IMG/VR virus record: IMGVR_UViG_3300032116_000532 | Location: 1-39,395 of that record | Direction: 5' to 3' (one strand) | Length of the DNA stretch: 39,395 bases | From: a virus | Position numbers and translations under genes: made by a program | The notes under the pieces: generated by a model | Seen by the model: the letters and a program-made list of their open reading frames with translations, nothing else | The model's database searches: none | Told to the model about the DNA's origin: nothing | In this document: piece after piece, positions 1-39,395 of the stretch | Numbering within the stretch: the stretch's first letter is position 1 | Layout of the letters: every line of letters begins with the position of its first letter

Positions 1-1
1 C

Positions 2-220
2 TGCAGTGTAGGTAGTGTATCCTTTCAATGGTACAACAAGTTTAGATTCAAAGTGGATGTATTTCAAACATCTAGTAGTAAACTTACTAAGGTGAATGGT
101 AAAAACAGTCCAACTGTGAGGTATAACCCACGTAAAAAGCCTGTACATCAAGTCGTCATCTCATCACAGAACTTTGACGGTATGAAAGTATTTACAGTGA
201 AGCAGTTCTTTGCTGTATAA
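2..220 (+). CDS. C-terminal fragment of an unrecognised protein (5' end outside window)
   Basis: A reading frame is open from base 2 to a TAA at 218-220 and gives 72 residues. It starts with CSVGSVSFQWYNK and ends with KVFTVKQFFAV. The fragment is basic, rich in Lys, Ser and Val, and has no motif I recognise. Whether the first bases belong to the same gene cannot be settled, because the start lies upstream of the window. It runs in the same direction as the helix-turn-helix gene that begins 35 bases later. No function is proposed. Confidence 0.6.
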   Translation, partial: CSVGSVSFQWYNKFRFKVDVFQTSSSKLTKVNGKNSPTVRYNPRKKPVHQVVISSQNFDGMKVFTVKQFFAV

Positions 221-254
221 ACTAAAAGTGTGCAACACCACATACTGATAAGTT

Positions 255-530
255 ATGAATAGATTTAGAGAAGGATTTGGTATGGTGTCTAATACTGTAA
301 TAAGAAACCCAGATATCTCATTGAGAGCTAAGGCTTTATATGGATATCTGGCTTCTTATGCAGATGCTGATACAGGACAATCAACTGTCAGTATTAACAG
401 GATGGCATCTGAATGTGGTATAGGTGTATCAACAGCTAAAAGAATACTTGCTGAACTGGTTAAATACGGAGTGATTAAAAGAACATACCGTGGTTTAAAA
501 GAAAGTTACATCACCACCCTGTTGAAATAA
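255..530 (+). CDS. Helix-turn-helix (winged-helix) DNA-binding protein
   Basis: This 91-residue protein has the layout of the phage and plasmid winged-helix domain found at the N terminus of replication initiators and small regulators. It shows a VIRNPDISLRAKALYGYL segment followed by a recognition-helix region, SINRMASECGIGVSTAKRIL, and a wing, YGVIKRTYRG. In the family this domain binds DNA, in replication initiation or transcription control. The protein stops soon after the wing, so it is probably a stand-alone regulator rather than a full initiator. It is the first complete gene on the + strand and precedes a 200-base non-coding stretch with hairpins. The fold is fairly certain; the target is unknown. 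Confidence 0.75.
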   Translation: MNRFREGFGMVSNTVIRNPDISLRAKALYGYLASYADADTGQSTVSINRMASECGIGVSTAKRILAELVKYGVIKRTYRGLKESYITTLLK

Positions 531-726
531 TTGATTGATTAATAGAGCTCATGTAAGTGTATCCCTCTACGAGGCTTTTGATCCTATTGATAATCAACAC
601 CTTAGTTTAATTTTGGGAGTCTACCAATTAAAATGGTAGTTCCCAAAATAAGCTGAGAAAATTGTGTAAAAAATTTGGAAGAATGGCCGAACAAGTGTAT
701 ATTTGGTGTACAAAAAACCATCAGTT
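531..726 (+). other. Non-coding stretch with hairpins
   Basis: About 200 bases without a convincing gene lie between the helix-turn-helix gene and the small basic protein. The stretch holds a weak 4-bp hairpin with a short T run (about 564-579) that could end the upstream transcript. It also holds the strong imperfect palindrome at 611-648, listed separately. Downstream of the palindrome, an A-rich stretch (650-720) could hold a promoter, but I see no consensus good enough to name one. Confidence 0.4.
611..648. repeat. Imperfect palindrome / hairpin
   Basis: TTTTGGGA at 611-618 pairs with TCCCAAAA at 641-648. CTACCA at 621-626 pairs with TGGTAG at 634-639. The loop has 7 bases (ATTAAAA) and there is a 2:1 internal loop. 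No T run follows on the + strand, so it is not a classic terminator. It could be an operator for the neighbouring helix-turn-helix protein, an RNA processing structure, or a bidirectional stop. Confidence 0.6.
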
Positions 727-867
727 ATGTACCAGTTCATTATGCCCAATGTTTCTAAAGAAGGAAACATCTACAGAGTACGTTTCCAAAAAAATGGTAA
801 ACGTGTATCAAAGTTCTTTCAAACTAAGAAAGATGCCGTAGCTTTTCGTAAGAAAGCATTAGGCTAA
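727..867 (+). CDS. Small basic AP2/arm-type DNA-binding-like protein
   Basis: The frame gives 46 residues from the ATG at 727, or 41 from the in-frame ATG at 742, which I favour (MPNVSKEGN). The sequence runs NIYRVRFQKNGKRVSKFF followed by TKKDAVAFRKKALG. This is the three-strand-plus-helix pattern of AP2 domains and of arm-site DNA-binding domains at the N terminus of tyrosine integrases. It is strongly basic, with no acidic stretch. A clear hairpin terminator follows 25 bases after the stop, so it can be the last gene of its transcript. It could be a remnant of a homing endonuclease or integrase, or a small nucleoid-type protein; the sequence alone cannot decide. Confidence 0.6.
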   Translation: MYQFIMPNVSKEGNIYRVRFQKNGKRVSKFFQTKKDAVAFRKKALG

Positions 868-891
868 AAAACCTTTGATTTAAAACTGGAG

Positions 892-920
892 TCCCTGCCC
901 TATCTAAGGCAGGGATTTTT
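892..920 (+). terminator. Rho-independent terminator
   Basis: TCCCTGCC (892-899) pairs perfectly with GGCAGGGA (908-915) around an 8-base loop. A run of five T follows. It ends the transcript of the small basic protein and separates it from the next small gene. Confidence 0.85.
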
Positions 921-931
921 AATTAAAGACT

Positions 932-1153
932 ATGCAAAAGACAGCTATGCAGATATTGATAGATCATTTAGATCCTATCCATTCTGGTATATTACACAAA
1001 GCTATTCATCTTAGAGACACTGTAGAAAAACAACAAATCATAGACAGTGTAATCTATGGTGTAGAACAACTCACCGATCAGGGAGATGTAGAAAATGATA
1101 ACAGGGCTGAACAATATTATAATGAAAAATATGAAACTAACCACGTACACTAG
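932..1153 (+). CDS. Small phage protein of the 'KQTA...AEQYYNE' type
   Basis: The protein has 73 residues and an unknown function. It starts MQKTAMQILIDHL, has a central EKQQIIDSVIYG segment, and ends RAEQYYNEKYET. The same landmarks in the same order occur in the 75-residue protein at 2350-2577 (KQTAVEWLVEQI, EKEQIIDAY, WAEQYYNETY), so the two are paralogues. Small proteins of this pattern are common in phages of Bacteroidota, but I know of no assigned role. The gene starts just after a terminator and lies upstream of the tmRNA. It is predicted to be soluble and mostly helical. Confidence 0.7.
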   Translation: MQKTAMQILIDHLDPIHSGILHKAIHLRDTVEKQQIIDSVIYGVEQLTDQGDVENDNRAEQYYNEKYETNHVH

Positions 1154-1286
1154 TTATAACACAATCAACCTAATCCCTTGTATAGATTTAACATATGAAA
1201 AATTCTATGAAGGAGGATTTTGTCATTTAAGACTTGATATTGGTTGGTTAAAATGGGGAATCAGTATTATATTTGTAGACAAATAG
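1131..1286 (+). CDS. Small protein, 51 aa
   Basis: The frame opens inside the end of the previous gene. The start at 1131 (MKLTTYTSY) is chosen over ATGs at 1095 and 1122 because it gives the shortest overlap. The C-terminal half, GGFCHLRLDIGWLKWGISIIF, is hydrophobic and amphipathic and recalls the end of the 56-residue protein at 36639-36809 (TRLRIGIIFAIVDV). Its TAG stop at 1284-1286 touches the first base of the tmRNA, so both may share a transcript that needs processing. Coding is plausible but not certain. Confidence 0.5.
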   Translation: MKLTTYTSYNTINLIPCIDLTYEKFYEGGFCHLRLDIGWLKWGISIIFVDK

Positions 1287-1633
1287 GGCCCGTCTGGATT
1301 TGATCCGTATGAGACAGGTATGTACACATGCAGACAAAGTAGGAATGTCTTTAAATACCTGCAAAACAATAAACGCAAAGACTAAGTCTCAGCGTGTAGC
1401 AGAAGGTGATGCTATCTTAGCTTCTATCTTCGGTGAAGTAGCAGTAGCTGCCTAACCTACGGGGTAGTCATACCTGGCAACAGAAAATGACAAGCTGTTT
1501 TCCTAGTTATGTCAAAACTAGGTGGTGGTAAGGCGACCTCTTGGTTCCCCATACTGATCAGTAGATCTAAGCATGTGAGACGTTGTACATATGGGTACTT
1601 ACGGAGACAGGGGTTCGACTCCCCTCGGGTCCA
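1286..1633 (+). ncRNA. ssrA: tmRNA (transfer-messenger RNA)
   Basis: tmRNA rescues ribosomes stalled on broken mRNA and adds a degradation tag. The 5' end GGGCCCG (1286-1292) pairs over 7 bp with CGGGTCC (1626-1632). The third pair is G-U, the identity element read by alanyl-tRNA synthetase, and discriminator A1633 follows. A T arm, AGGGG-TTCGACT-CCCCT, sits just before the 3' strand. TCTGGATTTGA after the acceptor and CTAAGCATGT near 1571 match conserved tmRNA sequences. Between them lies an open tag frame ending GTA GCT GCC TAA (stop 1453-1455), then a region rich in possible pseudoknot stems. CCA is not encoded (CTA follows A1633), so it would be added by the host. A strong terminator follows. 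Length, about 350 nt, is normal. Pairing was checked by hand only. Confidence 0.9.
1375..1455 (+). other. tmRNA tag-peptide reading frame
   Basis: With GCA (1375-1377) as resume codon, the tag has 26 codons before TAA. It begins AKTKSQRVAEG and ends FGEVAVAA. The C-terminal -VAVAA resembles the -ALAA end recognised by ClpXP-type proteases. The resume codon is an inference from the usual Ala/Gly preference. Most bacterial tags have about 10 residues, so this one is long. The frame is open back to an ATG at 1309, which leaves the resume point uncertain. Confidence 0.6.
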
Positions 1634-1663
1634 CTATTTCTCATAGAAATGGCAAACAATCAA

Positions 1664-1694
1664 CCCCGGTGTTTCTACACTGGGGGCTTTTTTT
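1664..1694 (+). terminator. Rho-independent terminator after tmRNA
   Basis: CCCCGGTGT (1664-1672) pairs with ACACTGGGG (1677-1685), with one G-U pair and a 4-base loop. A GC step and seven T (1688-1694) follow. It sits about 30 bases beyond the tmRNA 3' end, as expected for an independently terminated stable RNA. Confidence 0.85.
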
Positions 1695-1724
1695 GTAAAA
1701 CAAAAATCTCTAAAAGTGTAAATT

Positions 1725-2069
1725 ATGAAACAAACACCTGAAAGTACAGCCGATTATTTAGATAGGCATATGATACAGGCTATGAAAGAACTAGCAAAGG
1801 AAGGATTTATTCGTAATAAAAAACAGAATATGCCACCAAAAGAAAAAGCAAAAGATTTGGTAAATAAGTTTGAGTATCAAGAAGGATATGGTATATCTGA
1901 AAGTACTGGCATAGATGGAATAAACTTCCACCAAGCAAAACAATGTGCATTAATAGCAGTAGAATTTGCTAGACAAGAGTTTAGAGACCATTGTTGTGCA
2001 GAAATGGGAACTGATGGAAGCCCAGATGACCACTTTGATGCTATAAAACAAGAAATAGAAAAACTATGA
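1725..2069 (+). CDS. Unrecognised small phage protein, 114 aa
   Basis: This soluble, mostly helical protein has the pattern of a recurrent small family in Bacteroidota phages. It shows a KEKAKDLVNKFEY segment, then HQAKQCALIAVEFARQEFRDH, where an amphipathic helix carries most of the conserved-looking residues. The function is unknown. It is the first gene of a translationally coupled chain: its TGA overlaps the ATG of the next gene (ATGA at 2066), and the pattern continues to about 3.4 kb. Its start follows the tmRNA terminator by about 30 bases, so a promoter should lie around 1690-1725. Confidence 0.7.
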   Translation: MKQTPESTADYLDRHMIQAMKELAKEGFIRNKKQNMPPKEKAKDLVNKFEYQEGYGISESTGIDGINFHQAKQCALIAVEFARQEFRDHCCAEMGTDGSPDDHFDAIKQEIEKL

Positions 2070-2353
2070 ATAAAGAAGAACAAAAACAATACCTCATTGA
2101 CCTAATGAGAATGGATGAAGAAGCTGGGTTATATGAAGATAGTGATTTAACAATACCAAATCTTGATAATTGTTCAATATCTCTAGTAAAACCACTTCCC
2201 CCTAGTAGCTTTATTTTCTGTCTGAAACAAGATGAACCTCCTATCATTGTTATTGATGAAAAGGGATTTCAATATAAGGGAGAACTTATTGAGGATGCTG
2301 GAGAAGTATATAAACTATTGAAAGAATTTCTTCAAAACGGTAAAACAATATGA
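2066..2353 (+). CDS. Hypothetical protein, 95 aa
   Basis: Not recognised. The protein is acidic at the N terminus (MNKEEQKQYLIDLMRMDEEAGLYED) with a mixed strand/helix second half (IIVIDEKGFQYKGELIEDAGEVYKLLKEFL). It overlaps both neighbours by ATGA, so its translation is probably coupled to theirs. No membrane segment or cysteine cluster is present. Confidence 0.65.
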   Translation: MNKEEQKQYLIDLMRMDEEAGLYEDSDLTIPNLDNCSISLVKPLPPSSFIFCLKQDEPPIIVIDEKGFQYKGELIEDAGEVYKLLKEFLQNGKTI

Positions 2354-2577
2354 AACAAACAGCAGTAGAATGGTTGGTTGAGCAAATAAAAAAAGACCCA
2401 AATTTGAGATTAAGAGGCTTCGATATTGATGGAATAGCAGAACAAGCCAAAGCAATGGAGAAAGAGCAGATAATAGATGCTTATAATAAAAATCTAACAG
2501 GATTAGATATGTTGGAGCAGGAGGAAAGTGGATTAAATTGGGCAGAACAATACTACAACGAAACATATAACAAATGA
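2350..2577 (+). CDS. Small phage protein, paralogue of the gene at 932-1153
   Basis: The protein has 75 residues and the landmarks KQTAVEWLVEQI, MEKEQIIDAY and WAEQYYNETY, shared with the protein at 932-1153. The family is frequent in phages of Bacteroidota; no function is known to me. The ATGA overlaps on both sides make it part of the small-gene operon. It is predicted to be helical and soluble. Two copies 1.2 kb apart suggest duplication, with the tmRNA gene lying between them. Confidence 0.7.
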   Translation: MKQTAVEWLVEQIKKDPNLRLRGFDIDGIAEQAKAMEKEQIIDAYNKNLTGLDMLEQEESGLNWAEQYYNETYNK

Positions 2578-2783
2578 AAAAGAAAAGAAAAGTATTTAAT
2601 GAAGACAACTATGTTACTACCAGACAAAAACTTGTAACTAACATATTGTATTATGCAGGAGATGAATTTGAGAATACAGAAGACCTCACAGAATTAGCTA
2701 TGGAGTCTGATGAACAATTGGTAGATAGACTTATCAATATATTAGATTATTATTACGATAAAGTTGATCAATTATCTTGTTAA
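2574..2783 (+). CDS. Hypothetical protein, 69 aa
   Basis: Not recognised. A basic start (MKKKRKVFNED) is followed by an acidic helical body (ENTEDLTELAMESDEQLVDRLINILDYYYDKVD). Its start overlaps the previous stop (ATGA). It ends 9 bases before the next ATG. The strong charge split and small size are typical of phage accessory proteins that bind a host target, but nothing here identifies one. Confidence 0.6.
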   Translation: MKKKRKVFNEDNYVTTRQKLVTNILYYAGDEFENTEDLTELAMESDEQLVDRLINILDYYYDKVDQLSC

Positions 2784-2791
2784 GTAATATT

Positions 2792-3091
2792 ATGAAAGCA
2801 ACCTATCACAACCGTTATGGAGACAAAATCATCTTTGAGCAACAAGATGATACAGTGATTATGTCTGGATATGAACCAGACTTTTTAAGAATTGGATATT
2901 CTGATGATCTTGATGGATGTTCTAGTAAAAATACCGACAATGAAATTATTGGTATGGTAGACCCATCAGGTGGACCATATTTAACTGTTGGATCAGATCT
3001 TAGCTTATTTTGGGGAGATAAGCAACCCCGTATAATCAAATCAATTCGTCTATTAGGTGGACAGATTGAATTTAAAATTAATAAACTATGA
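2792..3091 (+). CDS. Hypothetical protein, 99 aa
   Basis: Not recognised. The frame could open at a TTG at 2777, but the ATG at 2792 (MKATYHNRYGDKIIFEQQD) gives a natural start after the previous stop and is used here. The sequence is strand-rich (KIIFEQQDDTVIMSG, GGPYLTVGSDLSLFW, RIIKSIRLLGGQIEFKI), suggesting a small beta protein. The C-terminal codons overlap the next start by ATGA. Confidence 0.65.
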   Translation: MKATYHNRYGDKIIFEQQDDTVIMSGYEPDFLRIGYSDDLDGCSSKNTDNEIIGMVDPSGGPYLTVGSDLSLFWGDKQPRIIKSIRLLGGQIEFKINKL

Positions 3092-3420
3092 CTTATAAAG
3101 TTTATGCTAAACTAGATAATCACTATCTAGAAGATTACACTATACATGTATTAGACATGGGTGAATCTAAAACATACAAACTTCAACGTACAGGAGAAGC
3201 TTGGACTGAGGATTATCAAGGACAAATATGTCTTGAAATTCAAAATACAGGAGACGGATATAAATTTCACAAGCTTAAAAAAGAAATGGGATATGATGAA
3301 GCATCACATCTTTTAATTCTTATGAGGTTTATTAACTGGTATGAAAAAGAAGTTGGTGGTTCTTATTTGTATGAAGGACACATCAAAGAAATTGCTGAAA
3401 TTCAAACTATAGAAATATGA
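3088..3420 (+). CDS. Hypothetical protein, 110 aa
   Basis: Not recognised. The N-terminal half is strand-rich (TYKVYAKLDNHYLEDYTIHVL). It is followed by a helix region around HLLILMRFINWYEKEVGGSYLYEG. It is coupled to both neighbours through ATGA overlaps. No catalytic motif, membrane segment or cysteine pair is visible. Confidence 0.65.
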   Translation: MTYKVYAKLDNHYLEDYTIHVLDMGESKTYKLQRTGEAWTEDYQGQICLEIQNTGDGYKFHKLKKEMGYDEASHLLILMRFINWYEKEVGGSYLYEGHIKEIAEIQTIEI

Positions 3421-3695
3421 GTAAAATAGAACAAATAATCACTGTAATACTCGTAGTTTGTATGGTGTGTTTAACAGCAGTAGTAGATGTACAGAAAAGA
3501 AAAGCTGAGAAAGAACTAAACTTTATCAGAACTAAATTAGATTCTTTACAGCATGTATCTGATTCTTTAGAAGCTGAACTATATTCTTCAGATCAAACGT
3601 TATACAGATACGAGGTGGGGTATAAGATACTAATGGAAAGAAATCCAAAAGCTGCTAGTCAGTATGGAAATATTATTTCAGACGAAACTGAATAA
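3417..3695 (+). CDS. Small membrane-anchored coiled-coil protein
   Basis: The protein has 92 residues. Residues about 5-23 (EQIITVILVVCMVCLTAVV) form one transmembrane helix or uncleaved signal anchor. A charged coiled coil follows (KRKAEKELNFIRTKLDSLQHVSDSLEAEL) and then a short tail. The topology is that of an inner-membrane protein with its coiled coil outside the membrane, as seen in i-spanin-like and superinfection proteins. Its place in an accessory operon, far from the lysis genes, argues against a spanin role. ATGA overlap with the previous gene. Function unknown. Confidence 0.65.
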   Translation: MSKIEQIITVILVVCMVCLTAVVDVQKRKAEKELNFIRTKLDSLQHVSDSLEAELYSSDQTLYRYEVGYKILMERNPKAASQYGNIISDETE

Positions 3696-3697
3696 CT

Positions 3698-4228
3698 ATG
3701 ACAAATGAGCAATATCAAGAAATGAGGGCTGAGTATATTGAGTATGTAAAAGGTTTTATGAATGAATTTGGAAACTTTGGTCCTATGATCACTGTATTTG
3801 CAGATGTAGAGGGTGAAGAAAAGCCTGCTATTATTCATATTCCAATCCCTCCGAAATTTATGGAGAATGACGAGTCTAAAGATGAGTTTGCAAATGAAGT
3901 AATACCTGATATATTTGCAGAACTTAAGGAAAAATTTACCCCGATAGGTGTAGCTTGGGCTGCAGAAGCTTGGGTGAGAAGTGTTGATAAAGATTCAGAT
4001 ATAATCAACTATAAAAATGCACCTATTAAAAAAGAGGTAATCTTTATTTCTATAGAAGATAAAAATGGATCAGAAACAATAGCTTATGATATTATCAGAC
4101 ACGGTAAACAAGTGACCCCTACAGGTGAACTGGTAGACACAGTGGAACTTAAAGAAGATGAATCACTAAAAGCTATGGATGGAATTGCTGGTAGATTTTC
4201 TAACCTATACAGCAGATTTTTTGACTAA
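3698..4228 (+). CDS. Hypothetical protein, 176 aa
   Basis: Not recognised. The protein has a mixed alpha/beta sequence. It shows an N-terminal helix, a strand pair around PMITVFADVEGEEKPAIIHIPI, a long central helix ending GVAWAAEAWVRSV, and a C-terminal RFSNLYSRFF. The IAYDI-RHGKQ and VFADVEG stretches look like core strands of a compact domain. It starts two bases after the upstream stop. Small proteins with the 'AWAAEAWVR' helix occur repeatedly in large phages, but I cannot attach a function. Confidence 0.65.
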   Translation: MTNEQYQEMRAEYIEYVKGFMNEFGNFGPMITVFADVEGEEKPAIIHIPIPPKFMENDESKDEFANEVIPDIFAELKEKFTPIGVAWAAEAWVRSVDKDSDIINYKNAPIKKEVIFISIEDKNGSETIAYDIIRHGKQVTPTGELVDTVELKEDESLKAMDGIAGRFSNLYSRFFD

Positions 4229-4240
4229 TACGTATACACT

Positions 4241-4429
4241 ATGAGTTGGTTTATGCAATTTTTAAAGAACAGTAAGATTAATGATCTACAAAAAGAAAAT
4301 TTAGAACTAAAAGAGGAACTGAAGAATTGTGCAGAAAAACTAAATGAAAAACAAGAGCATATTAACAAGACAAATGCTTATTGGAAAAGAAAAATGCACA
4401 AACTAAACGAAAAAAAGCCTAAAAAGTAG
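4241..4429 (+). CDS. Small coiled-coil protein, 62 aa
   Basis: After a short hydrophobic start (MSWFMQFLKN) the rest is a lysine/glutamate-rich heptad pattern (LQKENLELKEELKNCAEKL) ending in a basic tail, KKPKK. It is probably a dimeric coiled coil, and the first residues might touch the membrane. It is the last gene before a 95-base gap. Function unknown. Confidence 0.6.
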   Translation: MSWFMQFLKNSKINDLQKENLELKEELKNCAEKLNEKQEHINKTNAYWKRKMHKLNEKKPKK

Positions 4430-4523
4430 GGACTTATAGCCCTATATTCCAGCGTTAGTAGTTAAACTTGATTAAGTTAGTAGTTTATTTAGTTATTTTT
4501 ATATAACAATAAATTGCTAATCA

Positions 4524-4781
4524 ATGTTTTATCAACTACCTAATGGAAAGGTGATTGAAATAAGCACGGAGCAATACTTTGAAATGTCTGATGAAGAGTT
4601 AGAGTATTTAATAGCATATAACTATGGTGAGGTTTTACAAGATCCTTGGTTTGGCTCAGTTTTAAGTAAACATGACTCTAGTTCTGATGAACATTTAGAA
4701 GTTACCCCAGACTTATTAGAAATCCCAGATGAATATAAAATATCAGATCTTGATATAGATCCTGATGTAATGGAAGAGTAG
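4524..4781 (+). CDS. Acidic hypothetical protein, 85 aa
   Basis: Not recognised. It is strongly acidic throughout (EMSDEELEYL, DEHLEVTPDLLEIPDEY, DLDIDPDVMEE). The first residues, MFYQLPNGKVIEISTEQYFEMSDEELEYLI, have the pattern of a short sheet plus helix. This N-terminal pattern, with the phrase 'YFEMSDEEL', is common in small phage proteins. A DNA-mimic or partner-binding role is possible but is only an inference from charge. Confidence 0.65.
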   Translation: MFYQLPNGKVIEISTEQYFEMSDEELEYLIAYNYGEVLQDPWFGSVLSKHDSSSDEHLEVTPDLLEIPDEYKISDLDIDPDVMEE

Positions 4782-4811
4782 ACTTTTATTATTAATAACA
4801 AAAACAAAAAC

Positions 4812-5288
4812 ATGAACAACAAAGTAACAGTAAAAGCAGACAAAAACGGAAATGTAGTATCCGTCTCTCCTAACAATCCTGAGTATGGATGGATTATTGT
4901 AGAACAAACTGTTCCACAATTGGAAAATGGCTGGCTTAAAAAGTCAGTGAGATCAGCCCGTATTAACGGTTTAGTAAGTGATCTTTTGCAAGTAAACTAT
5001 AAAGCTGGACAAGAACTGCCAGGTAAGATTGTAGTTTTAGAATCATTCACTCCTTTTAATCAACAAGAACCAGACAGAGATCTTAAGATTGCTGGATCTA
5101 GTGGAGTAATTTGTAGAGTGAACGATGAACCTATCTATCGTACAACACTGTATACAAGTAACTTAAACTCATTTGATGAGTTAATTCATCACACTAATAC
5201 AGAAGAGATCCGTGAAGTAATGCAGGCTCAAAGAAGTATGGCAGCTTTACAAAATCGTTCTGTTCAACAAGATGAAGCTGCACTGTAA
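4812..5288 (+). CDS. Conserved-looking phage protein, 158 aa
   Basis: Not recognised by function. The protein is strand-rich, with KVTVKADKNGNVVSVSPNNPEYGWIIVEQ, a central basic stretch (KKSVRSARINGLVSDLL) and GKIVVLESFTPF. A Gln-rich C-terminal helix, MQAQRSMAAL, follows. The middle resembles a small OB-like or beta-barrel domain, which in a phage could mean nucleic-acid binding, but this is weak. It stands alone between an acidic-protein gene and a strong terminator with an A-rich leader (ACAAAAACATG), suggesting high expression. Confidence 0.65.
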   Translation: MNNKVTVKADKNGNVVSVSPNNPEYGWIIVEQTVPQLENGWLKKSVRSARINGLVSDLLQVNYKAGQELPGKIVVLESFTPFNQQEPDRDLKIAGSSGVICRVNDEPIYRTTLYTSNLNSFDELIHHTNTEEIREVMQAQRSMAALQNRSVQQDEAAL

Positions 5289-5312
5289 GGTGTAGGTCCG
5301 TGTGTGTGTTAA

Positions 5313-5346
5313 TGGGCCCAGATGTAAAAGTCTGGGCCCAATTTTT
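5313..5346 (+). terminator. Strong Rho-independent terminator
   Basis: TGGGCCCAGA (5313-5322) pairs perfectly with TCTGGGCCCA (5331-5340) around an 8-base loop and is followed by ATTTTT. It is one of the most stable hairpins in the window and isolates the 158-aa gene from the next operon. Confidence 0.9.
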
Positions 5347-5374
5347 ATTATATAAATATTAAACCTCTCAAGTC

Positions 5375-5893
5375 ATGGCAAGATTCAACCCTGAAAAAAC
5401 AATTTCAGCCAACTCAAAAGGAATGGTTATTTCCTATAGAGATCAAAACAAAACTAGCTTTGTGAAGTATGAGGTTGTAGAGAAGATCCAATTGGAAGGT
5501 ACCTCAAAGTATCAACAAATGGTGAAGTATTTTACTCCCCAACAAAAAGACCTTTATCAAAAGGTTGTGTATGGATTTAAAGCCTATACACCAGAAGAAA
5601 TTGCAAGCATGTCTGAAAAGACTAAAATAAATGTTACTGTCACCTATACAAAAGCTCAAAGAGTCTTAAGAAAATGGAAACAGGACATTTTATTTGATAA
5701 TCTTAATGGTATGTTAGCTATATTGTTTCCCAAATCTAAAATTGTAAAGCAATTCATTGAGACTAAAGGCTATACAGAAGAAGATAAAGAAAGCTTTATC
5801 AGCTTCAAACAACTTGGTATACCCCAAGAAAAAATAGCAGAAAAGCTTATTGAATTTGGATTACTTCCAAAAAACTTTTTCCAATTAGCATGA
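5375..5893 (+). CDS. Conserved-looking phage protein, 172 aa
   Basis: Not recognised by function. The N-terminal third is strand-rich with basic residues (ANSKGMVISYRDQNKTSFVKYE). A helical region around KTKINVTVTYTKAQRVLRKWKQDIL and a C-terminal FKQLGIPQEKIAEKLIEFGLLP, which looks helix-turn-helix-like, follow. It opens the operon that leads to the HNH nuclease and helicase, directly after a terminator. Its stop overlaps the next start by ATGA. A role in DNA replication or repair fits the context but is an inference. Confidence 0.65.
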   Translation: MARFNPEKTISANSKGMVISYRDQNKTSFVKYEVVEKIQLEGTSKYQQMVKYFTPQQKDLYQKVVYGFKAYTPEEIASMSEKTKINVTVTYTKAQRVLRKWKQDILFDNLNGMLAILFPKSKIVKQFIETKGYTEEDKESFISFKQLGIPQEKIAEKLIEFGLLPKNFFQLA

Positions 5894-6282
5894 TACAAGC
5901 AAAGCTTAAAAAGTGTGCTGGCTGCAGTCAGCCAAAGCATATTTGGAAAAGCCATGGTAAGGAAAAGTATTGCAAGGAATGCTGGTATGATATTGAGAAG
6001 CCTAAGAAGTTATTACCTATATCTAAAAAGATGAAGGTGGTAATGGATGAGTATTCTAAACGTCGTGCAGCATACCTTGTAATACATCCTTATTGTGAAG
6101 CAAAACTTCCAGGATGCACAACTAATGCAACAGACATCCATCACAAAGCTGGCAGAGGTGAAAATCATTTAAAGATCTCCACTTGGCTAGCTGCATGTAG
6201 ACACTGTCATAAATGGATTGAAGAAAACCCAGATGCTGCTAAAGAATTAGGGTTTTCAGAATCACGTTTAAATAAAGAATAA
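5890..6282 (+). CDS. HNH-type endonuclease with N-terminal zinc ribbon (NinG/Rap-like)
   Basis: This 130-residue protein has an N-terminal four-cysteine ribbon (CAGC at about 9-12, then CKEC about 20 residues later). A basic linker and a treble-clef HNH-like domain follow: CEAKLPGC, the catalytic-type HH in DIHHKAGRGE, and CRHCH. Phage proteins of this build cut or process branched DNA (the NinG/Rap type) or act as HNH nicking enzymes. It sits in a conserved gene row with a helicase, not inside an intron, so a recombination role is likelier than homing. Which family it belongs to was judged by eye only. Confidence 0.75.
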   Translation: MIQAKLKKCAGCSQPKHIWKSHGKEKYCKECWYDIEKPKKLLPISKKMKVVMDEYSKRRAAYLVIHPYCEAKLPGCTTNATDIHHKAGRGENHLKISTWLAACRHCHKWIEENPDAAKELGFSESRLNKE

Positions 6283-6563
6283 TGAGCTATATAGGAACTA
6301 TTCACTGTTTAAAAGATAAAAATGATGATGATTATTGGATTGTTAAATACCAACATCCAATTACCAAAAAAGAAATGGTTTTAAGAACAAACAAATTTTT
6401 TGCACGTGAATATTATCGTAATGGTGATAAAGTAAAATTTGTATTTAATTCATATGGTGAACCAGATATGTATGCAAATTTAATCAATCAAGAAGAAAAC
6501 CATAAGTTTAACGGTAGAGATGAAAAAATAATAATTTATAGATTAATTCGTAAAATAATTTAA
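6282..6563 (+). CDS. Hypothetical protein, 93 aa
   Basis: Not recognised. The small strand-rich domain (SYIGTIHCLKDKNDDDYWIVKYQ, then KEMVLRTNKFFAREYY and GDKVKFVFNSYG) suggests a compact beta barrel. The C-terminal tail is basic (RDEKIIIYRLIRKII). It overlaps the HNH gene by one base (TAATG). The G-D-x-V-x-F step is common in OB- and SH3-like folds. Confidence 0.6.
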   Translation: MSYIGTIHCLKDKNDDDYWIVKYQHPITKKEMVLRTNKFFAREYYRNGDKVKFVFNSYGEPDMYANLINQEENHKFNGRDEKIIIYRLIRKII

Positions 6564-6565
6564 AA

Positions 6566-6973
6566 ATGTCACATCCTTATCATCATAGCATATCCTCTGC
6601 ACGTAAATTTGGAGGTAAATGGGAAGATTATATAGACATCCATAATTGGTTTGATGAAACCAAAGCACACTATCCAGACATGAGACACCGAGCCCTTAGA
6701 CACCATTCTGAAGGTATATTCTGGTGTGAAGAAAAGTTTGGTGTAGTTATTACAAATTCAGATGGTAAAAACGTACCCGTAAGAGCTATAGGTGAACAAC
6801 ATCTATTAGAAGATATAGGACGTATACCAACAATTAAAGACTATCTAGATTGTATGCCCCAAGAAGGTTGGATGTACAAACCTGGAGAAGGAAGAAAGAT
6901 GCTGCGTGAAATAGCAGATGAAAAATTAGATTACGTAAACTCTAAAACTGAAACAAATGTCAAAGTATTTTGA
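6566..6973 (+). CDS. DUF6915-like conserved protein
   Basis: The 135-residue protein has a very distinctive sequence. It starts HPYHHSISSARKFGGKWEDY, continues IHNWFDETKAHYPDMRHRAL, then RHHSEGIFWCEEKFG, and GEQHLLEDIGRIPTIKDYL. I recall this order of His-rich motifs as a conserved domain of unknown function (DUF6915) found in bacteria and many phages. The clustered His, Asp and Glu could bind a metal, but no activity is known to me. It overlaps the next gene by 17 bases. The family is fairly certain, the function unknown. Confidence 0.7.
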   Translation: MSHPYHHSISSARKFGGKWEDYIDIHNWFDETKAHYPDMRHRALRHHSEGIFWCEEKFGVVITNSDGKNVPVRAIGEQHLLEDIGRIPTIKDYLDCMPQEGWMYKPGEGRKMLREIADEKLDYVNSKTETNVKVF

Positions 6974-7661
6974 AAATGAAAATCTTACACTGGAAGAATG
7001 GTGTAAAAAAGTAACTGATGCTGGTCATGAATTAAGTATTGTTTGGGAAGGTGGTGGTGATTCAGGATGGGTACATTTTGAAATTGATGGTGAAGAAGAA
7101 GATAACATCTATACAAGAGCATTAGTAGACTTTGCTGATGATAATTTAGACTATGGAAGCTGGGCTGGTGAATTTCAATCTGTTGGTTCTGCACTTTATT
7201 CATCACAAGACAACTGTTTTTTAGGTACAGATAACTATAGTGAAGACACTACAGTAGATGTTGATTGTGAAATAGAAATCAAAGTTCCAAAAACATTATG
7301 GTTTGATAGTCTTGAAATCAATTTTGAAGAAGGATCTACCAAGGTAGACTTTACTATCAAAAATGGTTTTTTGACAGATAACCACCAACTGTTAGAGAAA
7401 ACTTTACAGACTCAACTTACTGAACAAACTGATCAGTTAATTGAAGATTTTTGTCAAGACAATGACTTCATACACTTTTCACAAGACGTTAGTATTAACA
7501 GATCAGAGTTTACAGAAAACAGTGATGGTTCACTTACATATGTAATTGAATCCTTAGGAATTGGTGCAACTGAAGGAGATGACAGAGATGTTTGTCTTGA
7601 AATAACCCCATCTGTTGAAGAGTATTTGTTAAAACAAAGAAAACAAGATTCAAATGAGTAA
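6957..7661 (+). CDS. Acidic hypothetical protein, 234 aa
   Basis: Not recognised. The protein is strongly acidic with aromatic-rich stretches (WEGGGDSGWVHFEIDGEEEDN, YGSWAGEFQSVGSALYSS). A central strand region, DCEIEIKVPKTLWFDSLEINF, and a C-terminal half with similar acidic strands follow. The N-terminal GGGDSGW.HFE motif recurs in hypothetical phage proteins. It overlaps both neighbours, so it belongs to the same coupled unit as the DUF6915-like gene and the 247-aa gene. Confidence 0.65.
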   Translation: MSKYFENENLTLEEWCKKVTDAGHELSIVWEGGGDSGWVHFEIDGEEEDNIYTRALVDFADDNLDYGSWAGEFQSVGSALYSSQDNCFLGTDNYSEDTTVDVDCEIEIKVPKTLWFDSLEINFEEGSTKVDFTIKNGFLTDNHQLLEKTLQTQLTEQTDQLIEDFCQDNDFIHFSQDVSINRSEFTENSDGSLTYVIESLGIGATEGDDRDVCLEITPSVEEYLLKQRKQDSNE

Positions 7662-8397
7662 TTATTCAGATCAAAAGTACTATGTATGTGGAAGACAAGG
7701 ATACAGTTTATCCGAAGCTCTTTCCTTATGGAAAACAAAGTATTCAGAGTTCAAAGATTTTGAAAAAGATGTTATTACCAATGAATCTTTACAAGATTTT
7801 GGTAACTTTGTAAAAGAGTGTTGGAATGATATTCAACCTGTTACAGTGGAACAAGCTCTTAAACTTCAAAATACAGAAGAACGTAGAATTTATTTTGATT
7901 GCATTGGTGTACAGAAACTATTTAAGTCACTTAAGCCAAAGCTGAGAGATAAACAAACTATCAAAAAGACACGTACAAAATGGGATGATGAAGCTAATCC
8001 TGTTGAATACACGTTTGATGATGTCTATGAGCTGTATGAAATAGATGGTAAAAAACTTTTTGAAAAGAATAAATGGGGTAGAGAAGCTAATCCAGTGTAT
8101 GCTGTAAGATGCTGGTGTACAACAACTAATAGAGAGTATTGGTTATATGTACCTATGCAAGCTGCTACAGGGTATAGCTGGGATGTTAATGAATTTAAAA
8201 AAGAGTATGATGCTATCAGAGCTATAGCCTGGACAGTTCGTGTAGACGTACCAGAAGAGTCTATTGAAAAGATCTATAGACAAGGTGATATTATTGTTGT
8301 TAAGCTAACAGAAGCTGCTAAAAATACAGTGAAGACTCACAACTCTTATCACTTATCTAAAGAACAGTATTTAAATTTAATGTATTCAGAAAGTTAA
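7654..8397 (+). CDS. Hypothetical protein, 247 aa
   Basis: Not recognised by function. The N-terminal half is helical. The C-terminal half holds the most conserved-looking part, with EANPVYAVRCWCTTTNREYWLYV followed by AIRAIAWTVRVDVPEE and IYRQGDIIVVKL. This suggests an alpha/beta domain with a W-C-x-T core. It starts inside the end of the previous gene and is followed 10 bases later by the 81-aa gene. The context links it to the helicase/HNH unit. Confidence 0.6.
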   Translation: MSNYSDQKYYVCGRQGYSLSEALSLWKTKYSEFKDFEKDVITNESLQDFGNFVKECWNDIQPVTVEQALKLQNTEERRIYFDCIGVQKLFKSLKPKLRDKQTIKKTRTKWDDEANPVEYTFDDVYELYEIDGKKLFEKNKWGREANPVYAVRCWCTTTNREYWLYVPMQAATGYSWDVNEFKKEYDAIRAIAWTVRVDVPEESIEKIYRQGDIIVVKLTEAAKNTVKTHNSYHLSKEQYLNLMYSES

Positions 8398-8406
8398 TTA
8401 AAATTT

Positions 8407-8652
8407 ATGCAAAAAGCTAAACGTATTGTCCTTGGTGAAGGAGAAATCATCGGACATAAACACATTCTAGAATCCACTAGAGACATTGAATATTCTACAA
8501 ACAAAGAAAGCATTGATTTTATGCTTGACTCCATGGGTATCCTTACCCATGACGAGCATTCTAAAATGGTTTTTGGTAAAGGTAGATACCGTAGTTATAA
8601 TCAAGTGGAGTTTAACCCGTTTGATAACACTGTAAACCGTGTATTTGACTAA
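8407..8652 (+). CDS. Hypothetical protein, 81 aa
   Basis: Not recognised. The first part (KRIVLGEGEIIGHKHILES) and the last part (GKGRYRSYNQVEFNPFDNTVNRVFD) are strand-rich and look like a small beta domain. Its stop overlaps the helicase start (TAATG), so it is probably translated together with the helicase. Confidence 0.6.
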   Translation: MQKAKRIVLGEGEIIGHKHILESTRDIEYSTNKESIDFMLDSMGILTHDEHSKMVFGKGRYRSYNQVEFNPFDNTVNRVFD

Positions 8653-9743
8653 TGAATAAAAGATCCCAAATCCAAGAAGATGCTTTAAATGTAGCTATCA
8701 CTCATAAAAGATGTGGGCTGGGGATCAGCATGGGTGTAGGTAAAACCTTAATTGGTTTAAAATACATCCAACATTTTCAAGATGCTAATATGAATAAGCT
8801 TAGGGTGCTAGTAGTAGCCCCTAAGCTTTCCATATTTCAAAGTTGGAAAGATGATGCTGAGAAGTTTAATATTAGTTTAGAAGGAGTGGATTTTACCACC
8901 TACCTATCACTAAATAAACAGCCTAATGATTATGATTTATTAGTACTAGACGAATGTCATAGTCTCTTGGAGAGTCACCTGGGATTTTTAGGTCATTTTA
9001 ATGGTAGAATATTAGGGTTAACAGGTACTCCACCAAGACACAAGCAATCTGAAAAAGGTCAGATGGTAGAACAGTTTTGTCCTGTTAAATTTAAATACAT
9101 CACAGACGATGCCGTTGAAGATGATATTCTAAATGATTATAGGATTATTGTACACAAACTTCCTTTATCTAATAAAAATGATTTAAAGGTAGAATTGAAA
9201 AACAAACAGTTCTATACATCAGAAAGTAAAAACTATTCTTATTGGAGTGACCGAGTTTATAATGCATCTAGTCCAAAAGAAAGACAAATTACGTCCGTAC
9301 TTAGGATGAGAGCTCTCCAAGATTACAAGACTAAGGAACTCTATGCAAAAGAATTATTAGAAGATACAGAAGATAAATGTATTGTATTTGCTAACACTCA
9401 GTTACAAGCAGATAGAATATGCATTCATTCTGTACATAGTAATAATCCTGATGCAGATGAAAACTTAGAAAGATTTAAACTTGGAGAAATAAACAAGTTG
9501 TCTTGTGTTCTTCAACTAAATGAAGGTGTAAATATTCCAGATTTAAGAGCTGGAATTATCATGCATTCATATGGTAATGAAAGAAAGGCTAACCAAAGAA
9601 TAGGTAGACTTCTAAGACTAAACCCCAATGATACAGCTATAGTGCATGTTTTATGTTATAAAAACACTATAGATGAAGAATGGGTGGGTAAAGCCTTACA
9701 AGATCTAGATCCTAAAAAGATTAAATATTTTGACGTACAATGA
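8652..9743 (+). CDS. SF2 (SNF2/DEAD-type) helicase
   Basis: This ATP-driven DNA helicase or translocase has 363 residues. Visible motifs are Walker A GVGKT (28-32), motif II DECH in LLVLDECHS (about 96-104), motif III GLTGTPP, CIVFANTQLQADRI opening the second RecA domain, NEGVNIPD (motif V) and QRIGRLLRLNP (motif VI). It is short for the superfamily and has no extra domains, as is usual for the compact SNF2-type helicases of phages, which serve replication or recombination. It is coupled to the 81-aa gene upstream and overlaps the next gene by 4 bases. Confidence 0.9.
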   Translation: MNKRSQIQEDALNVAITHKRCGLGISMGVGKTLIGLKYIQHFQDANMNKLRVLVVAPKLSIFQSWKDDAEKFNISLEGVDFTTYLSLNKQPNDYDLLVLDECHSLLESHLGFLGHFNGRILGLTGTPPRHKQSEKGQMVEQFCPVKFKYITDDAVEDDILNDYRIIVHKLPLSNKNDLKVELKNKQFYTSESKNYSYWSDRVYNASSPKERQITSVLRMRALQDYKTKELYAKELLEDTEDKCIVFANTQLQADRICIHSVHSNNPDADENLERFKLGEINKLSCVLQLNEGVNIPDLRAGIIMHSYGNERKANQRIGRLLRLNPNDTAIVHVLCYKNTIDEEWVGKALQDLDPKKIKYFDVQ

Positions 9744-10129
9744 ACTTCCACGCCAAGTATGTAAAAAGAGATGGCAGGCTAGAATTTTCTAGCCTTGCTG
9801 TTTCTAAACAGTATGAATTATTTGTATCACATATAAAAGAAGGTGATCTTGTAGAATGTTTCTTTGAAGTTACACATGATGACGGCACCCTACCTCAATT
9901 AGCAAAGCTTCATGCTATGATCAGAAGCCTCTCTACACATATTGGAGAGACTTTTGAAAACATGAAGCTTCTTGTAAAAGATAGGGCCGGATTATGTATA
10001 GCTAGAGAGGTAGCTGGAAAAGAATATTTTCTAGCTAAATCATTTGGAGAATGTTCTAGAGAAGAACTTTCTTTAGCAATACAAGCTGCTATAGAAATCG
10101 GAGAACAGGTTAATTACCCTGTTGGGTAG
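9740..10129 (+). CDS. Unrecognised phage protein, 129 aa (possibly NinB-like)
   Basis: The start overlaps the helicase stop. The central part, QLAKLHAMIRSLSTHIGETFENMKLLVKDRAGL, recalls the helix of NinB/YbcN-type phage recombination proteins, where a family-typical LW-M-x-x-I segment is followed by a basic part. The match is weak and several landmarks are missing. The context next to a helicase and UDG supports a DNA-metabolism role. It converges on the minus-strand gene and their 3' ends overlap by 20 bases. Confidence 0.6.
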   Translation: MNFHAKYVKRDGRLEFSSLAVSKQYELFVSHIKEGDLVECFFEVTHDDGTLPQLAKLHAMIRSLSTHIGETFENMKLLVKDRAGLCIAREVAGKEYFLAKSFGECSREELSLAIQAAIEIGEQVNYPVG

Positions 10130-10397
10130 ATGGTATTTCACCATCATAAACATGACCCTGCTCTTCAGCTTTCTTTTCAATTTCTTTAATTAAGACGGAA
10201 ATTGTGGTGACATGAGTCATCCAGTCTTCACTAAACTCTTGTTTAGCCTCAGCTTCTTTTTTATATTGTTCAATCTGTTCCATGGAAAGATCCTTACCAA
10301 TATAAAATAAGAGATGTTGTAAACTTTCAAGGAAGCCTGTGCCAATTTGTAAATTGATGACAGCATCCTTCTTAATCATTTTAACTGATGTAGACAT
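10110..10397 (-). CDS. Conserved-looking small protein on the opposite strand
   Basis: This 95-residue soluble protein begins MSTSVKMIKKDAVINLQIGTGFLESLQHLL. Its body is helical (EQIEQYKKEAEAKQEFSEDW, ISVLIKEIEKKAEEQ). The opening is typical of a small protein family in phages of Bacteroidota whose function I do not know. It is the only minus-strand gene in a 14-kb plus-strand block. It is divergent from the UDG gene, with 35 bases between the starts. It may be a minor virion or late protein that keeps its own promoter. Confidence 0.7.
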   Translation of the reverse strand: MSTSVKMIKKDAVINLQIGTGFLESLQHLLFYIGKDLSMEQIEQYKKEAEAKQEFSEDWMTHVTTISVLIKEIEKKAEEQGHVYDGEIPSTQQGN

Positions 10398-10432
10398 ATT
10401 GTATAATTATATCTACAAATCTACAAAAAATC
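10398..10432. promoter_or_regulatory. Short divergent start region
   Basis: Only 35 AT-rich bases separate the starts of the minus-strand gene and the UDG gene. Promoter elements for at least the minus-strand gene should lie here or inside the UDG coding region. No clear consensus is visible. Confidence 0.3.
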
Positions 10433-11149
10433 GTGACACAACAAATTAATTTAGAGGAAATTAAAGACAAGCTTATTGATAGATTAAAACCTTCTGGCTG
10501 GTCAACAAAGCTTAAAGGATTCTTACAAAGTTCTGATTTTGATAGAGTTCTTCAGAACCTGCACGATGAGAGGAAAAACGGAAAACGTTTTACACCCCCA
10601 TTAAAACAGGTGTTTAGAGCATTTGAGGAATGTCCTCTAAATGATCTAAAAGTGGTTATGGTAGGTCAAGATCCCTATCCCTATTTAGGAGTGGCAGATG
10701 GTATAGCATTTAGTTGTGCTAATACAATGAAGCCTCAACCTAGCTTACAGAAAATGTTTGAAGCTCTTAATCTCACAGTCTATACTCATGAGCCAAAAGA
10801 GCATAATCCAGATCTTACCCATTGGGCTAATCAAGGAGTATTAATGTTAAACTATGCCTTAACCTGTCAAGTAGATAAGGTAGGGTTACATTATACAATC
10901 TGGAAAGACTTTATTGCATACACACTGGATATATTAAACTTTACAAACTCAGGATTAGTATTTGTATTAATGGGGTCAAAAGCTCAAGAGTTAGAATCTT
11001 TAATTGGTCAACAGCACTATATTATAAAGACCACTCACCCAGCTCATGCTTCTTATACAAAGCAACCTTGGGATTGTAATGATATGTTCAATGAAATAAA
11101 TAGAATTATTAATGGTCAAAACGGACCACAATTTAAAATCAATTGGTAA
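10433..11149 (+). CDS. ung: Uracil-DNA glycosylase, family 1
   Basis: The enzyme removes uracil from DNA. It has 238 residues, a normal length for family 1. Motif GQDPYP (about 78-83) carries the catalytic Asp80, LMLNYALTC is the second motif, and THPAHASY (His202) replaces the usual HPSPLS. The catalytic Asp and His are kept, but the intercalation loop differs. The start is GTG at 10433; no better ATG lies nearby. It is followed by the 111-aa gene through a TAATG overlap. In a phage it may limit uracil entry or damage host DNA. Function is certain at family level. Confidence 0.92.
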   Translation: MTQQINLEEIKDKLIDRLKPSGWSTKLKGFLQSSDFDRVLQNLHDERKNGKRFTPPLKQVFRAFEECPLNDLKVVMVGQDPYPYLGVADGIAFSCANTMKPQPSLQKMFEALNLTVYTHEPKEHNPDLTHWANQGVLMLNYALTCQVDKVGLHYTIWKDFIAYTLDILNFTNSGLVFVLMGSKAQELESLIGQQHYIIKTTHPAHASYTKQPWDCNDMFNEINRIINGQNGPQFKINW

Positions 11150-11484
11150 TGCCAGTAAATAAAATTGATCTTACAGTATCACAGTTAATTAATGACTTAA
11201 ACAGTGGTTTAACATGGCTTAAGAAAGATGATCTTGGCTATGGAAGTATTGAAGTAAAATATACAGCTAATCCTACACAAATAGCTGCTATTAGAAAGCA
11301 TCCTGCTTTAAAAGATGCAGAGACTAACATCACTGTATTTAATATTATAGATGATACAGCTAAAACTGGATCAGATTATGATGTCGATGTTAAAAAGACA
11401 TCCAAACCTACCACTGCATCTATAGTGGATGTAAATCCAGTTTCTGTAGAAAGTGATGCAGCTAATTATTTTGAAATACTCTAA
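11149..11484 (+). CDS. Hypothetical protein, 111 aa
   Basis: A TTG at 11143 could start this frame, but the ATG at 11149 overlaps the UDG stop (TAATG) and is preferred. The N-terminal half (VSQLINDLNSGLTWLKKDDLGYGSIEVKY) looks like a small alpha/beta domain and is followed by NPTQIAAIRKHPAL. The second half is Thr/Ser/Val-rich and low in complexity, probably flexible. Function unknown. The gene lies directly in front of the MoxR ATPase, 18 bases away, and may be a partner of that system. Confidence 0.6.
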   Translation: MPVNKIDLTVSQLINDLNSGLTWLKKDDLGYGSIEVKYTANPTQIAAIRKHPALKDAETNITVFNIIDDTAKTGSDYDVDVKKTSKPTTASIVDVNPVSVESDAANYFEIL

Positions 11485-11502
11485 TCAACAACACCAATTA
11501 CA

Positions 11503-12609
11503 ATGTCAAAACAAAGGACAACTATCAGAAAAAAGTCAACACAAGAAGTTAGACAAATTGAAACTTCCTTGATCAATAAGGAAGAAGTATTTAAAATGTT
11601 AGCATTAGCCGAAGCCACTGGATTACCTCTGTTATTGGTAGGTCCTCCCGGTGTAGCTAAGACTAAAACTATTATTGAGTATGCTAAAGCATGGCTTAAT
11701 AAAGATGGTAAGATGACAGCTCAGGATTTTGCAAACAAAATGTACATCCTGGAGACTGACGAAGGAACTAAAGCTTCAGAAATTAAGGGTGTTCCTGACT
11801 TGGGAAGACTCTTTACAGAAAACAAGTATGAGCTTAATACCCCTATTGCAGATGCAGAGATTGTTATTATTAACGAGGTAGATAAAGCCAGCTCTGGTAT
11901 CCGTAATGCAATGTTGGGTGTAATGAACGAGAAGTTCTTATTTAATGGTAAACAAAAGACTCCATGTAAATGGAAGCTGTTTGTAGCCACCTGTAATGAG
12001 ATTCCTAAAGAAGAACAAGGCTCACCTTTCTGGGATCGTTTTATGTTGAAGATGACTGTTGGTAGAGTTAGTGCAGGTGAGATGGTTAAATACTTTGATA
12101 AAGGAGCTAAGAACTACAAGGAGAAATTCAACATTGGAATCCCCAACAAAGCTGAAATTGACTCTGTAGAAATCATTACCAACAAACTTGAGAAGTATTT
12201 GGAAGTGGGTTATCAGTATAGTTCTGATAGAACATTGACATTTGTACCTCAATTGGCTAAAGCTGTATCTTATATCTGGGATATTAGTATTGACAAAGCT
12301 TTGGTAAAGACTGCTCAGATTATGATTGGTCAAGCTGCTGGCTCGGAGCTTCAGAATAAGCTACTGAGTGCAGAAGTAAAAGCCATTATGTCTAAAGTAG
12401 AAATGCTAAGATCTCATCAAACTAATGCTCAACTTGAACTAGCTGTAGCTGAGATTGAAAGTCTCATTAATACATATGCTACAAGAGGTCAGCTTGATCA
12501 GTCTCAAGTGGAAGAAATTGAACTCTCAATGCAGTATTTGCTAGAAACACATCCTGCTAGAGCTGAACAAAACCTTTCCACTGAATTTGAAGAGGTGTTA
12601 GAAGGTTAA
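11503..12609 (+). CDS. MoxR-type AAA+ ATPase
   Basis: The 368-residue AAA+ protein has Walker A GPPGVAKT (47-54) and Walker B in EIVIINEVDKASS. The sensor-1 region is LFVATCNEIPKEEQGSPFWDRF (two halves, ATCNEIP and FWDRF). The order and the NE-V-D-K Walker B are those of MoxR/CobS-like ATPases, which remodel or insert metals into partner proteins together with a VWA protein. The C-terminal third is a helical lid region. The VWA partner is the next gene. In phages, related CobS-like proteins are known but their role is unclear. It begins with a clean leader, ACACCAATTACAATG. Confidence 0.85.
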   Translation: MSKQRTTIRKKSTQEVRQIETSLINKEEVFKMLALAEATGLPLLLVGPPGVAKTKTIIEYAKAWLNKDGKMTAQDFANKMYILETDEGTKASEIKGVPDLGRLFTENKYELNTPIADAEIVIINEVDKASSGIRNAMLGVMNEKFLFNGKQKTPCKWKLFVATCNEIPKEEQGSPFWDRFMLKMTVGRVSAGEMVKYFDKGAKNYKEKFNIGIPNKAEIDSVEIITNKLEKYLEVGYQYSSDRTLTFVPQLAKAVSYIWDISIDKALVKTAQIMIGQAAGSELQNKLLSAEVKAIMSKVEMLRSHQTNAQLELAVAEIESLINTYATRGQLDQSQVEEIELSMQYLLETHPARAEQNLSTEFEEVLEG

Positions 12610-12643
12610 GAAACTTCGATGGGGAAGTAAAAAGGAACGTTAG

Positions 12644-12663
12644 GCCTGTTAGAAATAGCAGGC
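12644..12663 (+). other. Stable GNRA-capped RNA hairpin between ATPase and VWA genes
   Basis: GCCTGTTA (12644-12651) pairs with TAGCAGGC (12656-12663) over 8 pairs, one of them G-U, with a GAAA tetraloop. Only a weak T-rich stretch follows. It may be a partial terminator, or an mRNA-stabilising or processing site that sets the ratio of the two proteins. Confidence 0.6.
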
Positions 12664-12695
12664 TTAACTCTTCCTAATAATTAAATTAAAATACT

Positions 12696-14231
12696 ATGGG
12701 CTTTAAAAGCTTATCTACAGGTAAACAATATAAAAATGTTTACACTATCCTTGAGAAGGTAAAGAAAGGAGAAATCAAATCTTATTACAATGAAAATGAA
12801 GGAGGCTTGTTTGGTAAGATTAATTTCTACAAAAAGCCTGATCTTGTTAAACCGTATTTGCACTACTTAGATGCTGCAAAGCTAAGATCAATCATGAGTA
12901 GTCAAATATATGCTAACTCTCTTACGGACATTATACAAGATTGTTATCAGTCACTTACTAAATCCCGTGATTATAAAAAATGGGTTGGTAAAAATAATGG
13001 AGGGGAACTAAATGCTAGAGAATTTCATAAGGAACTTAAAAATGTTTACAGTGATTTTCCAGAGCATTTACAGAATGACATTTTTAATATGTACTATAAC
13101 AAAATCGAAGACGTTGATTTTGAAACTAGGACAGATAAAAATCATTCTAAGTATAAGTTTCTAGAAAGGTCCAATAATCCTGTTGGTAAGATTATGTCTG
13201 AAAGAAGTAATCTTAAGTCAGGTATATTCATGAGAAATGTCCTTCTCTACTATCTAACAAGATTAGTTTTTCTTAAGATTTCAGATAAAGAATCTTATAA
13301 AAAGATGAAGAACTCTTTGAATGGTGGTAATGACTTTGACAACAGTGATATTGATAACATGTTTGACAAAGATTTTGGTGCAGGAAGTTCTTCTGAAATG
13401 ATGAATGATATGATTGAAAAAGCATCTGAGCTGTGTAAGAAGATGGATGAAGTAATGGATGAAGAAACACAAGAACAAATGTTCCAAAACATTGAAAGAA
13501 ATGAATCTACTGGAGCATCTAAACTTGACGCTGCTTACATTGAGAATGTAAGACGTAAGCTTTTATCTATAAAGATGAATATGTCATCTGTAAAAGATAA
13601 GATCAAGAAGCTAATGGATAAATCTATCTCTTACTTCAGTGCTAAGAAAGAGACTATTCAAGAAAGCTTGTTTGATACAGATAATGTAGCTGGATTAGAT
13701 GAGTTTGTTTTACTTCATCCAAAGCTCCGTAAAATATTTGCTGAAGACATCACTGTAAAAGACACCAAGTCTATTGGTAAGGTGGATGTCTATGTAGATA
13801 TTTCAGGTTCTATGTCTGATACATGCAATATAAATGACACTCAAGTGAGCAAACTTGACTTTGCAAAATCATTTATAGCCGAGCTTAAAAATCAAGACTT
13901 ACTTAATGAGATTTATCTATTTAATACAAAGGTTAAAAAGATAAAAAGTGATCTCATAAGTTTAGCTATGATTGATACCTCTGGTGGTACAGACATTGAT
14001 GTTGCTGTAAAAAAGGTGATAGATAATAAAAACAATGCTATTATTATCACTGATGCAGAAGATCATTGTATGAGTTATTCAGATAAAGCATACTTTATCG
14101 GAGTGAGTGGAGCTAGATTTCACCACTTTAATCCTGAGTGTATTAAGAAATATTCTGATGCAGGACAGGTAATTGTGTTTGACGGCAAAAAAGTTTATTC
14201 TGTTAATGCCCAAGGAAACATAATTAAATAA
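12696..14231 (+). CDS. VWA-domain protein, partner of the MoxR-type ATPase
   Basis: The 511-residue protein has a long helical N-terminal region (about 1-350), rich in charged residues, and a C-terminal von Willebrand A domain. The metal-ion site (MIDAS) is complete: DISGS at 368-372, TSGGTD about 60 residues later, and ITDAED after that. The layout is like CobT and other VWA proteins that form two-part systems with MoxR ATPases. The pair probably remodels a large assembly or loads metal, in the phage or the host. It is the last gene of the + block and ends just before a strong terminator. Confidence 0.85.
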   Translation: MGFKSLSTGKQYKNVYTILEKVKKGEIKSYYNENEGGLFGKINFYKKPDLVKPYLHYLDAAKLRSIMSSQIYANSLTDIIQDCYQSLTKSRDYKKWVGKNNGGELNAREFHKELKNVYSDFPEHLQNDIFNMYYNKIEDVDFETRTDKNHSKYKFLERSNNPVGKIMSERSNLKSGIFMRNVLLYYLTRLVFLKISDKESYKKMKNSLNGGNDFDNSDIDNMFDKDFGAGSSSEMMNDMIEKASELCKKMDEVMDEETQEQMFQNIERNESTGASKLDAAYIENVRRKLLSIKMNMSSVKDKIKKLMDKSISYFSAKKETIQESLFDTDNVAGLDEFVLLHPKLRKIFAEDITVKDTKSIGKVDVYVDISGSMSDTCNINDTQVSKLDFAKSFIAELKNQDLLNEIYLFNTKVKKIKSDLISLAMIDTSGGTDIDVAVKKVIDNKNNAIIITDAEDHCMSYSDKAYFIGVSGARFHHFNPECIKKYSDAGQVIVFDGKKVYSVNAQGNIIK

Positions 14232-14238
14232 CAAGGAA

Positions 14239-14270
14239 AGCCCCTACAGAAGTAGGGGCTCTTTCTTTTT
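14239..14270. terminator. Bidirectional terminator between convergent blocks
   Basis: AGCCCCTAC (14239-14247) pairs perfectly with GTAGGGGCT (14252-14260) around a 4-base loop. On the + strand CTTTCTTTTT follows; on the - strand the hairpin is followed by TTTCCTTG. It ends the MoxR-VWA transcript and the minus-strand adhesin transcript. Confidence 0.85.
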
Positions 14271-14357
14271 CCTGACGGGTCCTAAAGAAGTGTACGGATT
14301 AAAAACAGGACCAATGCACGAACCGTAGGGTCAGGAAGTATATATAGAGGGGGAAAG
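14271..14357. other. Nested inverted repeats in the convergent gap
   Basis: CCTGAC at 14271-14276 can pair with GTCAGG near 14330, and GGTCCT with AGGACC inside. This gives a nested structure in the 3' untranslated part of the minus-strand transcript. No coding frame is convincing. It may support termination or 3'-end stability. Confidence 0.4.
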
Positions 14358-14486
14358 TTAACGTCCCTGTGCAACGTATTTAGAAACTTTCTTGTCTTTA
14401 GGTCCTCTAGACTTGGCAGCTTTGCCACCCTTTCTTTTACCAAAGGTGATCTTTCTAGATTCACCTCCCATTTTACCTTTTGCCAT
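14358..14486 (-). CDS. Small, very basic protein, 42 aa
   Basis: An uninterrupted frame from the ATG at 14486 to the TAA at 14358-14360 gives MAKGKMGGESRKITFGKRKG, then GKAAKSRGPKDKKVSKYVAQGR. About one third of the residues are Lys or Arg and it is rich in Gly. It follows the adhesin gene by 28 bases in the same direction and precedes the terminator. The clean start, the composition and its place at the end of the operon support real coding. Such proteins often bind nucleic acid or package with the genome, but there is no proof here. Confidence 0.65.
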   Translation of the reverse strand: MAKGKMGGESRKITFGKRKGGKAAKSRGPKDKKVSKYVAQGR

Positions 14487-14514
14487 ATTAAGATTGTTTT
14501 CTTTAATTATAAAG

Positions 14515-15294
14515 TTAAAAACTTCTTATTGGTCTTACAACAGCTGAAGTATCCTTGAGACTGCCACCCTGGGTACCAACTGCAAAATCTAAACGCCAAG
14601 CATTATTAGCATCAAATTGTGAGGAAGACCAATAGCGAAGATTTAGGAATCCACCGATTGCAACCCTGTTTTCATATAATTTCAAGAGTTCAAATCTACT
14701 TGCTAAATACCAATCAGTATATCCTCCTTCACTCAAATCCAAACAAAGTTTTGCTGCAGCAAAAGGGTCAGGACATTCAGCAACTATATCAAGACTGTTT
14801 TGTAATCCAGTCCCGATAGCTTGTCCATTAGCCCCTGTCAAAAGGGTTCCTACACAACCCCAAGCAGCACTAAAAGGATTGGTTGTGGTGGTTACTAAAC
14901 CATGTTGAACTAATGGATCATAACCTTGATCACCTGGTTGTAAAATATATGCTATGATTCCACCCAATGCAGCGTCACCAACTTCATAAGTCGGTGGTAG
15001 ATTATCACAGCATAGATCAATACTTACACGCTTCCATGTACCACTACTACCTTTAGGGTAGCCATCAGCGATAACAAGACTTCCTGGTACAATCTTACCA
15101 ACTTTAGTGTATCTAACCCAACCCATTTTTTTAGAAGGTGTGGTTGGTCCAACCGGATCGTCGCAACATAGATCTGTTACCACTTCAGCCCATAGTGCTG
15201 GACCTTCAGGGTAACTACCTTGTGTAATGATCATACTACCTGGAACAATCTTTCCAGACTTAGTATATCTAACAAATGCACGTTGCTTTGCCAT
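14515..15294 (-). CDS. Fibre/adhesin protein with two N-terminal modules and a DUF1566 (lectin-like) end
   Basis: The protein has 259 residues. It carries two copies of the shared module, at about 5-46 and 56-99: each has RYTKxGKIVPGS, then Tyr-Pro, Trp and DLCCD. A C-terminal domain follows with GGYTDWYLASRFELLKLYEN, FLNLRYWSSSQFD, NNAWRLDF and VVRPIRSF. These are the hallmarks of DUF1566/Lcl-like C-type-lectin folds, often used to bind host surfaces and sometimes diversified by retroelements. It is probably a tip-located receptor-binding protein. It forms an operon with the next adhesin genes. No reverse transcriptase is in the window. Confidence 0.8.
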   Translation of the reverse strand: MAKQRAFVRYTKSGKIVPGSMIITQGSYPEGPALWAEVVTDLCCDDPVGPTTPSKKMGWVRYTKVGKIVPGSLVIADGYPKGSSGTWKRVSIDLCCDNLPPTYEVGDAALGGIIAYILQPGDQGYDPLVQHGLVTTTTNPFSAAWGCVGTLLTGANGQAIGTGLQNSLDIVAECPDPFAAAKLCLDLSEGGYTDWYLASRFELLKLYENRVAIGGFLNLRYWSSSQFDANNAWRLDFAVGTQGGSLKDTSAVVRPIRSF

Positions 15295-15298
15295 ACAA

Positions 15299-15448
15299 TT
15301 AATTTTGATTGTTAGACTGAGCTTTTGCTGCTTCTACTAAAGCTTTAGCTTCTTCAAGAGTTTTACCTTCTTTTAAGTAGTCAGATACTCTTTTATCTTG
15401 TGCATCTCTAATAGCTTTTTCTTCTGGGGTTACTTTTTTAATTGGCAT
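15299..15448 (-). CDS. Small helical protein, 49 aa
   Basis: An ATG at 15448 opens a frame to a TAA at 15299-15301. The sequence is MPIKKVTPEEKAIRDAQDKR, then VSDYLKEGKTLEEAKALVEA and AKAQSNNQN. It is charged and helical with a clear amphipathic C-terminal helix. The gene fills the space between two adhesin genes exactly: it starts 11 bases after the upstream stop and ends just before the next start. Function unknown; a small chaperone or connector of the fibres is conceivable. Confidence 0.65.
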   Translation of the reverse strand: MPIKKVTPEEKAIRDAQDKRVSDYLKEGKTLEEAKALVEAAKAQSNNQN

Positions 15449-15459
15449 GATTTTAAATT

Positions 15460-16239
15460 TTAAGGGTTAACTGTTACACTCCATCCTTTTAATATAAGAC
15501 TTGCTTCAGCTGCTGATCCTAGAACAGATGGTGCAGAGTTAGTACCTCCACTAACATCAACAAATCCACCAGTTAACCCACCACTGTCAAGTGTAATAAG
15601 AACATGGTCTACAGAAGCTTGTGTTAAAGCATTATTGTTCAAATTAACATCATCCAAGTTTATACAACCTGTAATGTTTATATGTACTAATCCTGAACTT
15701 TGGTTATACAACTGTCTAAAAGTAGTTATTCCTGTAAAATCTAAAGATGTAAATGCCATATCATCACCATCCCATTCATCGATACCTTCTAATTTTTGAA
15801 GATTGCTTATTGCTACAGCTTGACCAGGACCAAACCCAATTTCAAAATCTTGAATTTGACTAGGGTTGTCTATACATAAATAAACAGTGTGAGGGATTAA
15901 ACCTTCTAAGTCATATTCAAAATCATAATCACTTCCATCAGCAACAAGAGAAAAACTCTCACTCACTACTGATGTCCATTGAATACTTCCTGTTAAATTA
16001 GGTCCTCCATTTCTTGTTTGTAATGTAAAACCATACTGTCCACTTTCAACATCTGCAATAGCTTGTATTGCTATACAGCATGTGTATCCACCATCTTGAA
16101 TAGTGTTACAACATAAGTCTGCTGGAACTTCACTCCATGTAGAAGATCCATTAGGATATGATCCACTAGTGAGGATCAAACTCCCAGGTACAATTTTTCC
16201 TTGCTTACTGTACCTTACAAATGCACGTTTTTTTGACAT
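15460..16239 (-). CDS. Fibre/adhesin protein with one N-terminal module and a repeat-type body
   Basis: The protein has 259 residues. One module lies at about 4-47 (RAFVRYSKQGKIVPGSLIL, then SGSYPNGSSTW and DLCC). A Cys-containing strand-rich domain follows (about 50-150), and then leucine-rich-repeat-like stretches (FTSLDFTGITTFRQL, LVHINITGCINLDDVNLNNN). It ends GWSVTVNP, similar to the 'GWTVTL' ends of the two large fibre genes. It is probably a host-recognition protein that docks through its module. It begins 12 bases after the amidase stop, so late expression with the lysis genes is likely. Confidence 0.75.
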   Translation of the reverse strand: MSKKRAFVRYSKQGKIVPGSLILTSGSYPNGSSTWSEVPADLCCNTIQDGGYTCCIAIQAIADVESGQYGFTLQTRNGGPNLTGSIQWTSVVSESFSLVADGSDYDFEYDLEGLIPHTVYLCIDNPSQIQDFEIGFGPGQAVAISNLQKLEGIDEWDGDDMAFTSLDFTGITTFRQLYNQSSGLVHINITGCINLDDVNLNNNALTQASVDHVLITLDSGGLTGGFVDVSGGTNSAPSVLGSAAEASLILKGWSVTVNP

Positions 16240-16250
16240 TTTAATTTATT

Positions 16251-16901
16251 TTAAAGTGATTTTAACATTGCAATCATCTTAGGATGAGGGTAGATATCTA
16301 CTTTATCTGCTCTCACAGAATTATGTGTAAACACACCAGCCTCACCTCTGAGTGCTCTCTGAGTAACAGTCCAGATATCTTCGTTATACTTAATCGGAAT
16401 ACCATATCTGTCCCTCCATAACAATAATAAATCTTTCACACTCTGAATCTGAGCATCAGAGTAGTTATGGAAATAAATATGTCTTTTATAGGGAACATCT
16501 AGCTTAATCACTTGATCAGCAGGAACTTCCCCTCCAACATAATTATAAAACTTACCTCCAGTGTAACTAAGTTGACCCCAATTACAGATCTCTATACCAA
16601 TAGAGTTCTTGTCGAGGTTAGTATAAGGTACACCAAATGCATCAAATACGTTACGTTTGACACCAAGATGGTATGCCCAGTATTTAGAACCAAATCCTTG
16701 TACAATCTTACCATCTCCATCAGCTGATCCAGGACCAGCAATAGCTACACAGGTAGCTACACGCTCAGGATTAGAAGCCCACCACTTAAATACATTTGTA
16801 CCACTACTGTTACCAGCTGTATGGTGCAAGTAAATTTGACGTTTGGGATGTTCTTCCCTTACATACTGACTAGACGGAAAATCAATTTGTACTAGGTTCA
16901 T
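16251..16901 (-). CDS. N-acetylmuramoyl-L-alanine amidase (endolysin)
   Basis: This zinc amidase of the Amidase_2/PGRP type cuts the bond between muramic acid and the peptide of peptidoglycan. It has 216 residues. Zinc and catalytic landmarks are HH at 26-27 in IYLHHTAG, His78 in WAYHLG, GIEICNWG (about 102-109), and His193, Lys200 and Asp202 in the H-x6-K-x-D pattern near the end. It has no signal peptide, so it needs a holin; the holin-like gene overlaps its start by 20 bases. It has no separate wall-binding domain. Function is secure. Confidence 0.92.
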   Translation of the reverse strand: MNLVQIDFPSSQYVREEHPKRQIYLHHTAGNSSGTNVFKWWASNPERVATCVAIAGPGSADGDGKIVQGFGSKYWAYHLGVKRNVFDAFGVPYTNLDKNSIGIEICNWGQLSYTGGKFYNYVGGEVPADQVIKLDVPYKRHIYFHNYSDAQIQSVKDLLLLWRDRYGIPIKYNEDIWTVTQRALRGEAGVFTHNSVRADKVDIYPHPKMIAMLKSL

Positions 16902-17085
16902 CTGTAAAAAAGTTTGAAATGAATTTACCTACAACACCTACCACCATAATAACTGTACCAGCTATAGGGTGTCCGTTAAGGATTACAATTGTAGCACCAA
17001 ATGTACCAGCAGCCGCTAGGCTGTCTCCAAACACCCTAAGTCTCTTAGGAGTGGGAGAGAAATAATGTTTCCAACCGAACTGCAT
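16882..17085 (-). CDS. Holin-like membrane protein
   Basis: The protein has 67 residues with two hydrophobic segments, LAAAGTFGATIVILNGH (about 24-40) and AGTVIMVVGVVGKFISNFF. They are flanked by a basic N terminus (SPTPKRLRVFGDS) and a short acidic tail. Size, two membrane helices and a 20-base overlap with the endolysin gene are what is expected of a class II-type holin, which forms the membrane lesion that releases the amidase. No lysis motif is diagnostic, so this rests on topology and position. Confidence 0.75.
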   Translation of the reverse strand: MQFGWKHYFSPTPKRLRVFGDSLAAAGTFGATIVILNGHPIAGTVIMVVGVVGKFISNFFTDEPSTN

Positions 17086-17095
17086 AACCTATATT

Positions 17096-17398
17096 TTAGA
17101 GAAGTGTAATGTTGAGCTTGGCAGCAATACGCACATAAGCATCTTCATTGATGTCTGCACTATTTCCCCACTCATTATATTCAGTTCCCTCTAGTGCAGA
17201 ATTTCCTTTAGCAAGCATGATGTTACTAACCTGAGGCTCAGAATCAGGATCTTCACTAGGAGTGATCACTTGATTAATGAGTTCAAAATAGAAAGTTGCT
17301 GAGTTAGTCAGGTTGTCATTAACAATATACAACTCAAGATGATTTGCTGTTTGCTGTTGACCGTTTACCCAAAGTGTTACGGGTTGAATCGCTTTCAT
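17096..17398 (-). CDS. Hypothetical protein, 100 aa, probably structural
   Basis: The protein has a strand-rich sequence (PVTLWVNGQQQTANHLELYIVNDNL, ATFYFELINQVI). An acidic loop and a tail with WGNSADINEDAYVRIAAKLNITL follow. The last part resembles ends of small tail-associated proteins in Bacteroidota phages. It sits between the holin-like gene and a tail-fibre gene in the late operon. No enzyme motif is present. A minor tail or fibre-accessory role is inferred. Confidence 0.65.
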   Translation of the reverse strand: MKAIQPVTLWVNGQQQTANHLELYIVNDNLTNSATFYFELINQVITPSEDPDSEPQVSNIMLAKGNSALEGTEYNEWGNSADINEDAYVRIAAKLNITLL

Positions 17399-17421
17399 AA
17401 TATATATTTATTTATAAAGGT

Positions 17422-18837
17422 TTAGAATAAATCGTTCCAGATAGTACCGTTGAAACAACGTAGTTTGTTTGTTCCACTATCATAATACACATCCCCAGCT
17501 TGTGCTGTAGCAGGTTGTGTCATAGGTTGAAATCTAACAGAACCATTAGATTTAATACGCATTCTTTCAGTGGATGCAACTAAGCTAGGGGCTGTTCTAA
17601 AAATAATAGCAGCATTGTTAGTTGACCCAGAGTCAAAATACATTTGACCAGGGAAGTTTACGTCTGTATTTCTAAATGCTTGGAATGCTGCTCCATTAGC
17701 AACAGCAGCTATTAGGGGAGCAGCATAAAATCTGATAGCTGTAGGGTTATCACCAAGACGAATATCCGCATAACTTTGAGTGCTTGAGTCATTGTTATCA
17801 AGCGTAATCAGTCCATAAGTGTTCTGAGGAGCAGTGTTCATGTTCTTGATAGTAAGAACACTCTTTGTATAGTCAAATGCTGCAGGGCTTCCCTCAAAGT
17901 AACCTGTACCAGCTACTTGAAGTTTATATCCTGCGTTTGTAGGAAGTGCAGTAGAACCTCCTACAAATGTATTACCATCATTGAAAGATACAATTCTTCT
18001 ATTATTAGAACCATCAGCAATAATAATATGATTACTTAAAGTTGCAGATAATCCTTGAACTTGTGCACCAATTACTGTATTGCTACTACCTGTGGTAATA
18101 CCTCTTCCCGCACGTTGTCCTATAAAAGTATTATAACTTCCTGTAGTTAAAGATTCACCAGAAAAATAACCATAACCAGTATTAGCTACACCAGTAGTCA
18201 TTTTCCACAAACTATCTAATCCAAAAGCACAGTTTTGAACTCCTGTAGTTAATGCAAATAATGCCCACCCACCGAATGCTTGGTTATTATTACCAGTAGT
18301 AGAGCTAAACAATGCTCTATATCCAAAAGCATCATTTTGTGTAGAATCAGCTCCACCTGTATACTGCCAACTATTACAAGCTTCTGCACCAAACCAAGTA
18401 GAAGTATGCCATCCACCAGCTCGAATATAATTTCTATCAATTAAAGCATCAGCTCTTGTTGGAGCTTCAATAACTAATTGTGGTAATTTTTGAAGAGGAG
18501 CAACACCCCTATATGTAAGAGGAATAGGACCATTAATTGCTCCAACATCTACCCCACCAAAAACATCTAATCCTACACTAGGTGTATTTGTACCAATACC
18601 AAGTCTATTGTTTACATTATCCCAAAATAACTGTGTAGGATCTTCACTAATAGTACCAGTAGAACCTGTAAATAACACAGATCCTGGTGTATATGATGTA
18701 GGTACAATAGCATCAATCTCAGTTTGTACCTGATTGACTAAGTCATTTAAATGAGCAAGCCTTGCAAACTCAGTGTCTCCTTTGATCTTATTTACATAAG
18801 GATCAGGACTTAACGGTTTATACTTTTTAATAGCCAT
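17422..18837 (-). CDS. Tail-fibre protein with YadA-head-like repeats
   Basis: The 471-residue protein starts with a charged helical part (KIKGDTEFARLAHLNDLVNQVQTEID), a likely trimeric stalk. A strand region with RLGIGTNTPSVGLDVFG follows, then a row of short repeats (about 170-270) with NNNQAFGG, QNCAFG, ANTGYG, YNTFIGQ and SNTVIGA, the pattern of trimeric YadA-type head repeats. The end, KLRCFNGTIWNDL, is typical of fibres in this host group. It probably forms a trimeric host-contact fibre. It lacks the CC-module of its neighbours, so it must attach in another way. Confidence 0.8.
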   Translation of the reverse strand: MAIKKYKPLSPDPYVNKIKGDTEFARLAHLNDLVNQVQTEIDAIVPTSYTPGSVLFTGSTGTISEDPTQLFWDNVNNRLGIGTNTPSVGLDVFGGVDVGAINGPIPLTYRGVAPLQKLPQLVIEAPTRADALIDRNYIRAGGWHTSTWFGAEACNSWQYTGGADSTQNDAFGYRALFSSTTGNNNQAFGGWALFALTTGVQNCAFGLDSLWKMTTGVANTGYGYFSGESLTTGSYNTFIGQRAGRGITTGSSNTVIGAQVQGLSATLSNHIIIADGSNNRRIVSFNDGNTFVGGSTALPTNAGYKLQVAGTGYFEGSPAAFDYTKSVLTIKNMNTAPQNTYGLITLDNNDSSTQSYADIRLGDNPTAIRFYAAPLIAAVANGAAFQAFRNTDVNFPGQMYFDSGSTNNAAIIFRTAPSLVASTERMRIKSNGSVRFQPMTQPATAQAGDVYYDSGTNKLRCFNGTIWNDLF

Positions 18838-18839
18838 TT

Positions 18840-19100
18840 TTAGTCAATTAAATTTCCTAATTGTAGATTTTGTTCAAGTTGTGCTTCCACTTGAGCTTGT
18901 GTTACAGGACTATCTGTCCAATCTACAGGTATAAGCTCAGCATTTTGATACACTTCTTCTAGCTCAGGAAGCATTTCAGCGGGAAATGTCTCTTGAGAGA
19001 AATAGAATGTGCCATCATCACGCTTACCAAATGTCACTTGGTAAAACTCTGTAGCATTAAGACCCATGTAAGTTCCTGTCGATGTTTTGTAGAAGTTCAT
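18840..19100 (-). CDS. Small hypothetical protein of the fibre operon, 86 aa
   Basis: Not recognised. An N-terminal strand region (MNFYKTSTGTYMGLNATEFYQVTFG, in two parts) is followed by an acidic helical half (EMLPELEEVYQNAELIPVD, TQAQVEAQLEQNLQLGN). Its stop is two bases from the start of the YadA-like fibre gene, so it may be a fibre chaperone or connector. The position, not the sequence, suggests this. Confidence 0.65.
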   Translation of the reverse strand: MNFYKTSTGTYMGLNATEFYQVTFGKRDDGTFYFSQETFPAEMLPELEEVYQNAELIPVDWTDSPVTQAQVEAQLEQNLQLGNLID

Positions 19101-19120
19101 AATTTATATTTTATATATTT

Positions 19121-20512
19121 TTAACTAAGTGTAACTGTCCATCCCTGTGCAGCAAGATATGTTCTTGAAACAAGAGAAGCAGCAGAGACAGTGGTTGTAG
19201 TTCTTACCGCTAATTCAGCCTGACTACCGACCACAGGAGTGATTCCTGTAAGGTTTGTAGCAATGTTGTTCCAAACTAAATCTGATACAGCTGTTGTATT
19301 CTGGGTGGTATTTCCAGCAACACAACTGAGATATCTATTAACCTTTGGCATATTCAAGAACCAGCTTTCATTACCACCCATTCCCCATAGACTGCTATTT
19401 ATTGTAAACATTAGTTCTGAAACATTAGGATAGTTCGTTTGATTTACAAATGATCCTACACCTAAAAGATTTCCAGTTCCAATCATTTGACCAAACGTAA
19501 GCTGAGTGATGGAAGGTCTGTATAAATTTGGAAAAAACGCAGCATTTTCATATCTCCAAGGTCCCCCACCAGCGTGCTCCATTGGGAAACTCCATAGTGA
19601 TGTTAACTCTTGCCAGTTAGTAATTAGGTTGTAATCAGTATTAAAATACGCAGCCATCAAACAAATAGCTTTTGTATTTATAGGAAGATTGCCTGCTACA
19701 TAGTAGACACCCCAACTAAAGCTTGGACCTAGATATTCAGTATCTTCATTATGAAAAACATACAAGTCTGAACTAGTGGTGTATCCTGTACAGTTTACAG
19801 CCAATACATTTCTTCTAGGTATTTTAGTTTTATACCTTTGACCTGAACCAAGTAAGTATCTATTCCAGTCACGAGTGCTATCAGAATCTACAATAAATCC
19901 ATTTACAGCCCCTGTTAAAGTTGTAGAACCATATTTAATTATGTCATTAGTTCCTACATACAATCTAATGTTTGCGGGACCTCTGTACATATAATACCTC
20001 AAAGCTCTAAGTCCAGGATCAGTGGGTGATGTAGATTTAAAACTTGTAGAAGTTGTAGAAATAGGAGTAATTGTTGATACAAGTTGATTATCAGGATCAG
20101 AGTTCCAAAGAGCAGCATATTCAGTTGCATTATCTGCTATTCCTAAATATACATCATTAACATTCCATACTCCTACAGGATATCCTGGGGTGTCTGTTCC
20201 TAAGAAAGTCCTAAGATTAAATACAGGTTCACAACATAAATTAATACTTACATCTCTCCACAGTGACCCGTTGCGAACTGGAGGTTTATTTCCTAATACT
20301 AACGATCCAGGAACTATATTACCGTCTTTAGTGTATCTTACAAATCCTTTAACCTTACTAGTAGTGTAAAAACCAGGATCATCACAACACAAATCAGTTG
20401 TAATCTCAGCCCATTTAGCAGGTCCTTCTGGATAGCTACCATTGGTAACAATCATACTACCCGGAACTATTTTTCCGTTTTTAGTATACCTTACAAATGC
20501 TCTGTTTTTCAC
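19121..20512 (-). CDS. Large fibre/adhesin protein with two CC-modules (paralogue A)
   Basis: The protein has 463 residues. It has two modules (about 2-45 and 55-97: RAFVRYTKNGKIVPGS...DLCCDD and KGFVRYTKDGNIVPGS...NLCCE). A long strand-rich body follows, with FLGTDTPGYPVGVWN, DIIKYGSTT, YVFHNEDTEYLGP, ESWFLNMPKV and a final YLAAQGWTVTL. The body is clearly related to the next protein upstream (20534-21934), so the two are tandem paralogues. Carbohydrate or surface-protein binding is likely. It lacks obvious enzyme motifs. The coding start is MKNRAFVRY. Confidence 0.75.
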   Translation of the reverse strand: MKNRAFVRYTKNGKIVPGSMIVTNGSYPEGPAKWAEITTDLCCDDPGFYTTSKVKGFVRYTKDGNIVPGSLVLGNKPPVRNGSLWRDVSINLCCEPVFNLRTFLGTDTPGYPVGVWNVNDVYLGIADNATEYAALWNSDPDNQLVSTITPISTTSTSFKSTSPTDPGLRALRYYMYRGPANIRLYVGTNDIIKYGSTTLTGAVNGFIVDSDSTRDWNRYLLGSGQRYKTKIPRRNVLAVNCTGYTTSSDLYVFHNEDTEYLGPSFSWGVYYVAGNLPINTKAICLMAAYFNTDYNLITNWQELTSLWSFPMEHAGGGPWRYENAAFFPNLYRPSITQLTFGQMIGTGNLLGVGSFVNQTNYPNVSELMFTINSSLWGMGGNESWFLNMPKVNRYLSCVAGNTTQNTTAVSDLVWNNIATNLTGITPVVGSQAELAVRTTTTVSAASLVSRTYLAAQGWTVTLS

Positions 20513-20533
20513 TATTTATAAAATTGTATAGTA

Positions 20534-21934
20534 TTAATTAAGTGTTACAGTCCAGCCTTGAGCTGCAAGGTAGGTTCTAGAAACTAACGAAGCAGCTGAT
20601 GCAGCTGAAGTATTTCTAATACGAAGTTGTTTTTGACTACCTACAACAGGAACAATTCCTGTTAAATTTGTAGCTACATTATTCCAAACAAGATCTGATG
20701 TAGCTGTAGTTTGTGCTCCTGAATATATAGCAAGATATTTAGTTACTTTTGGCATATTCAAAAACCAGCTTTCTGATCCTGTAAAGTTCACTGAAGAATT
20801 ATTTTGATCTGTTATAAGTTCAGAAACATTTGGATAATTAGCTTGAGTCATGTATGGAGCAGTCGAAATAAGATTGTTAAGTGATTGACCAATCTGTACC
20901 TGTGTAATTTGAGTAGAATTTATAGTAGCAGGCCATTTTGCAGGATCAGTCTGATGCCATCTACCACCCCCTGCAGAAAAATTACAAATACTCCATAAAG
21001 AAGTAAGTTGAGGCCAGTTATTTATTGCATTATAGTCAAAAGTATTTCCATCTGTTCTTGCCTCAAATGCCTGTGTAGCAATAGGAAGAGCCCCAAAAAT
21101 AGTATAGACACCTCCATCTGGAGGAAATACTTTTGGTCCTACATACTCTGTATCTTCATTATGAAATATAAAAACAGGTGTGCTATCTGGATTACCTGTA
21201 CATGTTAAAACATATACTGTTTTATTTGGAACTTTTGTAAAGTAGTTAATTGTCCAAAGAGGTCTATTCCATTCAAGTCTTGTATCCGACTGTACTGCTG
21301 TAGCATTAGCTGCTGTTCTTGTTGTAGATCCATATCTAACTATATCATTTATGCCCATAAATATTTGTAATCCAGGAGCACCTGTATATCTATAATATCT
21401 CAATCCTCTTACAAAACTAATTGTAAGATTTGGCGTATCTGTTATATAAAACTCTGTAGATGTGGGTCCAGCAAAAAGTTTTCCTTGTGCTTGGTTTGTA
21501 ACATCTGAGTTCCAAAGAGTTACGTAAGCATCCTGATCTGTAGCTGTTCCTAGGTATGTACCAGTTATGTTCCAAACACCCACTGGGTAACCTGGTGTAT
21601 CAATATTCAGAAAGTTTTTCATAGGAATAATAACACAAGAAAACTTCTCGCAGTAAACAATCTGTTCTATTGTATGAACTCCTAATGGTTTCTTTCTAGC
21701 TGCAAATAAAGAATTTGCAATTATATTTCCGTATTTATCAACCTTGACAAAGAACCTTAATCCTTCTGGATGATATTCTCTACATTCACAAGGAAGGGGT
21801 GTGTATTCAAAATTCTTAAGCTCAAATAACCCTCTTTTTAAAGATGGATAGGGTTTATGAAAACCCTCCATGGTTCCCGGTATAGGAAAACCATATTTAT
21901 CTTTTTGAGCATAATATTTTTTACAGACCGCCAC
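20534..21934 (-). CDS. Large fibre/adhesin protein (paralogue B) with diverged modules
   Basis: The 466-residue protein shares the body of paralogue A (NFLNIDTPGYPVGVWN, DIVRYGSTT, FIFHNEDTEYVGP, ESWFLNMPKV, YLAAQGWTVTLN). Its N terminus holds two diverged module copies. In them KYYAQKDKYGFPIPGTM and FFVKVDKYGNIIANSL replace RYTKxGKIVPGS, and CEC and CEKFSC replace the CC. It is the first of the adhesin genes in the transcript. Divergence of the modules but not the body suggests a different docking place on the virion. Receptor binding is inferred. Confidence 0.75.
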   Translation of the reverse strand: MAVCKKYYAQKDKYGFPIPGTMEGFHKPYPSLKRGLFELKNFEYTPLPCECREYHPEGLRFFVKVDKYGNIIANSLFAARKKPLGVHTIEQIVYCEKFSCVIIPMKNFLNIDTPGYPVGVWNITGTYLGTATDQDAYVTLWNSDVTNQAQGKLFAGPTSTEFYITDTPNLTISFVRGLRYYRYTGAPGLQIFMGINDIVRYGSTTRTAANATAVQSDTRLEWNRPLWTINYFTKVPNKTVYVLTCTGNPDSTPVFIFHNEDTEYVGPKVFPPDGGVYTIFGALPIATQAFEARTDGNTFDYNAINNWPQLTSLWSICNFSAGGGRWHQTDPAKWPATINSTQITQVQIGQSLNNLISTAPYMTQANYPNVSELITDQNNSSVNFTGSESWFLNMPKVTKYLAIYSGAQTTATSDLVWNNVATNLTGIVPVVGSQKQLRIRNTSAASAASLVSRTYLAAQGWTVTLN

Positions 21935-22281
21935 TATCTTCTAAATATGTAATTGTAAAACAAATTAAATGACATGTTCCAAATCAATCCTAGTAAAACA
22001 AAATGTGGAAGTTTAGCTGATACAGGAACAGCTGATATAATTGCCAGAACAATGAATACCACCATAGAGCTCTTGGCTAAATGCCAAGCATCTGGTCTGT
22101 ATTTAGTGAATGGAAGAAACTTCACATACTCCCAACTGATTGATTTACACCACCATCTAGGATTGAGCTTGGAGAATATAGACTTCTCAAATGCAGTTTC
22201 ATATTCTACACTATCCATCAGAGCATTACATGCTGCTGCTAGAATTAGAAATGCTGCTGAGAATATCATTTCTGGTAGCAA
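21934..22281 (-). CDS. Membrane protein, 115 aa
   Basis: Hydrophobic segments are seen at about 5-20 (MIFSAAFLILAAACNAL), 74-90 (VVFIVLAIISAVPV) and 95-112 (FVLLGLIWNMSFNLFYN). Between them lies a Trp- and Lys-rich loop (NPRWWCKSISWEYVKFL). It is probably an inner-membrane protein with three helices. It overlaps the gene before it by 16 bases and precedes the fibre genes by a single shared base. A holin or antiholin role is possible but unproven. Confidence 0.65.
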   Translation of the reverse strand: MLPEMIFSAAFLILAAACNALMDSVEYETAFEKSIFSKLNPRWWCKSISWEYVKFLPFTKYRPDAWHLAKSSMVVFIVLAIISAVPVSAKLPHFVLLGLIWNMSFNLFYNYIFRR

Positions 22282-22655
22282 TTATAAGGTCCACCTACAA
22301 TTAAGCAGTTCTTTCTAAGGCTGTCCCAAATAGGTTTAACAGATCCAGAATCCTTGATAATTTGATCTACATGGGATTTCTCAAGCACCTTATCATTGTT
22401 CCATTTGATTTGACTAGGTTGCCAAAGAAGTGAAGATAATCCTCCTACAATAAGAATAAATAGAGCCACATTACTCATAGCTCCAATCTTAGGGAACCAC
22501 TTGGCATTGCTAGCAGCACCAATAAATGTAGCAAGAGCAGCTAACAATAAAACTGTTCCAATAATTGTCCAGGTGAGGCTGTCTCCTCTTTCTGAAGCAA
22601 AATGAAAAGCTTGTTTCCATGTAGGTGATAATACCACCTTAGTTGAATCTAACAT
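22266..22655 (-). CDS. Membrane protein, 129 aa
   Basis: The frame is open to 22706, but the ATG at 22655 (MLDSTKVVLSPTWKQ) follows directly after the stop of the 24-residue peptide gene and is preferred. Two hydrophobic helices (WTIIGTVLLLAALATFIGAA and VALFILIVGGLSSLL) are followed by an acidic, Lys-rich tail. The topology suits a small inner-membrane protein of a lysis or superinfection cassette. Function not identified. Confidence 0.65.
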   Translation of the reverse strand: MLDSTKVVLSPTWKQAFHFASERGDSLTWTIIGTVLLLAALATFIGAASNAKWFPKIGAMSNVALFILIVGGLSSLLWQPSQIKWNNDKVLEKSHVDQIIKDSGSVKPIWDSLRKNCLIVGGPYNCYQK

Positions 22656-22659
22656 TGGT

Positions 22660-22734
22660 TTATTTTTTTGGTTTAGTAGATGTAGGACGAGGTTTACCAC
22701 AACCACATCCGTATATAGCAGTATTTAATACCAT
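22660..22734 (-). CDS. Micropeptide with CGCGKPRP motif, 24 aa
   Basis: From the ATG at 22734 the frame reads MVLNTAIYGCGCGKPRPTST, then KPKK and stop. It lies exactly between two longer genes: five bases after the start of the 227-base-codon neighbour's stop and five bases before the 129-aa start. The two Cys and a Lys-rich tail suggest a metal-binding or membrane-edge peptide. Very short genes are easily chance frames, so confidence is moderate. Confidence 0.5.
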   Translation of the reverse strand: MVLNTAIYGCGCGKPRPTSTKPKK

Positions 22735-22739
22735 AAACT

Positions 22740-23375
22740 TTACTTTTTAAGTTTTATTTTCCAATAAGACTGCACTCCATATATAATGTTACCGTCTCTA
22801 TCAAATCCGGCATTAGCTCCTATAATGTAGTCTTTCTTAGTTTTATATAATAAACCTGCATTAATTCCGTTTACAGGACTTCCTGCTACCCCAGATACTT
22901 GACCACCCGCATAAAGCTGTCTAACTTTTGGAGCAGGCTTAATAATTGTTTCTGTTATAATAGGATACTTAACATTGATTCTATAACCACGTTTAAGAAG
23001 CTGATTTTGACTAACAGTATCTGTTACCTTTACATAGCCAATAGTATCAATTCTAACACTATCAGAATAAAGATTTGTAGCTAAAAATCTACCTACAACT
23101 TCTTGATACTGAGCAAGTAATCTACTATAGTTTGTATCAGGAATATAGTGATTAATAATTGTGTCACGTGAAACATCTATAGGAATAGTCTTAATTAACT
23201 GAGGTTTACTATAGATTGTAGAGTCTTTGATAATCCATGTTGTGTCACGGATCACCTTAACTTGTACATCACCAGAAGGCGTTGACTTACAGCTTTTTAA
23301 TAGTAATGCAATAAGTAAACACAATACAACTAAGTTCAAAAAATTTTTCTGTATAAACTTAGATGTACTTTGCAT
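22740..23375 (-). CDS. Membrane-anchored protein with beta-rich C terminus (spanin-like candidate)
   Basis: The frame could start at 23423, but the ATG at 23375 (MQSTSKFIQKNF) is preferred, giving 211 residues. One hydrophobic segment, FLNLVVLCLLIALLLKSC, ends in a Cys that could be a lipobox-like site. A long Thr/Asp/Ile-rich strand and helix region follows, then a C-terminal YAGGQVSGVAGSPVNGINAGLLY / GANAGFDRDGNIIYGVQSYW pattern with alternating residues, as in small outer-membrane barrels. A protein spanning from inner to outer membrane would suit a one-piece spanin. This is an inference from topology. Confidence 0.65.
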   Translation of the reverse strand: MQSTSKFIQKNFLNLVVLCLLIALLLKSCKSTPSGDVQVKVIRDTTWIIKDSTIYSKPQLIKTIPIDVSRDTIINHYIPDTNYSRLLAQYQEVVGRFLATNLYSDSVRIDTIGYVKVTDTVSQNQLLKRGYRINVKYPIITETIIKPAPKVRQLYAGGQVSGVAGSPVNGINAGLLYKTKKDYIIGANAGFDRDGNIIYGVQSYWKIKLKK

Positions 23376-23661
23376 ACTTTTTCCTCTTTTCGTTAAGAAT
23401 AAATTCTTTAGAACTGTATACATGAGCTACTGGATTAACTGGGCTTTGTTCAGTGGGTTTTAAAAGAGATCTATTTAAGATGTCAATTTGCTTTTCTAAA
23501 GCATCAATCCTAGTTTTGTCAATATTAGACTGAGCTAAGAGCTGCTTTACATCATTTTTAAGTTCTTTGACGTCTTGCCAGATAACTGTTGCCAAAATAG
23601 TAACAACAGCTGGAAACAACCACGTCTTAATAGTTGCTACAGAGTCATTCTTTTGTTGCAT
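23359..23661 (-). CDS. Small membrane protein with coiled coil, 100 aa
   Basis: An N-terminal membrane helix (TWLFPAVVTILATVIW, about 13-28) is followed by a coiled coil (DVKELKNDVKQLLAQS, TRIDALEKQIDILNRSLL) and a basic tail, LNEKRKKYAKYI. This is the usual layout of an inner-membrane spanin subunit or an accessory holin. It is the first gene of the minus-strand late block and overlaps the next by 17 bases. Lysis-related function is inferred from topology and neighbours. Confidence 0.7.
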   Translation of the reverse strand: MQQKNDSVATIKTWLFPAVVTILATVIWQDVKELKNDVKQLLAQSNIDKTRIDALEKQIDILNRSLLKPTEQSPVNPVAHVYSSKEFILNEKRKKYAKYI

Positions 23662-23790
23662 TTCAAAAGAAAATTAGTTAATATATAAAAATTAGTTATA
23701 ATCATAGTCCTTTGTAAACATAGTCTACAATATAATATAATATTTTTTGACCAAAAAACCCCTAATTTTACATTTAAACTTCTAAAAGTT
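23662..23790. promoter_or_regulatory. AT-rich divergent promoter region
   Basis: About 130 bases separate the minus-strand late block and the plus-strand replication block. The sequence is nearly all A and T, with two copies of ATTAGTTA about 15 bases apart and a run of TATAATATAATATT. Divergent promoters are expected here and an origin is possible next to the DnaA-like gene. No consensus can be named with confidence. Confidence 0.5.
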
Positions 23791-24291
23791 ATGAATCTAG
23801 AGACTTATGCAACCAAGCTTGAAAGAAAGTTGGTAGAAGAATTCAAAGAAAAATTCCTAAGTAAAATAGGGTATGAGCCTATTGTAATAACAAAACCTGC
23901 AGTTAGCTCTGAAGGAAATATACCTATAATTTCCATGGAAGAGCTTGAAGAGATATTTGAACCATACCTTCCTGTAAAGAGAGGAAGAAAGCTATCCTTA
24001 AAAGACTCAGCTAGATACAGAGAACTAGTAGAACTTAGACAAATCTTCTGTGTACTAGCTAGAGAAATGAAATACACCCTGGTTGGAATTGGTACCTATC
24101 TAGGTAAAAGAGACCATACAACAATCATCCATAGCATTAATAGTTTTAAAAACCTAGTGGAGCTAGATGAGCAAATTAAAAAGAAGTATTTATTAATTCT
24201 ACATGATTTAAAAGAGAGATATAATGAGCCATCAATTATGGAGCGTATTAATCAGACACAATTTAAGTCCGAACCAGATCTATCTGCTTAG
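23791..24291 (+). CDS. DnaA domain IV-like DNA-binding protein
   Basis: The 166-residue protein has the helix-turn-helix of the C-terminal domain of DnaA in its second half. It shows LREMKYTL-type helix residues, VGIGTYLGKRDHTTIIHSI with the DnaA-box signature at about 99-114 (RDHTT from Arg107), and a basic helix after it. There is no AAA+ ATPase part. The N-terminal third is acidic and Lys-rich. It probably marks the phage origin and recruits the replisome, being the first gene of the replication block next to an AT-rich gap. The domain is secure; the role is inferred. Confidence 0.8.
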   Translation: MNLETYATKLERKLVEEFKEKFLSKIGYEPIVITKPAVSSEGNIPIISMEELEEIFEPYLPVKRGRKLSLKDSARYRELVELRQIFCVLAREMKYTLVGIGTYLGKRDHTTIIHSINSFKNLVELDEQIKKKYLLILHDLKERYNEPSIMERINQTQFKSEPDLSA

Positions 24292-24802
24292 TTGCTATAG
24301 AAGTAATATTAAACCAACTAAAATTATTGACGAAAATTTAGAGAATTCAATATGTCAACAAAGACAACTAATTGATTCTCAAGGAAATCTAACAAACACC
24401 GGAGCTTTAATTTTAAATGAATTTGAAACATTCTTAACTAAGACTAAGAAAAAGGTAGCAACGGAAGTATTAGGTGCAGAGTCTTCTGATAAAATCAAAG
24501 AGTATAGAGAGATTTTTCCCTCTAAAAGATTACCATCAGGTCAACTGGCTAGACAGTCTACTGAAGAACTAAAGCAGAAGTTTATCTGGTTCTTTAAAAC
24601 CTACCCTGAGTATGACTGGGATTTGGTCCTAGATGCTGCAGATTACTATAATGCAGTGTTTGAAAAGAAAGGATATATGTACATGGTAACTTCTTCCTAT
24701 TTTATAAAGAAGACAGACCCAATAACAAAAGAGGTAAGTTCAAAGCTTGCCGACTACTGTCAGGAAATACTTGACAACCCAAAAATTTTGGATAGTTTAT
24801 AA
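24224..24802 (+). CDS. Unrecognised replication-block protein, 192 aa (helicase-loader candidate)
   Basis: It begins inside the end of the DnaA-like gene; the overlap of 68 bases is large, so the true start could be later. The opening HNLSPNQIYLLSCYRSNIKP has the look of a winged-helix part. A basic middle (KEYREIFPSKRLPSGQLARQ) and a helical end with FKTYPEYDWDLVLDAADYY follow. Lying between a DnaA-like protein and a DnaB-type helicase, it could be the loader or the origin-bridging factor. This is a position argument only. Confidence 0.65.
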   Translation: MSHQLWSVLIRHNLSPNQIYLLSCYRSNIKPTKIIDENLENSICQQRQLIDSQGNLTNTGALILNEFETFLTKTKKKVATEVLGAESSDKIKEYREIFPSKRLPSGQLARQSTEELKQKFIWFFKTYPEYDWDLVLDAADYYNAVFEKKGYMYMVTSSYFIKKTDPITKEVSSKLADYCQEILDNPKILDSL

Positions 24803-24863
24803 ACAAAAATTTGGTTTTTTACACAATCATGCTTATTTTTACAGACTCAAAACACAAAAACAA

Positions 24864-25901
24864 ATGTCACAACCAAGGTTATTCAATGGGAAAACCTACG
24901 TAGAAGTGTTAGAGGAAGGTCTTCAGTACGTAAAAGATAGACGTACTGGAAAGATCAAATCCTTTAAACTTCCTTGGATAGGTTTAAATAAGGTGGGGGT
25001 TGGAGGACTGGAATGGGGGTCAATGCTTACTATTGGTGCAAGACCTGGGGCTGGTAAGACAATGTTTGTCAGTCAAATTCTAAGAGAATCTAAAATTCTA
25101 AACCCAACACAAGAGTTTAACATACTTGAGTTTCAGTTTGAGATGGCTCCAAAGCAAACAGCTTCGAGAGACTTTGCTGCACAAACTGGATTAGACTATA
25201 ACGTTATATTAAGTACAGACTTTGAAGTGTCTGAGTTTGCAATGAACGTTATAAATAACTATGTAAACGACTGCAAAAATTTACAGAATCAAGGTGTAGT
25301 AAGAGTTCAGATAAATGAACCACTGTCTTACAAAGACATTGAAAAAGCAGTGTACCATTACTACAATGTTCTAGGAGGTAAGCCTCTTATTATTACAATT
25401 GACCATAGCTGGCTAATTAAGAAAGACAAAGAGGACAGAGAAAAAATCAATACTCTGTACAACACTACAGAGATGTTGATGCAGCTTAAAAATAAGCTAC
25501 CTGTTATTATTGTAATGATCACTCAGCTAAACAGAAGTATTGACGAGCCTCATAGAAAAACTCCAGGTAGTATTTCTAACTTCCCAACTAGTTCAGATAT
25601 TTTTGGTGGTGATGCCTTGATGCAAGGATCAGATATGGTGCTAATACTAAATAGACCATATAAGTCAGATATTCCCGTATATGGACCAAAAGAATATATA
25701 TGTGGAAAGGAAGACTGTTTTGTACATGTAATTAAAACCAGAAATAGTTCAGATGATAATAATCTTCTGTTTATGAAGTTTGACTTTGGTAAACAAAAGT
25801 TACAAGAAGTACCTGAACCAGCTGCAAACAATCCATCTGGAAACTATCAAAGAAGAAGTAGAAGAAATTCTGCTGCACCAGATGCAGGACTAGAGCTTTA
25901 A
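24864..25901 (+). CDS. DnaB-type replicative helicase (RecA-fold C-terminal domain)
   Basis: The frame extends back to 24747, but the ATG at 24864 (MSQPRLFNG) has a good A-rich leader and is chosen, giving 345 residues. Landmarks are Walker A GARPGAGKT (58-66), EFQFEMAPKQTASRD, Walker B in LIITIDHSWL, ITQLNRSIDEP, and GSDMVLILNRP. These are the helicase motifs of the DnaB C-terminal domain. The N-terminal primase-binding domain is absent, as in several phage helicases. The C-terminal tail is Arg/Ser-rich. It unwinds DNA at the fork and likely works with the primase at 27927. Confidence 0.9.
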   Translation: MSQPRLFNGKTYVEVLEEGLQYVKDRRTGKIKSFKLPWIGLNKVGVGGLEWGSMLTIGARPGAGKTMFVSQILRESKILNPTQEFNILEFQFEMAPKQTASRDFAAQTGLDYNVILSTDFEVSEFAMNVINNYVNDCKNLQNQGVVRVQINEPLSYKDIEKAVYHYYNVLGGKPLIITIDHSWLIKKDKEDREKINTLYNTTEMLMQLKNKLPVIIVMITQLNRSIDEPHRKTPGSISNFPTSSDIFGGDALMQGSDMVLILNRPYKSDIPVYGPKEYICGKEDCFVHVIKTRNSSDDNNLLFMKFDFGKQKLQEVPEPAANNPSGNYQRRSRRNSAAPDAGLEL

Positions 25902-25937
25902 TTAAACAATATACATTAACAATTAAAACAGAGTAAC

Positions 25938-26516
25938 ATGTCTATTATGCACAGCATGAGTGATGAAGAACGTGCTAGGTACAAAGCTCAGAAACTCAAA
26001 GAAATGAGGGATTACAACCACTCATTAATTGAAGATTTGGGTATTTCACCTTACGACTTCAACATGAAGAGTCAATTTTATGACGAACAGAGAAGACTGG
26101 TGGTTGGGATCTTTCCATCAGAATTTAAAAAAAGTAAAGGTTTTTACTTTGAGTTAATCGACAAAGACTTAAAACCAATAGATCCAGAAAGAAAAGTCTA
26201 TCGTATACCACTGAATGATTCATTTGATGAAGAGTATGAACTAAACGCTAAAGGTTCATATCTTGTTCCAATTGAAGAGTTAAGAGTGGTAAACAGATCT
26301 TCTGTTGCAATCAGTAAATATTCTGCAGTTGCCGAAGGTCCTGATGATGATTTTAAACTAACAGCTCAAGCTAGAATGAGTGTTCCTAAAGCCCCAGCTC
26401 CTATGGAAGATGCTCCATATGCAGATATGACAATTAGGGATTATTTTGCTATTCATACTGGTAAGCCTGTTAGTACAAAAACCTGGTTAAACGACCTTAT
26501 CAGAACCTATAAATAA
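25938..26516 (+). CDS. Replication-block protein of unknown function, 192 aa
   Basis: Not recognised. A charged helical start (SDEERARYKAQKLKEMRDYN) is followed by a strand-rich middle with FDEEYELNAKGSYLVPIEEL. A Pro/Ala linker (SVPKAPAPMEDAPYAD) and a C-terminal helix (TIRDYFAIHTGKPVSTK, LNDLIRTYK) follow. The N-terminal charged helix and the flexible linker fit a protein that binds a partner such as the helicase. It lies 6 bases before the Sak4-like gene. Confidence 0.65.
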   Translation: MSIMHSMSDEERARYKAQKLKEMRDYNHSLIEDLGISPYDFNMKSQFYDEQRRLVVGIFPSEFKKSKGFYFELIDKDLKPIDPERKVYRIPLNDSFDEEYELNAKGSYLVPIEELRVVNRSSVAISKYSAVAEGPDDDFKLTAQARMSVPKAPAPMEDAPYADMTIRDYFAIHTGKPVSTKTWLNDLIRTYK

Positions 26517-26522
26517 TCTATT

Positions 26523-27206
26523 ATGGCACAAGGAATATTAATTATTGCAGAGTCAGGTGCTGGTAAGTCTACTAGTATCTCGACGTTAAACCCTAAAGAG
26601 ACGTTTATTATTAATATAGCTAACAAGTCTTTGCCATTTAAAGGATGGAAAAAGAAGTATACAATATGGAGTAAGGATAATCCTACTGGTAATGTATATG
26701 ATAAATCAAATCCTGAAAGTATTGAAGCTTGTCTTAAGTATATTAATGACAAACGTCCAGAAATTAAAAACGTAGTCGTTGATGACTTCCAATATATGAG
26801 TTCATTTGAGTTCTTTGATAAAGCTGGAGAAAAAGGCTATGAGAAGTTCACTCAAATTGGTGCTCATTTAGCTAGGATAAGTCGGATGCCCAAAGACATG
26901 AGAGAAGACTTATTAGTATTCTTTCTCACTCATGCAGAAGAGTCAACAGATATGGAAGGTAAACGGAAATTTAAGGCAAAAACAATTGGAAAAATGGTTG
27001 ACGAAAAACTAACTCTGGAAGGATTATTTTCCATAGTTTTGTTTGGGAAAGCCAAGAAGGATAAGGAAGGAAACATCAGGTATGTATTTGAAACCCAAAC
27101 TAATGGTGAAAATACTTGCAAGTCTCCAAAAGATATGTTTCCCACTTTTGAAATTCCAAATGATTTAAACCTTGTAGCATCTGCTATTAGAGATTACGAA
27201 AATTAA
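26523..27206 (+). CDS. Sak4-like RecA-fold ATPase (phage recombination)
   Basis: The 227-residue protein has Walker A ESGAGKST (10-17), directly at the start of the domain, and Walker B in NVVVDDFQYM. A long helix region with EKFTQIGAHLARI and LLVFFLTHAEES follows. The small size and the early Walker A fit Sak4/AAA_24-type single-strand annealing ATPases, which depend on an SSB usually encoded next door. The next gene is SSB-like. Late ATPase motifs such as the QTNGEN strand are also present. Assignment by motif and neighbour. Confidence 0.75.
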   Translation: MAQGILIIAESGAGKSTSISTLNPKETFIINIANKSLPFKGWKKKYTIWSKDNPTGNVYDKSNPESIEACLKYINDKRPEIKNVVVDDFQYMSSFEFFDKAGEKGYEKFTQIGAHLARISRMPKDMREDLLVFFLTHAEESTDMEGKRKFKAKTIGKMVDEKLTLEGLFSIVLFGKAKKDKEGNIRYVFETQTNGENTCKSPKDMFPTFEIPNDLNLVASAIRDYEN

Positions 27207-27231
27207 TTTTAACTATTAAATATTAAACAAC

Positions 27232-27852
27232 ATGTTCAACACAGAAGGTCAAGACGTAAAACAAAATTCAAGTGTTTCAAGAAACTTTGAACCCGGAGTA
27301 GTTTATGCTCACATTTTTAGTGGCAATGTACGTACATCAAAAACAGGTAAGAAATCTCTAGAATTAGTTCTAGAAGGACCAGCTCTTACAAATTTTGAGG
27401 GATGGGCAATTGACAGAGAAAACCCAGAAGGACCTAAGTATAAAGGTCAGATGGCTAGAGTGAGTGCTACTATCTATACAAGTGATTTTAATAGTGACGA
27501 CATTAATAAAAATGAGATCCTGTACAAACTGCTTGTAATTGCTGATCAACTAGGTCTTAGAAAGAAAGTAGATGCTTTATCTAAGGATGCTAGTATCAAG
27601 ACAATTGAAGACTGGGTAGTAAAAGCTATTGACATTTTGAAAGATAATGACCTGTATTTTTTCCTAGCAGGAAAAGAAGATGAGTATAATGGAAAGATTA
27701 TTGTAAGACTCTCTCTCCCTAAGTTTAAGTTTTGTTCTGCTGACGAAACTAAACTAAACAAGTTTGATAAGTCTAACAAATATCACTACGCTCCTTATAC
27801 CAACAAAACAGTTGGTGGTTTTGAACCAGCAAACAACGACTTTAATTTGTAA
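27232..27852 (+). CDS. SSB-like single-strand DNA-binding protein
   Basis: The 206-residue protein has a strand-rich N-terminal half with the pattern of an OB fold (PGVVYAHIFSGNVRTSKTGKKSLELVL, GQMARVSATIYTSD). It continues with NEILYKLLVIADQLGLRKK and FLAGKEDEYNGKIIVRLSL. It ends in a flexible, Asn-rich, acidic tip (FEPANNDFNL), the typical partner-binding tail of SSBs. It pairs with the Sak4-like ATPase upstream. Its own leader (TTAAACAACATG) suggests strong translation. The exact family is not certain. Confidence 0.65.
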   Translation: MFNTEGQDVKQNSSVSRNFEPGVVYAHIFSGNVRTSKTGKKSLELVLEGPALTNFEGWAIDRENPEGPKYKGQMARVSATIYTSDFNSDDINKNEILYKLLVIADQLGLRKKVDALSKDASIKTIEDWVVKAIDILKDNDLYFFLAGKEDEYNGKIIVRLSLPKFKFCSADETKLNKFDKSNKYHYAPYTNKTVGGFEPANNDFNL

Positions 27853-27879
27853 TACAATCCTCTTGTAGCATAACATAAC

Positions 27880-27913
27880 GGGGGATTGTGTCTACTTTCC
27901 CCCTTTTCTTTTT
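27880..27913 (+). terminator. Likely terminator or attenuator
   Basis: GGGGGA (27880-27885) pairs with TCCCCC (27898-27903) around a 12-base loop, followed by TTTTCTTTTT. It lies between the SSB-like gene and the primase gene and may reduce read-through, giving more SSB than primase. Confidence 0.65.
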
Positions 27914-27926
27914 AACTCCAAGTAAA

Positions 27927-28910
27927 ATGTTTAAGACAAAGAACTTAGTACATAATGTAAAAAATGTACCTGCATCTTGGATATTTGAGAATTTTTGTAA
28001 ACTACGAGAGAAACTCACTGGACAAGATGTAAAAATTAAAAGTCTTTTTAATCCTAAAGAACGTACAGCAAGCATGTGCATTTATTTTGATGCAAATGCT
28101 AAGGTGTATAAGTATAAAGACTTTTCTTCAGGTAAAGGTGGATCTGCTATTGATCTTGTAAAGGAACTAAACAGCCTTAAATTTCATGAAGCATCCCGCC
28201 TAATTATTGAAAAATACAACGACTATATACTTCATAATAATGGAGGATATGATGTAAAAGAGTTTAAACAGTCTTCTAAGTACAAAGTTAAAAACTATCA
28301 AGTTAGACCTTGGTCAACACAGGATCAATATTTCTGGACCCAGTTTAATATTGGTAGTAAACTTTTAGAAGAACACAATGTAAAAGCTTTAGAACACTAT
28401 GTCCTAGAAAAAGAAGTGGATGGTCAAGTTGCCTCTTTAAAAATAAGAGGTAGTTATTTATATGGTTATTTTCAACAAGATGGAACCCTGTACAAAGTTT
28501 ATCAGCCCAAAACTTTAGATAAGAAGTTTATAAAAGTTGGTAACTATATACAAGGTGAGGAACAACTTCATAACCAAGATTATCTCTTGATAACATCTAG
28601 TTTAAAAGATGTTATGTCTGTAAAGTCTCTGAAGCTTAAAATAGATGTAATTGCTCCAGATAGTGAGAACACTATGATAAGATCAGAAGTAATGGAAGAC
28701 TTACAGAAAAGATTTAAGAAGATTATAGTCATGTTTGATAATGACGACGCTGGTATAGCATCTATGCAGAAATATAAAGAACGCTATCCTTTTATAGAGA
28801 CGGCTGTACTTTTTATGAGTAAGGATGTATCTGACAGTATAAAAGATTTTGGAGCTAAGGAAGTTCGTAGTAGATTAGTACCCATACTAAACAATAAGAT
28901 AAATGCCTAA
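27927..28910 (+). CDS. DnaG-type primase with Toprim domain
   Basis: The start at 27927 (MFKTKNLVHNV) is preferred to the in-frame ATG at 27888, which lies in the terminator, giving 327 residues. The N-terminal part resembles the zinc-binding-type fold, with FNPKERTASMCIYFDANAKVYKYKDFSSGKGGSAIDL (two halves), but it lacks the zinc cysteines. A Toprim domain follows, with LLITSSLKDVMSV and VMFDNDDAGIASM. The metal-binding Asp pair is clear, while the usual catalytic Glu of the first motif is not. It makes RNA primers for the fork. Its end overlaps the HNH gene by 8 bases. Confidence 0.82.
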   Translation: MFKTKNLVHNVKNVPASWIFENFCKLREKLTGQDVKIKSLFNPKERTASMCIYFDANAKVYKYKDFSSGKGGSAIDLVKELNSLKFHEASRLIIEKYNDYILHNNGGYDVKEFKQSSKYKVKNYQVRPWSTQDQYFWTQFNIGSKLLEEHNVKALEHYVLEKEVDGQVASLKIRGSYLYGYFQQDGTLYKVYQPKTLDKKFIKVGNYIQGEEQLHNQDYLLITSSLKDVMSVKSLKLKIDVIAPDSENTMIRSEVMEDLQKRFKKIIVMFDNDDAGIASMQKYKERYPFIETAVLFMSKDVSDSIKDFGAKEVRSRLVPILNNKINA

Positions 28911-29289
28911 AAGAAAAAAAGTAATCAGAGCTGTCAGAACCAGAAATGCTGGTACAATGACTGAGTCTGCTTTTTGGTCTTTTATTAGAAGTGCACTTAG
29001 ACAAAAGTCTAGATGGTGGAAACCTATTACACAGTGTAAACAAAAGTCTAGAAGAACTTATAAGGGTCCAAACAAAAGACAAAAGTTTGAATACCAGTGT
29101 AATGAATGTAAGAACTGGTTTCCTGAAAAGAAGATTAACGTTGATCATATAAAGCCAGCAGGTACACTAAGATCTGCTAATGATCTTCCAGGGTTTGTAG
29201 AACGTTTATTTTGTGAAGCTGACAACTTACAAGTGCTTTGTAGCAGCTGTCATGATGTTAAAACAAAAGCAGAAAAATATGGAAAATAG
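28903..29289 (+). CDS. HNH endonuclease
   Basis: The 128-residue protein has a basic N terminus (MPKRKKVIRAVRTRN). A zinc-type HNH domain follows, with CNECKNWFPEKKINVDHIKPAGTL and CSSCHDVKTKAE. Its HNH core is VDHIKPAG with downstream CxxC. It overlaps the primase gene at its start by 8 bases and the ThyX gene at its end by 11 bases, so it is a stable operon member rather than an inserted homing gene. A nicking or recombination role in replication is likely. Confidence 0.85.
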   Translation: MPKRKKVIRAVRTRNAGTMTESAFWSFIRSALRQKSRWWKPITQCKQKSRRTYKGPNKRQKFEYQCNECKNWFPEKKINVDHIKPAGTLRSANDLPGFVERLFCEADNLQVLCSSCHDVKTKAEKYGK

Positions 29290-29899
29290 CGTACAACTAT
29301 TAGGGTATTATGGGTCTGACGAAATAATAGCTTGCTCAGCATGGACTAGTACGTCAAGAGATCTTACAGAAGACAAGAAAGAACGTATACCTAAGCTTAT
29401 AAATATGCTTTGGTCAGAAGGACACGAAACTCCTTTTGAAAAGGGTACAGTTCACTTCTTAGTAAACTGTGATATAGCTTCACATATACATCTACTTAAA
29501 CACAGAATTGCATCCATCAATGCCGAATCAGCTAGATATAAGGAGCTAAAAGAAGATAAGTATTATATACCTACTGACTGGGATAATAGATGGGCTATTG
29601 CTCTACATAACTACACAGAGATGGGTAATAGACTCTACCACGACTGCTTAAGAGAACTGACACCTGTATTAGGTAGAAAAAGGGCTAAAGAATCAGCTAG
29701 GTTCTTCAAGACTTATAACTCACAGATACAGGCAGACGTTATGTTTAACATGAGAAGCTTTGCTAACTTCTTAAAGCTGAGAATGTCGGAGCATGCACAA
29801 TTAGAAATTAGAGACATTGCTAGCCAGATGTTAGAATTAGTTACAAATATTCCAGGGTCACCATTTAAACACACACTGGAAGCATGGAAATTAAAATGA
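29279..29899 (+). CDS. thyX: Flavin-dependent thymidylate synthase
   Basis: The enzyme makes dTMP from dUMP using FAD, NADPH and methylene-tetrahydrofolate. The start at 29279 (MENSVQLLG) is chosen over 29213, giving 206 residues, normal for phage ThyX. The signature is KHRIASINAESARY at 74-87; the first Arg of the usual RHR is Lys. Other conserved features are GHETPFE (48-54) and the C-terminal ARFFKTYNSQIQ region. It fits the nucleotide set with dNMP kinase downstream. Family assignment is secure. Confidence 0.93.
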   Translation: MENSVQLLGYYGSDEIIACSAWTSTSRDLTEDKKERIPKLINMLWSEGHETPFEKGTVHFLVNCDIASHIHLLKHRIASINAESARYKELKEDKYYIPTDWDNRWAIALHNYTEMGNRLYHDCLRELTPVLGRKRAKESARFFKTYNSQIQADVMFNMRSFANFLKLRMSEHAQLEIRDIASQMLELVTNIPGSPFKHTLEAWKLK

Positions 29900-29903
29900 G
29901 TTT

Positions 29904-30932
29904 ATGGAATTAAATGAAATTTTAGAAGAATCTATTAAGTTAATGCAAGAAGACTTCTATAAAAAGAAGTTTTATTTCTCTTATAGTAGTTTAAGTAAGC
30001 TTTTGTGGAACCCACAGGCTTTTTATCAGATTTATGTATTAGGTAACAGAGAAGAGCGTGATGATGCTCATTTAGTAAATGGTAAAATTATACATGCTTT
30101 ACTGCTAGAACCTGAAAAGTTTAATCAGAACTTTGTTATAGCCCCAACAAGCCTACCTACAGGTAATACTAAAAAGGTAGTAGACACTGTATTTAGACAC
30201 CACTCAGAACTTAAAATAAACGGTGATCAAAGAACGGAGCTGGCTGAATTTGAAGCAGCTATTCTGGATGTAATGAGAGATATAAACTACTTTCAGAATC
30301 TAAAAACAGATCAGCAAAGGTTAGACAAGGTTATTACTTCTGATACAATCAGTTACTGGGGATTTTTACAAACAAAAGGATCTAAAACGCTAATTGACCA
30401 GGAGTCATATGACTTCTGTAAGAATGCTGTAGATTTAATAAAGACTAACAAGGAAGTTTGTAACTTGATTGGTTGTGACGTAACAGACTTTGACAACAAA
30501 GAGGTGTATAATGAATTATACTTAGAGTGTCAAGTAAATGACAAAGTTTTTGGACTCAAAGGAATTATAGACAATATTGTTATAGATCATGATCAAAAGG
30601 TGATATCTATAAACGATATTAAAACTACATCTAAAGACCTCAAAGATTTCCCCGAAACTGTAGAATTTTATAACTATTGGCTGCAAGCTGTAATTTATTG
30701 CACCATTGTTGGAGTAAAATTCATAAATTTATATGAGAAGGGTTACAAAATAAAGTTCAGCTTTGTTGTAATTGATAAATCTTATCAGGTATATGCTTTT
30801 CCTGTTAGTGAAACTACACTAGGTAACTGGATGGAAAAACTACTAGGTGTTATAGAAAAAGCAGATTGGCATTATACCAATAAAGACTTCACCCTTCCTT
30901 ATGAATTTGCAACAAATAAGGTGATTCTTTAA
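29904..30932 (+). CDS. PD-(D/E)XK superfamily nuclease
   Basis: The 342-residue protein resembles phage RecB-family/exonuclease VIII-type nucleases. An N-terminal FSYSSLSKLLWNPQAFY and VNGKIIHALLLEPEKFN motif (the His-containing helix) come first. The catalytic core GLKGIIDNIVIDHDQKVISINDIKTTSKD follows (D...D-x-K; two halves). A Q-containing helix region, YNYWLQAVIYCTIVG, comes after. It probably resects DNA ends with the Sak4/SSB pair, making single strands for annealing, or it processes replication forks. It starts five bases after the ThyX stop. Confidence 0.85.
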   Translation: MELNEILEESIKLMQEDFYKKKFYFSYSSLSKLLWNPQAFYQIYVLGNREERDDAHLVNGKIIHALLLEPEKFNQNFVIAPTSLPTGNTKKVVDTVFRHHSELKINGDQRTELAEFEAAILDVMRDINYFQNLKTDQQRLDKVITSDTISYWGFLQTKGSKTLIDQESYDFCKNAVDLIKTNKEVCNLIGCDVTDFDNKEVYNELYLECQVNDKVFGLKGIIDNIVIDHDQKVISINDIKTTSKDLKDFPETVEFYNYWLQAVIYCTIVGVKFINLYEKGYKIKFSFVVIDKSYQVYAFPVSETTLGNWMEKLLGVIEKADWHYTNKDFTLPYEFATNKVIL

Positions 30933-30941
30933 AAAAATGTC

Positions 30942-31502
30942 ATGATAGAAAAACTCTATGGAAAGTACTTTCAAAAGTCTAGATCTTTTCTCTATCCCAT
31001 ATTAGGTATAAAAAGGACTAGTGCTAACATCCCTAAAGGAACATACATTTCTTTAGAGGGATTAATAGGTCCTGAAGATATGAAGTTGATCTGTGTCTAT
31101 CCAGTTAATGAATCTGAAGGCTTCAAAGCCTTTGAAAATCAAATGCTTATAGGTAATCCCCTATTTTCAGAAAAGATGCAGGTGAGTAATACAAACATCT
31201 ATATATTTGATTTAGAGTCTTATAAGATTGACTGGTTCAACTTCATCTTGGGTAAATACTCAAAACTATCCAACCCTGTAAAAAGAGCAATTAAAACCTA
31301 TTATGGTGAGAAAACAGCTGAGTATAAGTATATAGAAAGCTACCTCTATCCAGAAAAGTACTTTGAAACTTATGCTAACCTTTTGGAAGTAGACATAGCC
31401 ACCCTAGAAAATATTGGGGAGCTTTGTGATGCTTGTGACTTAGAAAAAGAAACATTAAAAATTCCTGTAGAGTATTTGGAATTACTAACAAAAATAGAAT
31501 AA
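30942..31502 (+). CDS. Conserved-looking protein of the replication block, 186 aa
   Basis: Not recognised. An alpha/beta sequence starts with MIEKLYGKYFQKSRSFLYPILG, a basic start. GTYISLEGLIGPEDMKLICVYP (a strand pair), then NIYIFDLESYKIDWFNFILGKYS and a C-terminal Tyr-rich helix region (YIESYLYPEKYFETYANLLEV) follow. The neighbours suggest a DNA-metabolism role. It begins 9 bases after the nuclease stop. Confidence 0.65.
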   Translation: MIEKLYGKYFQKSRSFLYPILGIKRTSANIPKGTYISLEGLIGPEDMKLICVYPVNESEGFKAFENQMLIGNPLFSEKMQVSNTNIYIFDLESYKIDWFNFILGKYSKLSNPVKRAIKTYYGEKTAEYKYIESYLYPEKYFETYANLLEVDIATLENIGELCDACDLEKETLKIPVEYLELLTKIE

Positions 31503-31523
31503 ATTTGTTACAAAATTATTATT

Positions 31524-31931
31524 ATGAGTAAATCAATGATGCTAATTACATCAACCTGGGGAAAGTCTAAAACATTCAGACTTATCCCTGTTACAAAAGA
31601 TAGTATTTATAACGAAGCTATCTTTGACTTAGACAATAAAGTGCTTGCACTTATTTCTAAGGAGAAGAAACAAACTATGCATATGTTACCCAAACTGAAT
31701 GAGTTCGGAGACGTTCAGTACCTTAAGGTGGGTAAAAGAGCTAATGGAAAAGAGTTTAGTGAAGAGCGTAAACTTGTAGAAACATTCTATGAGTATTATG
31801 TTGAGAATGTAGAAGAGGTGGTAGAATTTGTAAAAGCATTTGCTATTAATGCAGATACATTCAACTACCAACAATACATCGATGCTAAATCTGAAACAGT
31901 TAATCAGCCTAGCCTGATCCAATCTGTATAA
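31524..31931 (+). CDS. Conserved-looking protein of the replication block, 135 aa
   Basis: Not recognised. A strand-rich N-terminal half (SMMLITSTWGKSKTFRLIPVT, KVLALISKEKKQTM) is followed by an acidic helical half (ERKLVETFYEYYVENVEEVV). It ends before a strong terminator. It may be a small nucleoprotein or polymerase accessory factor; this is only suggested by position, one gene before the polymerase. Confidence 0.65.
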   Translation: MSKSMMLITSTWGKSKTFRLIPVTKDSIYNEAIFDLDNKVLALISKEKKQTMHMLPKLNEFGDVQYLKVGKRANGKEFSEERKLVETFYEYYVENVEEVVEFVKAFAINADTFNYQQYIDAKSETVNQPSLIQSV

Positions 31932-31951
31932 GAATAACTATTAGCTTTAAA

Positions 31952-31981
31952 AGCAGATGTTCAAAAGACATCTGCTTTTTT
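31952..31981 (+). terminator. Rho-independent terminator before the polymerase gene
   Basis: AGCAGATGT (31952-31960) pairs perfectly with ACATCTGCT (31968-31976) around a 7-base loop, followed by TTTTT. The polymerase gene downstream therefore probably has its own promoter in the 36 bases after it, or relies on read-through. Confidence 0.85.
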
Positions 31982-32017
31982 GTCGAAAGGGGGAACAGCT
32001 TAACTGAACACTGTATT

Positions 32018-33955
32018 ATGGAAAATTATGTAAAGCCTAATTGGATAATGGACTATGAGACACTATCTAACTGTTTCATAGGAGTATTCCAACATTATAA
32101 GACAGAAGAAAGAAAGGTGTTTGTTGTTTGCAAACAGCGAACAGACTTCCCAGAATTTATAGCATTTCTAAATGAATGTGTAACTAAAGGTCAGTGGCAT
32201 ATATCCTTTAATGGATTAAACTTTGATGCCCAGATTACACAACACATTCTAAACAATCAAAAGAGACTTTTAAAATTGTCGGCAGAGGCTGTAGCTGCTG
32301 AGGTATATAACTATGCCCAAAAGACAATAGAAAAAAGTAACAATGGAATGTTTGTAGAATATGCTCCACATAAGTTAAAGATCAAACAGATTGATGTATT
32401 TAAACTTAACCACTGGGATAACAGGGCTAAGATGAGTGGTTTGAAATGGGTTCAATATTCTATGGATTGGGAGAATGTTGAAGACATGCCTCATCCTCAT
32501 TATAAACCTGTAGAGAATGAGCAAGAACTTGAGAACATTATAAACTATTGTATAAATGATGTTCTTAGTACAAAAGAAGTTTTTCATCATTCTAAAGAAC
32601 AAATCCTCTTAAGACAAACTTTGACCAAAGAGTATGGAATAGATCTCTATTCTGCTTCTGAACCAAGGATATCTAAAGAGCTGTTTTTACATTTCCTCAG
32701 TCAAAAACTTGGTATTGATAAATCAGATATTAAACAATTAAGGACACCACGTCCCTATATAGTGTTAGCTGATTGTATCCTACCCTACGTTGAATTTAAA
32801 ACTCCAGAGTTTCAAAAGGTACTTGACTACTTCCGTACAAAGGTGATTACATCTACAAAAGAAGGATTTAAGTATAGTGTAGACTACAAAGGAGTTAAGA
32901 CAGACTATGGTCTTGGCGGCATCCACGGATCTATAGACGCTGGTCTCTATGAAGCAAAACCAGGATGGACAATTATGACATCTGATGTTACTAGCTTCTA
33001 TCCCAATCTAGCTATCAAAAACCAGTTTGCTCCACAGCATCTGCCTAAGAAAGAATTCTGTGAACTGTACGAATGGATCTTCGAGGAAAGAAAGAAAATA
33101 CCAAAATCAGATCCAAAGAACTATGTTTACAAGATTATTCTAAATTCTACCTATGGGCTAACTGGTGATGAGAATAGTTTTCTGTACGATCCTAAAATGA
33201 CAATGCAGATTACTATTAATGGTCAACTACTTCTAAGCAAGCTTTATGAAATGCTAACATTAGCAATTCCTGAAGGTATTCCTCTTATGCAAAATACTGA
33301 TGGTCTTGAGATGCTGATTCCTGAATCTGATGTACAAAAATATATGGATGTATGCAGACAATGGGAAGTTCTAACACAGTTGAGTTTAGAACACGATCAA
33401 TATCAAAAGATGATCATCCGTGATGTAAACAACTATATGGCTGTTTATAAGAACGGTAAAGTAAAGTGTAAGGGAGCATTTGAGTGGGAAGACTTAGACA
33501 AAAAGAAGGTAGCTATGTTTCATAAAAACAAAAGCTTCCTGATTATTCCTAAAGCAATTAATGCTTACTTCATTAATGGTACTAAACCAGAAGATTTCTT
33601 AGAACAGAACAATAATATATATGATTATTGTGCCGGTGTAAAAGCAAAAGCCGGTTGGAGGTTTGAAGAAAGAAAAGTGGTTAATAGTCAATTAGTTATA
33701 AATAAGCTACAGAAGATTGTAAGGTATTATGTTTCCAATACTGGAAGCAAACTAGTAAAATGTCATGACGACGGACGAGAAATACAGGTAGAATCTGGTG
33801 AATGGTTACAAACAATAATTAATAAACTAGATAAAAATCTGCCGTTTGCTAGTTATGATATAAACAAGAAGTATTATCTTGAAGAGATTTATAAACAAAT
33901 AGAACAGATTGAAGAAGTAACTTTTAAATCTAGTGTACAACTTTCATTATTTTAA
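32018..33955 (+). CDS. Family B DNA polymerase
   Basis: This replicative polymerase has 645 residues. The exonuclease part has Exo I DYETL (Asp12, Glu14), Exo II SFNGLNFDAQ, and Exo III YCINDVLST. The polymerase part has motif A SDVTSFYPNLAIK (Asp323), motif B KIILNSTYGL (from Lys372) and motif C QNTDG (Asp428), where the usual Y-x-DTD is reduced to NTD. The set is complete for proofreading and synthesis, but the protein is short compared with T4-type enzymes, as in several Bacteroidota phages. It is the centre of the replication block. The protein begins MENYVKPNW after a terminator. Confidence 0.92.
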   Translation: MENYVKPNWIMDYETLSNCFIGVFQHYKTEERKVFVVCKQRTDFPEFIAFLNECVTKGQWHISFNGLNFDAQITQHILNNQKRLLKLSAEAVAAEVYNYAQKTIEKSNNGMFVEYAPHKLKIKQIDVFKLNHWDNRAKMSGLKWVQYSMDWENVEDMPHPHYKPVENEQELENIINYCINDVLSTKEVFHHSKEQILLRQTLTKEYGIDLYSASEPRISKELFLHFLSQKLGIDKSDIKQLRTPRPYIVLADCILPYVEFKTPEFQKVLDYFRTKVITSTKEGFKYSVDYKGVKTDYGLGGIHGSIDAGLYEAKPGWTIMTSDVTSFYPNLAIKNQFAPQHLPKKEFCELYEWIFEERKKIPKSDPKNYVYKIILNSTYGLTGDENSFLYDPKMTMQITINGQLLLSKLYEMLTLAIPEGIPLMQNTDGLEMLIPESDVQKYMDVCRQWEVLTQLSLEHDQYQKMIIRDVNNYMAVYKNGKVKCKGAFEWEDLDKKKVAMFHKNKSFLIIPKAINAYFINGTKPEDFLEQNNNIYDYCAGVKAKAGWRFEERKVVNSQLVINKLQKIVRYYVSNTGSKLVKCHDDGREIQVESGEWLQTIINKLDKNLPFASYDINKKYYLEEIYKQIEQIEEVTFKSSVQLSLF

Positions 33956-33966
33956 AAACAAATTTT

Positions 33967-34785
33967 ATGCCAGCAAAAACACAATTTAGCACAGAACAGT
34001 ATTTAAGAAATGTTGAACTTCCTAATCACGGTAAGAGATATCAGGTGATATCTCATGGACATATTATTGATCAGACCCGTAACGAACTTGTAACTGCAGG
34101 GTTTGATATTAAAACAGAATTATATAAAACAACTTTAGATGGGCAGATTGCTCAGGGTATTTATCATCTGAACTATGCAACAGATCCAGAAATTGGATTA
34201 ATGTTTGCATGGAGTAATAGTTATAATAAGATGATGAGATTTAAGTGTGCAGTTGGTGCACATGTATTTGTTTGTATGAATGGTGTTGTATCAGGAGATT
34301 TGGCTAACTATAAACGTAAGCACACTGGTACAGCTTTGGCGGACGTAAATAATAGTATTTTGTCCCAGGTTTCTGGAGCAAAAGAATATTACAACAATCT
34401 TATTGCAGATAAAGAAATGCTGAAACAAGTTATCTTAAGTAAAAAAGACCAGGCAGCTATTGTTGGAAGACTGTATGCTGATAATGAAATTATCACTCTT
34501 ACACAAGTTGGACTTGTAAAGAAAGAGATGGAAGAGCCTACATACAATTACAATGTAGATCCTAACTCAGCTTGGTCTTTATATAACCACTTGACACTAG
34601 CTCTAAAAGATTCTCACCCTATGAGATATCTGTCTGATCATCAGAATTTACATACATTCTTTGTTAACGAGTTTAACAGTGGAGCATCTCAAATTTACTC
34701 TGCTGTAGAAGAAACTCCAGTTTTTGAAGAAGTTACAGATTCTGTAGAAGAAGATACTAATGTATTTGGTGTAAACTTTCTATAA
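33967..34785 (+). CDS. DUF932-like phage protein
   Basis: The 272-residue protein is a soluble alpha/beta protein. The body, with RYQVISHGHIIDQTRNELV, EIGLMFAWSNSYNKMMRFKCAVGAHVFVCMNG (two halves), AIVGRLYADNEIITLTQ and YNHLTLALKDSHP, resembles DUF932-type proteins found in many phages and plasmids. Their role is unknown; they are often near recombination or replication genes. It follows the polymerase by 11 bases and ends before a G/C-rich hairpin. Acidic C-terminal tail. Confidence 0.7.
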   Translation: MPAKTQFSTEQYLRNVELPNHGKRYQVISHGHIIDQTRNELVTAGFDIKTELYKTTLDGQIAQGIYHLNYATDPEIGLMFAWSNSYNKMMRFKCAVGAHVFVCMNGVVSGDLANYKRKHTGTALADVNNSILSQVSGAKEYYNNLIADKEMLKQVILSKKDQAAIVGRLYADNEIITLTQVGLVKKEMEEPTYNYNVDPNSAWSLYNHLTLALKDSHPMRYLSDHQNLHTFFVNEFNSGASQIYSAVEETPVFEEVTDSVEEDTNVFGVNFL

Positions 34786-34792
34786 CTAAAAA

Positions 34793-34822
34793 GGGAGGGG
34801 GTACGTTCCCCTCCCAAATTTT
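34793..34822 (+). terminator. Hairpin with weak T tail
   Basis: GGGAGGGG (34793-34800) pairs with CCCCTCCC (34808-34815) around 7 bases, followed by AAATTTTAT. The stem is very stable but the T tail is delayed, so it may only partly stop transcription before the kinase gene. Confidence 0.65.
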
Positions 34823-34827
34823 ATCTT

Positions 34828-35520
34828 ATGATTATAGCACTTAACGGTTATGCTGGATCTGGTAAAGATACTATAGCAGCTATTATTCAGTATCTCTTAT
34901 GTACTAACAAAGGGGACCTGGATATTCAAAATGTTGTCAAGTATTATGACAAGCATGCTTGGTGGTTAGAGTATCAGTCAGGTTGGGAAGTAAAGAAATT
35001 TGCTGGTAAACTAAAACAAGTAGCAGAGCTTCTTACAGGTATTCCCAAATACATGTTTGAGAATAGGGAGTTTAAGGTTGGCAACATGCCTGAAGAATGG
35101 ACAAAACATGGTATGCCAATGTCTGTAAGAGAATTCTTACAGAGGCTCGGTACAGACGGTCTCAGAAACAACCTATGTGATAATGTATGGGTGAACGCTC
35201 TAATGATAGACTATAAACCAGAGCATGATGTAGAATATACTACTACAGAAAACAATAGTGTTATTCCTACAGAGTTTATTACAACCTATCCAAACTGGAT
35301 TATTACAGACTGCAGATTTCCAAATGAGGCCCACGCTGTAAAAAGAAAAGGTGGTATAATCATTAGAGTAGATAGACCTAGTGTTCAACCTGTAAATAAA
35401 CACGTATCTGAAACAGCATTGGATAGCTGGAACTTTGATTATAAAATTATGAATGGATCTGATTTAACAGCCCTAGCTTTTACAGTGGAGACCATTTTAA
35501 AGAAAGAAAAGATACTATGA
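34828..35520 (+). CDS. Deoxynucleoside monophosphate kinase
   Basis: The P-loop kinase converts dNMPs to dNDPs for phage DNA synthesis, like T4 gene 1. It has 230 residues, with Walker A GYAGSGKDT at 7-15. A substrate part has VREFLQRLGTDGLRNNL, followed by the strand and lid around NWIITDCRFPNEAHAVKRKGG and RVDRPSV. The DxRFPNE motif is typical of this family. The end overlaps the next start by 4 bases (ATGA). It acts downstream of ThyX in making dTTP. Assignment good. Confidence 0.88.
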   Translation: MIIALNGYAGSGKDTIAAIIQYLLCTNKGDLDIQNVVKYYDKHAWWLEYQSGWEVKKFAGKLKQVAELLTGIPKYMFENREFKVGNMPEEWTKHGMPMSVREFLQRLGTDGLRNNLCDNVWVNALMIDYKPEHDVEYTTTENNSVIPTEFITTYPNWIITDCRFPNEAHAVKRKGGIIIRVDRPSVQPVNKHVSETALDSWNFDYKIMNGSDLTALAFTVETILKKEKIL

Positions 35521-36371
35521 AGATAATAAAACAGAAAACTAAAACCCTGATAACTAGAGATAATGGGAGAAGTAGTGACGCTATTTCTCCCAATTTTATC
35601 TATGGCTGTTTGGGCGGATGTATGAATTCCTACTGTTATGTAGGACGGTATAACAACGATAAGGTGTATATAAATGAGAATACAAAAGATATAGCAGACT
35701 CTATAACAAAATGGGTGGATGCACAACCCTGGCCTAAAGCACCAAACCAGGTTGATGATACATACTACGTTATAGACATAGGCTGTAGCACAGACGTAGC
35801 TTTAATGAAAAAACACTACGACTGGAATAGTGTGTTTGAATACTTTAATGTATACAATCCAAAAGCTAAAAGTACATTTGCCACTAAGTATCCATCAATG
35901 TTTAATCCTGTCATCTATGACTTAGATAAAAATAAACATAGAATCAGGGTGAGCTTGATGCCCCAGAAATACTCTGATGTATTAGAGCCTAATACAGATA
36001 AGATTTCAACAAGAATTAAATCAATTTCGTACCTTCAACAACATATGGAAGTACATATCAACTTTAGCCCTATCATCTACGCAGATGGTTGGCTAAAAGA
36101 ATATGAAGATCTTTTCCAAGAAATTAAATGTAATGAAATTGAAACCAAATGTGAGTGCATCTTTCTAACGTATAACAATATACAGCATGAAAGAAACTCT
36201 CCTATGGTAAATGATCTTTGTTGGAAGCCAGATATTCAGGAAAAGAAAGATTCACAATATGCTCCTGATAATATCCGTTATAAGTGGCAACTGAAAAAAC
36301 AAATGATACAGGACTTTACCAACCTGTATAGTAGGTATTTTGATCCGGCTGGTATCCGTTATATATTTTAA
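35517..36371 (+). CDS. Radical SAM protein, spore photoproduct lyase-like
   Basis: The 284-residue protein has the iron-sulfur cysteine cluster Cys31, Cys35, Cys40 in YGCLGGCMNSYCYVGR. The spacing is CX3CX4C instead of the standard CX3CX2C. YYVIDIGCSTDVALMKK (SAM-binding-type strand), a C-terminal FSPIIYADGWLKEYEDLF and an RYKWQLKKQ end follow. The YCYV and the length point to the SPL-like branch, which repairs thymine dimers with SAM, but the substrate here is unknown. It is translationally coupled to dNMP kinase (ATGA). Confidence 0.75.
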   Translation: MKIIKQKTKTLITRDNGRSSDAISPNFIYGCLGGCMNSYCYVGRYNNDKVYINENTKDIADSITKWVDAQPWPKAPNQVDDTYYVIDIGCSTDVALMKKHYDWNSVFEYFNVYNPKAKSTFATKYPSMFNPVIYDLDKNKHRIRVSLMPQKYSDVLEPNTDKISTRIKSISYLQQHMEVHINFSPIIYADGWLKEYEDLFQEIKCNEIETKCECIFLTYNNIQHERNSPMVNDLCWKPDIQEKKDSQYAPDNIRYKWQLKKQMIQDFTNLYSRYFDPAGIRYIF

Positions 36372-36376
36372 AACGT

Positions 36377-36637
36377 ATGACTCTAGGAATTGGAACTGAT
36401 AATCTTTGTATAAAAGTATATGATCCTGTGAATCAAAAGATCATAGCTGTTTTTGATACCTATAAAAAAGCATCTGCAAGACTTGGTGTATCAGCTGAGT
36501 TAATTCATAGAAAAGTGACCTCTAAAAGAAGGTTATACTCTCCTAAATATGGATTAGATGTGGCTGTGAGAATAGGGCAAAAGACAAAAGAAATGGATGA
36601 GCTAATCCTAAAAACAAATAAATATAAACCACTCTAA
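36377..36637 (+). CDS. NUMOD-like DNA-binding protein, 86 aa
   Basis: The protein has the short pattern of a nuclease-associated DNA-binding module: IKVYDPVNQKIIAVFDTYKKASARLGVSAELIHRKV (two halves), with a V-x-F-x-T-x-x-x-A-x-x-x-LGVS helix-turn-helix. The end is Lys-rich. NUMOD modules usually sit in homing endonucleases; here no nuclease part is present, so it may be a stand-alone regulator or a remnant. It follows the radical SAM gene by 5 bases. Confidence 0.65.
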   Translation: MTLGIGTDNLCIKVYDPVNQKIIAVFDTYKKASARLGVSAELIHRKVTSKRRLYSPKYGLDVAVRIGQKTKEMDELILKTNKYKPL

Positions 36638-36638
36638 T

Positions 36639-36809
36639 ATGTTTGAATTAAAAGTTACTCTGATTAGTAAATCAGAATGCCTACTAGGATTTCTATTTGA
36701 CCAAGGTGAATTTGAACTTGTAGAAGATACGTGGGTTCCATTTACCAGACTCAGAATAGGAATTATTTTTGCTATAGTAGATGTCACCTACTATAAACGA
36801 AAATTCTAA
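36639..36809 (+). CDS. Small protein, 56 aa
   Basis: From the ATG at 36639 to the TAA at 36807 the frame reads MFELKVTLISKSECLLGFLF, then DQGEFELVEDTWVPFTRLRI and GIIFAIVDVTYYKRKF. It is strand-rich and probably a small beta protein. The end RLRIGIIFAIVDV resembles the end of the protein at 1131-1286. It starts one base after the NUMOD-like stop and closes the operon before a strong hairpin. Function unknown. Confidence 0.65.
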   Translation: MFELKVTLISKSECLLGFLFDQGEFELVEDTWVPFTRLRIGIIFAIVDVTYYKRKF

Positions 36810-36816
36810 AGCTATA

Positions 36817-36858
36817 CGTAAGGGACGGTTATTTATACTGTCCCTTACGAGCTTTTTC
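36817..36858. terminator. Bidirectional terminator overlapping the end of the minus-strand gene
   Basis: CGTAAGGGAC (36817-36826) pairs perfectly with GTCCCTTACG (36840-36849) around a 13-base loop. On the + strand AGCTTTTT follows. The TAA of the minus-strand gene lies inside the loop and its last codons form one side of the stem. Confidence 0.8.
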
Positions 36859-39395
36859 AGCAGATTCCATAGCTTTTCTTGGAGACAAGCTAGATCCAGT
36901 AAGACCAAAGATTTTAGCAAGGTCGGCTACAGCTTTAGATGCATCTCTTTTTTGCCATGGATAAACACCTCCAGGTATATTCTTTTGATAGTAGGAACTA
37001 TTATCCCCCACTATATTACCATAAGTGTGTTCAATAACTTGCCATGGAAGCTTAACACCCACATCCCATAGTGCACTTGGATCAGGAAGCTGTTTAGCAG
37101 TATTTAAAAACATTCTAGGATGGGAAAAAGTCTGAACCTCTGTAAGAGTAGTAAGTGTGATAACAGCTGCTTGATTTACAAGCCATCCTTCTAAGTTAAA
37201 GTTTTTACCAAATATCACATCCTTTTGTCTTCTTTCCATCTTTTTGAAACGGTCTCTATCATCGTCATCATACTCAAACATGTATGATAAGAGCATATAC
37301 ATCATAGCAAGAGAAGCTACCTGACCTACCACCTTACGTGCTGCAGCTGCTTCGTCAGCATCCATTAATTTATAGTAGTTTTCACCATGTTTAGCATATA
37401 CAATGAAATTCTTTAACATTCTTAAAAATGCAGTGTAATTACCAGAACTCACTGTACCTAAAGCAGCACTGGTTCTTTTAGCTGCAACATGGTTCATAAA
37501 CATAGAAGTAAAGTACTTCTTAAAAAATAAACCAATTTGTCCAAAGTAGTATCTATTAATTTCAGGTTGACCAAATCTACTATAGTTACCTTCTAAACGG
37601 TCACCTATTTCATGAATCTTATTCTTAATCTCATTAAACTTTTTACCCCCTGGGGCATACGCAGGATCAATTCCAGGTTTTAATTCAATCTGCCCATTTA
37701 CAAGATGGAAAGCATTGATATAGGGAATTTCATTTGTTGCTCCATTGATAGTTTGTTTAACCTTTTCAAAGTAGAGCATACCACACATCACCTCTGTAGT
37801 AGCTTCAAGCTGTAAGAACTTTCTAGGTGACATTAAGAAACTAAGATTAGCAGCGTCATCAATAGCTGATCTACCAAATTGAGTTTCTACAGTTTTTCTA
37901 AAAAAGTCTTGAGCAGGGTCAAAGATTTGCATCAACTGTACATCCAAAGATTTATTCTTCAATCTATAAATCTCTGTAGAATTTGCAACCATCATTTTAA
38001 AAGCTCTAGCTTTACCTAATGCATAACTAGGAAGGTCTAAGAATCTACTTCCTGAAGCTTCTATAAATCCTTGTACAACGGCTGCATTTCTATTTTTAAT
38101 AGCTGATGGTATATTTAATGCAAAAGATGCTAAGCTTACTGTTTTTGAAGCAATTGCTTTAAGCTTCCATAAAAGAGGTATATTTTGTGAAAAGTCTGTT
38201 ATACGGATACCTTCAAATTCTCTCTCATACAAGTTACGAATAGCTTTAGCACGAACAGACATGTTCTTAGGTTTCAAACCAACCTTCTCACCAGTTTTTT
38301 GATAAATCCATTTTACAAACTTATCTGTTTTAGCTACAGAATTTTTAGGATCTGTCACTACACTTTGAAGAGCTTTTGCAAACGGATTAATTTCAATCAG
38401 TTTTTTTTGAGTGATTCCAGAGTGCATATACCTCATCATAGAATCTAGAAAGTTCATACTTACCTCCTCAGGCTTCATATCATAAAGACCCTGTATAGGA
38501 ATTTGTCTATGTTCTTCATCAAACATATCAGCATTTACAAGCTGACCTGGATTAAAGTTTAATCCTTTTTCATAGTCATCTTTACCCGTAAAGAAGGTTT
38601 TTCTTATATTAAGAAACCATCTTTTACCAGCATCTATTTTTTTAGAAAGCTGTGCATTTTCAATAGCCTGAGTTCCAAACCTAGGTACTTGCATATACAG
38701 ACGACTCTGTCTAGGCATCTCTTCTTGAAACTTCAGATGGTATTCTTTCATTTTTTCAAGAACATCAAACTTAGCACGATCTGATCTTTTTAGATTGTCA
38801 TACTCAGCATTGATATACGGAGAATCAGACTTAGCACCTTCAGCAATTGTTTTAGGTAAGAAGTTTCCTTTATTGTCTACTGTTTTACCTACAATCTTTT
38901 CTGTCTTATACTGATCTTTAACCTTACGATAAAAGTAAGAAAGGTTAGGACTGCCCTCAATTATTTCTCCAGAGGCAAGTTTAATTGTTTCAAAGTGAGA
39001 AGGGTCATTAGGTCTAACCTTATTCCAAACATACAATCTTTCATACACTACAATATTCTTCTTTGTAGCAGCATCAAATACTTCTTTTCTAATGTGATTA
39101 TCTTCAAACCATTTTTTAAACTCAGGGCTTTCTTTAAATAACTCTACATACCTGCCAGGTTGAAGAATCTCATTAGCTGTAGCACCCGTAATACGGTCAG
39201 CTACACCCATTTTACCAAAATAATTATTTACAATATCTACATAGTAGTCTGTAGCATCTTTAGACTGTAAGGCACCGAGTTGTCTATAAAGATTAGACAG
39301 CTCTATCTGAGTGGCTTTATCAACCCCAAACTCTGCTTTACGTTCAGTGAGTTCATTAAGTCTGAAACGTTGTTCAGGAGTGAGTTTTTGTCCTG
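36829..39395 (-). CDS. C-terminal part of a very large virion-type protein (5' end outside window)
   Basis: The frame is open through the window end: upstream of the first ATG at 39210 it continues with GQKLTPEQRFRLNELTERKA, so 855 residues are visible and the start is missing. The body is long, mostly helical and Lys-rich. It carries membrane-like segments near the end (AIASKTVSLASFALNIPS, VASLAMMYMLLSYMFEYDDDD). Its build, a huge helical protein with a few hydrophobic segments, is that of internal virion cargo or ejection proteins of large phages, and of the giant proteins next to head genes in crAss-like phages. No polymerase catalytic motif is seen in this part. Confidence 0.65.
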   Translation of the reverse strand, partial: GQKLTPEQRFRLNELTERKAEFGVDKATQIELSNLYRQLGALQSKDATDYYVDIVNNYFGKMGVADRITGATANEILQPGRYVELFKESPEFKKWFEDNHIRKEVFDAATKKNIVVYERLYVWNKVRPNDPSHFETIKLASGEIIEGSPNLSYFYRKVKDQYKTEKIVGKTVDNKGNFLPKTIAEGAKSDSPYINAEYDNLKRSDRAKFDVLEKMKEYHLKFQEEMPRQSRLYMQVPRFGTQAIENAQLSKKIDAGKRWFLNIRKTFFTGKDDYEKGLNFNPGQLVNADMFDEEHRQIPIQGLYDMKPEEVSMNFLDSMMRYMHSGITQKKLIEINPFAKALQSVVTDPKNSVAKTDKFVKWIYQKTGEKVGLKPKNMSVRAKAIRNLYEREFEGIRITDFSQNIPLLWKLKAIASKTVSLASFALNIPSAIKNRNAAVVQGFIEASGSRFLDLPSYALGKARAFKMMVANSTEIYRLKNKSLDVQLMQIFDPAQDFFRKTVETQFGRSAIDDAANLSFLMSPRKFLQLEATTEVMCGMLYFEKVKQTINGATNEIPYINAFHLVNGQIELKPGIDPAYAPGGKKFNEIKNKIHEIGDRLEGNYSRFGQPEINRYYFGQIGLFFKKYFTSMFMNHVAAKRTSAALGTVSSGNYTAFLRMLKNFIVYAKHGENYYKLMDADEAAAARKVVGQVASLAMMYMLLSYMFEYDDDDRDRFKKMERRQKDVIFGKNFNLEGWLVNQAAVITLTTLTEVQTFSHPRMFLNTAKQLPDPSALWDVGVKLPWQVIEHTYGNIVGDNSSYYQKNIPGGVYPWQKRDASKAVADLAKIFGLTGSSLSPRKAMESAEKARKGQYK

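Follow-up and report, generated by a model that had tools for sequence, protein, structure and literature searches.

Whether a phage may carry a complete tmRNA, the RNA that frees stuck ribosomes, and what it would gain from one, is the question raised by positions 1286–1633 of the DNA analysed here, a linear IMG/VR record of 39,395 bases (a 39-kb fragment) that we call the window. A preliminary description had proposed a tmRNA gene at these coordinates, and they proved exact. ARAGORN called a tmRNA at 1286–1634 (+), and Rfam RF00023 matched 1286–1636 over the full length of the model (positions 1–374) with 87.7 bits and an E value of 7e-33, the gathering score being 47. The alignment to RF00023 was colinear from end to end; the gene did not have the permuted two-piece form (RF04321). 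Its mature 3′ end is the discriminator A at 1633, and the bases that follow are CTA, so that CCA is not encoded. The same description had reported a 7-bp acceptor with a G3–U70 pair, an A discriminator, a perfect T arm, the conserved CTAAGCATGT and a terminator belonging to the gene, and we found all of these (Table 1), with 3 terminator-like sites observed compared with 0.4 expected from shuffles. Pseudoknots were recovered in part: PK1 was clear, with a score of 24 that was reached by 0 of 60 shuffles, whereas the PK2–PK4 part aligned to RF00023 with low posterior in cmscan. The same PK1 layout, with different sequences, was present at five other loci (L002, L085, L086, L089 and L102). A simple pseudoknot search found no PK1 in L093, FpV4 or phi14:2, and none above shuffles in several other compared tmRNAs. 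We conclude that 1286–1633 is a real, complete phage tmRNA.

Table 1. Features of the tmRNA gene and its surroundings in the window
Feature	Position	Strand	Basis and remarks
Upstream synteny anchor, HTH_36 protein	255–530	+	Pfam PF13730; 5′ of the tmRNA in L002, L093, L098, L100, L101 and G009; present in tmRNA-less L116
Small ORF	1095–1286	+	Overlaps the tmRNA by one base, the last of its stop codon; relatives just upstream of the tmRNA in L099, L100 and L101 (39%, E 3e-10)
tmRNA (ssrA) gene, one-piece	1286–1633	+	348 nt up to the discriminator A; ARAGORN and RF00023
Acceptor 5′ strand GGGCCCG, with G3 of the alanine identity pair	1286–1292	+	7/7 pairs with 1626–1632; covariation over 16 distinct tmRNAs
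PK1 pseudoknot	1332–1362	+	AGACA 1332–1336 with UGUCU 1346–1350; GUAGG 1339–1343 with CCUGC 1358–1362
Tag reading frame	1375–1455	+	Resume codon GCA, 26 codons AKTKSQRVAEGDAILASIFGEVAVAA, stop TAA; ARAGORN; alignment of the resume site across 20 phage tmRNAs
Conserved CTAAGCATGT, 3′ side of helix P2	1567–1576	+	Sequence; kept in alignment of 12 relatives
T arm AGGGG-TTCGACT-CCCCT	1609–1625	+	5/5 pairs; compensatory changes in relatives
Acceptor 3′ strand CGGGTCC with U70, plus discriminator A	1626–1633	+	7/7 pairing, G3–U70
Intrinsic terminator CCCCGGTGTTTCTACACTGGGG then GCTTTTTTT (T run)	1664–1685	+	Well formed; similar hairpin after the L094 tmRNA
Downstream synteny anchor, function not assigned	3698–4228	+	3′ of the tmRNA in L002, L093, L098, L099, L100, L101 and G009; present in L116

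Comparison with other phage tmRNAs indicated that the structure has been kept under change. All 20 phage tmRNAs retained 7/7 acceptor pairs, the G3–U70 pair and 5/5 T-stem pairs, and did so with 9 different 5′ acceptor strands. These tmRNAs gave 16 distinct rows for covariation, in which 192 of 192 cells paired compared with a shuffled mean of 77%, and 9 of the 12 pairs changed on both sides. Because a script that used the T arm took these rows from the gene ends, the alignment is biased in favour of the structure, but no shuffle came near the observed pairing or covariation score, and slid controls stayed far below it. Two loci that are about 96% alike around the gene (L088 and L090) nevertheless had different, fully compensated acceptors and T stems. 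That every acceptor and T-stem pair was kept while most had changed on both sides argues that tmRNA function is maintained in this phage set.

The tag peptide, which was absent from the preliminary description, was read from ARAGORN and from alignment to relatives; in the window it ends in VAVAA. The tag frame was open from the same place in 20 of 20 compared phage tmRNAs, with tag lengths of 23–38 aa by aligned resume sites and of 26 or 27 aa in most of the family. The aligned resume site replaced the ARAGORN start where the latter was later (L088, L090, Calle_1 and phi14:2) or in another frame (L086), and these starts are inferred. Tags among the 20 tmRNAs ended in VAVAA or AIAA, or in YALAA (L085 and L102); those without a terminal Ala-Ala ended in ELELA (L087), VAVGV (Calle_1) or LAMVA (phi14:2). 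The distant tags of L086, L088 and FpV4 had the motif NMAF...VAVAA in common (the C-terminal part in FpV4 being ...NMAFSLIREDVAVAA). The VAVAA, AIAA and YALAA endings fit a retained degradation signal, and the window's VAVAA, like the YALAA of two relatives, may point to proteolysis. As Ala-Ala is missing from the end of several related tags, not every one of them is necessarily a signal for degradation. The coding signal in the tag was weak, with pN/pS values of 0.69 (in frame), 0.76 (+1) and 1.73 (+2); the in-frame value was not clearly below that of the +1 control, and selection on the peptide was thus not evident.

In these genes the tag, with its 23–38 aa, is the least expected and the most distinctive part. 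A 9-aa tag, GENNYALAA, was found in seven tmRNAs on other (proviral) viral contigs; as GENNYALAA was the search query itself, the finding documents the existence of 9-aa tags beside integrated elements but does not make them the norm. Among these seven, one adjoins an integrase whose plasmid relatives are all from Bacteroidota, suggesting that at least one of these contigs is of Bacteroidota type. Short tags also occurred in phages of other hosts (9 aa in Streptomyces phage Forrest and 13 aa in Bacillus phage G) and in the permuted tmRNAs of gut crAss-like phages (13–14 aa). The gene shares with the standard bacterial form (RF00023) the parts of the tRNA-like domain, PK1, the resume codon, the tag frame and an Ala-Ala C terminus, and differs from it in tag length, 26 aa instead of 10 aa, which is the commonest length in the tmRNA database, where the shortest is 2 aa (PMC11915505). 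Tag length varies widely in that database, and a long tag alone is therefore not a new kind.

Culturable phages of Flavobacteriia were among the closest parallels. The tmRNA of Cellulophaga phage Calle has been published (PMC8776804), and phages Calle_1 and phi38:1 (Pervagoviridae) resemble the window in having a one-piece tmRNA with a long tag (30 aa by alignment), although the tag sequence differs from that of the window. The annotated Calle_1 tmRNA (NC_062744, 43002–43361) was shifted, as both RF00023 and ARAGORN start it 52 bases upstream (L149, 1451–1812). Flavobacterium psychrophilum phage FpV4 carries an unannotated tmRNA (NC_041872, 81947–82361 (−); RF00023, 58.2 bits), and the DNA around it was found at 99% identity or more in 29 F. 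psychrophilum phage records. FpV4 is like the window in its long tag ending in VAVAA, its G3–U70 pair and a related terminase, and unlike it in the tag length (35 aa by alignment), the resume codon (GGA) and its genome of 88 kb. The unannotated tmRNA of phi14:2 (NC_021806; L150, 1532–2003), with a tag of 38 aa by alignment, scored 46.0 against the RF00023 cut-off of 47, and lies in a region where several small ORFs were once annotated and have since been withdrawn from the record.

Among gut crAss-like phages (Crassvirales), cr10_1 is likewise a tmRNA carrier but has a permuted form (as annotated) with a 14-aa tag, GNNFVTDYTQLAVA; a RAGATH-9 RNA (97 bits) lies about 1 kb away (L130, 2732–2910 (−)). 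ARAGORN also called permuted tmRNAs in cr115_1 (L154) and Dulem virus 42 (L153), with the tags GNTSYIMNYSRIAA and GNDNNIVDYTHVA, at RF04321 scores of about 37 bits, under the cut-off. In the literature searched, we found no paper on the tmRNA tags of crAss-like phages. Other phage-borne rescue RNAs are those of OM43 phage Melnitz, which has a two-piece form with a riboswitch (PMC9004378), and of huge phages, some of which bring SmpB as well (PMC7162821), unlike the window phage set, in which we found none. As a rate, the rarity of ssrA in phages that the preliminary description stated is borne out, with a tmRNA in 402 of 18,146 phage genomes (PMC9004378) and 79 unique phage sequences among the 97,179 of the tmRNA database (PMC11915505). 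Phage tmRNA genes were thus already known; what is added here is a freshwater, crAss-related group whose tag is unusually long, as it is in related phages.

The assignment to that group came from protein comparisons. The window's family B DNA polymerase had relatives in 80 viral loci (53–100% identity), whose contigs reach 130 kb, and we place the window contig, which comes from a lake virus, in a freshwater phage group of about 110–130 kb that appears to be related to crAss-like phages. The large terminase of a 121-kb relative (G009) had its nearest annotated matches in Crassvirales, Flavobacterium and Cellulophaga phages, and the window's DnaB-like helicase matched crAss-like phages (Crassvirales). 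Identity to Crassvirales was about 25% for both proteins; this relatedness is one of sequence similarity, and Flavobacterium and Cellulophaga phages outside the order matched the terminase as well. SD-like motifs preceded only 7 of 121 ORFs, as in Bacteroidota. On the strength of the terminase relatives, the helicase matches and the rarity of SD-like motifs, the host is most likely a member of the Bacteroidota. The tag ending FSRVAVAA resembles cyanobacterial tags, which hinted at a cyanobacterial host; that idea was set aside on the terminase and start-site evidence, which favours Bacteroidota. The polymerase also matched one contig in a Sphingomonadaceae MAG; that MAG has a permuted tmRNA and the contig, which contains a group I intron (L097, 1467–1724; 91 bits), is more likely a mis-binned phage contig, and this host was not used.

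The preliminary description had further suggested that the tmRNA lies between two paralogous small genes, in an accessory block gained by transfer. The immediate flanks (932–1153 and 1725–2069) were not paralogues (E 28). A paralogous pair does exist on either side, further apart, at 932–1153 and 2350–2577 (33% identity, E 1e-6); these two proteins share an AEQYYNE(K/T)Y end, and neither matched a Pfam family. The recent gain of such a block found no support. Relatives of the genes at 255–530 and 3698–4228 flanked the tmRNA in conserved order at six loci or genomes (Table 1), and the tmRNA occupied one syntenic place where relatives were compared. A relative without a tmRNA (L116, from G005) differed at exactly that place, where its two outer neighbours are still present and enclose different genes and non-coding DNA instead, which speaks for gain or loss at one fixed place rather than for a mobile block. 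Two of the non-coding stretches in L116 are long (710–1060 and 1840–2090), and neither gave an Rfam match up to an E value of 1. Some relatives had tRNA genes near the tmRNA, and in L088, L089 and L090 the discriminator was followed directly by CCTCCAC, as if an extra copy of an acceptor end had been left by recombination.

RF00023 detected a tmRNA above the cut-off in 10 of 50 records searched, and a scan for the tag pattern recovered additional copies. Seven of the 11 relatives of at least 100 kb had a tmRNA (G004, G006, G007, G008, G009, G034 and G037). In the other four (G003, G005, G030 and G036) none was detected by RF00023, permuted-form or pattern searches, and the tmRNA is therefore dispensable in some relatives. 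The G007 copy (L094, reverse complement 815–1593) is about 780 nt long, with intact ends, the tag GKTQSSRVAEGEAILASIFGEVAVAA and an enlarged part after the tag; it was missed by ARAGORN and by RF00023 at the cut-off, RF00023 finding only part of it. Weak matches to the T arm alone in G022 and G005 were not counted, as these loci (L095 and L096) read like tRNA genes, and a later pattern match in G022 was a tRNA-Met. A match to CTAAGCATGT with its flanks in L104 (230–251) was due to chance, the true tmRNA lying elsewhere in that locus. A DNA similarity search with the tmRNA in a phage collection matched nothing but 29 bases of the T arm in Streptomyces phages.

Given the complete parts and the strict covariation, trans-translation appears by far the likeliest role, and the gene probably yields a functional tmRNA with which the phage takes part in host trans-translation during infection. 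As inferred from established tmRNA biology, host AlaRS would charge the phage tmRNA and host SmpB would deliver it where ribosomes have stalled on reaching the 3′ end of a cut mRNA. Such a ribosome would then switch to the GCA codon, add the 26-residue phage tag and stop at UAA, and the product would be degraded by a host protease that reads the hydrophobic C terminus ending in Ala-Ala. The phage would probably gain additional capacity for rescue at a stage of infection when much mRNA is broken down. The preliminary description also raised, as a conjecture, escape from a host defence that acts on stalled ribosomes. No match to SmpB (PF01668) was found in the window fragment or in 17 other phage records, suggesting that host SmpB is needed and that it and host AlaRS would have to serve the phage tmRNA. 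The same finding would suit a decoy or inhibitor that sequesters SmpB or ribosomes of the host, a role suggested for the mycobacteriophage DS6A form that has only the tRNA-like domain; when expressed, that type of RNA inhibits tmRNA (PMC4131195, PMC11915505). A decoy would need no mRNA-like part, resume codon, tag frame or PK1, yet all are present here and the frame is open in every tmRNA compared, which makes this explanation very improbable.

We consider it just as hard to credit that the gene serves no purpose in lytic growth and is an attachment-site copy by which host ssrA is made whole once the phage has integrated. Integration into tmRNA genes is common, an integrase lies beside a host-type tmRNA in L162, and in G007 the tmRNA has an integrase-like gene about 2 kb away; however, the window gave no Phage_integrase match, and 7 of 8 relatives likewise lacked one. 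The phage tag is also not the same as the Bacteroidota host tag found in this analysis, and the host gene would therefore not be restored unchanged. The tags themselves bear on another proposal, that the phage tmRNA mainly swaps the host tag for its own, so that proteins truncated in infection are treated differently from those given the 9-aa host tag, by decaying more slowly, by passing to another protease or by ending up elsewhere. Their length beside GENNYALAA, at least one copy of which adjoins a Bacteroidota-type integrase, the NMAF...VAVAA shared by distant tags and the endings without Ala-Ala are in keeping with such a swap. Most tags nonetheless still end in Ala-Ala, two of them in YALAA as in the host tag, the tag pN/pS is not clearly below that of the control frame, and length alone is no sign of changed function, so we judge a swap of this kind unlikely.

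Trans-translation with host factors remains our preferred reading, and under it the window clearly adds a member of a freshwater, crAss-related group to the phages that bring a ribosome-rescue RNA of their own. Several genes of this type are missed by standard tools or given a wrong start, and phage tmRNAs are thus probably undercounted. A long tag of the same kind occurs in culturable Flavobacterium and Cellulophaga phages, which offers a bench-testable route to how a phage benefits from its own tmRNA. Conceivably, although we regard this as rather doubtful, several lineages of Bacteroidota phages share a tmRNA whose tag has grown to 23–38 residues, keeps related C-terminal patterns (NMAF...VAVAA, for example) and is unlike the 9-residue host tag, and through it the phage would take over both ribosome rescue and the fate of truncated proteins.

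Follow-up and report, generated by a model that had tools for sequence, protein, structure and literature searches.

The tmRNA gene and its surroundings

The stretch of DNA analysed here (the window) comprises 39,395 bases and is identical with the whole of its IMG/VR record. ARAGORN identified a one-piece tmRNA at 1286–1634 with a 26-aa tag at gene positions 90–170. In parallel, the Rfam model RF00023 matched 1286–1636 over its full length (1–374) with 87.7 bits (E = 7.2e-33), above the gathering cut-off of 47. The T arm, acceptor stem and tRNA-like domain are all present in the ARAGORN structure, and the third pair of the acceptor stem, read from the sequence, is G1288–U1630, which we take to be the alanine-identity G-U pair. 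The 3' end of the gene is CTA, with the CCA not encoded. Positions 1286–1636 of the window are a genuine one-piece phage tmRNA, with the parts and neighbours given below.

1286..1636, + strand: one-piece tmRNA gene (ARAGORN, Rfam)
1286–1292 with 1626–1632: acceptor stem GGGCCCG/CGGGUCC, third pair G1288–U1630 (from the sequence)
1369..1374, + strand: AUAAAC directly 5' of the resume codon, U1370 and A1371 occupying the places of E. coli U85 and A86
1375..1377, + strand: resume codon GCA (Ala), placed by ARAGORN, Rfam and relatives
1375..1455, + strand: tag reading frame, 26 codons plus TAA, AKTKSQRVAEGDAILASIFGEVAVAA (ARAGORN)
1664..1692, + strand: intrinsic-terminator-like hairpin and T run 3' of the tmRNA, 9 pairs, 6 of them G-C
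32018..33955, + strand: DNA polymerase, a tag-independent marker for related phages

A comparable hairpin and T run stands 3' of the tmRNA in the relatives L103, L104, L105 and L108. Elsewhere in the window, a MoxR-type ATPase (PF20030; 11503–12609, + strand) is followed by a 511-aa protein (12696–14231, + strand), for which no Pfam or PHROG match was found; the same holds for a 793-aa ORF at 36829–39210 (− strand).

Position of the resume codon and length of the tag

The original prediction had placed the tag at 1375–1455, and these coordinates proved exact, covering 26 codons followed by TAA. In the structural alignment to the Rfam model, which had been proposed as a check on the resume codon, AAACAAUAAACGCAAAG falls on the consensus AAAAAAUAAuUGCaAAC with high posterior, giving 1375. 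The window has U at −5 and A at −4 of this codon (1370 and 1371); in E. coli, A86, four bases 5' of the resume codon, is described as the main determinant of the frame (PMC2481249). Throughout the 26 aligned sequences of the window's own tag class (class A, below; window included), the A at −4 is invariant and the resume codon, in the same place, begins with G (encoding A, G, D or V).

A caution had been raised that the frame is open back to an ATG at 1309, making the resume point doubtful. The frame is indeed open, but the doubt did not hold, as the upstream ATG is not conserved in relatives: followed upstream in frame, 28 of 33 sequences (window included) reach a stop without meeting an ATG, and the opening back to 1309 looks like chance. 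If the long frame were fortuitous or the resume codon misplaced, the real tag would be one of about 10 aa starting near 1420, where GCT would give an 11-aa tag (ASIFGEVAVAA) with a normal end. At this GCT, however, the base at −4 is C and the codon itself is inside a hairpin stem, whereas 1375 is favoured by its position, its G-first codon, the A at −4, the conserved frame, the covariation described below and the relatives with upstream stops. We regard a restart near 1420 as scarcely credible.

At 26 codons, the tag is as unusually long as had been claimed: tags of 10 aa are the commonest according to PMC11915505, and this one is about 2.5 times as long as usual. Other reports describe tmRNA ORF length as highly variable (PMC4236655) and give mRNA-like regions of 48 to 126 nt for one set of tmRNAs (PMC1168896). 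The VAVAA terminus, suggested to be a plausible degradation end, is in keeping with its family, in which 29 of the 33 distinct class A–C tags end in V/I/L-A-A and the other four in L-A. Avoidance of degradation looks, for this reason, the least likely of the three roles put forward for the longer tag.

Long tags in related phages

Tags of 24–27 codons were found in 40 IMG/VR records including the window (39 further), and fall into three classes: A, with an RV.EG core; B, of the DNTTVELSDYTFESLLAELETSELELA type; and C, of the ..INMAFAN.RVAVAA type. The search kept 80 IMG/VR relatives of the window's DNA polymerase, most of which are fragments. Nine of the 80 have a tmRNA with a readable tag (eight above the Rfam cut-off, and G080 below it), and in all nine the tag is 24–27 aa long. 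Among the 11 polymerase relatives of at least 100 kb, seven carry a tmRNA and four have none detectable by Rfam; a candidate in G018 turned out to be a tRNA-Leu.

The core pattern RVAEG(D/E)AILA occurred in 25 IMG/VR stretches, each with a tmRNA resume context on its 5' side (25/25). A 3'-end pattern gave at least 120 matches, and ARAGORN made 87 tmRNA calls in the 117 newly fetched loci. Among the 3'-end-pattern matches listed, tags were mostly 10 aa long, and those of at least 22 aa were confined to L200, L204, L220, L244, L252 and L255, all in the window's family. The DNA polymerases of carriers range down to 33–35% identity with that of the window (with a match in 18 of the 31 records tested), although the tag core hardly varies; horizontal transfer of the tmRNA among carriers is possible. 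ARAGORN tags were corrected by hand in L091 (other frame), L092 and L094 (4 codons late) and L244/L311 (5 codons late), and in L083/L095, L096, L286, L301 and L310, where ARAGORN missed the tmRNA, the Rfam match together with the resume context gave the tag.

The T-loop of one relative's tmRNA (G106) contains a group I intron (RF00028, 85.5 bits; L124 7071–7287); introns at this loop have been described for bacterial tmRNAs (PMC11915505). Much longer tmRNAs were indicated by Rfam in some relatives (684 nt in L104, 643 nt in L108). Between the tag and the 3' end, L104, L105, L108, L124 and L125 hold one or two copies of a module, ATAAA..TTAAGA..CAAA, which looks like an added structured element and matched no separate Rfam family in L104, L105, L108 or L124. 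A likely 34-codon tag, AENDTTLGDNVIPLFGARAATTFGAPTQQLAAVA, with a strongly folded ORF (z −4.29) was seen in L301 (G119, a 182,719-base record), and a second phage type, represented by L085/L088 (G049) and L086/L098 (G083), has a 32-codon tag, AKTNKVKSYFAKMSRKVSETFSSEFEALPLAA. A contig from a Sphingomonadaceae MAG (L087) carries a 52% relative of the phage polymerase, and is possibly a misbinned phage contig.

Phage type and host

Proteins of a 127-kb relative (G090) match the PHROG terminase, portal and major head families. Among 133 named records, uncultured crAss-like, Bacteroides, Flavobacterium and Cellulophaga phages gave the leading matches to the terminase of a relative. The best capsid match was the cyanobacterial Leptolyngbya phage Lbo-JY46 (29%), followed by crAss-like and Cellulophaga phages. 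A Shine-Dalgarno-like motif was seen at 0 of 41 gene starts of the window, and these starts (n = 41) show an A peak at −12/−11, a combination that we take to be the Bacteroidota pattern. Judging from these matches and start contexts, the window probably derives from a tailed phage with a bacterium of the Bacteroidota as host; the best capsid match, to a cyanobacterial phage, counts against this host. The tags of Bacteroidota are short, of the GE-N/T-NYALAA type. SmpB was found in none of the 36 tmRNA-bearing records by a search that was positive in 10 of 14 control genomes, and host SmpB is therefore presumably used.

Hairpins within the tag reading frame

Helices inside the ORF were first predicted by RNAalifold from 18 aligned 5' halves. 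In the window, they form three hairpins.

1373..1395, + strand: hairpin I, around the resume codon, ACGC/GCGU plus AGAC-UAA-GUCU, with the strongest covariation at pair 1376–1392
1399..1434, + strand: hairpin II, tag codons 9–20, core AEGDAILASIFG, with one U-U mismatch in the window (1410–1422)
1438..1451, + strand: hairpin III, in the codons of the VAVAA end, GUAGC-AGUA-GCUGC

Pairing was counted over 26 distinct class A ORFs (window included), amounting to 728 cells. Pairs were formed in 89.8% of cells, compared with a shuffle mean of 83.5%, and 0 of 500 shuffles reached the observed value; with the partners slid by 1–3 columns, pairing dropped to 33–48%. The overall covariation score was 0.179 against 0.080 for the shuffles (0/500), and each hairpin taken singly exceeded 500 of 500 shuffles (0.214 against 0.061 for hairpin I, 0.167 against 0.101 for II and 0.156 against 0.047 for III), values to be read with the tool's warning that related sequences can beat shuffles without structure. 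The count of pairs with changes on both sides was matched by 327 of 500 shuffles in hairpin II and 483 of 500 in hairpin III, because few pairs vary. Broken pairs occur at 14–18 (12 of 26 sequences), 32–65 (11 of 26) and 11–21 (8 of 26).

The second base of the resume codon and the third base of codon 6 are paired in 26 of 26 sequences through five pair types (CG in 10, GC in 7, UG in 5, AU in 3 and GU in 1). On a tree of the flanks, with the tag left out, this pair underwent at least seven changes and the pair between codon-13 base 3 and codon-15 base 3 (pair 45–51; paired in 22 of 26) at least 14, counts that are approximate given the modest support of the tree (5 of 23 inner branches starred). 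As a consequence of the first of these pairs, tag residues 1 and 6 change together, residue 6 being E or Q where residue 1 is A, D or S where it is G, S where it is D and E where it is V; L103 and L110, with near-identical flanks, are one such double change apart. The retrieval pattern spared codons 1–6 and left most third bases of the core free, and the informative pairs, 8–24, 42–54 and 45–51, lie at free bases. In the V-type members (L093, L200 and L204), the peptide becomes ASIIAMAF and there is still a hairpin, made of different pairs.

The most stable fold places the resume codon within a hairpin in all 26 class A sequences, all 5 of class B (four of them via the third base alone), both of class C and four of the six other long tags. 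In class A, the resume codon and its upstream neighbours pair with the next codons, which is the arrangement that characterises helix m. Comparison among relatives shows that the three predicted hairpins of the tag ORF are kept by compensatory changes. The earlier interpretation, a long tag with a plausible degradation end, stands as far as it went, but it had missed that the tag coding sequence doubles as RNA structure.

Constraint on RNA and on peptide

Synonymous-codon shuffles that keep the peptides reached the observed pairing in 0 of 2000 cases for hairpin II, 0 of 2000 for hairpin III and 2 of 2000 for the inner part of hairpin I; the outer part of hairpin I was uninformative in these codon-aware shuffles (2000 of 2000 reached the observed pairing). 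Folding energy was examined in a set of 39 distinct ORFs with long tags, including six that do not belong to the window's family. Relative to random synonymous versions built with genome codons, the mean z was −2.57, with 36 of 39 below −1, and under a null using pooled tag codons it shrank to −1.62, with 23 of 39 below −1. Tested likewise, 35 distinct short-tag ORFs (8–14 codons) had a mean z of 0.07, that is, no excess folding. For the window ORF alone, z was −1.81 with genome codons, −0.29 with tag codons and −1.62 with dinucleotide shuffles. Little or no excess folding was evident for FpV21 (z −0.15), for L088 with its 32-aa tag (−0.71) and for L099 (−0.78).

Selection on the tag, which the original prediction had proposed to look for, was indicated by six members found without need of the tag pattern: pN/pS over codons 7–19 was 0.43 in the tag frame, the other frames giving 1.07 and 1.86. 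For the four class B sequences by themselves, it was 0.56 against 0.95 and 1.71. A selection ratio of 0.20 was dropped as biased, most of the 28 records behind it having come from a pattern that fixes residues 7–16. Length changes within the ORF are 0 or 3 nt in the 26 class A sequences. The compensating change in hairpin I alters the amino acid; in hairpin II, the two pairs that vary on both sides link third codon positions, which leaves the peptide unchanged. An open peptide frame thus appears from these comparisons to be conserved, which is shown more weakly than the hairpins. A good deal of the constraint falls on the RNA, and with three covarying hairpins in the ORF, conservation alone is no proof of a peptide signal.

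The invariant codons CGT, TTC and ATC depart from phage codon use, but codon optimisation was rejected as evidence that the tag is translated because hairpin pairing accounts for CGT and TTC. An amphipathic helix was likewise rejected, the hydrophobic moments of nine family tags not being above those of shuffles (p 0.30–0.75); among four other long tags, amphipathicity was significant for the L088 tag alone (p 0.015). The tag peptide gave no Pfam or PDB match.

Proposed function and alternatives

We consider it probable that the gene specifies a trans-translation RNA of a probable Bacteroidota phage, working with host SmpB and host proteases, in which the extra codons serve both RNA structure and a conserved peptide. 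Host alanyl-tRNA synthetase would charge the phage tmRNA and host SmpB would carry it to stalled ribosomes during infection; translation would then resume at GCA 1375 and add the 26-residue tag ending in VAVAA, and the tagged product would be removed by a host AAA+ protease. The tag ORF would be long because it is dual-coded, holding three consecutive RNA hairpins together with an open peptide frame. Hairpin I may be an extended form of the E. coli helix m, and hairpins II and III may fold an mRNA-like region that would otherwise be an open loop of ~80 nt, possibly replacing helix 5. The hairpins would most likely keep the tmRNA compact and nuclease-resistant and present the resume codon, which may be held until the ribosome or S1 melts them. 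The peptide core, RVAEGEAILASIF, would be a secondary feature, either facing the protease or acting as a spacer. According to a suggestion made in 2008 (PMC2481249), the access of ligands could be blocked by a helix at this codon, in which case hairpin I might be a hindrance and not a help.

The order of importance could also be reversed, with the tag core signalling to a protease or adaptor other than ClpXP, like the Lon-read tag of Mesoplasma florum, and the hairpins being secondary. Codons 7–19 are the best conserved part of the aligned 5' half, with a mean column identity of 0.91 (0.87 for the resume context, 0.85 from the stop to PK2, 0.73 for the 5' TLD/H2 and 0.62 for PK1); the core is conserved although some carriers' polymerases share just 33–35% with the window's, and the changes on both sides of hairpin II fall where they preserve the peptide. 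Against this, 25 of the contigs had been obtained by a pattern that fixes residues 7–16. The V-type members have another peptide, yet still have a hairpin, of different pairs; classes B and C have different peptides of equal length; the tag gave no match in Pfam or PDB; and ClpXP is not known to be lacking in Bacteroidota. A peptide-first explanation is on balance somewhat unlikely. The steady tag length (24–27) over classes with unrelated peptides would also suit a plain spacer, in which the extra residues lengthen the unstructured end gripped by an AAA+ protease and sequence hardly matters, but the class A sequence is too conserved for this and its ORF is folded and covarying, which makes a plain spacer quite improbable.

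Interference, in which the phage tmRNA would mainly titrate host SmpB or protease and not act in rescue, draws on the tmRNA-like fragment of phage DS6A, said to resemble an inhibitory molecule (PMC4131195; PMC11915505), and on the finding of phage SmpB in 0 of 36 records. A pure decoy, however, would have no need of the complete ORF, the stop, the G-U acceptor pair or the degradation end, all of which are kept; we judge interference very improbable. A further-reaching reading, which we regard as speculative and unlikely, would make this a self-folded hairpin-chain tmRNA whose peptide re-routes stalled products to a fate chosen by the phage (another protease or a binding partner), with the resume pairing as a regulated gate and with several origins (the window's family, the Bxz1 type and the 34-aa tag of L301).

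The window tmRNA is a variant of tmRNA and not a new category. In the open-licence literature searched, we did not find this tag family, a tag ORF consisting entirely of hairpins, or covariation of the resume helix. In this phage family, compensatory changes have arisen naturally at the resume codon, changes of the first tag residue among them, and pairing of the resume codon before decoding therefore becomes directly testable. It also provides one coding sequence carrying two loads at once, RNA structure and peptide. Tag peptides could be sought in cultured Flavobacterium phages, which hold an unannotated relative.

Comparison with known systems

With the bacterial ssrA tmRNA of E. coli, the window tmRNA shares the TLD, the pseudoknot region, UA at −5/−4, the resume codon GCA and a hydrophobic AA end. 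It differs in having 26 codons instead of 10, a longer resume helix supported by covariation, and two additional hairpins wholly within the ORF. The stop codon lies in the loop of E. coli helix 5, whereas here, with pairing examined within the ORF, it is outside, hairpin III ending 5' of the stop. Helix m at the E. coli resume codon has been placed at residues 87–98 by energy and at 88–100 by footprinting, and its melting by S1 discussed (PMC1168896); in that 2005 model, helix m came from energy only, and helix 5 was weakly supported by compensatory changes (PMC1168896). E. coli-type ORFs fold GUCG-CAAA-CGAC, which differs from hairpin I in its pairs and length. The covariation among the phages may be comparative support for the predicted helix m of E. 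coli. Helix 5 of E. coli is described as changeable provided that pairing is kept (PMC4236655), a precedent for structure within the tag frame being of importance.

Phage-borne tmRNAs have been reported in 402 of 18,146 phages (PMC9004378), and 10 are listed in PMC4131195. Long phage tags are already known, at least as annotations, from the Mycobacterium Bxz1-type phages, whose 25-aa tag (ATDTDATVTDAEIEAFFAEEAAALV) is also encoded by a well-folding ORF (z −2.75) that has its resume codon inside a hairpin. The Bxz1 type differs in its host phylum, and its peptide similarity to the window's family is weak (best p 0.0004 in 12 comparisons, for L252 and uncorrected; p 0.04 for the window and 0.04–0.88 for the rest). 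A further relative was detected by Rfam (58.2 bits) and missed by ARAGORN in Flavobacterium phage FpV21.

84348–84762: FpV21 tmRNA (L286 / L315), in cultured F. psychrophilum phages

Its 35-aa tag, GNTNNSVVSLEDNAQVEANMNMAFSLIREDVAVAA, was read from the resume context. All 29 matching Flavobacterium phage records (some being RefSeq copies of one phage) carry the FpV21-type tmRNA, and 0 of the 29 have an annotated feature under it, some having no annotation at all. The FpV21 group shares with the window a Bacteroidota phage background, a long tag ending in VAVAA and, with class C, an NMAF stretch; it differs in its 35 codons and in an ORF without excess folding.

The Mesoplasma florum ssrA tag, of ~27 aa and read by Lon, shares the unusual length, in which its likeness to the window's tag consists, and is bacterial. 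The permuted two-piece tmRNAs of Crassvirales, in L287 (cr7_1), L288 (cr50_1) and L289 (cr10_1), have similar tags according to ARAGORN (DNVNNIVDYTNVA, GNNFVTDYTAIGA and GNNFVTDYTQLAVA). They share with the window a phage group related through its terminase and, with class B, DYT in the tags, and differ from it in the permuted gene and in tags of 13–14 aa.
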